This document shows, piece by piece, positions 1 to 64,000 of a DNA stretch of 64,000 nt; the stretch's first letter is position 1, and each line of letters begins with the position of its first letter. The notes under the pieces were generated by a model, which had not been told where the DNA came from, ran no database searches, and worked only from the letters and a program-made list of their open reading frames with translations. The position numbers were made by a program, and so were the translations under genes. Where the stretch lies: contig NC_056548.1 of assembly GCF_910596095.1 (NCBI RefSeq), forward strand, positions 841,815 through 905,814. Reading direction: 5' to 3'. This stretch comes from Thunnus maccoyii (Eukaryota > Chordata > Actinopteri > Scombriformes > Scombridae).

Positions 1-659
1 TTCCAACCTTTTTGGCTTTTGACGTCTTACAAAAAGCAGTGTGTAGTCGGGGTCACATTTCACATGTCTATGAGTTGTTAACAGCTCCACCAAATAGTGA
101 TTTTTCCCTCTAAACTTCTCACATGCTTTCATTTCAATAAATGTTCAAATGATCCAATATTTCAGCAAAAATCAAAGATTAGAGAAAAAGTCGGAAAACT
201 GAAAACAGATTTGTGTATCAGAACTTTGTTTTTTCTTCTTTCCTCTCCCATTAATCATCTCACCACCCCTCAGATTTATCTGCTGACCCTTTGGAGGGGC
301 CCGACCCCTAGGTTGGGAACCACTGGACTAAACTAGCTAACTGTATATAAAGTAGTGTAAACTAGCTCCACCTCCAGCAGCTACAACAGTAACATGCTGC
401 TCTAACACTGATGCTTCACTATTAATAATCTAATGATGTCATATATAATAATATATCAGTCAGAGGGACCAAACCACTACTTTTACTGCAATACTTTAAC
501 TACATCAAGCTCATAATACTTATGTACTTTTACTGCAATACTTTAACTACATCAAGCTCATAATACTTATGTACTTTTACTGCAATACTTTAACTACATC
601 AAGCTCATAATACTTATGTACTTTTACTGCAGTAAAGTATCTCAGTACTTCTGCCATTG
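1..659 (-). mobile_element. Composite non-autonomous DNA transposon, inverted copy cut by the window edge
   Basis: Bases 1-325 are a hAT-like MITE whose right terminus (GGTTGGGAACCACTG) is intact and whose left terminus starts before base 1. It sits inside a second repeat. That repeat continues through three copies of a 47-bp unit (about 480-640) and ends near 659 with a CTCAGTACTTCTGCCATTG-like terminus. The whole block is the reverse complement of 33.23-33.98 kb, including the bases next to the MITE, so the MITE inserted once and the pair was then copied together. A short open frame in the MITE has no recognisable product. The hAT assignment rests on terminus style and an 8-bp target-site match, not on a transposase. 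Confidence 0.75.
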
Positions 660-681
660 CTGGTTGTTTATTACCTCCATC

Positions 682-727
682 ACACTGTGACATCACACTG
701 TGACGTCACAGTGTGATGTCACAGTGT
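682..727. repeat. 46-bp perfect palindrome centred on a CRE-like TGACGTCA
   Basis: Positions 682-704 are the exact reverse complement of 705-727, with no spacer. The centre reads TGACGTCA (701-708). It lies about 20 bp beyond the transposon end and about 300 bp from arid4a exon 5, inside the following arid4a intron. Such a sequence could extrude as a cruciform or bind CREB/ATF-type factors. Neither is shown here. Confidence 0.9.
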
Positions 728-1024
728 TTCAGGCGTCTGATGTGATGTCAACGATGATCAGTGAACATTAAATTAGTGAGAACTGGTTTATTTCAGGACT
801 TGATGTGTAAAACTGAGCAGTTTGTCCTGCAGCTGATTTCACTAAAGTGAAGCAAAGATATCAAACTTCCTCATCAGCTGAAGTTCAGACTCAGGAAGTG
901 ACGGCCGCCAGCAGCAGCGACCGACTCAACAAAGCGGAGTGACTTCAGTTCTTCTTCTATGGTGTCTATTGGTCAGCCTGTTCCTGGTGTAGATGTGACT
1001 GTTGTGTTTGGAGCAGAGACTCAC

Positions 1025-1166
1025 CCACAGTGTAGAGGCTGGCGTCCGTCAGCTTACTGATGACGGCCTCGCTGGATAAACCCTCGTTGGTCTTCACCTC
1101 CACAGTGGAGCCCACCTGAACCACACATTACACCTTTATTATTACAGCAAGTCCCACTCACAACAC

Positions 1167-1249
<83 letters not shown>

Positions 1250-4200
1250 CCTCCTCCTCCTCATCATCATCATCTTACCCTCAGAGGTCCTTTGACCTGG
1301 TCGTCTTGCACCACCTGGGACGTACTTTCACCTTTCAGATTCACCTGCAGAGACGAAGACGAAGGTTTACTGACAGGATGAGCTGAGAGACAAACAGTGA
1401 TGAAGACGATGGTCTGAAGGGACGTCCTGTTCTTTCTGTCCTCAAGGACACAAAATCTATCTGAAGGAGTTGATACGAATCTGTCACCATGGTGTCAAAA
1501 CGCAGCACACACACACACACAGTTAAACTGGGCAGGTTCCAGTCAGTACAGAGTTAAACTGGGCAGGTTCCAGTCAGTACAGAGTTAAACTGGGCAGGTT
1601 CCAGTCAGTAACGAGTTAAACTGGGCAGGTTCCAGTCAGTACAGAGTTAAACTGGGCAGGTTCCAGTCAGTACAGAGTTAAACTGGGCAGTTTCCAGTCA
1701 GAACAGAGTTAAACTGGGCAGGTTCCAGTCAGAACAGAGTTAAACTGGGCAGTTTCCAGTCAGAACAGAGTTAAACTGGGCAGGTTCCAGTCAGAACAGA
1801 GTTAAACTGGGCAGGTTCCAGTCAGTACAGAGTTAAACTGGGCAGGTTCCAGTCAGTACAGAGTTAAACTGGGCAGTTTCCAGTCAGAACAGAGTTAAAC
1901 TGGGCAGGTTCCAGTCAGAACAGAGTTAAACTGGGCAGGTTCCAGTCAGTACAGAGTTAAACTGGCGGGGGATTGGTCAGACAGCCATGGTCATGACATC
2001 ATCAGCTCATTGAGCGAAACCTTTTCTCAGCATCATCACTCGTCCCGACAGCCAATCACGTGTTTCCTCCCACAGTTCAAACTCTAATAACATAATAATA
2101 TTTATTAATAATGTTTATTTATAAACAGTTGTCGTCGTCGTCGTCTCAGAGAAGCTGCTGCTGGTCGTCTCTGAGTCTCAGTGACGGAAACTTTTCACTG
2201 TTTTCTGGCGTTTTAATGATTAATTGAGAAACAATCGTCTGATTAAAAGTTTGATAAAGTTGAATCATTTCTGTTAACGTTAGTAACTCTGCTCTTCATG
2301 TCAGAGGCTTGTAGAGAGACAACATGTTCTGCTTTTAGTGCTTCTCTGTTATTTATATTCTGTTCTGATGTTAAACGTGATAAAAACTCAACCTGCTCTG
2401 ACGCTTCCTTTCTTAACGAGATGACGTCAGCTGATCACGTCTGTTTTAACCAGCGTCTGTTCTGTCATCACATCGTTTGCTCTCCGACGTGTCCGGACGG
2501 ATTCCAGAAGTTTAAAACTGTAAAAATCATGGCAAAGATTTTCCAGATGATCGATATTAGGAGGTTTTGGGAAAACGTCGGCGGATCAGCTGACCAACGA
2601 ACACGTAAACCGAGTCAGAGGTGAACTAGAGAGAAACCAGCTGATGCGTCCGTGAGAGCAGCTGTTACACGTGTGTTGATGTACTGATGACATCACACAC
2701 GTACTGGTGATTAAAGACGCAGCTTTTTATATAACAGACTGTTCTTACTAAATAAAAAGATGCAGGATCAATCGAATCATTGACAGGTGAATCATTGACA
2801 GGTGAATGATTGACAGGTGAATGATTGACAGGTGAGGATTCGCTCCTCTAACGAACAGGAAACGTGCAGATTACGTCGTCGCCGTGTTACACAAACGGCT
2901 CAGATTTGAACTTTCTGTTTTCAGTCGGTGTGTGTGTGTGAACGCGTGGGATCCAAAGAGATCCGATGTTGTTATTAACGTGGAGTTCTTTGGTCATGTG
3001 ACTTCCTGTGTGTCTCACCTTGACCTTCACCATGCGTTTAACAGTCTTGATTTTGGCCTCGCAGAAGGCTCCTCTGTACTTGGCGCTGACATCCGTCCCT
3101 ACTGTCAGGTAGGCAGGCTCGTCTGCTGCCTGGAACACACACATACACACACATATCAGTAACATCAGGATATACACACACACACATTCCCAGCATGCAC
3201 TGCAGCACAGCAGAGGAAGTGCACATGAGCGGCTGCAGCTGTGGAGACTTTCAGTTTGATGCTGTTGTCATTTCATAATCACTTTATTTATAGATCACTT
3301 CTCTAAACGTCTTTACCATGAAACAACAACAACAAATAAAGATGATCCAGTAAGACATTAAATCAGCTGGTTAAACTGGGAACAATCAGCTGGGAACCAC
3401 CAGATCCACCAGATCTATTGATCGATCAGAAATGAATCTGAAAGACGTTTTTGAAACTTGAATATTTTCCCTGTTTCACATCGTTATGAGTCTGATGTTT
3501 TGTGTTTTGTTTGAAACTTCACCTTCGACACGTTTGGGATGAAAATGATTAATTGGAGCCAAAATAAAACGAAGGTTGACACATCAAACACAGAAGTTCA
3601 GTCGAGCAGAGTGAGAATCAACAGTCAGCGGTGAGTCAGTCCCTCCCACCACATCTCCGCTGTCATGACGACATCATAAAAAGCTTCGAGATGGACTTGA
3701 ACTGGTTTAAAACCAGAATGATTCCTCCACGACTACGAGGAGGACGTCTCACTGACACTTTCCCCGCTGCTCACGTCCAACGAGAGAAACGTGATCACAT
3801 GTTTGTACGAGAGGTCAGCTTCCTCCAGGAGACGTTTAGATCACTGGAGAAACTTTTACTGATGTATTTAAAGCTTATAATCATTAATGATCAGTGGAGA
3901 GCCAATAGGAACGCTCCTCACAGCTGACTGGAGTTCACACTCTGTTGGTTTTTAATCATATTCTGTCTGATTTGTTCTTATTCATGTGTTGTGTAAACAG
4001 TCAGATGAGTAAATAACAACAAATAAACTCAATTCATTTCTCCTGACTTTCACTTTGGAGCCACCTGGAAATGATTTCCTGATTGAATAACAAACTAACA
4101 GACACATTAAGGTGTCTGTCGGTGGCAGTACTGACGCTGCAGCAGGAACTCGATAGTTTCACTAGACTGACATGTGCGAGTCTGTCTGGATTTCTTCCTC

Positions 4201-5480
4201 CAGGACTGAGATGAGTCTTTATATCTAATAACATGAGTCTCATTCATTCTGCATAGAAGCTCGTTATGACTTGAACTAGTTTATTACTGACTGATATTTT
4301 CCTCCAGAGAGCAGAAATAAACCTTCCAGAGACGTGACGGCTTCTTTAACAAGAGAAACTTTTAACTTAAACAGAGAAGCGACAGTTTCACTGTTTCACG
4401 TTTGTCGTCTTTGTTTTTTCCGTCCCTGAGTGCAGCAGAGAGAATATTTCTACCAGCAGCAGGACAGAAACATCTCTGAGGATCAACTGAAGATTATTGT
4501 TGTATTGATCGATCTGCTGATTCTTTGCTCTTGATTAATTGAGTCAGAATCCAGCGACAAACGCAGACGATAGAATTAACCAGAGACGGATCCAGATACT
4601 GTTTACTATCATATCTGATAAAGAAAAGTATGAAATTCTTATATTTGAGAAGCTGTTTTCTGCTAATTGACTAATCGATCGATAGATTTATTGTTTCAGG
4701 GTTGTGAAGATGTTGTTCTTCCCTTTACTCTGATGAAAACAGTGGCTCAATAACATCGATGTGATCATCAATGCAAAAGTCTCCAATGTAAATAAGTGAG
4801 ATAAACTGGACATGAGATGAGTCCTGTAACCAGTAAGACACCAGTATAAGACCATCAGAGCCCAGTTTAACTCATCAGACGCTGGTTTCAGCTGGACATG
4901 GAGCTCAGACAGAAATATCTCCGGTTAGTGTCGCAGGTCAAACACTCACCTTCAGAAATGATCTAAACTCTCTCTCATACAGCTCAGTGAATGTTTCTAA
5001 TAGCAGCAGGAGGATTATAGATAACTGATGTATTGATCGATCTGCCAGTTTTTCTCTTGATTAACCCTATCAGTCAGTGACAAACGCTCATTAGATAATT
5101 CACCAAAAATACTGTTTACTGTAATATTTGACAAAGAAAAGTATGAAATTCTCATATTTAAGAAGTTGGAAACAGCAAATGTTTTCTGATCGATCAATAG
5201 ACTTATTGTTTCAGCTCTAACAGGGTTGTGGATGTGTTGTGGTTCCTTTTACTTTGATGAAAACAGTGGCTCAATAACACCAATGTGATCATCAAAGCAA
5301 AGGTCTCCAATGTAAATAAGTGAGATAAACTGGACAGAGATGAGTCCTGTAACCAGTAAGACACCAGTATAAGACCATCAGAGCCCAGTTTAACTCATCA
5401 GAAGCTGGTTTCAGCTGGACATGGAGCTCAGACAGAGCGTTATCTCCAGTTTGTGTCGCAGGTCAAACACTCACCTTCAT
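1025..5480 (-). CDS. arid4a: ARID4A (RBBP1), N-terminal part; gene continues past the left edge
   Basis: Chromatin-associated repressor subunit that in vertebrates binds Rb and the Sin3-HDAC complex. Coding exons in transcript order: 5475-5480 (ATG AAG only; exon 5475-5525 is otherwise 5' UTR), 3019-3129, 1279-1344, 1025-1115. All joins are GT-AG and keep frame. The product begins [20 protein letters not shown], followed by the conserved [11 protein letters not shown] and KLTDAS segments. This is the Tudor/RBB1NT N-terminal module, about 91 residues here. The ARID, chromo-barrel and C-terminal regions lie outside the window. I chose ARID4A over its paralogue ARID4B because psma3 lies immediately upstream in the same orientation, as I recall for human. 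A non-coding first exon ends at 6490 (donor GTAAGT). Intron 1 contains a local tandem duplication and the following introns carry minisatellites. Confidence 0.9.
1168..1273. repeat. (ACC/ATC/CTC)n trinucleotide microsatellite
   Basis: An uninterrupted run of trinucleotides, mostly CAT, that ends a few bases before the arid4a exon 4 donor at 1278. On the transcribed strand it is a GAT-rich run just inside intron 4. Confidence 0.9.
1521..1968. repeat. 31-bp minisatellite, about 14 copies
   Basis: Unit with core GTTAAACTGGGCAGGTTCC followed by AGTCAGTACAGA. Variants alternate GGTTCC/GTTTCC and GTAC/GAAC. It lies in the arid4a intron between exons 4 and 3. The variant mix suggests several rounds of block duplication. 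Confidence 0.9.
2765..2838. repeat. Short tandem repeat of TGATTGACAGGTGAA type, about 4 copies
   Basis: Four near-identical 15-16 bp units in the same arid4a intron. No coding signal is seen. Confidence 0.7.
4441..5480. repeat. Tandem duplication (about 520 bp) spanning the arid4a start exon donor
   Basis: The segment 4441-4957 is repeated at about 4980-5477. The match is strongest over the last 220 bp, for example the AAACAGTGGCTCAATAACA start and the CAGGTCAAACACTCACCTTC end. The right copy contains the real ATGAAG exon end and its GTGAGTG donor (5471-5474). The left copy keeps the donor but reads CTGAAG in place of ATGAAG. Both copies sit at the 5' end of arid4a. Confidence 0.85.
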
Positions 5481-6483
5481 CTTTCTGGTTATTTGAGGGA
5501 GTCCAGCTCGAGAGATTCTGGATCACTGAAAGACACAAACAGGACGAGACTTGTGAGTGAAGTTAGCGGCAGAGCAGAGGACAAACACGGGCAGAGTGTC
5601 AAACTGTCCCGAGGTTGTAAAATAATGCTAAGCTAACCACCGAGCCTCTCAGTAGTGTTAGCTGAGCTCCTGGCTCGGTGCAGCCCCCTCCCTCCTCCTC
5701 CCTGCCCGGATCGGATCTAATATGTGGCACAAACAGCTCACCGTAACTTAGCTAACAACATTTACTTCCACCCGACACGGAGCCGCCGGAGTCCGCGGGG
5801 TGAAGGTGACCTGTCGGCGGGTCGGTGCAGGGACACGGAGCCGGAGCAGCTTCCCGCTCCGCTCGCAGCTCCTCTGAGTCACGTCGCCATCACAGCTCGC
5901 CATGTCAGCTCGGCTAGCTCGGCTAACTTTACCACCTCCCCCCCCCCATAAAACCTTCTGTTAGCGGCCAGCTGCCCGGGTCACCGCCATACCACCGAGC
6001 CCCAACCGGAACAAAGTCCACACAGAGGCTGTTTTCCGCGGGGGGAGCGGAGCGCCGAGCCGGGGCTTCACTCTCCGGTCCGGAGCTAAATTTAGCTAGT
6101 TGGCTAACTAGCGACTCAACCAGCTAGTTTGTGGATCATCTGGAGATTTAAACAGCAGGTTAGCTCGACCCGCTCGGCACCAGCAGCTGTTAACTAAACT
6201 AAGTTTCTATCAAACAAACCGAGACTGAGACACTCGACGGAACAAACAGTGTTGAGGATTTATTTATTTAATATGTTTGTTCCACAAAGGCGCAGAAGCT
6301 TCACATTTCTTCACTGCAAAAACAAGCGGTCCGCCGCTGCCATTCAGCCCGCTACAGCCGCCACTCACCGGGCATCCACCGGCCTCTGCCCCGGCCTCAG
6401 CCCGGCTCTCCGATTCCGAGCTACCGGCGGTTCTAACCGGTGAAGGTTCCTGTCGTGTTCCGGCCAGAATGTAGAGGTTTTAT

Positions 6484-6840
6484 ACTTACATCTCCGCCGC
6501 GGCCGCTTCGCCTCCTGCTCGCGCTGCAAAGCGATTCACGAACAACAAGCTGTTGAGCCGCGAGCTCTGTTTCCCGTCATTCGATTGGCTGCAGTGACAG
6601 CGCTGTTCGCAAGGGACAAATGTGATTGGTCGAGCGATTCCTTGATTTTAATAGGTCATACCTCTTTTGGCTTCGTTATAGGTCGATACGAACGCGGCGC
6701 CACGAGGGAAATGACGGCATCGACTGGGTAATCATCCAATCGGGAGCGACTTCAAGAGGAAAAACCCGCCACTGGTCATCGCAATTGGCCTCGCGCGTTT
6801 TGTTCCCAGCAGTGGCGCGTCGCTATTGGCTGAGCGGGCT
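6484..6840 (-). promoter_or_regulatory. arid4a promoter: CpG-rich, five CCAAT boxes, non-coding exon 1
   Basis: On the minus strand a CG-rich leader ends in GGAGAT followed by the strong donor GTAAGTATA at 6489, giving a non-coding first exon that ends at 6490. Upstream are five CCAAT motifs: ATTGG on the plus strand at 6584, 6625, 6784 and 6825, and CCAAT at 6736. This clustering is typical of NF-Y-driven CpG promoters. The transcription start is inferred, probably within 6500-6600. CpG enrichment extends over about 5.7-6.9 kb. Confidence 0.7.
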
Positions 6841-6849
6841 TCCTTTTCC

Positions 6850-8296
6850 TTACCGACAATGACGGAAGCCCTGCCCCGGTACGTGCTGCGCTGCTACGCG
6901 GAGAGCCGCGCACCAGACTCCATTAAAGAATCTGCTAATTTAACATTAACGTGTCTATCGAAGGAGTCACATTAGCAGCGGTGAAGTTAATATTTACAGC
7001 CAAAACCACAGCGACCTCTCATCAAGTCGACACGTAATTCACGCACAATCTCACTTCATTTACACAAAATTTAAACTTGATCACTGTCCGCGCGGTCTGT
7101 TTCAATGTGAATACAGTTGAACCAAAATAAGCAGTAAAGGAGGTCAAAGAGTGCATTTAAGTTTAATTTCTAGCAATATGCGAGCTGCTTATTATATGAC
7201 ATGTACACCGAAATCAAGAGATGATGTTGTGACTTTGTTAAAAGTCCTAATTTCTGTTTCTTCGCGTCGACAGCTCGCAGGTGACCGCTGCAAACATTAA
7301 ATGGACACTTTTTAAAAGCCAGTTCGGCGACGTGGTTTCCTTTAGCGACAACGTCACGTCTCAGGGATTGTGGGGAAGCAGCGTCCACAACAAACCGCTG
7401 ACTGTGTTTTCACCGCTCAAACGTTCAGTAAACGAGCTGAACGGACGGACTGAGGCGGCGGGAAGCCGCTGCGGGAGACATGTGAAGGACAATCACAGAA
7501 ACAAACGTCGGTTGCGGTGAAAACTGTCGGTGTTTTGTGGCGCCGTTTGTAAAGAGTCGGAGTGGGCGGGAACATCGGCGCTCTTACGTAACAGGAAGAG
7601 AGTGACGGCGGAGCCATATATGTCATTTTTCTCTCCGAGGTTATTTGTACGGAGATAATCTGCTCTGACAGCTGCTGACTGTCAGCATTCACAGCAGCAG
7701 CTGTTTCTGCTGTTGTACATTCAGTCTCCAGGTTCATGTCACTGGGACCTGCTGCCAAACATCATAATATCATAATAATAATAATAACATGTTAATGTGC
7801 TGCAAACAATAGATGATGCGCTACTTCTGTTTTATGCCTGAGTTTTTCATATTTCCATTATGATTCTTTCATTTATTTATAATATTACAGTTGGTCAAAG
7901 TGAACATTTGTACTGTCAAAGTAAAGATTCTCTCTGATAACAGCTGACTGTCTTCATGATGAATCTAATTTCAGCTTGTTTATTTGTTTGTTTTCTTTCC
8001 ATTAAGCACTTTATTTTGTTGATATAAAACTGTGAAAAGTATTTTAATGATCTTTGTGAAACTTGTAGCTGCCAATAAAAAAGTAAAAGAATAAAACGAT
8101 GATCTGCTCTTCTCTTCAGTAAACTGTTATTTATTATAAAATAATAATCATAATCATATTTCTTTCACACCTTTGTACTATTTATATCCTTGTTTACCTG
8201 TTTATGGATATTATATATTGTCCACTTGTTTCTATATGTTTCTATTTTTTCACCCTCTTGTTGTGCATAATTTTATTATTATTATCATTATTATTA

Positions 8297-8331
<35 letters not shown>

Positions 8332-9175
8332 GTTGTCGTTGTTGTATGGATAAACATACTTGGCCATAAAGCTGATTCTGATGTGTTTTTATGAATAAAT
8401 GTTGTTGCTTCTTTCATCTTCATCATCATCATCATCATCATCATCTTCACCAACTACAACTAAACTTCATTCTCAGATTCATGTTGTTTGATGTTTGGAT
8501 TCATGAACTGAAGCTGCAGCTTTTAATCAATTAACTTCATCTATAAACTATTTTCATTTTTCAAGCAAAAGATGTTGAAAGATTTGATGTTCTTGAACGT
8601 GATCGTTTGTTTTCTTGGTTAAATTGAACATGTTGTTGGTTTTACCGGCCTCGCTGAACTAACAGCTAATAAGTTTATCGATGGAAAATTAATCAGCAAC
8701 TATTCTGATATTCAAATAATCATTTGTCATTTCTGAAGGAATCAGAACATCAGATGTGATTTGAAGCTTTTATGTGTCGAACAACAAACTGAAGGGTTTC
8801 TGTGACATTTTATGGACAGAACGATTAATAGAGAAACTCGATAATGAGAAGAATTAGATTAATAAAAGGCTGGAAGCCTGTGATGTAGAAGCAAGAGAAG
8901 CTGTAACAACGAAGGAAAACAAACCTGTTCTAACGTCTCAGAGGAGACAAGATGAGACAAGACAAGAAGCTGCAACCACCAAAACATTGAGTAAGAAGAT
9001 TGATTGATCATTAAAATAGTTGCTGTTTAATTCTGTTGATCATTTAAATCGACTGATTGTTGCAGCTCTGAAGGAAAATCAATAAAAACAAAGACCGGAT
9101 TGATTGGAAAATGCTGGTTATTAATAAACTCTGAAAAAAAAAAAAAAAAAAAAAACACACCGTTGCCATGGAAAC
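6850..9175. other. Intergenic interval between arid4a promoter and psma3 3' end
   Basis: No supported gene. A GC-rich patch at 7400-7620 carries on the minus strand a donor-like TTAC-GTAAGAGC (about 7584) beside an ETS-like AGGAAG. It could be an alternative upstream arid4a exon, but that is weak. The stretch 8170-8400 ends in AAAGCTGATTCTGATG, a common fish LINE tail, and contains an (ATT)n run at 8272-8335. A (CAT)n run lies at about 8418-8447 and a 22-bp poly(A) at about 9133-9155. Confidence 0.6.
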
Positions 9176-9195
9176 AACTTTTTCTTCAACTTTTT

Positions 9196-9201
9196 TTTAT
9201 T
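9196..9201 (-). promoter_or_regulatory. psma3 poly(A) signal AATAAA
   Basis: TTTATT on the plus strand reads AATAAA on the transcribed strand, about 110 nt after the psma3 stop codon. This is a normal 3' UTR length for a housekeeping gene. Confidence 0.75.
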
Positions 9202-9309
9202 GTCAAAGCTGAAATTCATCAAACCAAAAAGCAAAAACAAATCGACGTGAAAGTTTGTGAACTATAAAACATAAAAAAAGAGATGAGACAGAGTGTTTCT
9301 GAGCCGAGT

Positions 9310-16139
<6,830 letters not shown>

Positions 16140-16260
16140 TTTAACAGGAACTGTGGATCCTCTGAGCAGCTCTCAGCTCGCTGGTCCTGCGCTTCATCAC
16201 TGTCAAGCTGCCGGCAGTGACGTCACGCGGCACATCCGGTCAGCCTGCACAATAAAAAAA
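16140..16260 (-). promoter_or_regulatory. psma3 promoter with CRE TGACGTCA
   Basis: A short CG-rich region upstream of the psma3 ATG has a perfect CRE at 16218-16225, 79 bp before the start codon, next to a CATCCGG ETS-like site. No TATA box is apparent. The same TGACGTCAC core occurs in the snx6 promoter. Confidence 0.6.
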
Positions 16261-18010
16261 AACACCGACAACCACATGACCTCACCGGCCAGTTAGTAGC
16301 TGTTCTGGAGCTTTCGATCACGTCACATGATCATCATCATCAGCATGTTTGTCCAGTTATCAAGCTGGAAGTTAGAATACATGATGTTAACTTTATTATT
16401 ATTACTATTATTATTATTATAGTTATTATTATTATTATTGTTTACTGCACTGTTTACAATATGAACATTTGCACGTTTCAATATCTGTGCGTTTCATTTC
16501 ATTCTCTTCCGTTTAAAATTTACGTTTTAAATAGAGTTTTTGTTGTTATTTACAGTTGGATTGTTTTTTCATTAATCACCATTTAACTATTTACATGTTA
16601 TCTTTCTATACAGTAGTTTTCAGTCTGCCCTTCCGGCGCTGGATTCAAATATCCAAATCTCCAATATATTGTACTCTACATATATGTTTCTCTACAGATT
16701 CTTGCCTTGGAAAGAAAAAGTTCCCTCAACATTTCAGATATTTCTTGATCAATTATCACAACTGTCTCCATAATATGAGTGGAAAACAACCACAGAGAAG
16801 TTGGACAGAAGGTCTGTTGTTACTAAACATATTTTTCTCTTAAATTCAGAGCTGACCAATCAAAGGTACTTTTATTATAGAAAACACTTCATTTCATTCA
16901 TTCACTTCACAATATCCGTTTTTTTCCGGTGAGCTTCACGCTGCTGCAGACATTTACACCACAGAAGAAGTATTTTTCAGCCCGACCGGCTCTCTGCTGC
17001 CACCTGCTGCTGCGGAGTGACGCGGCAGTGACGTCACACGTGGACCTGCAGGTATGCATTTGTGTTTAATAGTGCAGATGTTCCCTTACAAACACATTTA
17101 AAAAAATAAATGTTTCATGTCAGTTAAAGAAATGTTCTTGTGTAATTTTCTGTAGAAGTTTTACAAATTAACAGCTGAGAACTCAAATATAATGAGTATT
17201 TAACAACTAAACACTTTTTTCCCTCCATTTTTTTCTTGTAACTTTACCAAATTGCGCCACTCCTCCTGTAAAATGTCCTCGATATTAACTGTTAAATACC
17301 TTCAAATTACATCCAACACTTCCAGGGATTCATTATAACATTTAAAGAAGCTGTAAAATAAAGTTTTACCAAATGTTGTTGAATCAGTGTGGAGTTGTTT
17401 GGATATTACATCATCTGTATTTCACCTTTGTCACCTTTTTGCTGTTATAATAACAACATTTCTCTGCAGCTATTAAACACATATTAATCCTCACATACTG
17501 TTCATGTTCTGACTCTTCGACTATGTTCCTTCATAATCAGATATCTGATATTCATGAAACCTCATCAGTCACAGATTAATGTGATTAATCCTTAATGAAG
17601 CTTTAGAGTTTATTCTTTAGTTTTCTTTTTGTTTATGGAGAAAAAAAACCTTTATAATCACACTATATAATGTCTTATGTTATATAAAATAGAACAATTT
17701 CAATGGATTATATTAAATGTGATGAATGCAACGTTATTTTAATGGTTATTTTTGATTCTTTCTGAATAAATATGGAACAAATGCAAAAAAAATGTTGAAA
17801 TATTTCCATGTTTTCATAATATTTCTGTGTTACTGCTCTGATGTGTGAAGACTGAGCAGCATGTGAAGGTTCAGTAATTATCTGATGATGTTATTAACAC
17901 ATGAACATGCTCACAAGCTGGATTAATAAACCAGCGCTCCCATCACACCGCTTCTTTCTCTCTCCCACAGATCCCAGTAAACGTTGCACACAGACGATGT
18001 TTTTTTAAGA
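16261..18010. other. AT-rich intergenic interval between psma3 and snx6
   Basis: No gene supported. There is an (ATT)n run at 16391-16440. A second TGACGTCAC lies at about 17032-17039, followed by CTGCAG-GTATGC, a possible plus-strand donor. That could mark a non-coding transcript divergent from psma3, but there is no other support. Confidence 0.5.
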
Positions 18011-19310
18011 AAAGTGTCCGTAAAGTTTTATTCAGTCTCAGTATGACCAGGGTGGATTACAGACCTGCTGAGTTTGAAAACAACTAAAATGTTGTGAATT
18101 TCATAATCATCTGTTTTTATTCTTCTTGTCATTTTTTTTCATTATTTCGTCTCCATCTTGAATCGTTAAATGGAAGCTTTGGTCACATAAGAGTGAAAAA
18201 ACATTCGTATACAGTGCACTTTAAAAAACAAAAAAAACGGGAAACAAAAACAGTTTTTCATTCTGTGATTTTTTTTTTTAAACTTTTTTCTTTACAATAA
18301 ATCAACAGGAGCGACTGATCGACATTAAGGCAAACAGACTGAAGCTCCGCTGTCTGGAATGACAAAACAAATCGGGTTCAGAAAGAAAAAAAGAAGCTAC
18401 GGTTAGTGATGATGATGATAATGATGATGATGATGAAGATGAAGATGATTAGCGTTCATTAGTTAACTAATACAAACATGTACAAGGCTTTTTTTTTTAT
18501 TATTATTATTTAGTGACATTACATTTTTAATAAGAACGAGAACCGAGAGCTGGACTGAAGAAACGCCGTCACACAGCAGCAGCAGCAGCACAGGAAGTTC
18601 ACCGACACTACACGACCCCCCCGGACACACACGAACACGCCGCCAGGAAACGGGAGGAAGAGGAAGAGGAAGATGAGGACAGAAGCAGCAACAGAAGAGT
18701 AAAAACTAAACAGAGGAGACGGACAGACACTGTAAAAAGTCTCCACGTTATCGGCCGGTTTTCTTATTTTTGAATCTTTAAAGTCTCGTTTTTTTAAAAA
18801 AGAATCTGTCGCAGATTATTTATTCAACTTTAATTCTACTTGTTTCAAGAATTCTCTTCATTAAAGTGCTCGGAAATTAATGGAAATTTAAAGATTTACA
18901 GTTTCAGGACGACTAGCTGAGGAAGATCATGCTCTCTGACTGAAAGCACTTCTGCTGCTCTAGAAAAGAAAATATGACACGAACTCTCGAAAACTCTGGA
19001 AACAAGTTGATTTTAAAGTTTCTCACTGCACTCAGATTCTTTCACTTCTTTAAAAAAAAAAAAAAAATTTTAAAGACTTTTAAGACTCACTAAAAGACAA
19101 AAACGACCTGGTAAGATGGAGACCAGCAGAGACCAACTGGGACCAGTTCCTCCAGCAGCAGCAGCAGACTGGGATCAGCAGCTCATCCTCCGAGTGACGT
19201 TCATATGTTTCTATTCTGTTCACACTGGATCTGACAGTGTTTGACCTTTGACCTCCAGCTGTCAGGTTCTGGGTTCAGTTAAACCTCAGGCTGGTTTCTC
19301 TCCAGATCCT

Positions 19311-19690
19311 GATCCTGATGCCTGAACTAAGACTCCAGGTCCAGATCCTGATGCCTGAACTAAGACTCCAGGTCCAGATCCTGATGCCTGAACTAAGACT
19401 CCAGGTCCAGATCCTGATGCCTGTATTAAGACTCCTGATCCAGTTCCTGATGCCTGAACTAAGACTCCAGACCCTGATCCTGATGCCTGAACTAAGACTC
19501 CTGATCCAGATCCTGATGCCTGAACTGAGACTCCTGATCCTGATCCCCATGCCTGAACTGAGACTCCAGGTCCTGATCCTAATGCCTGAACTAAGACTCC
19601 TGATCCAGATCCTGATCCTGATGCCTGAACTGAGACTCCAGATCCAGATCCTGATGCCTGAACTGAGACTCCAGATCCAGATCCTGATCC
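19311..19690. repeat. 31-37 bp minisatellite, about 12 copies
   Basis: The core GATGCCTGAACTAAGACTCC is followed by variable AGGTCCAGATCCT or TGATCCAGATCCT. The dominant 33-bp spacing keeps several frames open on both strands, giving spurious Gly/Ser-rich and Leu-rich frames. It lies in the inferred snx6 3' UTR. Confidence 0.9.
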
Positions 19691-20621
19691 TACATCCACC
19701 CTGAGTCACTTCCTGTGTTTTGGGCTGATAGGATATTAAAAACAAAGTGTTTTGTATTCGAGAAAAGACTGAAATGTGATTGTTTGAACCACTTGTGGAG
19801 GAGACTGCATCAGGCCAGATGTTGAACTACATCAGTTTCTGCAGGTTTGTTTACTGTGAAAACAGCAGCTGAAGCTACGCTGATGTTAGTTTCTCTCCTT
19901 TAACATCAGGATGGATATTTGACGCAGCAGAACCAGAGATGTCGTCTTTTTTCATTCGTCACATTCTTCTTCCTTGTCAAAACCTATCGCCTACATTACC
20001 CACAATGCACCTGGAGACCGGTGTGTGTTATGCTAGCGGCTAATGTAGCCCTGGAGCTGCTAGCCTCTTTTTAACTCCACACCTCCAGATCCTTTTACTT
20101 TTCAAACTTGTCGTCTTCAACCAACTTTAAATCTCGTCTGATCTGAGGATGATCAGCTGGTATTGATCGGATACCAGAGCTGATACCTTTGTATGAAGGA
20201 ACCGTGAGGTCAGAGATGCTGTGGAGCTAAAAGCTGCTCCGCTGAATTACAATATAATGACACTGATGAAGAAACGATTTAATGAGGATCAATCACATCA
20301 TGGACGAAGCCTGATCAGCTGATCAGATTTATAACCTCGCTGACTGACTGTTGGATCGTTTTAAACTGTTTTATTGTGCGGCTGCTTTCGTTTTTTTTAG
20401 ACATTATTGAAAGTTCTGGTGTTGCATCAGCATCAAAACACCTGAATGATTCCCAGTCAGAGTTGAACTGGAACCAGAACCGCTGGAGGAAAATATCTAA
20501 CTGGAACTGTTGTTGTCAGAGTTTAAAAGATTTGTTGTGAAATTATGAAGAAAAATATTGAACAAGAGACGATTTGACTCTAAAACAGATTCATATGAAG
20601 GTCACTCTGGAGACAAACACA

Positions 20622-20972
20622 CCCACCTGCTGGACCAGTACAACCAGTACAGGAGCTGCAGGTCTGATACTGGACCAGTAGAACCAGTACAGAAGCTGCA
20701 GGTCTGATACTGGACCAGTAGAACCAGCACAGGAGCTGCAGGTCTGATACTGGACCAGTAGAACCAGCACAGGAGCTGCAGGTCTGATACTGGACCAGTA
20801 GAACCAGTACAGGAGCTGCAGGTCTGATACTGGACCAGTAAAACCAGTGCAGGAGCTGCAGGTCTGATACTGAGCCAGTAGAACCAGTACAGGAGCTGCA
20901 GGTCTGATACTGGACCAGTAGAACCAGTACAGGAGCTGCAGGTCTGATACTGGACCAGTAAAACCAGTACAG
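20622..20972. repeat. 40-bp minisatellite, about 9 copies
   Basis: The unit contains GGTCTGATACTGGACCAGTA and GAACCAGTACAGGAGCTGCA. Copies are nearly identical, so the expansion is recent. It lies in the inferred snx6 3' UTR, 265 bp after the stop codon. Confidence 0.9.
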
Positions 20973-21236
20973 CTGCTGCTGGAGAGAGGAGGGGGATGAG
21001 ACTGAAGAGGTGGAGGAAGAGGAGGATGAAGAAGAAGAGGACGGTGTCGGGTTAGTGATACAGACGACAGACTTCCTGTTATTTTAACCCTTCGTTCTCT
21101 CTCTCTGCTGGTCCAGAGTTCTCGGTGTCGTTCGTCCGTCCGTCCAGGCGCCGCCCCGCTGTGGGCGTGTCCAGCTGGATATGGGCGGGGCTGTGGCAGG
21201 GGGCGTGTCCAGCTGGATGTGGGAGCGGCCTTATAG

Positions 21237-24200
21237 TTAAGTGTTACCTTTGAGGACGCCCAGACAGCTCTGCAGCAGCTGGAGGTTCCCCTGCAGGTGA
21301 GAGGGGGGCGGGGCCAGAGACACGTGGACAGGTGAGTTATGTGACATCAGGACCAGAGGTTGGTCAACATCTGGCTCCAGTTCTAACAATCAATTTATCC
21401 ACTAATAATGATGTCACTGAGGAACTTTAAGAGGATAAATGTAAATAAATGTTAACAGGTCGTCAATAAATCATCAAATAACATTAAAACCATAAAACAT
21501 TAAAGCTCCTTTAAAGGTATAAATTAGGGATGGTTTTAAATGTTACATTTGGTAAAGTTTTAACCCCTTAAACTGTGCAGAAAATTAAAAGAACCTTTAA
21601 TGAAATATTCGGGTCTTTTTAAGATGCAAATTTTTGGGGTAACTGTAAAGTTATTTTGTAATATTAACATTATATTGTAAAAACTTTTACCTGAAACCCC
21701 TTAATATACTCTAATCTATTAATGTGGTCATTAATTTAATATCTGAATACTGATAATATCAACGTTTTAGACCCTTAAACATAATTACACCTTAAACTGA
21801 TCAATAATGGATTAATTAATGAATTATAAATTAATAGCTTTTTGAATTTAAGGCTGTTTTAAGGGGTTAATTTTGAACTCTTTCACATTAATTGATGGAT
21901 CTCTGGCTGCAATATAAATTTAATTTAATTTAGATTAGTTTGTTTGGTGTTTCCAGGATTAATAAATGATAATTAAATATGTTACAACTGTTAAAACAAC
22001 AGCGTCTTATTTTATCGTTTACATTTCTACAACATGTTTAACTAAACAGGTTCTGGTCTTTCTGCACTGACACTGACTGACACTGATTGACTGATTGATT
22101 GATTAATTGATTGATTGACTGACTGACTGACTGATCTGACCTGATATGGTCTACTCAGTGTTTCAGTACCTTGGCGTGTTTGAGCTCCAGCTCGGCCAGC
22201 TCCACCAGGTTCTTCCTGAACGCCGCCACTCGTCTCGTCTTGAAGTCTATGAGCTCTACTTTCAGAACAGAAACCGCTGTTAGACGCCACATCAGGTCAC
22301 CACAAAAAAACTCAGATGGAGTCTGATCAGTTGAACATAAACATCACTTTAACTGTTCAGAGTGCCGCATTATAAAAGCTGCTGTTGTACTTGTAACTAT
22401 CTCCGTACAAACCAACTGAAACAGGATCAAAGGAAACATAACAAGGAGTAAAAATAAAGGCGGCAACAGACACTCGGCGGACCGCGGCTGACCTTGCTTG
22501 GCGGACTCGGAGATCTTCTCGAACTTGTGGCAGCAGAGCTGCTGGCTGGTCTCGGCCTGCAGGACGTCTCTGTTTTTGGCTCGAGCTTTATCCAGAGCCT
22601 TGTTAGCGTTCTCGTAGTCCACCAGAGACCGGCTCCTCCGGTACAGCAGGTCCTGCAGGGGTGACATCATCCCATGATGTCATCGTGATGTCAAACCAGA
22701 ACTTAACATCAAGTCTATTTCTTCCTGCTGACAGAAATACTCACTAGAGCACCAAACTAGTTCCCCACAAACGCACCATTTCCTCCAGTTAGTTTAAAAC
22801 TACGACGGCCAGCTGGTTTAGGTTTAGTTCAAAAATGAAACGATATATTTGTGAAGTTGTTTTAAAGATTTAAGTCTTCAGAGGAACCAACGAGCTTTGA
22901 GCTGAGAACCACAGACTCAGGTAGGGACGTAAGAAAGTATTAAGAGACATTGTTGGTTTGGTTCTGCATGTGTTTAATTAGTTGACCATAATGAAAATAA
23001 AGAATAACAGCAGACTGATCCTTTAACAGTCAGTAAGCAGTCATACCTTTGCAGCCTGCGACTCTCTCAGGTAATATTTCAGCAGGTCGGCCAGCTTCAG
23101 GTCCTCATCTGCTGCAACTCGAGCTTCAATTTTCTGTCAAACAACACAAGACAGAATCAGACCAATCAGCAAAGAGAGAAAACAAACTGAGACCTTTACA
23201 AGTCCGACTGTAAACGTCGAATTAAACACGTTGAACATTTCTACAAACAGGTGAAACAAACGTACCCTCGTTTTCTCAAACAGCTCCGACACTTTCAGGA
23301 AGAACCTGAAACAGGAAACAGACGGAGGAAGTGATGTCAGCATTGTGACAGAAGAACTGATCAGAATAAACAATAAATAAATCTGTAGGAGTCATTTCCA
23401 GTTGATGATCTGCTGTCTTTGCTCATCATATGACAATAAACTGAATAAAGGACCAGTGTGTAGAATGTAGTGGCATCTAGAGGAACAGACTCAGCAGAAA
23501 TGAAATATAATACTGATAAGTGTGTTTAATTAGTGTATAATCACCTGAGAATAAGAATCGTTGTGTTTTTGTTACTTTAGAATGAGCCTTTATATCTACA
23601 TACTGAGCGGGTCCTCTTCCATGGAGGCCGCCATGTTGCACCACCATGTTTCTATTAGGGCTGCAGTCTGCTGGTCGACTGGTCGATTAGTTGGTCGATA
23701 TGCTCTCGTCCGACTAAATTCTCATTGGTCAAATAATCTCCGTGTTATTTTCATAAGGAGAAAAGTGCTACATCAGCAGCTTTCCAGGATTAATCCATTA
23801 TTTCCTGCCGCGGGAGGGACAGACTAACAAATTACCTGTTTTGAAATTACCACAACTTTGAACTCGCCCAACCTGATGGAGCCTGCTGGGTCTAACTGTA
23901 CTCAACCTTTACTGAACGGTTACTGAATCTGTGTTTCTCCATAATGACACAACGAGAACCCCCGCCAGGCCAAAAAAATATTCATTCGACAGCGTTTGGG
24001 AGTCTCTGAGCAGCGCTGCTCCGGTACGTGAGTCAACCTCTGTCGTTGCCTGGGAAACCACTGGTCGCGCGGCTCCGTTAAGGAGTATGTTTGTGTAGTG
24101 AGGGGCAGTTTACTGTGCACTCTGTCCCCCCCCCCCCCCCCCCGCAGCTACTGTAGGTTGTCCTACACGCTCTGGCTGCAATCCACACCCACACCACTGG

Positions 24201-26869
24201 ATGCCAATAAATCCTTCACACTGGTCCTTTAACACGTTGGACTCGTAGAAAAAGGAAAACAAACACATTGAAAACATTACAGCAGCTTCTGTGAAAACCA
24301 TTTTTACACTGTTTAACATTCACAGACTAAACAATTAGTCGAGAAACTAGTCGTCTGATTAATCGATAATGAAAAATTTTGTTGGAAGAAGCGACGACAT
24401 CTCTCAGCAGCAAACAGTCACAACAAAATCAATAAAAAGAGGTTTTAATGTTCTTACTTGCAGAGGTCTGTGGAGTCCTGCGTTCCTAATGTGTAGAGAG
24501 ACGAGGCGATTCTGTTGATGTCGTCTGCAGCGTCTGAACACAAAAACACTCAGAGTTCAATCACACTGTTGGAACAGCTGCTCGATCATGTTATTATTTC
24601 AGGTTTGGTCTCGGACATTAAAATACAGCTGCAGTGATTCAGTCTGTCTTCCATCAAGTAGTTTGACTTGTGAGAGACAATTATTATTAAAGAATATCAG
24701 TGCAGCAGAGGAGGAGACGTCCTGACTTTTAATCTTCAGTAGGGGTCAGACTCACAACTCTCCTATTGGATCCTACATTTCCCATAAACAGCGACGTCTT
24801 ATTAACATCTTTCTTAACTCAAGTTGTTAATCTTGTGTTTATTAACATTATAAAAAGGGTTTTATTTTCCATCAAATGATCTTCTAATGGTCAGTATGAA
24901 CAGGAGGAATGATTACAGCAAGAAACACAGCTTTAATGTTCATTTGATGACTGACTGCTGGTTTAAGACACACTTGAAACATGGTGAACTCGTCCTTTAA
25001 TAAACACTGAGACTGAGTGATGTATCCCTGATCAGCTGGTGAAACTGAGTCTCAGCTTCTTACTTTTGTGTGAACGGATCATTCTGTCAGATTTGGCCGA
25101 AGCGTCTTTCACTCTGTTGTGATATTCTAACAGAAACGTCTTCTCATGTTCAAAGAAATCATCCACGTCCTGAAAAACAAAACAAACAAAGAAAACAGGC
25201 AGAAAAACAACAAATATCAGTGAAACGTGACAGAAGACGACAGATATGACGTCATAAAAGTCAAAGTGTTTTTGTGATCAGCACCTTGACTCCGGCCACC
25301 AGGACGCCGTCGGCCGACTTCACCACGTTCTTAAAGAAATCCTCCAGCTTCTCCTTCTTGTTCTTCCCTCGTACACTCAGCTGTCAGACAGGAGAGGTCA
25401 AAGGTCACACACGCAATGCAACATATTTATCACTTTCTACACAGCACACACACATAAAACTACTGCATTCATGTATGTGTGCGTGTAAAAACAATCTAGT
25501 GCAGATGTACAGCAGCTGTAGATGTAATGCATCATATCTGTGTGTTGAGCTACAAAATGATCCTAAAATTAAATGATGATATTTTGTTTATTTTGAACAA
25601 AGGGAAGCTTCTGTTCAGGTGACGACGTTCAAACACATCCAGAGTGTTTGAAGAACATCCAGCTTTTGTGTCAACAGCTGATATTTGCTCAGATCTCATG
25701 TTCAGTTTGTGGCTGCAGGTTCTGAACTCACAGAAGCAGAACGAGACGTCTCGGAGAAAAACCAACGTGAGTCTCGTTGCTCTGATTAAACCTGAGAAGC
25801 ATTCGGAGTTACTGTGAGCTTCACCTGGATGCAGGTGTGTCTGTTTGTTTGGAACCTTTTTATCTCATCGTTCCTCCATTCACACTATTTCTCAGGCTAC
25901 GTCCAGACTAATGCGTTTTCATTTTAAAACAGCGTTTAATCTCCGTCCATACTGACACATATCACATGACTGTTCACATGCCGGTGTAAACAGGAAGCAG
26001 ATTGTCTACTACAGAAGAAGAACAGAAGTAACAGCTGCTGGCATTGACAACAAGGTCAGAAACGCTTGTAACTGATTATCCATGTTGAATTAACCGGTGG
26101 TTTTCTTCCGGGAAGGGGTCACATGACAGAGGTGTGACGAATCAGGGAAGAACACGACGTGACTGATAAGACCCAATCAGGAGGTGGATGTGAGCGTCTG
26201 CAGCATCGTTTCCAGAACGATCAGATTCTGTCCGTCCAGACTTATGAGTTTTAAAATGAAAACGTATTAGTGTGGAACTACATGATGAGTTTCTCATATC
26301 AGATCAGATCAGTCTGTAAAACAACTCTCATTTCTCTCTTTACTTCTCCAGGTGAGTGCGGGTGTGTGCGGGTGAGTGCGGGTGAGTGCGGGTGTGTGCG
26401 GGTGAGTGCGGGTGTCTGCGGGTGTCTGCGGGTGTGTGCGGGTGTGTGCGGGTGTCTACAAGTGTCTACAGGTGTCTACAGGTGTGTGCAGGACGTGTTG
26501 TGACTCACGTCCTGGTTGTACTCCAGGAAGACGTGGAAGTTGAGGTCTTTCCTGAGGACAGGATGAGCCGCCACACGGCACAGGAAGACCTCGTGCATGG
26601 CGACGGTCTTCTTAAAGATGGCCAGGTACTCTCTGACAGGAAACACACAGTGATGATTCTGTTTGTTGTTACTGAAAATAACAAACACCTGAGTGTGTTT
26701 GTTTGTTTGTTTATTTGTTAGTGTGTGTGTGTGTGTGTTGACTCACGCCTCCAGCTCCTGCTTCATCTTGGTGAACTCCTCCTTGGTCATGGATCCTTCT
26801 CCCTCCCCCAGCTTCTGCAGCTTCTCTCTGGACGCATCAAAGTCTGGTCTGGGGGGAGCGGGGGGGATC

Positions 26870-26902
<33 letters not shown>

Positions 26903-29900
26903 GACTCAGAACAGGAAACATCTGCTCTCTCTTTAATTCTACGTAAACTCTTTGTATTGTTGTTTAGATGTTGTGGCTGCATCTCTGCTGTTATTCTCAG
27001 TGGTCAAAAGTAACTAAGTACATTTACTTTTGAGGTACTTGTGCTTTACTTGAGTATTTCACTCCACTACATTTCTAACTGTATATAAAGTAGTGTAAAC
27101 TAGCTCCACCTCCAGCAGCTACAACAGTAACATGCTGCTCTAACACTGATGCTTCACTATTAATAATCTAATGATGTCATATTTCCATCGTTTGGATTGA
27201 CTGTCGCTGTTTTAATGACACGACCGGGTCTCCAGAAGAGCCAGAAGACTAAACCCACTTTTCACATGAAGCCAGTTTATCCTCTTTGCACTGGTTTCCA
27301 GTTTACAAAATCCTACTCATGACTTACAAGGTCCTCTACTGCAGGTTATACACTATGGATAAGTAGCTCATACAAAAATGCAAACTATCCCTTTAATACC
27401 TCTAAGACACTTTTACAGACCTCTTGTCGGAAAATCAGACTTATATGTTTACATAATACACTCTGTCTGTTTATTTTAATAGTTTTTATATGATTTTATG
27501 TCTTTATATCTGTGATTGTCTTTTATGTCGTCACTCTGCGCTGGAAAACACTTTGTGTTCTCAGCTTAAAAACTGCGATACAATTAAATTATTATTATTA
27601 TGATGATTTGCAGCTTTCTGATGTTAACAGGATGTTAAATGAACGGAGTGTTTCTCACGATGTATCCTGCGTATTCTTCGTTCTCCACGAACGAGTCGTG
27701 CAGCCAGATGAACTCTTCATGCTGTCGAACCACCGAGAACTCGTTCTGCTTGAAGTTTGGGAGCGTGCTCTGTGGAAACAACACGTCAACACGTCACTCT
27801 CACTGACAACAGGAACGAGTCTTATCCTGGTTCAAGACTCAGAAACATACATGAGCATTTGTCTTTCTGCACTATTGACACTCAGTCATTATTTAACTGT
27901 TTTACAGATGTTGACAAGTCTTTTGAATTTTGAATGAGAAATTCGAGGAACATTGGGCCTTCTGAGGTTTGCTCTTCTCATTAGCATCGTCCACATCCAG
28001 TGTCCCAAATTAACTGTTTGACTCACCTGCCGAGATGGTAAATATAAGAAATGATAAATAATAAATTGTCTTTTTGTGTCACATATACAGCAGAGAGTGA
28101 CAGTCTAGCAGAGAGCTGTGATGTTGAGTAGCTGATGTTCTGGACAGTAAACAGAGCTGGAGACGCTCCGTCGCCTCAGACGTCTCCCGCTCTGTTTAGA
28201 TGCATGTAATAAACACGTATGGTCTGTGTGTCTGTATGAGGACGAACATGAGTCATTTCCTCTGAGACATCACACCAGATATTTTATTACATGACTATTT
28301 TGGTACAAATATTTACCCGCCAGTGAGGCAGACAGCCAGATTTATTCGCCAAACACATCAGACCCCGTCCACGCCCCTAAAATGTCCTTATAAGGCGACC
28401 TGTTCTGCTCTGTTTGTGGGTGAGTTTCATTCACAAAAAAGTTCCCAAAGAGTAAAAACATGAACGCAATGGTCCAGTAACACGTCCGCTGTTCGGCAGA
28501 TAACAGGCGGCAAGCACTTTTTCAACTGTTGCTATGGTGTTTCGGGGCAGTTGCTATAGTGTTTCTGGGCAGTTGCTATAGTGTTGCTGGGCAGTTGCTA
28601 TAGTGTTTCTGGGCAGTTGCTATAGTGTTGCTAGGCAGTTGCTATGGTGTTTCTGGGCAGTTGCTATGGTGTTTCTGGGCAGTTGCTATGGCGTTTCTGG
28701 GCAGTTGCTATGGCGTTTCTGGGCAGTTGCTGTGGCGTTTCTGGGCAGTTGCTGTGGCGTTTCTGGGCAGTTGCTGTGGTGTTTCTGGGCAGTTGCTATG
28801 GTGTTTTTGGGCAGTTGCTATGGTGTTTCTGGGCAGATGCTAGATCAGTAACAGGTATTAACAGGTGGATCAATACAGCAGCTGAGGTGCAGTTTTGTCC
28901 TGATGATGTAACTGTGATGTCACAGCTGTGGGTGGAGTTTAAAGTCTCCAACAAGAAACATCACAGAGGAACAAAACAGAGGAAAAGGTGTTTTCTGTTT
29001 CAGGTGCAATGACAACAAAACACAATCACAAACACACACAGTCTCACCTTGGTGTGGACGGTGAACTTGACCTTGTCTCTCTCACTGAGGGCGTCGGAGA
29101 TGTCGACCTGCAGCGTGGCGTCTGTCTGCAGATCCACGTTCACTGCCCTCGGCTGCAGGACAAAAACCACATATCCCATAATGCACCACAGAAGATGGCT
29201 GCCCAACATAAACCAGACACGGTTCTTTCCACCTGCATCAGACCGCAGGACAGTTCCTGTTTCTGAAGAACTTTGAGTCTTGTGGTTTTTTTTAAAGCGA
29301 GTTGAAAATTCTGATTCTATTCACTAAGTTCTGCTTTTGTATTTTAGTTTTTCTGCCTGTGTTTTTACACATTAAACTCATTTACTTGTTTAATGTATAT
29401 TAAACTCATTGTTTATTCACTATTTTAGTTAATCTGCAACAATTAATCGATTAGTCAATCACAGAAAATTAATTGGCAACTATTTGATAGTAGAATCGTT
29501 TCAGACATTTTTCAGTTTTTATGCTCCAAATATCTGAACAAACTCAGAAAACTGCAACTCAGTTCTTTAAAATCACAGCTGAAGACTTTTGTTTCATATT
29601 TCACCAGAACTGTAACTTTTACTCTCCTGTTTTATGTCTTGTTCTGTTTTAGCTTATTTTTTTTATTTTCTATTAAACTCTTTTTAATTGTATTTAAATG
29701 TGTCTTTTTATAATGTCTTGATGCCTTTAATGTTTCATGTAAAGCTCATTAAATCACCTCGTTGTTGCCATTTCTGGTTTCAGCTTCTCACATGTGATGA
29801 TTTGCTGTTTTAATTCCTCATATATGACACGACAACGTGGATTTTCTGGACTGTAAAGTCAACAACAGATTGTGAACGCCATATTTTCACTATTTTTCAA

Positions 29901-31157
29901 CATTTTGAAGGCTAAACGATTAAATAATTAATCCATTTTCTCAATTAGTCGTTTCTTTAATCTTCTATATCCACACAGCTCACTGACTCCTACACAGGAA
30001 AACACTTTCCTTCTTACAGAAATCAACTTGATGTAAACTAATAACACTGCAACAGATCATGGCTGCATGTTCCTGTCTTCACCTGTCAGCAGTCGGTCCT
30101 GAAGGGACAAACATCTGTTTCTATTTTCATTATTGATTCATCTGTTGATTATTTTCCTGATTAACTGATTAGTTGTTTGGTCCATAAAATGTCAGAAAAT
30201 GTTGAAAAATGTGGATAAATGTTTCCTAAAGACGACGTCCTCAAATGTCTTGTTTTGTCCACAACTCAAAGATCTTCAGTTTACTGTCATAGAGACTAAA
30301 GACACCAGAAAATATTCACATTTAACAAGCTGGAATAGGAGACGTTTGGCATTTCTTCTTTAAAAAGGGGCTCAAAACGATTAATCAATCATCAAAACAG
30401 TTGGCAATTAATATTCTGTCTATCAACTTTTCGTTTCAGCTCCATCTGCCACCAGATTTAAAGGACAGGTTGAAAAATCTTGTTAAACCAGCAGTCAGGT
30501 GTCCTTATGAGCAGTGAAGGTTTTCCTCGCTGTAATCATTCCTCCTGTTCATACTGGATATTAAAAGTCAGTGTGAAGCTTCATCAGTCTGAGTTAGTCA
30601 TATCAAGTGGATATCTGACACATTTACAGTCTTTTTAGCATCAAATTCCCTCTTTGTGTTTCCTCGGACAGTGTTTCCCTGTTGAGCTGCAGGTGGAAGT
30701 ATAGTAACAAAAAGAGGAACTTTGGCACTAAAAAGACTGTAACGTTGAAAGATATCTACTTGATTTGACTCATTTGGACGCTGAAGCTTCATATTAGCTT
30801 CAGATAAACTTTGAAATACATTTTTGCACAGAAGGAGGACTGTGGATTTTGTCCTCCATCACTTCCATTATAAGGTCATTATGAAGGGATCTTCTAATGG
30901 TCAGTATGAACAGGAGGAATGATTACAGCAAGAAAAACAGCTTTAATGTTCATTTGATGACTGACTGTTGGTTTAACGACACACATGAAAAATGTGAATT
31001 CGTCCCTTAAATAACTTTTATGAACACAGGCTGGAAACATGTTTTGATGTTTTCCAGACAAACCAGTAACAGATTAGTTTCACTCGGAGCAGATTCCTCT
31101 GAACTTTCCACATCTGACTTTATCTGGACTGAAGCGAATTATTCAATTAACATCAGA

Positions 31158-31206
<49 letters not shown>

Positions 31207-31794
31207 TCATGTGACAGCAGAACAGCTCATTATTGTTGCTAATGAGTAGCAGAGCGGCTCGTTAGCCTCTGCTTCACCTGTTGACCAGGTTATCTCGGCC
31301 TGCGGAGGCTCTGACGTCAGCAGGGTCAGTGTTTGGACTCTCACCTGGATGAACCAGTTTACCTGCAGCTGTCACACACAGTTAGCTGTTAGCACGGAGC
31401 TAATATTAGCACAGACAGCTAAGCTAAGGCTAACTAGCCTCTATAGCTAAGCGGGACAGACACAGACAGACAGGTGAGCTAACAGACAGGTGAGCTGACA
31501 TACAGGTAAACACACAGACAGGTAGATAGACAGGTAATAAATGTGCACTCACTCCCCGGTCCTCCTCGGAGAGGAAGTCGGGTCCGTCGTCCAGCCCTTC
31601 CTGCTGCGGAGACAGAGAGCACAGAGAGCCGTTAGTTCACCGACACACCGGCCGCTCGCTGCCCGTAACACAACAACAACAACACGGCCACCGGAGCCCC
31701 GGAGACCCCCCGCGGCTCTCGGTACCGAGCCGCCAACAGAGGAGATAAAACACAGAGAGAGGAGAGAGGAGAGAGGAGAGGAACCCACCATCAT
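21237..31794 (-). CDS. snx6: Sorting nexin-6 (PX-BAR), complete
   Basis: SNX-BAR protein that pairs with SNX1/SNX2 on endosomal tubules to retrieve cargo to the Golgi or surface. Fourteen coding exons: 31789-31794, 31553-31600, 29048-29152, 27659-27769, 26747-26868, 26509-26632, 25285-25380, 25064-25169, 24458-24533, 23266-23305, 23047-23133, 22493-22652, 22170-22255, 21237-21290. They sum to 1221 nt, giving 406 aa, equal to human SNX6 as I recall. The PX domain (about 25-170) contains [20 protein letters not shown] and PPAPPRPDF. The BAR region (about 200-406) contains [30 protein letters not shown] and [12 protein letters not shown]. Exon 1 codes only Met-Met. The start is fixed by the [18 protein letters not shown] match. 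snx6 is preferred over SNX32 or SNX5 because cfl2 and baz1a follow as in human. Confidence 0.97.
24126..24143. repeat. Poly(C) tract
   Basis: About 18 C residues in snx6 intron 9. It reads as poly(G) in the sense transcript. Confidence 0.85.
25898..26282. mobile_element. MITE with about 33-bp terminal inverted repeats
   Basis: The left end GGCTACGTCCAGACTAATGC plus GTTTTCATTTTAAAAC is mirrored at the right end by GTTTTAAAATGAAAACGTAT plus TAGTGTGGAACTAC. The 385-bp element has no coding capacity and lies in snx6 intron 6. It is the fish CTACGTCCACACTAATACG type. Confidence 0.8.
26351..26500. repeat. 10-bp tandem array (GGGTGAGTGC / GGGTGTGTGC)
   Basis: About 14 decamers in snx6 intron 6, starting less than 30 nt from the exon 6 donor at 26508. 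On the plus strand the unit resembles a 5' splice site, but the host gene is on the minus strand. Confidence 0.85.
26996..27605. mobile_element. Transposon fragments: composite-element relative plus LINE 3' tail
   Basis: The stretch 26996-27190 matches the outer part of the composite element at 33.2-34.2 kb in the opposite direction and lacks the inserted MITE. The stretch 27280-27605 reads CACTGGTTTCCAGTTTACAA, a decayed L2-like reverse transcriptase C-terminus ([17 protein letters not shown]). It ends in GCGATACAATTAAATTATTA, a LINE-type tail. Both lie in snx6 intron 4. Confidence 0.65.
28536..28850. repeat. 22-bp minisatellite, about 14 copies
   Basis: The unit is TTTCTGGGCAGTTGCTATGG plus TG, in snx6 intron 3. 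A progressive A-to-G change (CTATGG to CTGTGG) marks a sub-block at 28727-28790. Open frames through it are artefacts. Confidence 0.9.
29555..29760 (+). mobile_element. LINE 3'-end fragment
   Basis: The bases CTTTAAAATCACAGCTGAAG are followed by a Leu/Lys-type decayed frame and TTAATGTTTCATGTAAAGC. They resemble the end of fish L2/Rex-type LINEs. In snx6 intron 2. Confidence 0.5.
30458..31010. mobile_element. TTAA-flanked foldback MITE, second long copy
   Basis: It starts TTAAAGGACAGG and ends GAATTCGTCCCTTAA, and it contains the same CATTCCTCCTGTTCATACTG / CAGTATGAACAGGAGGAA mirror pair as 9868-10259. It is longer because of extra internal sequence. In snx6 intron 2. Confidence 0.75.
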
Positions 31795-31850
31795 GGCTGC
31801 GAACGGGTGGAGACAGGAAGCGGCGTGACGTCACGACGGGCAGGCAGATT
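31601..31850 (-). promoter_or_regulatory. snx6 promoter and 5' end, CRE 32 bp before the ATG
   Basis: CG-rich DNA surrounds the Met-Met exon. TGACGTCA lies at 31826-31833 and an AGGAAG ETS-like site at 31815-31820, upstream of the start at 31794. The CRE is so close that transcription probably begins within the last tens of bases before the ATG. Confidence 0.6.
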
Positions 31851-31865
31851 TCACGAATCAAAACA

Positions 31866-32200
31866 ACCGAAACAAAAGTACCAAAATACTCCAATACGAG
31901 TCAAAGTACTAATATAACCATGTACAAATACTCCAATACGAGTCAAAGTACTAATATAACCATGTACAAATACTCCAATACGAGTCAAAGTACTAATATA
32001 ACCATGTACAAATACTCCAATACGAGTCAAAGTACTAATATAACCATGTACAAATACTCCATTGTAAGTCAAAGTACTAATACAGCCATGTAAAAATACT
32101 CCAATACAAGTCAAAGTACTGCATGAAAAATCCTACTACAGTAAAAGTACATAAGTATTATGAGTTTGAAGTAGTTAAAGTATTGCAGTAATAGTGGTTT
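31866..32200. repeat. 42-bp tandem repeat in a composite-transposon relic
   Basis: Five copies of a unit containing ACAAATACTCCAATACGAGT and CAAAGTACTAATATAACCAT. They are followed by GTAAAAGTACATAAGTATTA, the motif of the 33.2-kb element. The array begins about 70 bp upstream of the snx6 ATG, so it abuts the promoter. Confidence 0.8.
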
Positions 32201-32371
32201 GGACTCAACATGTCAGCTCTGAGTTCTGTATAATAATATAAAATGAGGCCATAATTTTATTTTACATTTATTGTTACATATAAGAATATTAAATGGTAAT
32301 AAATACTGTTCCTAGTGAATTCTACAGAGAGACAAAAATAAGAACCAACATTTTTTGTAAAAGGAATATAT

Positions 32372-32376
32372 ATGTG

Positions 32377-32420
<44 letters not shown>

Positions 32421-32609
32421 CACACACACATACACACTTACATACATACACATATATTCCTTATGTATATAGACAAGTTATATACTACACTGAATCTCCA
32501 CCACATCTATTGAACCGTATATTGTATATATATTATCGTATATTATATATATATATATAATTCAATTGAATTGAATATTGCTGGGGGGGGGGGGGGGGGG
32601 GGGGGGGGG
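32372..32609. repeat. (TG)n/(AC)n/(TA)n patches and a 27-bp poly(G)
   Basis: Dinucleotide runs lie at about 32388-32428 and 32540-32560. A pure run of 27 G lies at 32583-32609. Intergenic between snx6 and cfl2. Confidence 0.9.
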
Positions 32610-32880
32610 TATTCCTCCAACTCTGCAAAACTAAGTTTCAAAACATTCATATATAAGCTGGAAGTGTGGGGCCATAAAGATAAGATTAACATACATAAAG
32701 TTTAAAGGTGCAATAAATCTACATAAAATAATGTTGCATATTAAATATTTGTATGAATGTATTTGTATAAATATATAAGTAGTAAATATTTGTATGGACT
32801 GTGTGGCCGCAGTTGAGCTCAGTGACCAGCAGGGGGAGACAAAGCTCTGTGCTGCCTGCAGACAGCATCATGGTGGCAGC

Positions 32881-33024
32881 AGTCAGCCAGCCAGCCAACC
32901 AGTCAGTCAGCCAGTCAGTCAGCCAGCCAGCCAACCAGTCAGTCAGCCAGCCAGCCAACCAGTCAGTCAGCCAGCCAGTCAGCCAGCCAGCCAACCAGCC
33001 AGTCAGTCAGTCAGTCAGTCAGTC
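32881..33024. repeat. CAGCCAGCCAACCAGTCAGT tandem array
   Basis: Tetranucleotide CAGT/CAGC/CAAC repeat, open in several frames on both strands only because it is stop-poor. Intergenic. Confidence 0.9.
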
Positions 33025-33227
33025 CTTAATCTTAATGAGGCAAAAACAAAAGACACACTTATCAGTTTCTACAAATCTTCCACTTGTTCAACATCAACCA
33101 TCACACAGATCATTTCAAATGTTTTGAATCTATACTGAGTCTTTATTTTCTCAGAAAAACAATTTGTTTAATGTTTGTTTGTGGATCAACGATGACTGTC
33201 TTATCAAAGTTTTATTGAATCTGTTTC

Positions 33228-34205
33228 CAGTGGTGGAAGAAGTACACAATGTAAAAATACTCCAAAACAAGTAAAAGTCCTGCATGAAAAATCCTACGAC
33301 AGTAAAAGTACATAAGTATTATGAGCTTGATGTAGTTAAAGTATTGCAGTAAAAGTACATAAGTATTATGAGCTTGATGTAGTTAAAGTATTGCAGTAAA
33401 AGTACATAAGTATTATGAGCTTGATGTAGTTAAAGTATTGCAGTAAAAGTACATAAGTATTATGAGCTTGATGTAGTTAAAGTATTGCAGTAAAAGTAGT
33501 GGTTTGGTCCCTCTGACTGATATATTATTATATATGACATCATTAGATTATTAATAGTGAAGCATCAGTGTTAGAGCAGCATGTTACTGTTGTAGCTGCT
33601 GGAGGTGGAGCTAGTTTACACTACTTTATATACAGTTAGCTAGTTTAGTCCAGTGGTTCCCAACCTAGGGGTCGGGCCCCTCCAAAGGGTCAGCAGATAA
33701 ATCTGAGGGGTGGTGAGATGATTAATGGGAGAGGAAAGAAGAAAAAACAAAGTTCTGATACACAAATCTGTTTTCAGTTTCTGGACTTTTTCTCTAATCT
33801 TTGATTTTTGCTGAAATATTGGATCATTTGAACATTTATTGAAATGAAAGCATGTGAGAAGTTTAGAGGGAAAAATCACTATTTGGTGGAGCTGTTAACA
33901 ACTCATAGACATGTGAAATGTGACCCCGACTACACACTGCTTTTTGTAAGACGTCAAAAGACAAAAAGGTTGGAAACCACTGGTTTCATCTTTAACAATG
34001 TGTTGTATTTTAAAAGCTTGTTATATTATCCATTGTGTCAAATCTTCATCTGAAAAGTAACTAAAGCTGTCAAATAAATGTAGTGGAGTAGAAAGTACAA
34101 TATTTCCCTCTGAAATGTAGAAAGTAGCATCACATGGAAATACTCAAGTAAAGTACAAGTACCTCAAATACTGTACTTAAATAGTTGAGTAAATGTACTA
34201 AGTTT
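33228..34205 (+). mobile_element. Composite non-autonomous transposon with nested hAT-like MITE
   Basis: The outer element starts CAGTGGTGGAAGAAGTAC, a common fish terminus, and has four copies of a 47-bp unit at 33300-33490. It ends near 34205 after CAAGTAAAGTACAAGTACCT, with the last TIR bases lost. Nested at 33651-33982 is a MITE with CAGTGGTTCCCAACCT / AGGTTGGAAACCACTG termini. It is flanked by GTTTAGTC and GTTTCATC, an imperfect 8-bp target duplication as in hAT. An inverted copy is at 1-659. No transposase is encoded. Confidence 0.8.
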
Positions 34206-34293
34206 AGAGGATAAATAAAGTCCAGCTGTTTATTACATTCAGATCTTTAGGAAGACTCAGTTTATTCTGGATCCTTCAGGGAAAAAAATGATT

Positions 34294-34368
<75 letters not shown>

Positions 34369-34370
34369 TG
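34294..34370. repeat. (GATA)n microsatellite
   Basis: About 18 GATA units followed by three GATT units. Confidence 0.95.
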
Positions 34371-34689
34371 ATTGATTGGAACTTCGCTCAGGACTCTGGA
34401 GCCTCATGTATCAACTGTGTGGACTCTCATTTCCACACATGGAGTCTGATGTTTAACATCTTTCGTCTACATGTAATCTAGTTGAGTCAGTTCTTCATGT
34501 GGAACTCTGCTCTGGTTGGATTAAAAGGAAGAAATCAGCTGATTTAATATGGATGTTATAAGTGTGTATAAATGTCGGCGAGAGTAGAAACCTGCTGACG
34601 TCATGCAGACAGACTGAGTCTCCTTCTTCTCTCAGTGGAAAAAACCCATCATGGAAAACACTAAAACATCCTGTTAGCTGCTTGAACAA

Positions 34690-34978
34690 ACCTGCGTCCT
34701 GTCTGACGTTTAAAGGAGCAGTCTGTCTAACAAACCTGCGTCCTGTCTGACGTTTAAAGGAGCAGTCTGTCTAACAAACCTCTGTCCTGTCTGACGTTTA
34801 AAGGAGCAGTCTGTCTAACAAGCCTGCGTCCTGTCTGACGTTTAAAGGAGCAGTCTGTCTAACTAACCTTCATCCTGTCTGACGTTTAAAGGAGCAGTCT
34901 GTCTGAAAAACCTCCGTCCTGTCTGACGTTTAAAGGAGCAGTCTGTCTAACAAACCTCCGTCCTGTCTGAGTCTAACA
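34690..34978. repeat. 44-bp minisatellite, about 6 copies
   Basis: The unit contains CCTGTCTGACGTTTAAAGGA and GCAGTCTGTCTAACAAACCT. Intergenic. The GTTTAAAGGAGCAGT part resembles a TTAA MITE end, so the array may have grown from a transposon terminus. Confidence 0.85.
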
Positions 34979-35011
34979 ACCTGTAAATCCTACATCCAGG
35001 TCAGGACATGT

Positions 35012-36166
35012 TTAGCCTAGCTTAGCACAAAGACTGGATGCAGAGGGAAACTGTTAGCCTATGCAGGCATAATAGGGATTCAGTAAAATAAAAAATATGT
35101 TTACCATGTTATGTTATCTCTTGGTATGTATAAATATATATCCCTAAAATATTTTTGGATACTTATCAAAAACATTAAAATATTCTGCTTGCTGTTTTGT
35201 TTTTTTTCTTTTTTCAATTTTTATTTCAAGCGTTAAAAGAAAAAAACAAAACAAAATAAAATATATAAGCAAGAAAAAAAGACCAGTTAACAATTCAAAC
35301 AAGGCATTCATTAAGGTTAGTTAAAAACTTTTCTAGTCTCACCCCCTTTTTGCTGTTAGCTTGTGGGTCGTATCAGCTAGCAGAGTAATATCATTGACTG
35401 TATATATTTTTGGTATTTTGGCGTCACTTCTGCATAGCGACAGGAAGTAGAGATACGTCGTTCATATTTATATACAGTCAATGAGTAATATGATTCTGAG
35501 TTATGTGTTTGGATCTCAGTTGGCTAATAATCAACAATCCATCCTGTAGCCAGCTGGGTTTAAACTGCAGATATTTTAATTTAATTAATGTATACGTCAT
35601 GCACTCCTTAAAATGTATTTAATTTGTTAATTGTTCATTTTAAATAATATTAAGGTGTTTTAAATTTGTTTAGTTTTGGTCTTAAAATTAATTAATTAAG
35701 GATCCTGGTTATCAACCATTTTTGTTTTCAGGGGTAAATAAGGGGATAATTAGTGGTATTTTAAGGGATTCTTCTCCGTACTGGAACTGCTACGTCTACA
35801 CTTGTCCAATAAACAAGATACATGTAAATCAGACAAACCTGAAAGCTAGCAAACTAATACGTAACATACATAACATTTCCTTTGCTAAGAAATGTTTGCT
35901 CATTAGCTTGTTTGGGGCTTGATGATTTAACTATCTTTGAGCAGCAATAATATAATGACATTAGCTCGCTAGCTAATGTTAGCATGGCCTATCTCTATTG
36001 TTGATAATAGGCAGACTATCATGCTTTCCAGTCCCACCAGGATCTGTTTTTTATGATTATGGCTCAAAATGACTGAATTGACAACCTAATTTATCTTTCA
36101 AATTTTGACTGAGCTAAGCTAGCAGTTTCCCTCTGGCTTCAGTCTTTGTGCTAAGCTAGGCTAGCA
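35012..36166. mobile_element. Foldback element with about 48-bp inverted arms
   Basis: The left arm (35012-35060: TTAGCCTAGCTTAGCACAAA, GACTGGATGCAGAGGGAAAC) is mirrored by the right arm (36118-36166: GTTTCCCTCTGGCTTCAGTC, TTTGTGCTAAGCTAGGCTAG). The 1.1-kb AT-rich interior has no coding potential. A solo arm-like copy is at 53487-53550 in the baz1a 3' UTR. Confidence 0.7.
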
Positions 36167-36715
36167 CCGTTTTCAAATCAGTTTTTCTGCATCTTTTTTT
36201 CACTGTTAATTTACCAGGAACTGGTTGTTGTGGTTTAACTTGCACCTCTGACTTACCTGTATTTATTATCTATCAGCTGTTTAGTGAACTCTGCTCTTTC
36301 TGATGACCTGTACGGAAGCCCATTAAGGCCAGGCAGAGAAAAAAATTGTGTTGTTAGGAATGATAAAAAAAAAAACCCTCATAAAATAAAAAAAGTCACT
36401 ACTTACTCAATACTAAGTAGAGCTGCAACAATTAATTGATTAGTTGCCAACTATTAAATTAATTGCCAACTATTTTGATAACCAATTAGTTAAATTATTA
36501 ATTCAGAAAAAAACTGTCAAAATTCTGATTCCAGCTTCTTAAATGTAAATATTTTCTGGTTTCTTTAGTCTCTATGACAGTAAACTGAATATCTTCAGGT
36601 TGTGGACAAAACAAGACATTTGAGGACATCATCTTGGGCTTTGAGAAATGCTGATCCACATTTTCTGACGTTTTATGGACCAAAACACTAATTGATTAAT
36701 TGAGAAACTGCTATT

Positions 36716-38834
36716 TGATTCAACTAACATAATTTTGACTTGCTATTTTTTATTTTGAAAATCCATTTTATTTAGTATGTCATAGTTTTGACTTTATATG
36801 TACATTTTTTAACTTACCATCTCATAATTTTGAGTTATCACCACCTTTTCTTTTTTTTCCTGACATTTTGTCAGTTTTTGTGTTTTCCTTGCGGATACGG
36901 GCCTCCGTACATCGTCTACAGTTTGTGTTTGTCTGTAGATGGTCTGTTGTGTTGTTAATCGTCTCTCTGCAGCTGGTCTGTTGTTGAGCCGAGCTCTCAG
37001 TCGGCTTCTCGTCTCTCCGTCCAGTTTTGCCTTTTGTGGACGGCGATGACAAGACGCAGAAGCATGTGTGGTCCAGAAATAGCAGCAGGAGGATCAGATT
37101 CTCCAGAGCTGATCAGCATGTCAGCAGCTTCTGTCTGTTTCGCACTTTTATACTTTATACCACTGGTTTTAATGCTGAGTACAGCTGAACCGCGCAGCAG
37201 GCGGACAGCTGGGACACTCTGACTTTAACATGAGCAGGAAACATAAACCTGGTTCTGGTTTCTGCTGAAGCTGAGTCAGACTGAACTCACTGGCTGCTTT
37301 TACACTTTCAGACCTTTTAAGGTCAGGAATTTACAGCTTTCATTCATTCAGATCCTGAAGCTGCTCGCCTCAGACAGGAAGTCAGGACTCAGATCTGTTA
37401 GACCGGTCTAGAGTTAGTCCAGGTTTGGTTTGATCTCAGACTAGTTTACTATGTATAAAGACAGCTGAACAAATCTGGGGCTCATTTTGGGTCTAAAAAG
37501 TGACCCAGTGTATCTCTGATCTGAGAGCTGTTGCTATGGAAACCACTGATGCTGCTGATGGAGGTGGAAGGAGAAAACCAGATGCGACTGTTTTCAAGGG
37601 TGTTTCATGGTTTTTCTGTCTCTCATGTAGGATTGAACTCTTAGAAATGTCCCTTGTTTCTCTTTAAGTAGCTTTTATGTTGTTAACATCACCTTCCTCC
37701 TCCTCCTCCTCCTCCTCTCTATATATTGCGCATCATGTTGTTGCAGCTCTGATGTTTTCACTGAGTGAAATATTCAAACCAATGACTCCATGTTTCTTTA
37801 TGTCTGTATTAGTTCATAAAAAGCAAATATTCAACACATCTGCTGTTTTATCTTCAACATATTTACACTGAAGTCACTCTGACAGATTTGGGATCTTTAG
37901 TTTAAAGTTCTGTGACTTAATTGAACTAATAGCGTTTGTACATCTTTGGTTTGAACCGTCATCAGTGAGCTGGAGGGTAAATATACACAGAACAATAAGA
38001 GTCTTCAACCAAATATAACTTTGATTTGTGTTGAGCTGCTAATTTACTTTATTCCATAATTCTGTTTGTAAAACCTCAACAAACAAAAAGACACCAGGAA
38101 ACGTTTCAGAAATACTGTCAACAAGCTGTCAGATGATTTGTATTTATGTATATTTAATGTTTATTTTACAGTTTATACTGCTGTTACTGAGGTTCTACTG
38201 AAGTCACACTGGTTCTAATGTGGTTCTACTGAGGTCATACTGGTTTTATGGGGTTCCACCAAGATTATACTGTCATACTAGTTTCACAATGGATTTTTTG
38301 AGGTTCTACTGGAGTCATACTTGTTCTACTGGGGCTCTACTGAGGTTAAACTGGAGTCATTATGATTCTGATTAAGTTTTACTGAGCTGATACCAGTTCT
38401 ACTCCTGTTAAACAGGTTCCACTGGAGTCAAGCTGGTTCTGCAGGTGTTCCACTGGAGCTCCTCTAAGGTCAAACTGGTACCAATGAGCTTGACTGGAGT
38501 TGTACTGGGGTCAAGCTGGTTCAACATGTTCACACAGGTTCTACTGTGGTCCTGCTGGTTCTAATGAGGTTCCACATGTGTAACATGGGTTCTACTGAGG
38601 TTCTACTGAGGTCATGATGACCGCACTGGTTCAGTGTTCAGAACGTTTTCACTCAGAGGTCGTTTAAACCTGACTGGTGTTGAAGGGTCACTGCAGGTCA
38701 AAGATGACTCACAGACAGGAAGTAGAACATGAGTGACACCTGTTCCTGAGCGTCTCAGGTGGACACCAGGTGAACGACCTGCGGGTGAAAGCGCTCTGTG
38801 ATTGGTGGAAGCAGAGACGAGGCAGTGAGGCGTC
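36716..38834. other. Intergenic stretch upstream of the cfl2 3' end
   Basis: No gene supported. A Lys-rich minus-strand open frame at 36822-37052 and a plus-strand frame at 37034-37222 resemble nothing I know and lack splice context. The stretch 38170-38630 is a degenerate repeat of GGTTCTACTGAGGTCATACT type, possibly a decayed minisatellite. Confidence 0.5.
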
Positions 38835-38850
38835 AGATCTGCCACAGGCT

Positions 38851-38856
38851 TTTATT
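38851..38856 (-). promoter_or_regulatory. cfl2 poly(A) signal AATAAA
   Basis: TTTATT on the plus strand, 881 nt beyond the cfl2 stop, implies a 3' UTR of about 0.9 kb (38.84-39.736 kb). That UTR includes a GTT run at 38923-38947. Confidence 0.65.
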
Positions 38857-39736
38857 GCAAAGTGGCTTCCTGTGATCTCAGAAACAACGTTCCACTTTAA
38901 GGCTCCAGATGTCGTCGTGTTCTTGTTGTTGTTGTTGTTGTTGTTGTGGGGTCGTCTCTCACTGCTGGGGTCAAATCTGCTTCCTGTAGTGTTTCTTTAC
39001 AAAAAAAAGTGCACTCTAACTAACTCTGGTGTGACGGTTACATTCAAACTGAAAGTAAGGCGACGACCAAACAGCTAGAATGACGGTGAGTCCGACAGGA
39101 ATGGAAACTGAGGTAAACAAACGTTAGCTTGGTGACATAAATACAGAGAATTTAACGTCAGAATCTTTTCTGTCTCAACCTGTAGTGTTTCAACAAAAAA
39201 GTGCTGGGTAGTAATCTTCTTCTTCTGAATGCATAGTCTAACAATGTGTCTGCCTGGTTTGAACATACTGGAGAAGATACAACAATAATAAATAAAAGTC
39301 ATGTAAAAAGCGTCATGAACCCGTGTGCTGCAGGAGGCGGAGCTTCGCGGCGCGTCGCTCGCCTCCAACACGTGCGGCTGCTTCCTTCACATCGACTTTT
39401 TGGCAAAACTCTGGCTGTGAGAGAGAGACAACCTTCCTGTGGGTTTGGTAGTGTGTCGTTTTTTTTTCTGCCAGGTGAACAGAAGTCATGTGGCAACAAA
39501 CTGGGAGGTGTTTGCATATCATTATGTTAATGAGATCTCCTTCATGTTGGAAAAAAAAGCAAAAAGAACAAAAACAAAAAGAAAAACAAAGAGGCCTAAA
39601 GATGCTAACTCCTTCAGGACATGGATACAGACAGAGCAAGCTGCTGGGTGAAGCGGCGGTGTTCAGGTGGGGTCGGGTGCTTCGGTCCAGATGGCACGGC
39701 GGTTGGCTTGGCTCCGCTCGGCTCGCTGCGCTGACA

Positions 39737-42700
39737 TCACAGCGGCTTGCCCTCCAGGGACACCACCACGTTCCCGCCCAGCTTCTCAGCCAGCGTGCTG
39801 CGGTCCTGGATGTCGTCCAGCCCGTTCACCTGCCACTCGTGTTTGATACCTGAGGAGACACACCTGAGGTCACTGAGGAGCCGCACACACACACACATAT
39901 ATATACACACACATATGTACACACACATATACACACACAAATACATACACACACACACACATATATACACACACAAATACACAGACACATACACACACAC
40001 ATATATACACACACACATATATACACACACATACACACACACAGATGACACACACTGACAGTCCAGCATGGAGCTGCAACTATTAACTATTAACATTCAT
40101 TATCAATTAATTTGCAGATTATTATCTTGTGATTAATTGTGCAGCTGATAAGAGCTCACTATGACGTCTTCAGTTTGTTTGTTTTGTCTTGAAGAGATTT
40201 AATTTACTGTCAAATATGACAAAGAAACAGCAGAATGTCACATTTGAGAAGCTCAAACTATCATTAGATTATTAAAATATCTGCTCTGAGCAGGTTCAGA
40301 GGATCAGATCAACACCTGCCAACAGTCCAACCACTGACCAATCAGATCGCTGGAAACACTGAGTCATCGTTCCTACAGGGTCCTGACTGAGTTTACAACA
40401 ACGATATGAAGCAATAAAGAATATCAGATTAGATAAAAACAGTTCTGACTCATCAGATGGAGTCGTCCTGTAATATCCAGTATGAAGAGGAGGAAAACCT
40501 CCTTACTATTCTATGGACTATGACTGCTGGTTAACACACTGGGAACACTGGGAACACTGGGAACTGGTCCTTTCAGAGAGAATAGACACAGCAGTCGGTC
40601 GTTGTGTCCTGATGCGTCACTACTAGAAGATGATGTTCAGAAACGACCAACGATGCCTGAACGTTGCTGGGAAACGAAACACAGAAATCTGCAAAACAGG
40701 AATCTGAATAAACATGTTCAGACAAGCTGCGTTTCTTCACCTGAGAGAACCTGAGCTGTGATTGGCTGGATGAAGGACGTTAACTGAGTCAGGTGATTCA
40801 TGACGGCGGTTATCAGGATCAGCTGTAAACATGATGACAACAACAACCACCTGCATCCTGGTTTCTATCAGGGTTCTCCTGCTAGAACCCACAACATGTT
40901 AACCTCACAGAGGCACTTCATAGACCTGGATCATGAGCAGGACAGTTAGAGATGATGATGACATCATCATCACCTCCAACGTGACCTCTGACCTCAGCAG
41001 GTGACGTGATGACTCACCTGTAAACTTCTTTTTGATGGCATCTTTAGAGCTGGCGTAGATCATCTTACTCTTCAGGGGAGCGCTCTCTGGAGCCCTGCAG
41101 GAGAACACAACACTGTCAGACTGCTGAGAACACAGCAGGAGAACACAGCAGGAGAACACAGGAGAACACAGGAGAACACAGCAGGAGAACACAGGAGAAC
41201 AAAGGAGAACACAGCAGGAGAACACAGGAGAACACAGCAGGAGAACACAGCAGGAGAACACAGCAGGAGAACACAGCAGGAGAACACAGGAGAACACAGC
41301 AGGAGAACACAGCAGGAGAACACAACAGGAGAACACAGGAGAACACAGCAGGAGAACACAGCAGGAGAACACAGCAGGAGAACACAACAGGAGAACACAG
41401 GAGAACACAGCAAGAGAACATAGGAGAACACAGCAGGAGAACACAGCAGGAGAACATAGGAGAACACAGCAGGAGAACACAGCAGGAGAACAGAGGAGAA
41501 CACAACAGGAGAACACAGGAGAACACGGCATGAGAACACAGTAGGAGAACACAGGAGAACAAAGGACAACACAGGAGAACACAGCAGGAGAACGCAGGAG
41601 AACAGAACAGGAGAACACAGGAGGAGAACACAGGAGAACAGAGGAGAACACGGCAGGAGAACAGAGGAGAACAGAACAGGAGAACAGAGGAGAACACGGC
41701 AGGAGAACAGAGGAGAACACAGGAGGAGAACACAGGAGGAGAACACAGGAGGAGAACACAGCAGGAGAACAGTCGCCACTGATCAATGACCCCGACTCAT
41801 TGATGACCCCGGTCCGACCCGTACTAGAAGATGAAGACCAGGTCTTCTTCCTCCTCCGTCTTGGACTCGTAGGCGGCGTCCTGATAGATGACCCTGATCA
41901 CTGATCAATAACTGGCCCCTGTGTGACTCTTACCAGAAGATGAAGACCAGGTCCTCCTTCTTGGACTCCTTGGTCTCGTAGGTGGCGTCGTACAGGCCGT
42001 ATCTGCAGTCGTTGGGGGGGAGGAGCTTAACGAAGCACGCGTACGGGTCGTCCACGCTCTCGCCGATGTCGCCCACCAGGATCTGCTTCCCCTCCTCCAC
42101 GATGATCTTCTTCCTGTCCTCGCTCAGGCAGAACAGCACCGCCTTCTTCCTCTTCTTCACCTCGTCCTGGGTCGAACTCTTCCTCACCTTCATGTCGTTA
42201 AACACCCTGATGACCTCATCGTTCACTGTCACGCCTGATGCCTGCGGGGGGAGGGGCGGACGCTCGTGATTGGCTCATACAGAGGACGAATCAGCAGTTT
42301 GACATGTGAGAAGATTCAGTCTGCTTCAAACATTCATGTCAATCAATCAGTTCACTGGCTACAATTCTGATAATTGATTAATTATTCAGAGTTTGAAGGT
42401 TCGTTAGTGAAACATGTGGACAGTTACTGCATGGATTGTTGTGATATTTGGTTCAGAGACCATTAATTAAGAAAAAAGACTTAAACACCAACACTTCCAC
42501 CAACACGTCCATACTGGGAGAAACGTGTCAGTTAGGTTTAAGTTCATTACTGAGTTTTTCTATTTAAAACTTTTACTAAAGTCTGGGGACCACTGTGCCA
42601 GAATTCCAGACTTTTCCAGGTTTTCCAGACCCGAGGAGGAAGGCTGGTGTGCTCTGATTGGCTGTTTGAGTGTGTGACTGTAACAGCAGCATGAATCAGC

Positions 42701-45700
42701 AGGCGTTTATAGACGATGACTCACAGCTGAACTAACATCCGACCTGCAGCTGACAGCGAGCCAGTGAACACACCGCCTCTCCACAAGTCAGTGAACGCAC
42801 CACAAACGGCAAAACAGTAAACATGACAACAAGAAGTCAGTGAACGCACCACGACAATGAGAAGTCAGTGTACGCACCGCCACAGGAAAGTCAGTGAACG
42901 CACCACCAGGGCGGCAGCTAACAATTATTTTAATAGTCACTAAATTTGTATATATCTGATCAATTTATTATTATTATTATTATTTTGTCATTAATGTCAT
43001 ATTACAGTCCTGTCTGACAGCAGAGTCTGAACTGATGATGCAGCTGAAAGTTAACAACAGACAGCTGATCAGCTGATCTCTGAACATCTGGAACATGTCA
43101 GGTGTGTTGATGACATCAGACGTGTTTCAATAATAAATTGCAGAGACTCGTTTCATCGTTACTGAACAAGTTTCAGACTCCAACAAGACACGTTTGAATG
43201 TTTTTTTTAGCATTTAGAGTAAAGCTTCATGGACGCTGCGGTGCTGGATCCGCACAGAAACCAACCGCTGGATTCATCCATAAACCTGCTGCAGAGTTTG
43301 TTTGAAAGTGTCTAAATCTCAGTTTAACATCACAGCTGGTTCAATATGAAACTTCTGCGAGTCTGATGAGGAAACTTGCAGCCTGCAGAACACAAACACT
43401 GAATGAACTTTACAGTGAAGGAGGAAACATCTGGCGTCCAGCTGTTACTCAACAATTAACAATGTTCAGTGTTTTCCGACGTTCTATAAACCAAACAATC
43501 AGAAACATCATCTGCTTTTTAACAGGTGATTAACATCGTTAGTCGCAGCTGTTTTAAAATGAAGAATATTTACAGATTCATGAAGGAAGAGATGATGTTG
43601 TTTTAAAGGAGTTTTAATCAAGTATTGATTAATCAAGTATTTCTAGATGTTTTAAAATATGTCAGGGTCTTTAATTATTTAGATAATCAATTATCAATCT
43701 CTAATTATTGTAAACTGTTAGTCGGACAAAACAAAACATTTAAAGACATTTTTCACAGTTTTCTGATGTTTTTTCAACTAAAAGATTAATAAAAACTAAT
43801 CACAACAAAGGGGCAGATGAATGAATCAATAAATGATAATTAACGGCAGCTCAGCACAGACAGCTGATCAATGTGTCTGTTTATGGTTTCACAGCTGAAA
43901 GGTTGATTGAAGGAGCTGCGGATCAATAATCAATATCTGCTGAGATTGAGAACAAAGATGAAGAAAGAAAATGGCCGCCGGCTGACTCAGCTGTTTGTTA
44001 ATGATCAAACCAAAACTTAATCAGCTGATTCGTTTCACCCATAAGAGTCATGATGACATCATCAAAAGTCCAAAACTAAATGAAAATCAATCTGCAACTA
44101 TTATGATACTCGATTAATTGTTATTAATCATTTCAGTTATCTTTTCATGGTTCCAGGCTGTCAAATGTGTGAATTTACTGCTTTTCAGTTTTACATTAAA
44201 GTAAATCAACTATATTGATAATCGATTAAAGCATTTTGAGTCATTTTTTAAAGAAGAAAAGGTCTAAATTCTCTGATTCAAGCTTCTTATATGTGGATAT
44301 TTTCTGGTTTCTTTCGTATTTTTTGACAGTAAACTGAATATTTTCAGGTTGTTTATATTTTAGGATGCGATGGACATTTTTTGCTGCTTTAACCAAACGA
44401 TTAACTTAAAAAATAATCAACAGATTAATAGATAATAAAAATAATCATTAGTTGCAAAAAACCCAAAGATTCAGTTTACAATCATAGAAAACAAAGATTT
44501 TCCATAAAGAATAAACGCAGCACATTAAAGTCTGAGTGACAGAAAGTCAGAGATTATTAATGTTATAAAAGCTTTAACGTAGAACTGAACTGTTTACAGT
44601 GTTAAACTGTTTTTGTCCATTCAGGGTTTTTTGGGCAGGTCTGAAACGTCTCGATGACGTGGAGGAGTGACCAGCGTAACTCCGCCTCTATATGAACACC
44701 AGAGCGTACTAATAGCTACTATTTTTACACCAGATAGTTTTACTGGGATTCACTTCATTTTATCGGCTGTTACTGGTGATCGGAGCCATTTCCAGTCAAC
44801 GTTGGTGCTTCAGGAGTTATTTTAAACTCAGCTGACGTGTCGGTTAACGGGTGGAGCCACCAGCAGCTTCAGCACCAGCTGTTCTGCTGGGAGGACGGGT
44901 AGAGTCAACGGATGTGGCGCCGGCAGTAACTGACACCGGCCGCCGCCCGCAGCTTCAGCTTCAGTACCGGCTGTGTGGCTGGGAGGTTCTCGGCCGGAGG
45001 GGAGAACCTTTGCTGGGCAGCACTTCACCAAAAATCACAGCGTCAGAGGCTTTTACTCGGAGGGTGTCGCCGCCGTGGACTTTTCAGCAGAAAGGTAACG
45101 TTAAGTTCACTGAACATCATTGGGAAAAAAAAGACAATTTAACACAATGATTGTTGACAGGACGCTTGTTAACTCGTCGTTTAAGTTACATTTTTACTGA
45201 AATAAGTCAATTTACCTACAAAATATGTGCCGAATTTAACACTGGCTCCTAAAGTTACTTTATTTTGATAATATCATCCATGTTGCTGCCTGTTTTAAAC
45301 TGTGTATTTTATACAGTTCGGTATGAACGTTGTTAGCGGCCGTGCGTTCAGCCACCTCACTGATTCAGAGCCGAGGATGCTGCTTAATTTTCCACCATTT
45401 TGAAACCTAATTTTATAAACTTGGTGACTTTTTTTAATCATTCAGATTTGGCTGGTGGTTAAGTACACAGTTTTCTGTGGTGTGACAAACTCAAAACACA
45501 TTTATTATTATTGTACATGGACTTTAAATCTGGCACTAATATATCAATGTTAAAGTCCAGATGAAACTGTATCTGACTTCCGTATTGAAACAGGACAGAC
45601 GGGGCGTAATTCATAATCAACTAAACTCTGTGCTGCTAAAAGTTGAAGATTGATTGATGACTGGATGTCATGATATTATTGGTTTAAATTGGTTGGTTCA

Positions 45701-47486
45701 AGCCTACATAAGCACATGTCATGTTTTACAGGAAGAAAACATGATTGGATTTTGATATAAGAATGACAGTATGACCAGGATGTGATCTAAAAGTGTTAAA
45801 AAGACTTTTTTCATTTTATCTTGACTTTAAATTATAAAAGTACCAGTCAACAGTTTGGACACACGTTCTCACTGAAGAGAAGGAAGGTGTGTCCAGACTT
45901 CTGACTGCTGCTGTATGCAGCTATTTATATGTGATAACAGTCTGTATACATATCACCAACCCCACAAAACTATTAATCAATTCAGGAATATAATCAACAG
46001 ATTAATCTATTAATAATGAAAATAATCATTAGTTGCAGCTCAAGACATTTGATTTAATTCTATCGTAGGATCCCACCAAACTACACTAAAAAAATCATTA
46101 TTTAGGTTTTGCATTGACAACTTTCTTTAGCATTTCATTCAGATCTATCAATAATGATTAATGCTGTATTCAAGGATTTAAGGACCTTTATTGTCTTTAC
46201 AGTTTCAAATGTTGCCTATAAAGACATGAAACCGTGTTTCCAGATCTCAGTGAAAAGGAAGTGAAAATGCAAAAAAAGGTATCAAAACTTTAGAAGAATT
46301 TAAGATTAGGTTTGAAAAATATTTTAAAAAATCGAGAATATAGTGTGCAAGGTTGAATCGGCACAGGCACTGAAAAAGTGTAGCAGCCTTCATGAGCATG
46401 GAATAAAAACTATAACTGAGCTGCTATAATTATGATTATTTTATCCTGTTTTCTGTCTTTTCTCAGTGTGGCTTTAATACAGATGTTGCTTCAGTTTATA
46501 TGTGATTTTTTTAATGAATCATTATTAAAAACATTTACAGTTCATCTGATGTTAAATAATCTAGATTTTACTTGTGGAAATTGAAGGAATAATACTTAGT
46601 GTGGTTAGAGGAGCTGCTGGTTACAGTAGCTGGTTAGTATTAATAACTAGTTGCAGTCAGGCCTTCAGACAGACAGACAGGCAGAGAGAGAGACAGGCAG
46701 ACAGGCTGCCGAGTCACTGCTGTCTCTCTGTCTGTCTGTCTCTTATAACTAACCCGGACTAAATCCAACAGCTCCTACAGCTGACACGGGTTAGTTCACA
46801 CCGCGCCGCTGGCCTGGTGTTTTCCGGCCAGTCAGCCGGGCCTCAGCCCTCCTGTCCCGGCCGGCTGTGGGCCAGTCAGCCCGGCCTCGGCCCTCCTGTC
46901 CCGGCCGGTCAGCCCGGCCTCGGCCCTCCTGTACCGGCCGGCAGCGGGCCGGTCAGCCCGGCATCGGCAATGCTGTTCCGGCCGGCTTCGGGCCGGTCAG
47001 CCCGGGCTCGGCCCTCCCGTTCCGGCGGGCTGCTGGCCGATCAGGCCGGCCGCGGCCCTCCTGTTCCGGCCGGCTGCAGGCCAGTCAGCCTGGCCCCGGC
47101 CCTCCTGTTCCGGCCGGCTGCTGGCCGGTCAGCCGGAATAAGATGGCCGCCCCGGGCCACACGGCCTGGGGCGCAGGCCCGGCCCGGCCCGGCACACGGA
47201 CCGTTACATGAAAAGAAAAAACGAAAAAACTCCGTTAACGTAACGGGAGTGAACCCTGGTACCGGGAGATGCGTCTGTATGACGTACAGACCGAATAACC
47301 GTCGGTGTCGGCATGCGGAGCTGCTAAAACTAACGGGAGCGGCAGCCATGCTAGCTAACATCACGCTAACGCTACCCGCCGAGCCGAGTAACGGTCCACC
47401 GGAGACCCGCAGCACAGGGACTCACATGAGCCGCTGCCCGAGAATCAGGCAGAGTTGTCGGGGAAACTACCGGAGGGGCTTACCAT
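39737..47486 (-). CDS. cfl2: Cofilin-2 (muscle-type ADF/cofilin), complete
   Basis: Actin-binding protein that severs and depolymerises filaments; in vertebrates CFL2 is the form of mature muscle. Four coding exons: 47484-47486 (ATG alone, then GTAAGC), 41934-42241, 41018-41094, 39737-39849. They total 501 nt, giving 166 aa, the cofilin length. The product begins [20 protein letters not shown], with Ser3, the LIM-kinase inhibitory site, present. [10 protein letters not shown] carries the nuclear localisation signal, and [20 protein letters not shown] is the actin-binding helix. It ends [12 protein letters not shown]. The split after the ATG is the classic cofilin gene structure. CFL2 rather than CFL1 is supported by residue choices such as [10 protein letters not shown] and the snx6/baz1a neighbours. 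Intron 1 is about 5.2 kb. Confidence 0.97.
39882..40048. repeat. Compound (AC)n/(AT)n microsatellite in cfl2 intron 3
   Basis: ACACAC and ATATAC blocks begin 33 bp upstream of the exon 4 acceptor. In the transcript they form a GU-rich tract. Confidence 0.9.
41125..41770. repeat. Minisatellite of ACAGCAGGAGAAC units in cfl2 intron 2
   Basis: About 650 bp of mixed 10-bp (ACAGGAGAAC) and 13-bp (ACAGCAGGAGAAC) units. It occupies most of the 839-bp intron between exons 2 and 3. In the transcript the unit reads GUUCUCCUGCUGU, almost the same as the real exon 3 acceptor tract GUUCUCCUGCAG. Three minus-strand open frames (200-290 codons) through it are repeat artefacts. Confidence 0.95.
42243..46800. 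other. cfl2 intron 1: old repeats and an unexplained GC-rich patch
   Basis: No exon supported. Divergent dispersed-repeat copies lie at about 43470-43800 and 44090-44470. A GC-rich patch at 44830-45095 ends in CAGAAAG-GTAACG on the plus strand, a donor-like site. It may be an unannotated plus-strand first exon or an alternative regulatory island; nothing further supports either. A GACAGACAGGCAGAGAGAG patch lies at 46671-46742. Confidence 0.5.
46815..47145. repeat. GC-rich 44-bp minisatellite inside the cfl2 CpG island
   Basis: About seven copies of a unit containing GGCCGGCTGCAGGCCAGTCA and GCCTCGGCCCTCCTGTTCC, in intron 1 about 340 bp downstream of the cfl2 start exon. It gives a long Gly/Pro/Ala-rich open frame on the plus strand that I judge non-coding. 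Confidence 0.85.
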
Positions 47487-47700
47487 GTTGTCCCGGAGTT
47501 TGTCCGCGCTGCTTCGCCGTCAGATCGGGGTTTCTCAGGGGTGAAAGGTAGCGGGGAGTGTGGCCGTCCGACCGGAGGAGGAGGAGGAGGAGAAGGGAGA
47601 GAGGGAGGAGGGAGGAGGGAGGGAGGGAGGGGAAGGGGGTCTGAGAGGGAGGAGGGAGGGAGAGGAGGAGGGAGGGGGGATTTCTCACAGCATATATTAT
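47146..47700 (-). promoter_or_regulatory. cfl2 promoter CpG island and purine-rich tract
   Basis: CG-dense sequence surrounds the ATG exon (47484-47486). At 47570-47680 the plus strand is almost pure GGA/GGGA, an R.Y tract able to form H-DNA or G-quadruplexes, about 90-190 bp upstream of the ATG. It probably overlaps the transcription start. No TATA box is seen. Confidence 0.6.
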
Positions 47701-49141
47701 CAGATTGATAGCTTGGTTTCTAACAGAGAGACCGTCTCCCTCCCCCGCTGTACCACTCACAAGCTAATAATCCAATAATCATCTGCTGCTGGTGAAATGT
47801 GCAACAAAGCACCTGATAATCTACAGAACCAAACATCTAATATAATCCATAATGTGACCACACACGTCTTCAAAACTGTCTAATAATACAAAGTGTCTAA
47901 TTCCAATTTATATTTCATCTGGTTGTCGCCTACTGATAACTCTCTTATTAATAAATAATCTGATACTGAACATAGTTTTGATATGATTGTTATGTGAAAC
48001 ACGACTTAAACCAAAAGTTTTACTTCCCTTAAATGAAGCTTCCCAGCAGACTATACTAATGTCCATGTAGCTCGAGCAAATAAACAAGGTGGGAGTGTCG
48101 CCTGAATATATACAGTAAGTCTATTTTCAAACTTGACACTAAATAACACTTGAGACTCTTATTCTAAATCCATCCAGCCGCCAGCAGACTGTTCAGTCAC
48201 ACTGTGATTCTCTATCAGCCACTCGGCTCTTATTCACAGCTTTTAGAAGAATTTGGAGAATTTATCTCAATTGATCTGAATGATGCTGGTGATCTAAATA
48301 AATCCTTTCTGGTACTTTTGGCTTCTCTCAGTTTCTTCATGAGTCGCCTCGTTGCAGCGGTAACAAACTGGATTTGGTTTTATCTCAAGTGAAAGCTGTT
48401 TCTGATCTGACTGTCTCTCTGCTGTGTCAGATCATTTTCTCATTAAGTCTGAAGCATCATGGGTCTGTTAATGTCGGCACAGATGTGTTTACTATTCGCC
48501 ACATTGGTCCGTTTGCTATATCTGCTGTTGGTCAGCAGTTTCCTGAAGTCTCGGTTCCTTTCACTGCAGACACAGAAACAGGCTCTGTTGAAAATTTCAC
48601 CAGTGACTTAAATGTGGCCTCTCTGGTTTCCTGGATTCAGTTTCTCCTTTTACTACCAGAACTAGGCAGTTAAAGAGGTCTGCACCCTGGTTTAATGATT
48701 TGCTCTGAAGCAGGCCTGCAGGACACTTTTACCTGTCTCGGCAGATTTTGAGACTATCTCTCTTCAAACTGACAAAGCTCAGTTCAGCTTCTAAACCAAC
48801 AACCTGCCTACTCGACCTTTTACCAGCAAAACTGCCACTGACCTCTGGTTAGTTTATCACTTACTACCAGCATTGTCCCCAGAAGCTTTAAGACTGCTGT
48901 TTTAAACCTCTAGTTAAGAAACCTCGAGTCTCTTAATAACTATCAACCAGTCTCTAATCTTCCATTCTTTTCTAGAGGACTAGAGAGAGTTGTGTCTCAT
49001 ATAAAAGAAAATTAGATGAACCTTTTTTGATCAGCTTTCAGGGCCCGTCACTCTTGAACCTGCTCCAACCAGAGAGGTTAATGATCTTCTTCTCTCTGTG
49101 CTTCTCTTTCTGGATCTCAGTGCAGCCTTTCACACCATTGA

Positions 49142-49552
49142 TCACTGTTTACTATTAGACCGACTACATTTTTTATCTGAAAGAACAGAGTGTGTCTGCT
49201 GTAATAATACTAATACTAATAAATTCCACATTATTTCTTTGAAGCCATGCTTGTAGGGTTCTGTTGAGAGGTAGAAGAAATTTCCCTTTTGTCGATACTG
49301 CGTTGCAGGCCCGTCGCTGAAAAAATGAAGTATACTGACTTGAGGGTGTCGTTCTCTCACTACCTTTAGAACTGGATCAAGGTGGGCCCAGATGGCCACC
49401 GGGCCGTGTCTTCTGGAGGGTGATATGGAGCAGAAGGTGTGCGGCGCTTGTTCACTCCAGTGTGCAGACTGGCCTGCTGGTGTGAGCCTCCGAAATGCAC
49501 AGATTGTATTTCTTCGCTGTACTTGCATGAGTAATTTTGCTATTACACACAT
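49142..49552 (-). pseudogene. Fragment of an unidentified transposon-type protein
   Basis: A 136-codon minus-strand frame lies in the block that interrupts the LINE. It contains AIWAHLDPVLKVVRERHP, SDGPATQYRQKGNFFYL and STEPYKHGFKEIMWN. I recall SDGPxTQYRxK-type sequences from repetitive fish genes likely encoded by DNA transposons, but cannot name the family. Its first codons run into LINE-derived sequence at the left end, and the N-terminal part and later domains are missing. Confidence 0.45.
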
Positions 49553-49580
49553 TTATCAGCATGTGGCAAAAAGTATCCGC

Positions 49581-49622
49581 ATGTCCACCCTGTCATGGAA
49601 GGCTCGCTGACAGGGTGGACAT
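49581..49622. repeat. Perfect 15-bp hairpin, 12-nt loop
   Basis: ATGTCCACCCTGTCA at 49581-49595 and TGACAGGGTGGACAT at 49608-49622 are exact reverse complements. They lie just upstream of the transposon-like minus-strand frame, inside the block that interrupts the LINE. Confidence 0.9.
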
Positions 49623-51714
49623 TTTTGGCTAATGTTAGCATTTAATGAGCACATGGTGGACCTTCAGTTAGCAACATGATTCCGTTAGCAAGGTGATTGT
49701 GTACTGTTTAACAAATATATTTTGAATTTCTGAAAAGTTTTTATATTAATTGATATTTCACTATGACATGAGTGGACATGACAAGCTTGACAACATCCAA
49801 CTACACACATAATATGATGAAAATTACGAAATATAAGTGTAAATACTTATTCTGCAACTGACCAGTGTTTCAGCCTCCATTGAAGACAAAGTGGTGGTAG
49901 TAATATCACTAAACACATCAGAGGGTTTCTTAAAGGAGCAGTTACCCCATAATGACAGTGACACATGCAAAATGTTCAGTATGATTATGAAAATAGAATA
50001 TACATGATCAAAATGACTCGTTTGATCAAATAACTTGTGTACAATAAAACCATATACATTTTTTTTGATTTAGTATCATTTAACCACTTATTACACTCAC
50101 TGTAGTTAGCAGAGCAGTGTGTGGGACATGCCAAAATCACGTACATGAAAAAATACAGTTTAAAATGAAGGAAACACATTTCAAGAGACTTATCATCGTA
50201 CTGGTATGTGTGTAAATGTTTGGCCATTCATAATAAGACCTCAGAGTTTCATTATTCTGCTACATTTTCATGATGACTGAGTGATTCTGAAGAGGACACC
50301 ACAGGCACTTTATAGTGATATTGACTCACTACATCCACACTCTCTGATGCTATGCAGATGATACTCAGCTGTATGTGCCTATAAAGGCTGATGATCATAG
50401 TCACATTAATAAATTAGAGGCCTGTTTGGCTGCTATGAAAAGTCGGATGTCACTAAATTTCCTGCTTCTAAATTCAGATAAAACTGAGATGTTGGTCGTT
50501 GGCTCTGATAGACTCAGACACCAGTTTGATCAAGTAAACAGCAACACTCGACAACTGTGTGATTTCACAAAGTGTAGCAGCCGAAAAATCTTGGTGTTAC
50601 GTTTGATCCCAGCGTCTCCTTTGATAAGCACACTAAACAAATCACCAACACTGCCTTTTTCACTTACAGCATAAAGGAAAAATCCAGTCTTTCCTGTTCA
50701 TGGCTGATGCAGAGACTAATACATGCATTCAGGTCTGACACATGTTGGTACTAAAAGTCTTCAGGTGGTTCAAAATGCTGCAGCTAGGATCTGAACTACA
50801 GCAAGAACATTTGACCATATTACGTCATTGGTTTCCTCTCCATGTTAGATCAGACTGTGAGCTGCTTCTGCTGACTTATAAAATCCTAAATGGGCTCCAT
50901 CATACCTGACTGATCTCCTTAAACCTGTTATTCCATCTGGAGCTCTCTGCTGTCAGACTGCAGGGCTCCTGTGTGTCTCCACAGTTAAATAGAAGTCAGC
51001 AGGTCTTTTCCTTTCAGCCTCGTTCTTATGGAACAACGTCCCTGCTGACGTCAATCAGTCTGTTGAGTCCTTTAAATCTAAACTTAAAACTCACTCACTT
51101 ACAATTAGTTGCCTTTAATTGAGTCTTTCATGAGCTTGTACTGCACAGTCGGTTTCTGTCTCAATGAATTTACTGAGCGCTGTCCTGCCAATCAGATTAT
51201 TGACTGTTGGAGTTGCTCTGATAATCATTGCATCTCTCCAAACTTCTGTTTGTTCTGCAAGCACATCTCCCTGTTTTCTCCTCCTGTCCTCTCTTGTCTC
51301 TCAAGCATCTCTTGCTGGACCAGAACCCATCCTGGACCAGAACCCATCCTGGACCTGCTCTGCTTCCCTGGTTCTCCATCCTGCAGGAGTTCAGCCTCAT
51401 GTCTCTCTCTCTCCTGTGTCAATAATGTCTCTTCTTGTCTCTTCTCTGTGTTTGTGATGGTGTGATGTGAGTCTCTGCTGTGTACATGTGCAGTCTGTCC
51501 TCCTGCCAGGTTTCCATGGTGATGGAGGTCACATGACTCAGGTCCTGTTCTGTTGGCTTCATCACACCCTTCATATAAATTATAAATCCATTATAATGTT
51601 GTTGTCCTGTTCCACGCTGTGTGTTATTTTCTGTATACACATCTATTTCCTGTCTGTCCGTCCTGCAGAGATCCTCCTCTGTTGCTCTTCCTGAAGTTTC
51701 TAACATTTTTTTCA

Positions 51715-51963
51715 CATTTCAACATTGTCCACTAATCGGAAGATCGGTGGTTCGATTCCCGGCTCCTCCAGTCTGCATTTCGATGTGTCCTTGGGCAAGG
51801 TACTAGATCTCCTCTGATGGGCAGGTTGGGACCTTGCACGGTCACCCCTGTACCATTCAGCGTATGAATGTGTGTGAACGGGTGAATGTGATTCGTAGTG
51901 TAAAAGCGCTTTGAGTGGTCGGAAGACTAGAAAGGCGCTAAACAAGTACAGTCCGTTTACCAT
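51715..51963 (+). mobile_element. tRNA-derived SINE
   Basis: The B box GGTTCGATTCC lies at 51749-51759. It is followed by the conserved GTGTCCTTGGGCAAGGTACT body and a LINE-related 3' end (AAAGGCGCTAAACAAGTACAGTCCGTTTACCATT). It interrupts the LINE 3' UTR exactly between CATTTTTTTC and CATTTTTCC, which look like a target-site duplication. Confidence 0.85.
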
Positions 51964-52041
51964 TTTTCCCCATTAAAGGTTTTTTTTAGGGAGTTTTTGG
52001 TTATTTGAATTAAGGGTCTAAGAACAGAAGATGTACTGCTG

Positions 52042-52217
52042 AGGACTGTGGATTTTGTCCTCCATCACTTCCATTGTAAGGTCATTATGAAGGGATCTTC
52101 TAATGGTCAGTATGAACAGGAGGAATGATTACAGCAAGAAAAACAGCTTTAATGTTCATTTGAGCTCCTGACTGTTGGTTTAAGACACACTTGATAAACT
52201 GTGAACTCGTCCTTTAA
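52042..52217. mobile_element. TTAA MITE, right-end fragment
   Basis: It carries CAGTATGAACAGGAGGAA and ends GTGAACTCGTCCTTTAA, as in the copy at 9868-10259. The left half is missing. Confidence 0.7.
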
Positions 52218-53004
52218 AGATCCGTTTTCTTTATCCTTATAAACATTGACTTATATCACTATTAACGACAGTTATTTTCTTCTTGTAGCTTCCTGGTTCA
52301 CCATCAGGCTGCTTCATTAGTTTCATTTGGAATTTAACCCTCATTTGCATAAAGTTGAAATTTTTCAGCTGTTGCCCCTCGCCGCCGGTCGGTGCCGTGT
52401 CACCTGGAATCCCACAATGCCTTGCGAAGTGATTCACTGGTGTCCCAAATAAAATGAATGTGAGTGAACTTTGTGTTGCATCGTGCTGCGTTCAGACACA
52501 AACTCGTAGGTACAGTATTAGATTCTGAAGATATTAAAGACTTCACACAACTTTAAAAAGCTATAAATAATTAAAATGATATGCTTTACAGAATAACATA
52601 ACTTAGTTAATTTTAGAATAAAAAAAACAATCATATTTCATTTGGAAGTGTTTGAACATGTGAATCATTTGACACGATTGTACAAAACTTATCATCAGTC
52701 GTGACATGTTATATGTATATTCTGTAAATGGTAATATGTATAATCCAGTAGGGCTGAACCATTAACCAACCATTACTCCTCAGTGGTTTTTTAATTGATT
52801 TCTGAAGTTTCATTTTTAAAAGTTTGATAAACAGATTCAGGATCAGAGTTCCCGTCTGATGTCACTGCATAAACAAGTTGAGATACTGAATTTTTAAATG
52901 TGTCCTCATCACTCTGAACCAGTGCTGGAAGCCTGTAGAGTCTGTATCAGTGTTTGTGAGCTTTGATTCTCTGAAATGTCAACATAAAGCGACTCAAGGC
53001 AGCA

Positions 53005-55544
53005 GTCGGTTATAAAAAGTCAATTTATTTTTACATTAGAACAACAACAGACAGGTTAGAGAGCGTCAGGAGGCAGAAGGCGTCTATCAGAGGATCAATC
53101 AGTCATAAATAAAGACAACGCAGAGACTTCAACTAAATAAATACGCAGCAGAAGAGGAGGGAAGGAAGGCTGCAGCGGCTCCAGTGTAGTGTCTACAGCC
53201 GACCTCCATCAACAAACAAACAAACAAACAAACACTGAGTGACAGAGCTGCTACACTCACACTAACATCTCAGCTGAACGTCAAACAAACAGCCTAAAGC
53301 GGGAAATAGTAGTCAAAATACAAAAAACTACGAGTCCAGAGAGGCCACGGCGGCTCACGTCTTTAAAGGAACAGTTCGATGTTTTGGGAATCGCTCTTTA
53401 TTCTCTTCATCTTAGAGCCTTAAATGTTCAGATGGATATTAAATCTAATGTCTGTGAGCTGGAGTTAAAAGTGTTAATCAGTGAGGCTAGCTGTTTCCCT
53501 CCGCTTCCAGTCTTTATGCTATGCTATGCTAAACTAAGCTAAGCTAACTGCATCCTGACAGCCATGAGATTAACATCCATCTGAACATGAGCATCACTCT
53601 CACAAAGAGAAACAATAAAAGTGTTTCCAAAAACATTTCCAGGTCTTCATCATCCTCCAGCTAACAAACTGTTTGAGATCATGAATGAATTAAATTTAAC
53701 ATGTGATATCTTGTTTGTCCTGAGATCACAACTCTGTTTTTAATTCATTATTGTCAATGTTCCTGACAGACACTATAACTGACTATGAATTTTGAGATTT
53801 AACTGTTTCCTCCAGATATAAAACGCTCGTTGTGTTGATGTTTATCTGTTCAGATCATTAGTTTAGTGAAGCGTTTAATTCCTGTTACAAACCTTCATCT
53901 CACAATCTTTAATTTTCTCAGGATAATTTATTTTAATTGAGGGCAGAAATGGGGCGTGGCCTGGGCATTTAGAGGGAGGGGCCACCTTTGGAGGAGGAGC
54001 TGTGTGTTAATTGGTGAACTCGTTAACAGTTTGATACCCTGAGATAAAAGAGAATCAGAGCGAGAACTTTGGAAGTCTGCAGCGGCTGAAATAAAAACGA
54101 ACTCTTCAGATTTCATTGAAGTGTATTTTCTGTTTTGTGCGCATCATGTTTGACAAAATAAACAGTCTGAGAACAAGTCCACATTCAGGAACGTGGTCTC
54201 AGACTTTTGGGCCTCACGGTTAATATATAGATTTTATTTTGATATTGGAAAAAATTCACTGGGAACAACTAATATAAAATCTACTTTGACAAGTGTGTCA
54301 GATCAAATAGAAACAGATGATATGATCAATGAGTTTTAAATGTCTCTAGTGAAGTGAGTACGAGGGATTAACTCTGTGGGAAAGTTGTTTTTTTCACATT
54401 TAAATATGAATTCAAATCAGTATCCTGTAAAAAAACTGAATGTAAAACGGACTTTTCAGTTTCACATCAGCAGAAAATGTTCAGCTTAAACTTGAGAATG
54501 AAATTAATAAACAGACTTTCTGCTCAGATTTCTGTCGTTTTTGAAGAAAATTAATTTTGTGACTTAATAGAAACGAGCTAAAAACTCTGGACATAAATGA
54601 AGTTTAATGTGCTATTTAATGTTCCAGTTGAGGATGCACAGTCTGCCGGTATGAAAATGAAAACAGTCCATTTTTCCCACTTTATTTTAATTTTGGGCAG
54701 CACCAGACTTCCATAGCTACGTGACGATGAGCCTGAACGCCGCGGCCGCTCTGCTTCAGTAAAAAACCAGCGAGCACTGTTAGAAAATATCTTCTCATTC
54801 AAATCAAAATCTTTTGTCCCTGAGCAAAACACAAACGGCCTGATTTGATTTTTTCTTTAATTGTCAGTGCAAAGCTGAAGTTGTTTTAGTGGTTTTTGCT
54901 TTTTTCTGAATGAAGAGAAAACATCAGATGAAAACTGTCTACGTCTCTACGGTCCTACAGCACCACAGGAATGTGTGTCCAACATGTCTGCTGCATGTCC
55001 GCCGTCTGTCCACGCAGACGGGAAAACGAATGCCCTGAACGTCAGCAGGTCGGAGGTCAAAGGCGTCAAGACAGACAGGAATTTACTACGTTTTTATGAA
55101 CTCTCAGTAGCTGCAACATTTTTACACAAGTTTTGTTTTTTTTAACGAGTTTCTGATCAGGTGATCAGGTGATCAGGTGAGAGGGGCGGAGCTCTATAAA
55201 CATAATGAAAGATGTAACTGTGTCTCAGGTGAGCTCAGTTGCACCTGAATCTAACTTTAACTGGTTTTATCATTAATTAAATGTTCCTGGTGAACCTTTT
55301 TAACATTGAACTTCATGACCTTTGACCCCCGCAGTCCCTTTAAACTCTTCTGATGAAGCGTTTCAGACATTTTGATTGATTCAGACCACTGTGGCTGACA
55401 GGTCTACAGGGGTCAGAGGTCACGAAGGAGTAAGTCTATCAGGAGGGAAACGATGGCAGCTTCTACGTCCGGCCCACTTCCAGTCCCTGGACCAATCAGA
55501 ACACAGCGGAGTGGACGGCGGTGAGGTCAGGGGGTGTGTTTGGT
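53005..55544 (-). other. Probable baz1a 3' UTR (about 2.5 kb) with poly(A) signal
   Basis: A minus-strand AATAAA (TTTATT at 53024-53029) is the furthest good signal before the LINE region. No exon lies between it and the stop at 55545. An earlier signal could be used instead. The UTR contains a solo foldback arm near 53487-53550 and a TTTAAAGGAACAGTTCGATG repeat start at 53364. Confidence 0.5.
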
Positions 55545-58500
55545 TCAGTGTCGGGAGCGCTTGGCAGGCGGGGCGGCGCCGCGCTCTGACAGGCCGAGTC
55601 TGCCGAGCTCCGAGTGGAAGAACTGCTGCAGACGGTGACCGGCCTTCGCCTCGTTAGTGTGACGAGGATTATACTGAAGACAGTTAGAGAACATCAACTC
55701 CACGTCCGAGATGTACTCACCTGGAGACAGAGACAGACAGACAGACAGACGGGAGACAGACGGGAAGCATGGGGAGAGACAGACAGATGTGGGGAGAGAC
55801 AGACAGATGTGGGGAGAGACAGACAGATGTGGGGAAAGACAGACAGACGTGGGGAGAGACAGACAGATGTGGGGAGAGACAGACAGATGTGGGGAAAGAC
55901 AGACAGACGTGGAGAGAGACAGACAGATGTGGGGAGAGACAGACAGACAGAGAGACAGACAGGAGGATGTAAGTTAGTTGCAGCTCTGGAAGGAAAAACT
56001 GACAAAACTGCACTAAATTATTTTCTTAATAATCATGAAACAATCTATTGATCATCTGGAAACAGTGAAACATGTCATCACAATATCCGAGAACACAAGG
56101 TGACGTCATTTCAGGTTGTCTGGTTTTGTCTGAATATTTTTGGGTTTTAAACTGTCAGTTTACTACAGCGGAAGAAAAGCAGAAGATTAAAGATCCACAT
56201 TTAAGAACCTGAAGCCTGAAAAAAAAACCTCTAATAAAGAATCTGATCAGTGTGTTTCCTCACCTGCTGTCTGATATTCACAGTTGTTGACTTTCTCTCT
56301 GATGGTGCTGAGAGCGATCGGCTTCTTGATGATGTCATAGTAGTCAGGAACCTACAGACAGGTAGACAGACAGGTGAGTTACAGACGATGCAGCTCCACA
56401 AACAGGTGAATATTACCTGTGTGTGTTTATGTTTGAGTACCTGAGTCCTGGACACCAGCTTCATGAAGGGCCAGCTGTCTTCGTGTCTGACGAGCTCCAC
56501 CGTCAGCTGCTCGCAGGCCGACAGCTCGTGGACGCCGTGGTTCCTCCCTGAGGAGCGGCGGCTGGATGAGGAGGTCGAGGAGGAGGAAGAGGAGGCAGGA
56601 GGGAGGACGGGGAGGACGGGTTTGGAGGGTTTAGAAGGGGGGGTCACGTCTGGAGGAGGAGCAGAGGAGAGATGTTACTGATGTTTATTAGTGTTTATCA
56701 GTAGTAGTTTGTTTACCTGTCGGCTAGTGTTTACAGTCAGTAGTTTGTTTACCTGTCGGCGGATGTTTACAGTCAGTAGTTTGTTTGTTTACCTGTCGGC
56801 GGGTGTTTACGGCCAGTAGTTTGTTTGTTTACCTGTCGGCGGGTGTTTACAGTCAGTAGTTTGTTTGTTTACCTGTCGGCGGGTGTTTACGGTCAGTAGT
56901 TTGTTTGTTTACCTGTCGGCGGGTGTTTACGGTCAGTAGTTTGTTTGTTTACCTGTCGGCGGGTGTTTACGGTCAGTAGTTTGTTTGTTTACCTGTCGGC
57001 GGGTGTTTACAGTCAGTAGTTTGTTTGTTTACCTGTCGGCGGGTGTTTACGGTCAGTAGTTTGTTTGTTTACCTGTCGGCGGATGTTTACAGTCAGTAGT
57101 TTGTTTGTTTACGGTCAGTAGTTTGTTTTTTACCTGTCGGCGGGTGTTTACGGTCAGTAGTTTGTTTGTTTACCTGTCGGCGGATGTTTACAGTCAGTAG
57201 TTTGTTTGTTTACCTGTCGGCGGGTGTTTACGGCCAGTAGTTTGTTTGTTTACCTGTCGGCGGGTGTTTACAGTCAGTAGTTTGTTTGTTTACCTGTCGG
57301 CGGGTGTTTACGGTCAGTAGTTTGTTTGTTTACCTGTCGGCGGATGTTTACAGTCAGTAGTTTGTTTGTTTACCTGTCGGCGGGTGTTTACGGTCAGTAG
57401 TTTGTTTGTTTACCTGTCGGCGGATGTTTACAGTCAGTAGTTTGTTTGTTTACCTGTCGGCGGGTGTTTACAGTCAGTAGTTTGTTTGTTTGCGGTCAGT
57501 AGTTTGTTTGTTTACCTGTCGGCGGGTGTTTACGGCCAGTAGTTTGTTTGTTTACCTGTCGGCGGGTGTTTACGGCCAGTAGTTTGTTTGTTTACCTGTC
57601 GGCGGGTGTTTACGGTCAGTAGTTTGTTTGTTTACCTGTCGGCGGGTGTTTACGGTCAGTAGTTTGTTTGTTTACCTGTCGGCGGGTGTTTACGGTCAGT
57701 AGTTTGTTTGTTTACGGTCAGTAGTTTGTTTGTTTACCTGTCGGCGGGTGTTTACGGTCAGTAGTTTGTTTGTTTACGGTCAGTAGTTTGTTTGTTTACC
57801 TGTCGGCGGGTGTTTACGGTCAGTAGTTTGTTTGTTTACGGTCAGTAGTTTGTTTGTTTACCTGTCGGCGGATGTTTACAGTCAGTAGTTTGTTTGTTTA
57901 CCTGTCGGCGGGTGTTTACGGTCAGTAGTTTGTTTGTTTACCTGTCGGCGGATGTTTACAGTCAGTAGTTTGTTTGTATACCTGTCGGCGGGTGTTTACA
58001 GTCAGTAGTTTGTTTGTTTACAGTCAGTAGTTTGTTTGTTTACGGTCAGTAGTTTGTTTGTTTACCTGTCGGCGGGTGTTTACGGTCAGTAGTTTGTTTA
58101 CCTGTCGGCGGGTGTTTACGGTCAGTAGTTTGTTTGTTTACCTGTCGGCGGGTGTTTACGGTCAGTAGTTTGTTTACCTGTCGGCGGGTGTTTACGGTCA
58201 GTAGTTTGTTTACCTGTCGGCGGGTGTTTACGGTCAGTAGTTTGTTTGTTTACCTGTCGGCGGCCTCTTGCGGGTCTCGCTCTGACCAGGTGAGGTTCTG
58301 GTGTTGCCGTTCGGTGGCAGGATCTCGTGGCTCAGGCGGGCGCTGATCCGACTCCCGGCGCGTGGTGGAGCTTTACTGCCGGACGCCGTGTTAGCCTTGG
58401 ATGTAGGAGGCGTGGCCTTTTTCCCTGAGGACCTGTGATTGGATGGAATCAGTGAACTGGGTGAACTGGGAACGATGCTTAAAAGACTATATGGACAGTT

Positions 58501-59952
58501 GTACAACAGACACTGACTTGGAGGCGGACGAGTTTTTCCCTGCTGAAGCAACGTTGTTCTTGGGCGTGGCCTGTTGACCTTTGGGCGTGACTTGCTGACC
58601 TTTGGGCGTGGCCTGTTGCCCTTTGGGCGTGGCCTGTTGACTCTTGCCTTTGGGGGGCGGGGCCTGGCTCTTCTTGGCGCTGCAGACAGAGGAAGAGGAG
58701 CTGCTGTTTAAGACTGATCTCAGCGCAGCTGGACGAGGTTGAAATATTTCCACACTTACCTCACTACCACTTCTTCCTCCTCCTCCTCCTCAGACTCCTC
58801 CTCTTCTTCTGACTCCTCCTCTTCCTCCTCAGACTCTTCCTCCTCCTCTTCCTGTTCGTCATCCTCCACCTCCTCCTCCTCCTCGTCGATAGAGGAGCGC
58901 TGACGGGACGGGACGCGGCTGGATCTCTGTTTGGGTCGACAGTCTGGACAGAACCAGTCCCCCTCTGGAACCGACTGAGACACACAGAGACGGTAAACGT
59001 AGCGTTAGCATGTTAGCATGTTGCTAACACAGACTCTGCTGTTCCTGCAGCTGCTTCACAATAAAAGAACTAACAGTTAAACACTTTTACTGTAAACAGC
59101 TGCAGAATAGGTTCAGTTACAGTCGACTGTTGTTTGGTTTGAGTTAGTTGGGTTTTAACAGAAATCTACATTTAACATTAGGATTTTTCTCTCTGGTGGC
59201 TTGTTGCAGTTTGTGGACAAACACCTACAAGACGACGTCACATCTGCAGGAAAATGCATCACAATAACACACGAGAATAACACAAAATAGAAACTGGTAA
59301 ATATAAAGGACGGATACAATCACAACCATCCTGAACTCTTTATGCAGATATAACCGACCACACGTCAAATTCCTCTTTTGAAAGCTTCTGATTGTTAAAG
59401 GAACAGCTTTTTTATTTATTTACTGGTCTCTGTTGTTTACCGTGCTGTCGGTACACGTTATCAGGGTTTTACTGAACTCAGACCTTTTTAACACCACATA
59501 GAAGACAATTTCATACTGGTTCAAGCATCATACTGGTGAAGGATCAAACTATGATGGACGAGACTTAGAATAATTTATTATTAGATCACATTTTTTTCAG
59601 TACTTCCCAGCTGTATATAACAATAATTCATAATGATATAATTAAATGAATATGACCTGAAAGCAGATAAACAGCAGAAAATGAGTGACTGGATAAATGA
59701 ATTGAAGTAAATATCAGTTTTCTCTGATCTCTCCTCTTGTCTACAGTGAGTGGAGGAGCTTCCTGTAGCTGCAGCAGTCAAAGTGTCTGCTGTCGACTGA
59801 AACTCCAATAAAAAGTATTAAACAGCTTCCTGCAGCAGAATCAACGTCTGACTGTAGTTTATAGATGAAAACGTGTCCCGACAGCCAGCCAGAGACGATA
59901 TCCAACACCGTCCAACACCTCGGCTGGATGTGAAGCGAGGACGTGGTGGTCC

Positions 59953-60031
<79 letters not shown>

Positions 60032-63000
60032 CGTACCTTGAGGCGGGGTCTCAGACAGTGGGTGTGATGTCCTCTGTCACAGCCGTCACACAGCAGCATG
60101 TTGTCGGCGTCTCCTTTGCGTCTGCAGATGCGACAGCGAGCGTTGAGGACGGAGCGAGACCAGAGGACGCTGCGCTCCAGACTGGACAGGTGGACAAACA
60201 CCTGAACACAAGTGATACACACACACAAGTTAATCACACAATACACACAATACACACACACATACACACACACACACCTGCTGTGACAGGTAAACATCTC
60301 GGACTGTTGCTCTGCAGGGATGTGTATCGATTAGAGCTCAAACAGTTGGTCAATTAATCAATTAGTTGATGAAAGGAATATTAATGGAGAACTAATATGA
60401 TAATCAATTAATCGTTTCAGTTTTTTTTTTTAAGCAAAAATGCAAAAAGATTTGTTGGTTCCAGGTTTTTAATGAGAATTGTTATTATGACTCTAATTCT
60501 GTGTTCAAACCAAACCAAAGTGAATTTTCTCCTTGTGTTACTCAAACAACTTTGACCGCAGGATGGAGATAAATGTTCATATTTTAATAAGAGTATACGT
60601 CTATGAGCCTGCTACAGCTCAGCGATGCCAAAAACCTTCCAGGTGGAATTAATGTTCTACACGTCAGAGGAAGCGGATGGAAGCAGATCAGAAAACAAGG
60701 AGGCTTGTGCAGAACACATCGTGATGATCATCACCAGGACGCTGCTGAGCAGGTAAACACATTCAATGATCAATGATGAGCTGGAAATAATAACCTGAGA
60801 CAGACTGGAGCAGGACTGCAGAGACTCCCTCCATCGCTCCAACACCGTCTTTATGACTCGACCGCTGTCACTGCCGTCTGAGACACAAACAGAGACACAA
60901 ACAGAGACACAAGCAGAGACACAAATAGAGACACAAACAGAGACACAAGCAGAGACACAAGCAGAGACACAAACAGAGACACAAGCAGAGACACAAACAG
61001 AGACACAAGCAGAGACACAAACAGAGACACAAACAGAGACACAAGCAGAGACACACACAGAGACACAAGCAGAGACACAAGCAGAGACACAAGCAGAGAC
61101 ACAAACAGAGACACAAGCAGAGACACAAACAGAGACACAAGCAGAGACACAAGCAGAGACACAAGCAGAGACACAAACAGAGACACAAGCAGAGACACAA
61201 GCAGAGACACAAGCAGAGACACAAGCAGAGACACAAGCAGAGACACAAACAGAGACACAAGCAGAGACACAAACAGAGACACAAACAGAGACACAAGCAG
61301 AGACACAAACAGAGACACAAGCAGAGACACAAACAGAGACACAAACAGAGACACAAGCAGAGACACACACAGAGACACAAGCAGAGACACAAGCAGAGAC
61401 ACAAGCAGAGACACAAACAGAGACACAAGCAGAGACACAAACAGAGACACAAGCAGAGACACACACAGAGACACAAGCAGAGACACAAGCAGAGACACAA
61501 GCAGAGACACACACAGAGACACAAGCAGAGACACAAACAGAGACACAAGCAGAGACACAAACAGAGACACACACAGAGACACAAACAGAGACACAAACAG
61601 AGACACACACAGAGACACAAACAGAGACACAAACAGAGACACAAACAGAGACACACACAGAGACACAAACAGAGACACAAACAGAGACACAAACAGAGAC
61701 ACAAGCAGAGACACAAACAGAGACACAAACAGAGACACAAGCAGAGACACAAGCAGAGACACAAACAGAGACACAAACAGAGACACACACAGAGACACAA
61801 ACAGAGACACAAACAGAGACACACACAGAGACACAAACAGAGACACAAACAGAGACACAAGCAGAGACACAAGCAGAGACACAAGCAGAGACACAAACAG
61901 AGACACACGCAGAGACACAAGCAGAGACACAAACAGAGACACAAGCAGAGACACAAACAGAGACACAAGCAGAGACACAAACAGAGACACAAACAGAGAC
62001 ACAAGCAGAGACACAAACAGAGACACAAGCAGAGACACAAACAGAGACACACGCAGAGACACAAGCAGAGACACAAACAGAGACACAAGCAGAGACACAA
62101 GCAGAGACACAAACAGAGACACAAGCAGAGACACAAACAGAGACACAAGCAGAGACACAAACAGAGACACACACAGAGACACAAGCAGAGACACAAACAG
62201 AGACACAAACAGAGACACAAACAGAGACACAAACAGAGACACAAGCAGAGACACACACAGAGACACAAACAGAGACACAAACAGAGACACAAGCAGAGAC
62301 ACAAACAGAGACACAAACAGAGACACAAGCAGAGACACAAACAGAGACACAAACAGAGACACAAGCAGAGACACACACAGAGACACACACAGAGACACAC
62401 ACAGAGACACACGCAGAGACACAAGCAGAGACACACACAGAGACACAAGCAGAGACACAAACAGAGACACAAACAGAGACACAAACAGAGACACAAACAG
62501 AGACACAAGCAGAGACACAAACAGAGACACAAGCAGAGACACAAGCAGAGACACACACAGAGACACAAGCAGAGACACAAACAGAGACACAAACAGAGAC
62601 ACAAGCAGAGACACACACAGAGACACACACAGAGACACACACAGAGACACAAGCAGAGACACACACAGAGACACAAACAGAGACACAAACAGAGACACAA
62701 GCAGAGACACACACAGAGACACAAACAGAGACACAAACAGAGACACAAACAGAGACACAAGCAGAGACACACACAGAGACACACACAGAGACACACACAG
62801 AGACACAAACAGAGACACACACAGAGACACACACAGAGACACGCAGTGATCAGAATATGACGAGACAGAAACTCTCAAAGTGCTGAATGTTGAACTCTAC
62901 ACAGTCGTACCATCACTGGCCTGGTCCTCATCTTTCTTCTTGTTCTTCTTCATCTTTTGGTCTTTCTTTGAGTCTTCCTCACCTGCAGGAGGAGGAAACA

Positions 63001-63349
63001 GATGTTATTGATAAAATAATACACAGTCACACTGCACATATAAAACCTCCAGACATGTTTCCATCGTCTCAGCGATCAGTGCTTTTATTTTCTGTTTTCA
63101 GTCAGTTCAGATTCTCCCTCCTAGACTTTTCCAGGCTGTTTCCAGACTTTTCCAGGCTGTTTCCAGACTTTTCCAGGCCCCGGAGTGTGAGACTCACCCA
63201 GCGGAGCTTTGAGGAAGCGCCTCTCGATGCCTTGCTCGATGTGAACCAGAGCCTGAGCCAGGATTCGTACCGAGCTGCTGACGGCCTGCGGAGTCCCGCT
63301 GCCGCTGCTGCAGGCGGCCGCGACGCCGTCAGACTTCAGCTCCTGCAGC
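55545..63349 (-). CDS. baz1a: BAZ1A (ACF1), C-terminal 499 residues; gene continues past the right edge
   Basis: Large subunit of the ACF/CHRAC ISWI remodelling complexes, which space nucleosomes. Ten exons in transcript order: 63198-63349, 62911-62982, 60795-60877, 60037-60201, 58760-58974, 58518-58679, 58254-58432, 56441-56649, 56264-56351, 55545-55720. They give 1501 nt, consistent in frame throughout. The first exon holds [18 protein letters not shown]. The PHD finger ([20 protein letters not shown], then [11 protein letters not shown]) is split over two exons. A 40-residue Glu-rich tract follows, then a basic linker with a GQQATPK repeat, then the bromodomain ([36 protein letters not shown]). 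The acetyl-lysine-reading Asn of the YN motif is kept. The end is AKRSRH. The WAC, DDT and WAKZ regions lie outside the window. Confidence 0.96.
55731..55965. repeat. 20-bp minisatellite beside the last baz1a exon
   Basis: About nine units of AGACAGATGTGGGGAGAGAC, beginning with GACA repeats that form the pyrimidine tract of the exon 55545-55720 acceptor on the transcribed strand. Confidence 0.9.
56704..58260. repeat. 40-bp minisatellite carrying copies of a baz1a 5' splice site
   Basis: About 36 occurrences of ACCTGTCGGC (plus strand) at a basic spacing of 40 bp, with some shortened or lengthened units. Read on the transcribed strand, each unit contains GCCGACAG-GTAAAC, the same as the real end of exon 58254-58432 with its donor. 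The array fills nearly the whole intron to the next exon at 56649. Confidence 0.95.
58555..58650 (-). repeat. In-frame 21-bp coding repeat in baz1a
   Basis: Within exon 58518-58679 the protein repeats (G/S)QQ(A/V)TPK four times, encoded by near-identical 21-bp units. It lies in the linker between the acidic tract and the bromodomain. Confidence 0.9.
59955..60027. repeat. (GT)36 microsatellite beside the baz1a PHD exon donor
   Basis: In the transcript it is (CA)36 starting about 10 nt after the donor of exon 60037-60201. An interrupted AC-rich stretch (60208-60279) lies on the other side of the exon. Confidence 0.95.
60880..62845. repeat. 12-bp minisatellite, about 163 copies, filling a baz1a intron
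   Basis: Units are GAGACACAAACA, GAGACACAAGCA and GAGACACACACA, with rare GAGACACACGCA and a single GAGACACAAATA. The array covers about 1.97 kb of the 2033-bp intron between exons 62911-62982 and 60795-60877. Because 12 is a multiple of 3, all frames stay open, giving giant Glu-Thr-Gln or Cys-Val-Ser frames with no coding meaning. The plus strand has no T except in the one AAATA unit. Confidence 0.97.
63125..63178. repeat. GACTTTTCCAGGCTGTTTCCA tandem, 2.5 copies
   Basis: A short repeat 20 bp beyond the donor of exon 63198-63349 in baz1a. Confidence 0.8.
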
Positions 63350-64000
63350 CTGAAACACGACGTACAGTTTATAATAAATACACAGGACACATACAGGGGA
63401 AGAGGAAGACCAACAGGAAGCAGGATGTTTGTCCAGGAGGGTTAAAAACATACACGACAACTGCGCCCTCTAGCTGCAGTTAGTGTGAACTACTGCTGGT
63501 AAAAAGCTTCAGGTTCTGCTGGAAGAGTTTTAGATATTTAAACACATTAAACAGTAAGTTCAAGTGTCTTTGTCATCTTTATAAATGTATTTGTATTCAT
63601 TTGTTTGAGGAGAAATAAAAACACAGTGAACGCTGCAAACTTTCAAAATGTATTTCAGCTGCAAACAACAAACAGCATCTATTTATTTTATTATCTATTA
63701 TCTCTGTTCAGGAATCATTTAAACTGACTGTGATGTGTGAAACTACTGGCAGTCAGCAGCATTTTATTTGTTCTCCAGTTCTTCATCAAAACTATTTTGG
63801 GTTCAGTTTTCAAATGACAGTTTATAAAACTCGAGCTGATTAACTGGGAACCAGAGCAGCAATAAGATTATTCTGTTAAACTGGTACAATAATCAACATG
63901 TCACCGTATCTCCATGTAGATGATGTTTCATGACAGATATAATCTACTGCACATGTCACTGGTTTACTTTGTTTTTCATTTATCTGAGACACAGTTTGTA
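63350..64000. other. baz1a intron sequence at the right edge
   Basis: No further exon is recognisable. Sequence is AT-rich with no marked repeat. Confidence 0.5.

Follow-up and report, generated by a model that had tools for sequence, protein, structure and literature searches.

In a baz1a-like gene of Thunnus maccoyii, the intron behind one exon carries 36 tandem copies of the 5' splice site with which it begins, and the repeat spans the exon-intron boundary itself, the 40-nt unit being composed of ten exonic and 30 intronic bases. We consider it probable, at roughly two chances in three (0.66), that this array arose at the junction as a minisatellite which is young, or else was homogenised recently, and that its first donor is chosen by position, the distal copies being mostly silent. 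The window, that is, the whole stretch of DNA that was analysed, measures 64,000 nt, and the gene lies on its minus strand.

Anatomy of the donor array

58254..58432, minus strand: exon g, 179 nt, whose last ten bases, CCGCCGACAG, belong to the repeat as its exonic portion (joined frame, unit comparison)
58252..58253, minus strand: GT of the first donor (CAG/GTAAAC), required by the reading frame (unit cutting, joined frame)
56716..58263, minus strand: array, comprising the ten exonic bases and 35 units mostly of 40 nt, to the last of 36 CAG/GT at 56716
56650..56716, minus strand: 67 nt left as intron by the last donor, of minimal-intron size, with a pyrimidine tract and a CAG acceptor
56441..56649, minus strand: exon h, in which the bromodomain part begins (joined frame, Pfam, structure match)
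56264..56351, minus strand: exon i, bromodomain (joined frame, Pfam, structure match)
55545..55720, minus strand: exon j, end of the bromodomain and stop codon (joined frame, Pfam, structure match)

When the intron after exon g was cut at every CAG/GT, 36 sites were obtained between 58253 and 56716 on the minus strand, the first being the real donor. The site reads CAGGTAAAC in 34 of the 36, CAGGTATAC in one and CAGGTAAAA in one, and the ten terminal bases of exon g precede 35 of them. These counts bear out the initial annotation, which had described about 36 equal copies of the exon end plus donor at a 40-bp step, had taken the array for an expansion of the exon-intron junction, and had named a lack of GT at the same position in the units as grounds for refutation; CAG/GT is present in 36 of 36.

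The 35 donor-to-donor intervals measure 40 nt (25 cases), 36 nt (four), 62 nt (four), 61 nt (one) and 84 nt (one), and TRF gives two adjoining calls (56698-57112 and 57106-58263) with a period of 40. The 40-mer is built of two modules, of 22 and 18 nt, with GTAAAC at the start of each, and extra 22-nt modules are present in the longer units. Altogether the intron contains 75 GTAAAC, preceded by CAG in 34 cases and by the weak contexts ACC, ACT or GCC in 41. Measured from the first donor, the intron between exons g and h is 1,604 nt long, and measured from the last it is 67 nt; the last three donors lie 67, 103 and 143 nt from the acceptor.

Mean identity among the 25 units of 40 nt is 97%, with variation confined to four columns. 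Variant units are ordered ABBABCDAEFFF..., and a four-unit block, AIGE, is repeated ten units away, which is the pattern that block duplication would give; the order of the variants, in this one assembly, suggests turnover of the array. There is no N inside it. A genome search with the array sequence, using a tool that skips common words, returned 10 matches, all at C16:898505-900046.

The gene and the reading-frame consequence

The modelled exons represent the 3' part of the gene, and its N-terminal domains fall outside them. Ten exons inferred from splice signals form one open joined frame that ends in a stop codon. The product of 499 residues contains a PHD finger (Pfam, 2.9e-12) and then, at its C-terminus, a bromodomain (3.3e-21), the arrangement of BAZ1A/ACF1; its closest solved structure is human BAZ1A (5uiy, E 4.9e-52), with the bromodomain part matched over its whole length. 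Three of the nine inferred introns are short (80, 85 and 89 nt), and the nine inferred acceptors have 12-19 pyrimidines out of 20.

Since exon g ends at about residue 342 and the bromodomain occupies residues 388-469, the array lies upstream of the entire bromodomain. Translation that continues past the first donor yields GKQTNY before a stop 17 nt beyond the exon end, and because unit one is 40 nt long and contains the in-frame TGA, every distal donor would lead to this same early stop; the first donor alone keeps the frame through to the bromodomain. Both the exon end at 58254-58432 with its continuation at 56441-56649, and the loss of the bromodomain behind GKQTNY upon distal use, had been claimed earlier, and they are upheld by the open joined frame and the read-through translation. 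An early-stop mRNA with two exon junctions still downstream would, by the usual rule, be expected to undergo decay.

Donor strength and probable choice of the first copy

Computed pairing with U1 is -8.3 kcal/mol for the CAG form and -1.6 to -1.9 for the ACC and ACT forms, and with such a difference the 36 CAG/GT are to be regarded as serious donors. Their strength is ordinary for the gene, the nine inferred donors of which span -3.4 to -12.6. Copy one has the same 9-mer, and hence the same U1 pairing, as 33 other copies. Two pieces of the array are a little less stably folded than shuffled versions of themselves (z +1.54 and +1.58), two exon-end pieces are neutral (z -0.23 and -0.59), and the predicted accessibility of copy one ranks 6 of 36. 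Masking of the distal donors by RNA structure was rejected on these grounds, as the array folds no more than shuffles and copy one is not special. Neither sequence nor local structure therefore singles out copy one. The difference lies in position: copy one comes first in transcription and closes the 179-nt exon.

From the sequence we infer a series of steps covering the donor used, the part played by exon definition, decay and the origin of the array. A tandem duplication across the junction, taking in the last ten exonic and some 30 intronic bases, may have started the minisatellite, and slippage or unequal exchange would then have expanded it inside a former intron that was probably minimal, with the original exon end kept as copy one. 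The spliceosome would take copy one by position, as the first transcribed and through exon definition with the upstream acceptor, and would mostly bypass the other 35 near-equal donors; occasional distal use would give the early-stop mRNA, which is expected to decay. Against a choice by position it must be said that the last donors lie 67 and 103 nt from the acceptor, so that intron definition would favour distal donors. As the 67-nt intron of the last donor is close in size to the short introns of this gene, exon and intron definition would be opposed in one and the same transcript.

Arrays elsewhere in the gene and the genome

The same gene contains other arrays. At 60880-62842 there is a 2-kb array of 12-nt units, GTTTGTGTCTCT, which reaches to within two bases of the exon c acceptor (GTGTCTCAG/ACGG) and is an acceptor-side counterpart of the donor array. 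Four more intronic arrays (59955-60031, 60217-60277, 55739-55948 and 63123-63178) lie 5-19 nt from a splice junction. Taken together, the six intronic arrays lie closer to junctions than expected if they were placed at random within the intron (Fisher combined p 0.0011, single p 0.012-0.25), a hint that comes from one gene and includes the array that prompted the analysis.

A pattern search of the genome for three donor motifs in a row, 8-38 nt apart, with the reversed pattern as control, counted overlapping triplets and not arrays. CAGGTRAG triplets gave 4,240 matches versus 85 reversed; CAGGTAAAC, 679 versus 2 (604 versus 2 with gaps of 28-58 nt); CAGGTGAGT, 776 versus 44; and CAGGTAAG followed by A, C or G, 54 versus 0. 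Triplets of the rearranged motif CAGTGRAG numbered 311, with 130 for its own reversed control. Across the whole genome, AAGGTAAGT triplets were not enriched (28 versus 57) and look telomere-derived, and the perfect U1 donor CAGGTAAGT occurred as a tandem triplet 0 times versus 3 reversed. Most donor-like triplets tested are thus far above their controls and two are not; a general enrichment of donors in arrays was rejected, the effect not being uniform.

Apart from one at C5:8.91 Mb, all donor-motif arrays retrieved, that of the window (C16:0.84-0.91 Mb) included, are no more than about 4 Mb from the end of a contig. Minisatellites are often found near contig ends.

Among the matches listed, CAGGTAAAC forms at least 15 distinct arrays besides that of the window, and 3 of these 15 have their first donor exactly where an exon identified by homology ends:

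mGluR6-like: exons joined at the first donor give a match to mGluR6 that runs through the junction (9llz, E 1.5e-70)
laminin beta-1-like: first donor at the exon end (4aqs, E 5.3e-20)
FNBP1-like (L079): first donor at the exon end (2efl, E 9.5e-07; no Pfam match)

A lone CAGGTAAAC is perhaps a true donor about one time in ten, by a rough estimate, and 3 of 15 among the matches listed therefore shows recurrence and not a preference for splice sites. With 54 CAGGTAAAC in 36-nt units, the array at C5:377503-379563 (L069) exceeds the baz1a-like one in donor number; it follows a candidate short exon, and the open stretch before it matched no Pfam family. At L083 a BTB exon has its inferred donor 80 nt ahead of the first array donor, and at L078 the sequence fetched begins inside the array. 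On the opposite strand, one array ends 11 nt from the inferred acceptor before a VMAT-like exon (8tgg, E 1.9e-15) and another 5 nt from that before a DAB2IP-like exon (Pfam 2.9e-10); a possible third such case, L085, found no support, and its acceptor was not found. The remaining six of the 15 (C2:153895, C2:688613, C4:34287646, C8:34944694, C9:471285 and C9:34784653) showed no supported exon.

Of the ten CAGGTRAG arrays among the matches listed, seven were examined, C2:422339, C2:436608 and C2:996774 being left out. Over all motifs, arrays found to have no supported start exon were those at L009, L016, L025, L029, L071, L073, L074, L076, L077, L081 and L084. L077 was rejected as an exon-end case, its Pfam match PH_NISCH_C (E 0.0047) being below cut-off and its RasGEF_N exon (4.5e-10) coming after the array. 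L081 has a second short array, four CAGGTGAGT at 20-nt steps, 130-190 nt upstream of its first CAGGTAAAC and after an open stretch; the candidate exon before this CAGGTGAGT array had no Pfam support.

For CAGGTAAG followed by A, C or G the listing is complete at eight arrays, all of which (8/8) were examined:

RNF31-like: first donor at the exon end (4ljp, E 6.3e-09; no Pfam match)
MAM-domain exon (L090), a weaker case: Pfam 4.3e-05, below the curated cut-off; enteropeptidase, E 8.9e-04
third, candidate case: first donor at a putative exon end in what we take to be the serum response factor (srf) gene; no Pfam match for the exon
two opposite-strand arrays: ends 20 and 26 nt from the inferred acceptors of an ion-channel exon (Pfam Ion_trans 1.9e-29) and a permease-like exon (Pfam 1.8e-05, below its cut-off)
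L086, L089 and L091: arrays without exon assignment

The number of exonic bases shared exactly with the unit is 10 for baz1a, 11 for mGluR6, 6 for laminin, 14 for srf, 18 for FNBP1, 23 for RNF31 and 13 for MAM. In the mGluR6, FNBP1 and RNF31 cases the shared coding bases align with the related protein as far as the exon boundary, so that the array must have grown from the exon and not the reverse. In the baz1a-, mGluR6-, srf- and laminin-like genes, use of a distal donor would run into a stop. The FNBP1-like unit of 42 nt and the MAM-like unit of 30 nt are open, so that 14 or 10 residues would be gained in frame with every distal step, and the 28-nt RNF31-like unit shifts the frame, yet meets no stop within the piece examined. 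Donors identical over the U1-binding site range from 3 (FNBP1-like) to 34 (baz1a-like).

We propose tentatively, at somewhat less than even odds, that junction-born minisatellites form a recurrent class in this genome, with arrays starting right at authentic donors in at least five genes including baz1a, several over-represented motifs and an absence of the perfect U1 site. A counter-point to an origin at junctions is that for many of the genome's donor-motif arrays a start exon finds no support.

Alternative explanations

The uniform outcome of distal use, with the same early stop from every distal donor, would also suit an array that tunes baz1a output, the share of distal donors being regulated (for example, by the level of U1 or of SR proteins) and the early-stop mRNA lowering expression. 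The accessible part of a study of tandem GYNNGY donors allows that most of the regulated ones may tune expression via decay, but it concludes that tandem-donor choice is primarily noise (PMC4267661). Moreover, an early stop is the outcome of most unit lengths that are not multiples of three, and the units of the FNBP1-like and MAM-like arrays have lengths divisible by three and contain no stop, so that consequences differ between genes; we regard such regulation, which the initial annotation had suggested as an alternative, as unlikely. It is more unlikely still that intron definition prevails, with the last donors (67, 103 and 143 nt from the acceptor) often used and much baz1a mRNA truncated in the animal or the tissue concerned. 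Three of the nine inferred introns of the gene have 80-89 nt and the terminal 67 nt carry minimal-intron signals, but exon g would grow to about 1.7 kb, and the bromodomain frame is uninterrupted, with a match to BAZ1A along its full length, which suggests that it is still translated.

Copy number might instead be an artefact of assembly, the true array being shorter, longer or variable between individuals. Minisatellites are generally assembled poorly, and the laminin-like sister array runs into an N stretch, which may be a gap; however, the baz1a-like array is free of N, and its ordered variant units and repeated AIGE block look like real evolution, which leaves this explanation with a very small chance. 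We give hardly any credence to either of two functional readings of the units. If these were zero-length exons for stepwise removal of the intron, each would offer a branch-like TACTGAC and then AG/GT, and TACTGAC does stand 20 nt upstream of CAG in 31 of 35 units; but the stretch from TACTGAC to AG in the usual unit is 50% pyrimidine with runs of at most 3, and recursive (ratchet) splice sites were rejected because the branch-like motif is present in most units and the pyrimidine tract is absent. If the 36 CAG/GT, most of them with a seven-pair core for U1, served as a platform of U1 sites guarding a long intron from premature polyadenylation or retaining the RNA in the nucleus, there would be little to protect, since without the array the intron would measure only about 67 nt. 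Silent distal copies behind a first donor chosen by position thus remain the preferred reading.

Implications

Constructs built with two sites are the usual means of studying choice among equal 5' splice sites, and with it the reading of exon versus intron. The baz1a-like intron would provide a natural assay of this choice, the first donor giving a 1,604-nt intron and the last a 67-nt one, and natural genes with 3 to 34 identical donors, in addition to the candidate case of 54, would yield a choice curve across several genes. Should the recurrent class be real, exon-end position would reliably prevail over dozens of equal donors, and selection would tolerate arrays of moderate donors while removing those of perfect ones; if arrays are indeed cleared of perfect donors, one could measure how much is tolerated. 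In-frame arrays such as the FNBP1-like and MAM-like ones would then be a route to new repeat peptides via distal donors.

Comparison with known systems

The nearest relatives of this array are the mirages of amphioxus, which the accessible text describes as minisatellite-like tandem duplications of the exon-intron boundary, often with AG/GT signals, that display length instability, and for which Adh3 data and globin RT-PCR suggest that regular splicing is undisturbed (PMC3087553). In the globin genes the units measure 150-160 bp, BflGb6 having 6 and 3 repeats and BflGb9 a single duplicate, and in Adh3 they measure 10-72 bp (PMC3087553, in part); mirages also occur in TnC and PGBD5, according to the accessible portion of PMC3902484. 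The likeness lies in a tandem repeat across an exon-intron boundary that carries splice signals. The baz1a case differs in concerning a vertebrate-type gene with a 40-nt unit and 36 donors, and in being described from DNA, whereas RT-PCR was done for the globins.

The human IFI6 (6-16) repeat has a 12-nt unit in roughly 26 copies, and like the baz1a array it is a minisatellite with donors downstream of the authentic one. That it supplies multiple donors is known from the title of Turri 1995 as cited in PMC4526556, the accessible part of which states that two of the downstream repeat units act as donors, giving three mRNAs. Distal donors are thus used in IFI6, whereas their use in baz1a would give an early stop; as far as this source goes, their use counts against silent distal copies in baz1a. 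Two further systems are more distant. Intron gain by tandem duplication of an AGGT segment (the Rogers model, as cited in the accessible part of PMC3087553) likewise creates new GT and AG pairs from junction-like copies, but the baz1a copies enlarge an existing intron and create no new one. Near-equal neighbouring donors also compete in GYNNGY tandem sites, partly with decay as the outcome (PMC4267661, in part), but there two sites are spaced by four nt, and baz1a has 36, mostly 40 nt apart.

A literature search on fish and other vertebrates, in which most subscription journals were outside coverage, recognised no report on a fish gene as a junction minisatellite; as far as their accessible text shows, minisatellites near alternative exons of C. 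elegans (PMC4039745) and an intron polymorphism in a fish myostatin gene (PMC3045353) are different things. The initial annotation's view that tandem donors on this scale would be unusual is not supported: amphioxus mirages and IFI6 are published examples of the class, the same genome has a 54-donor CAGGTAAAC array, and its mGluR6-, laminin-beta-, FNBP1- and RNF31-like genes carry arrays at exon ends. The baz1a-like array belongs to the known kind of the mirages and of IFI6, and it is a large, but not the largest, donor array of its own genome.
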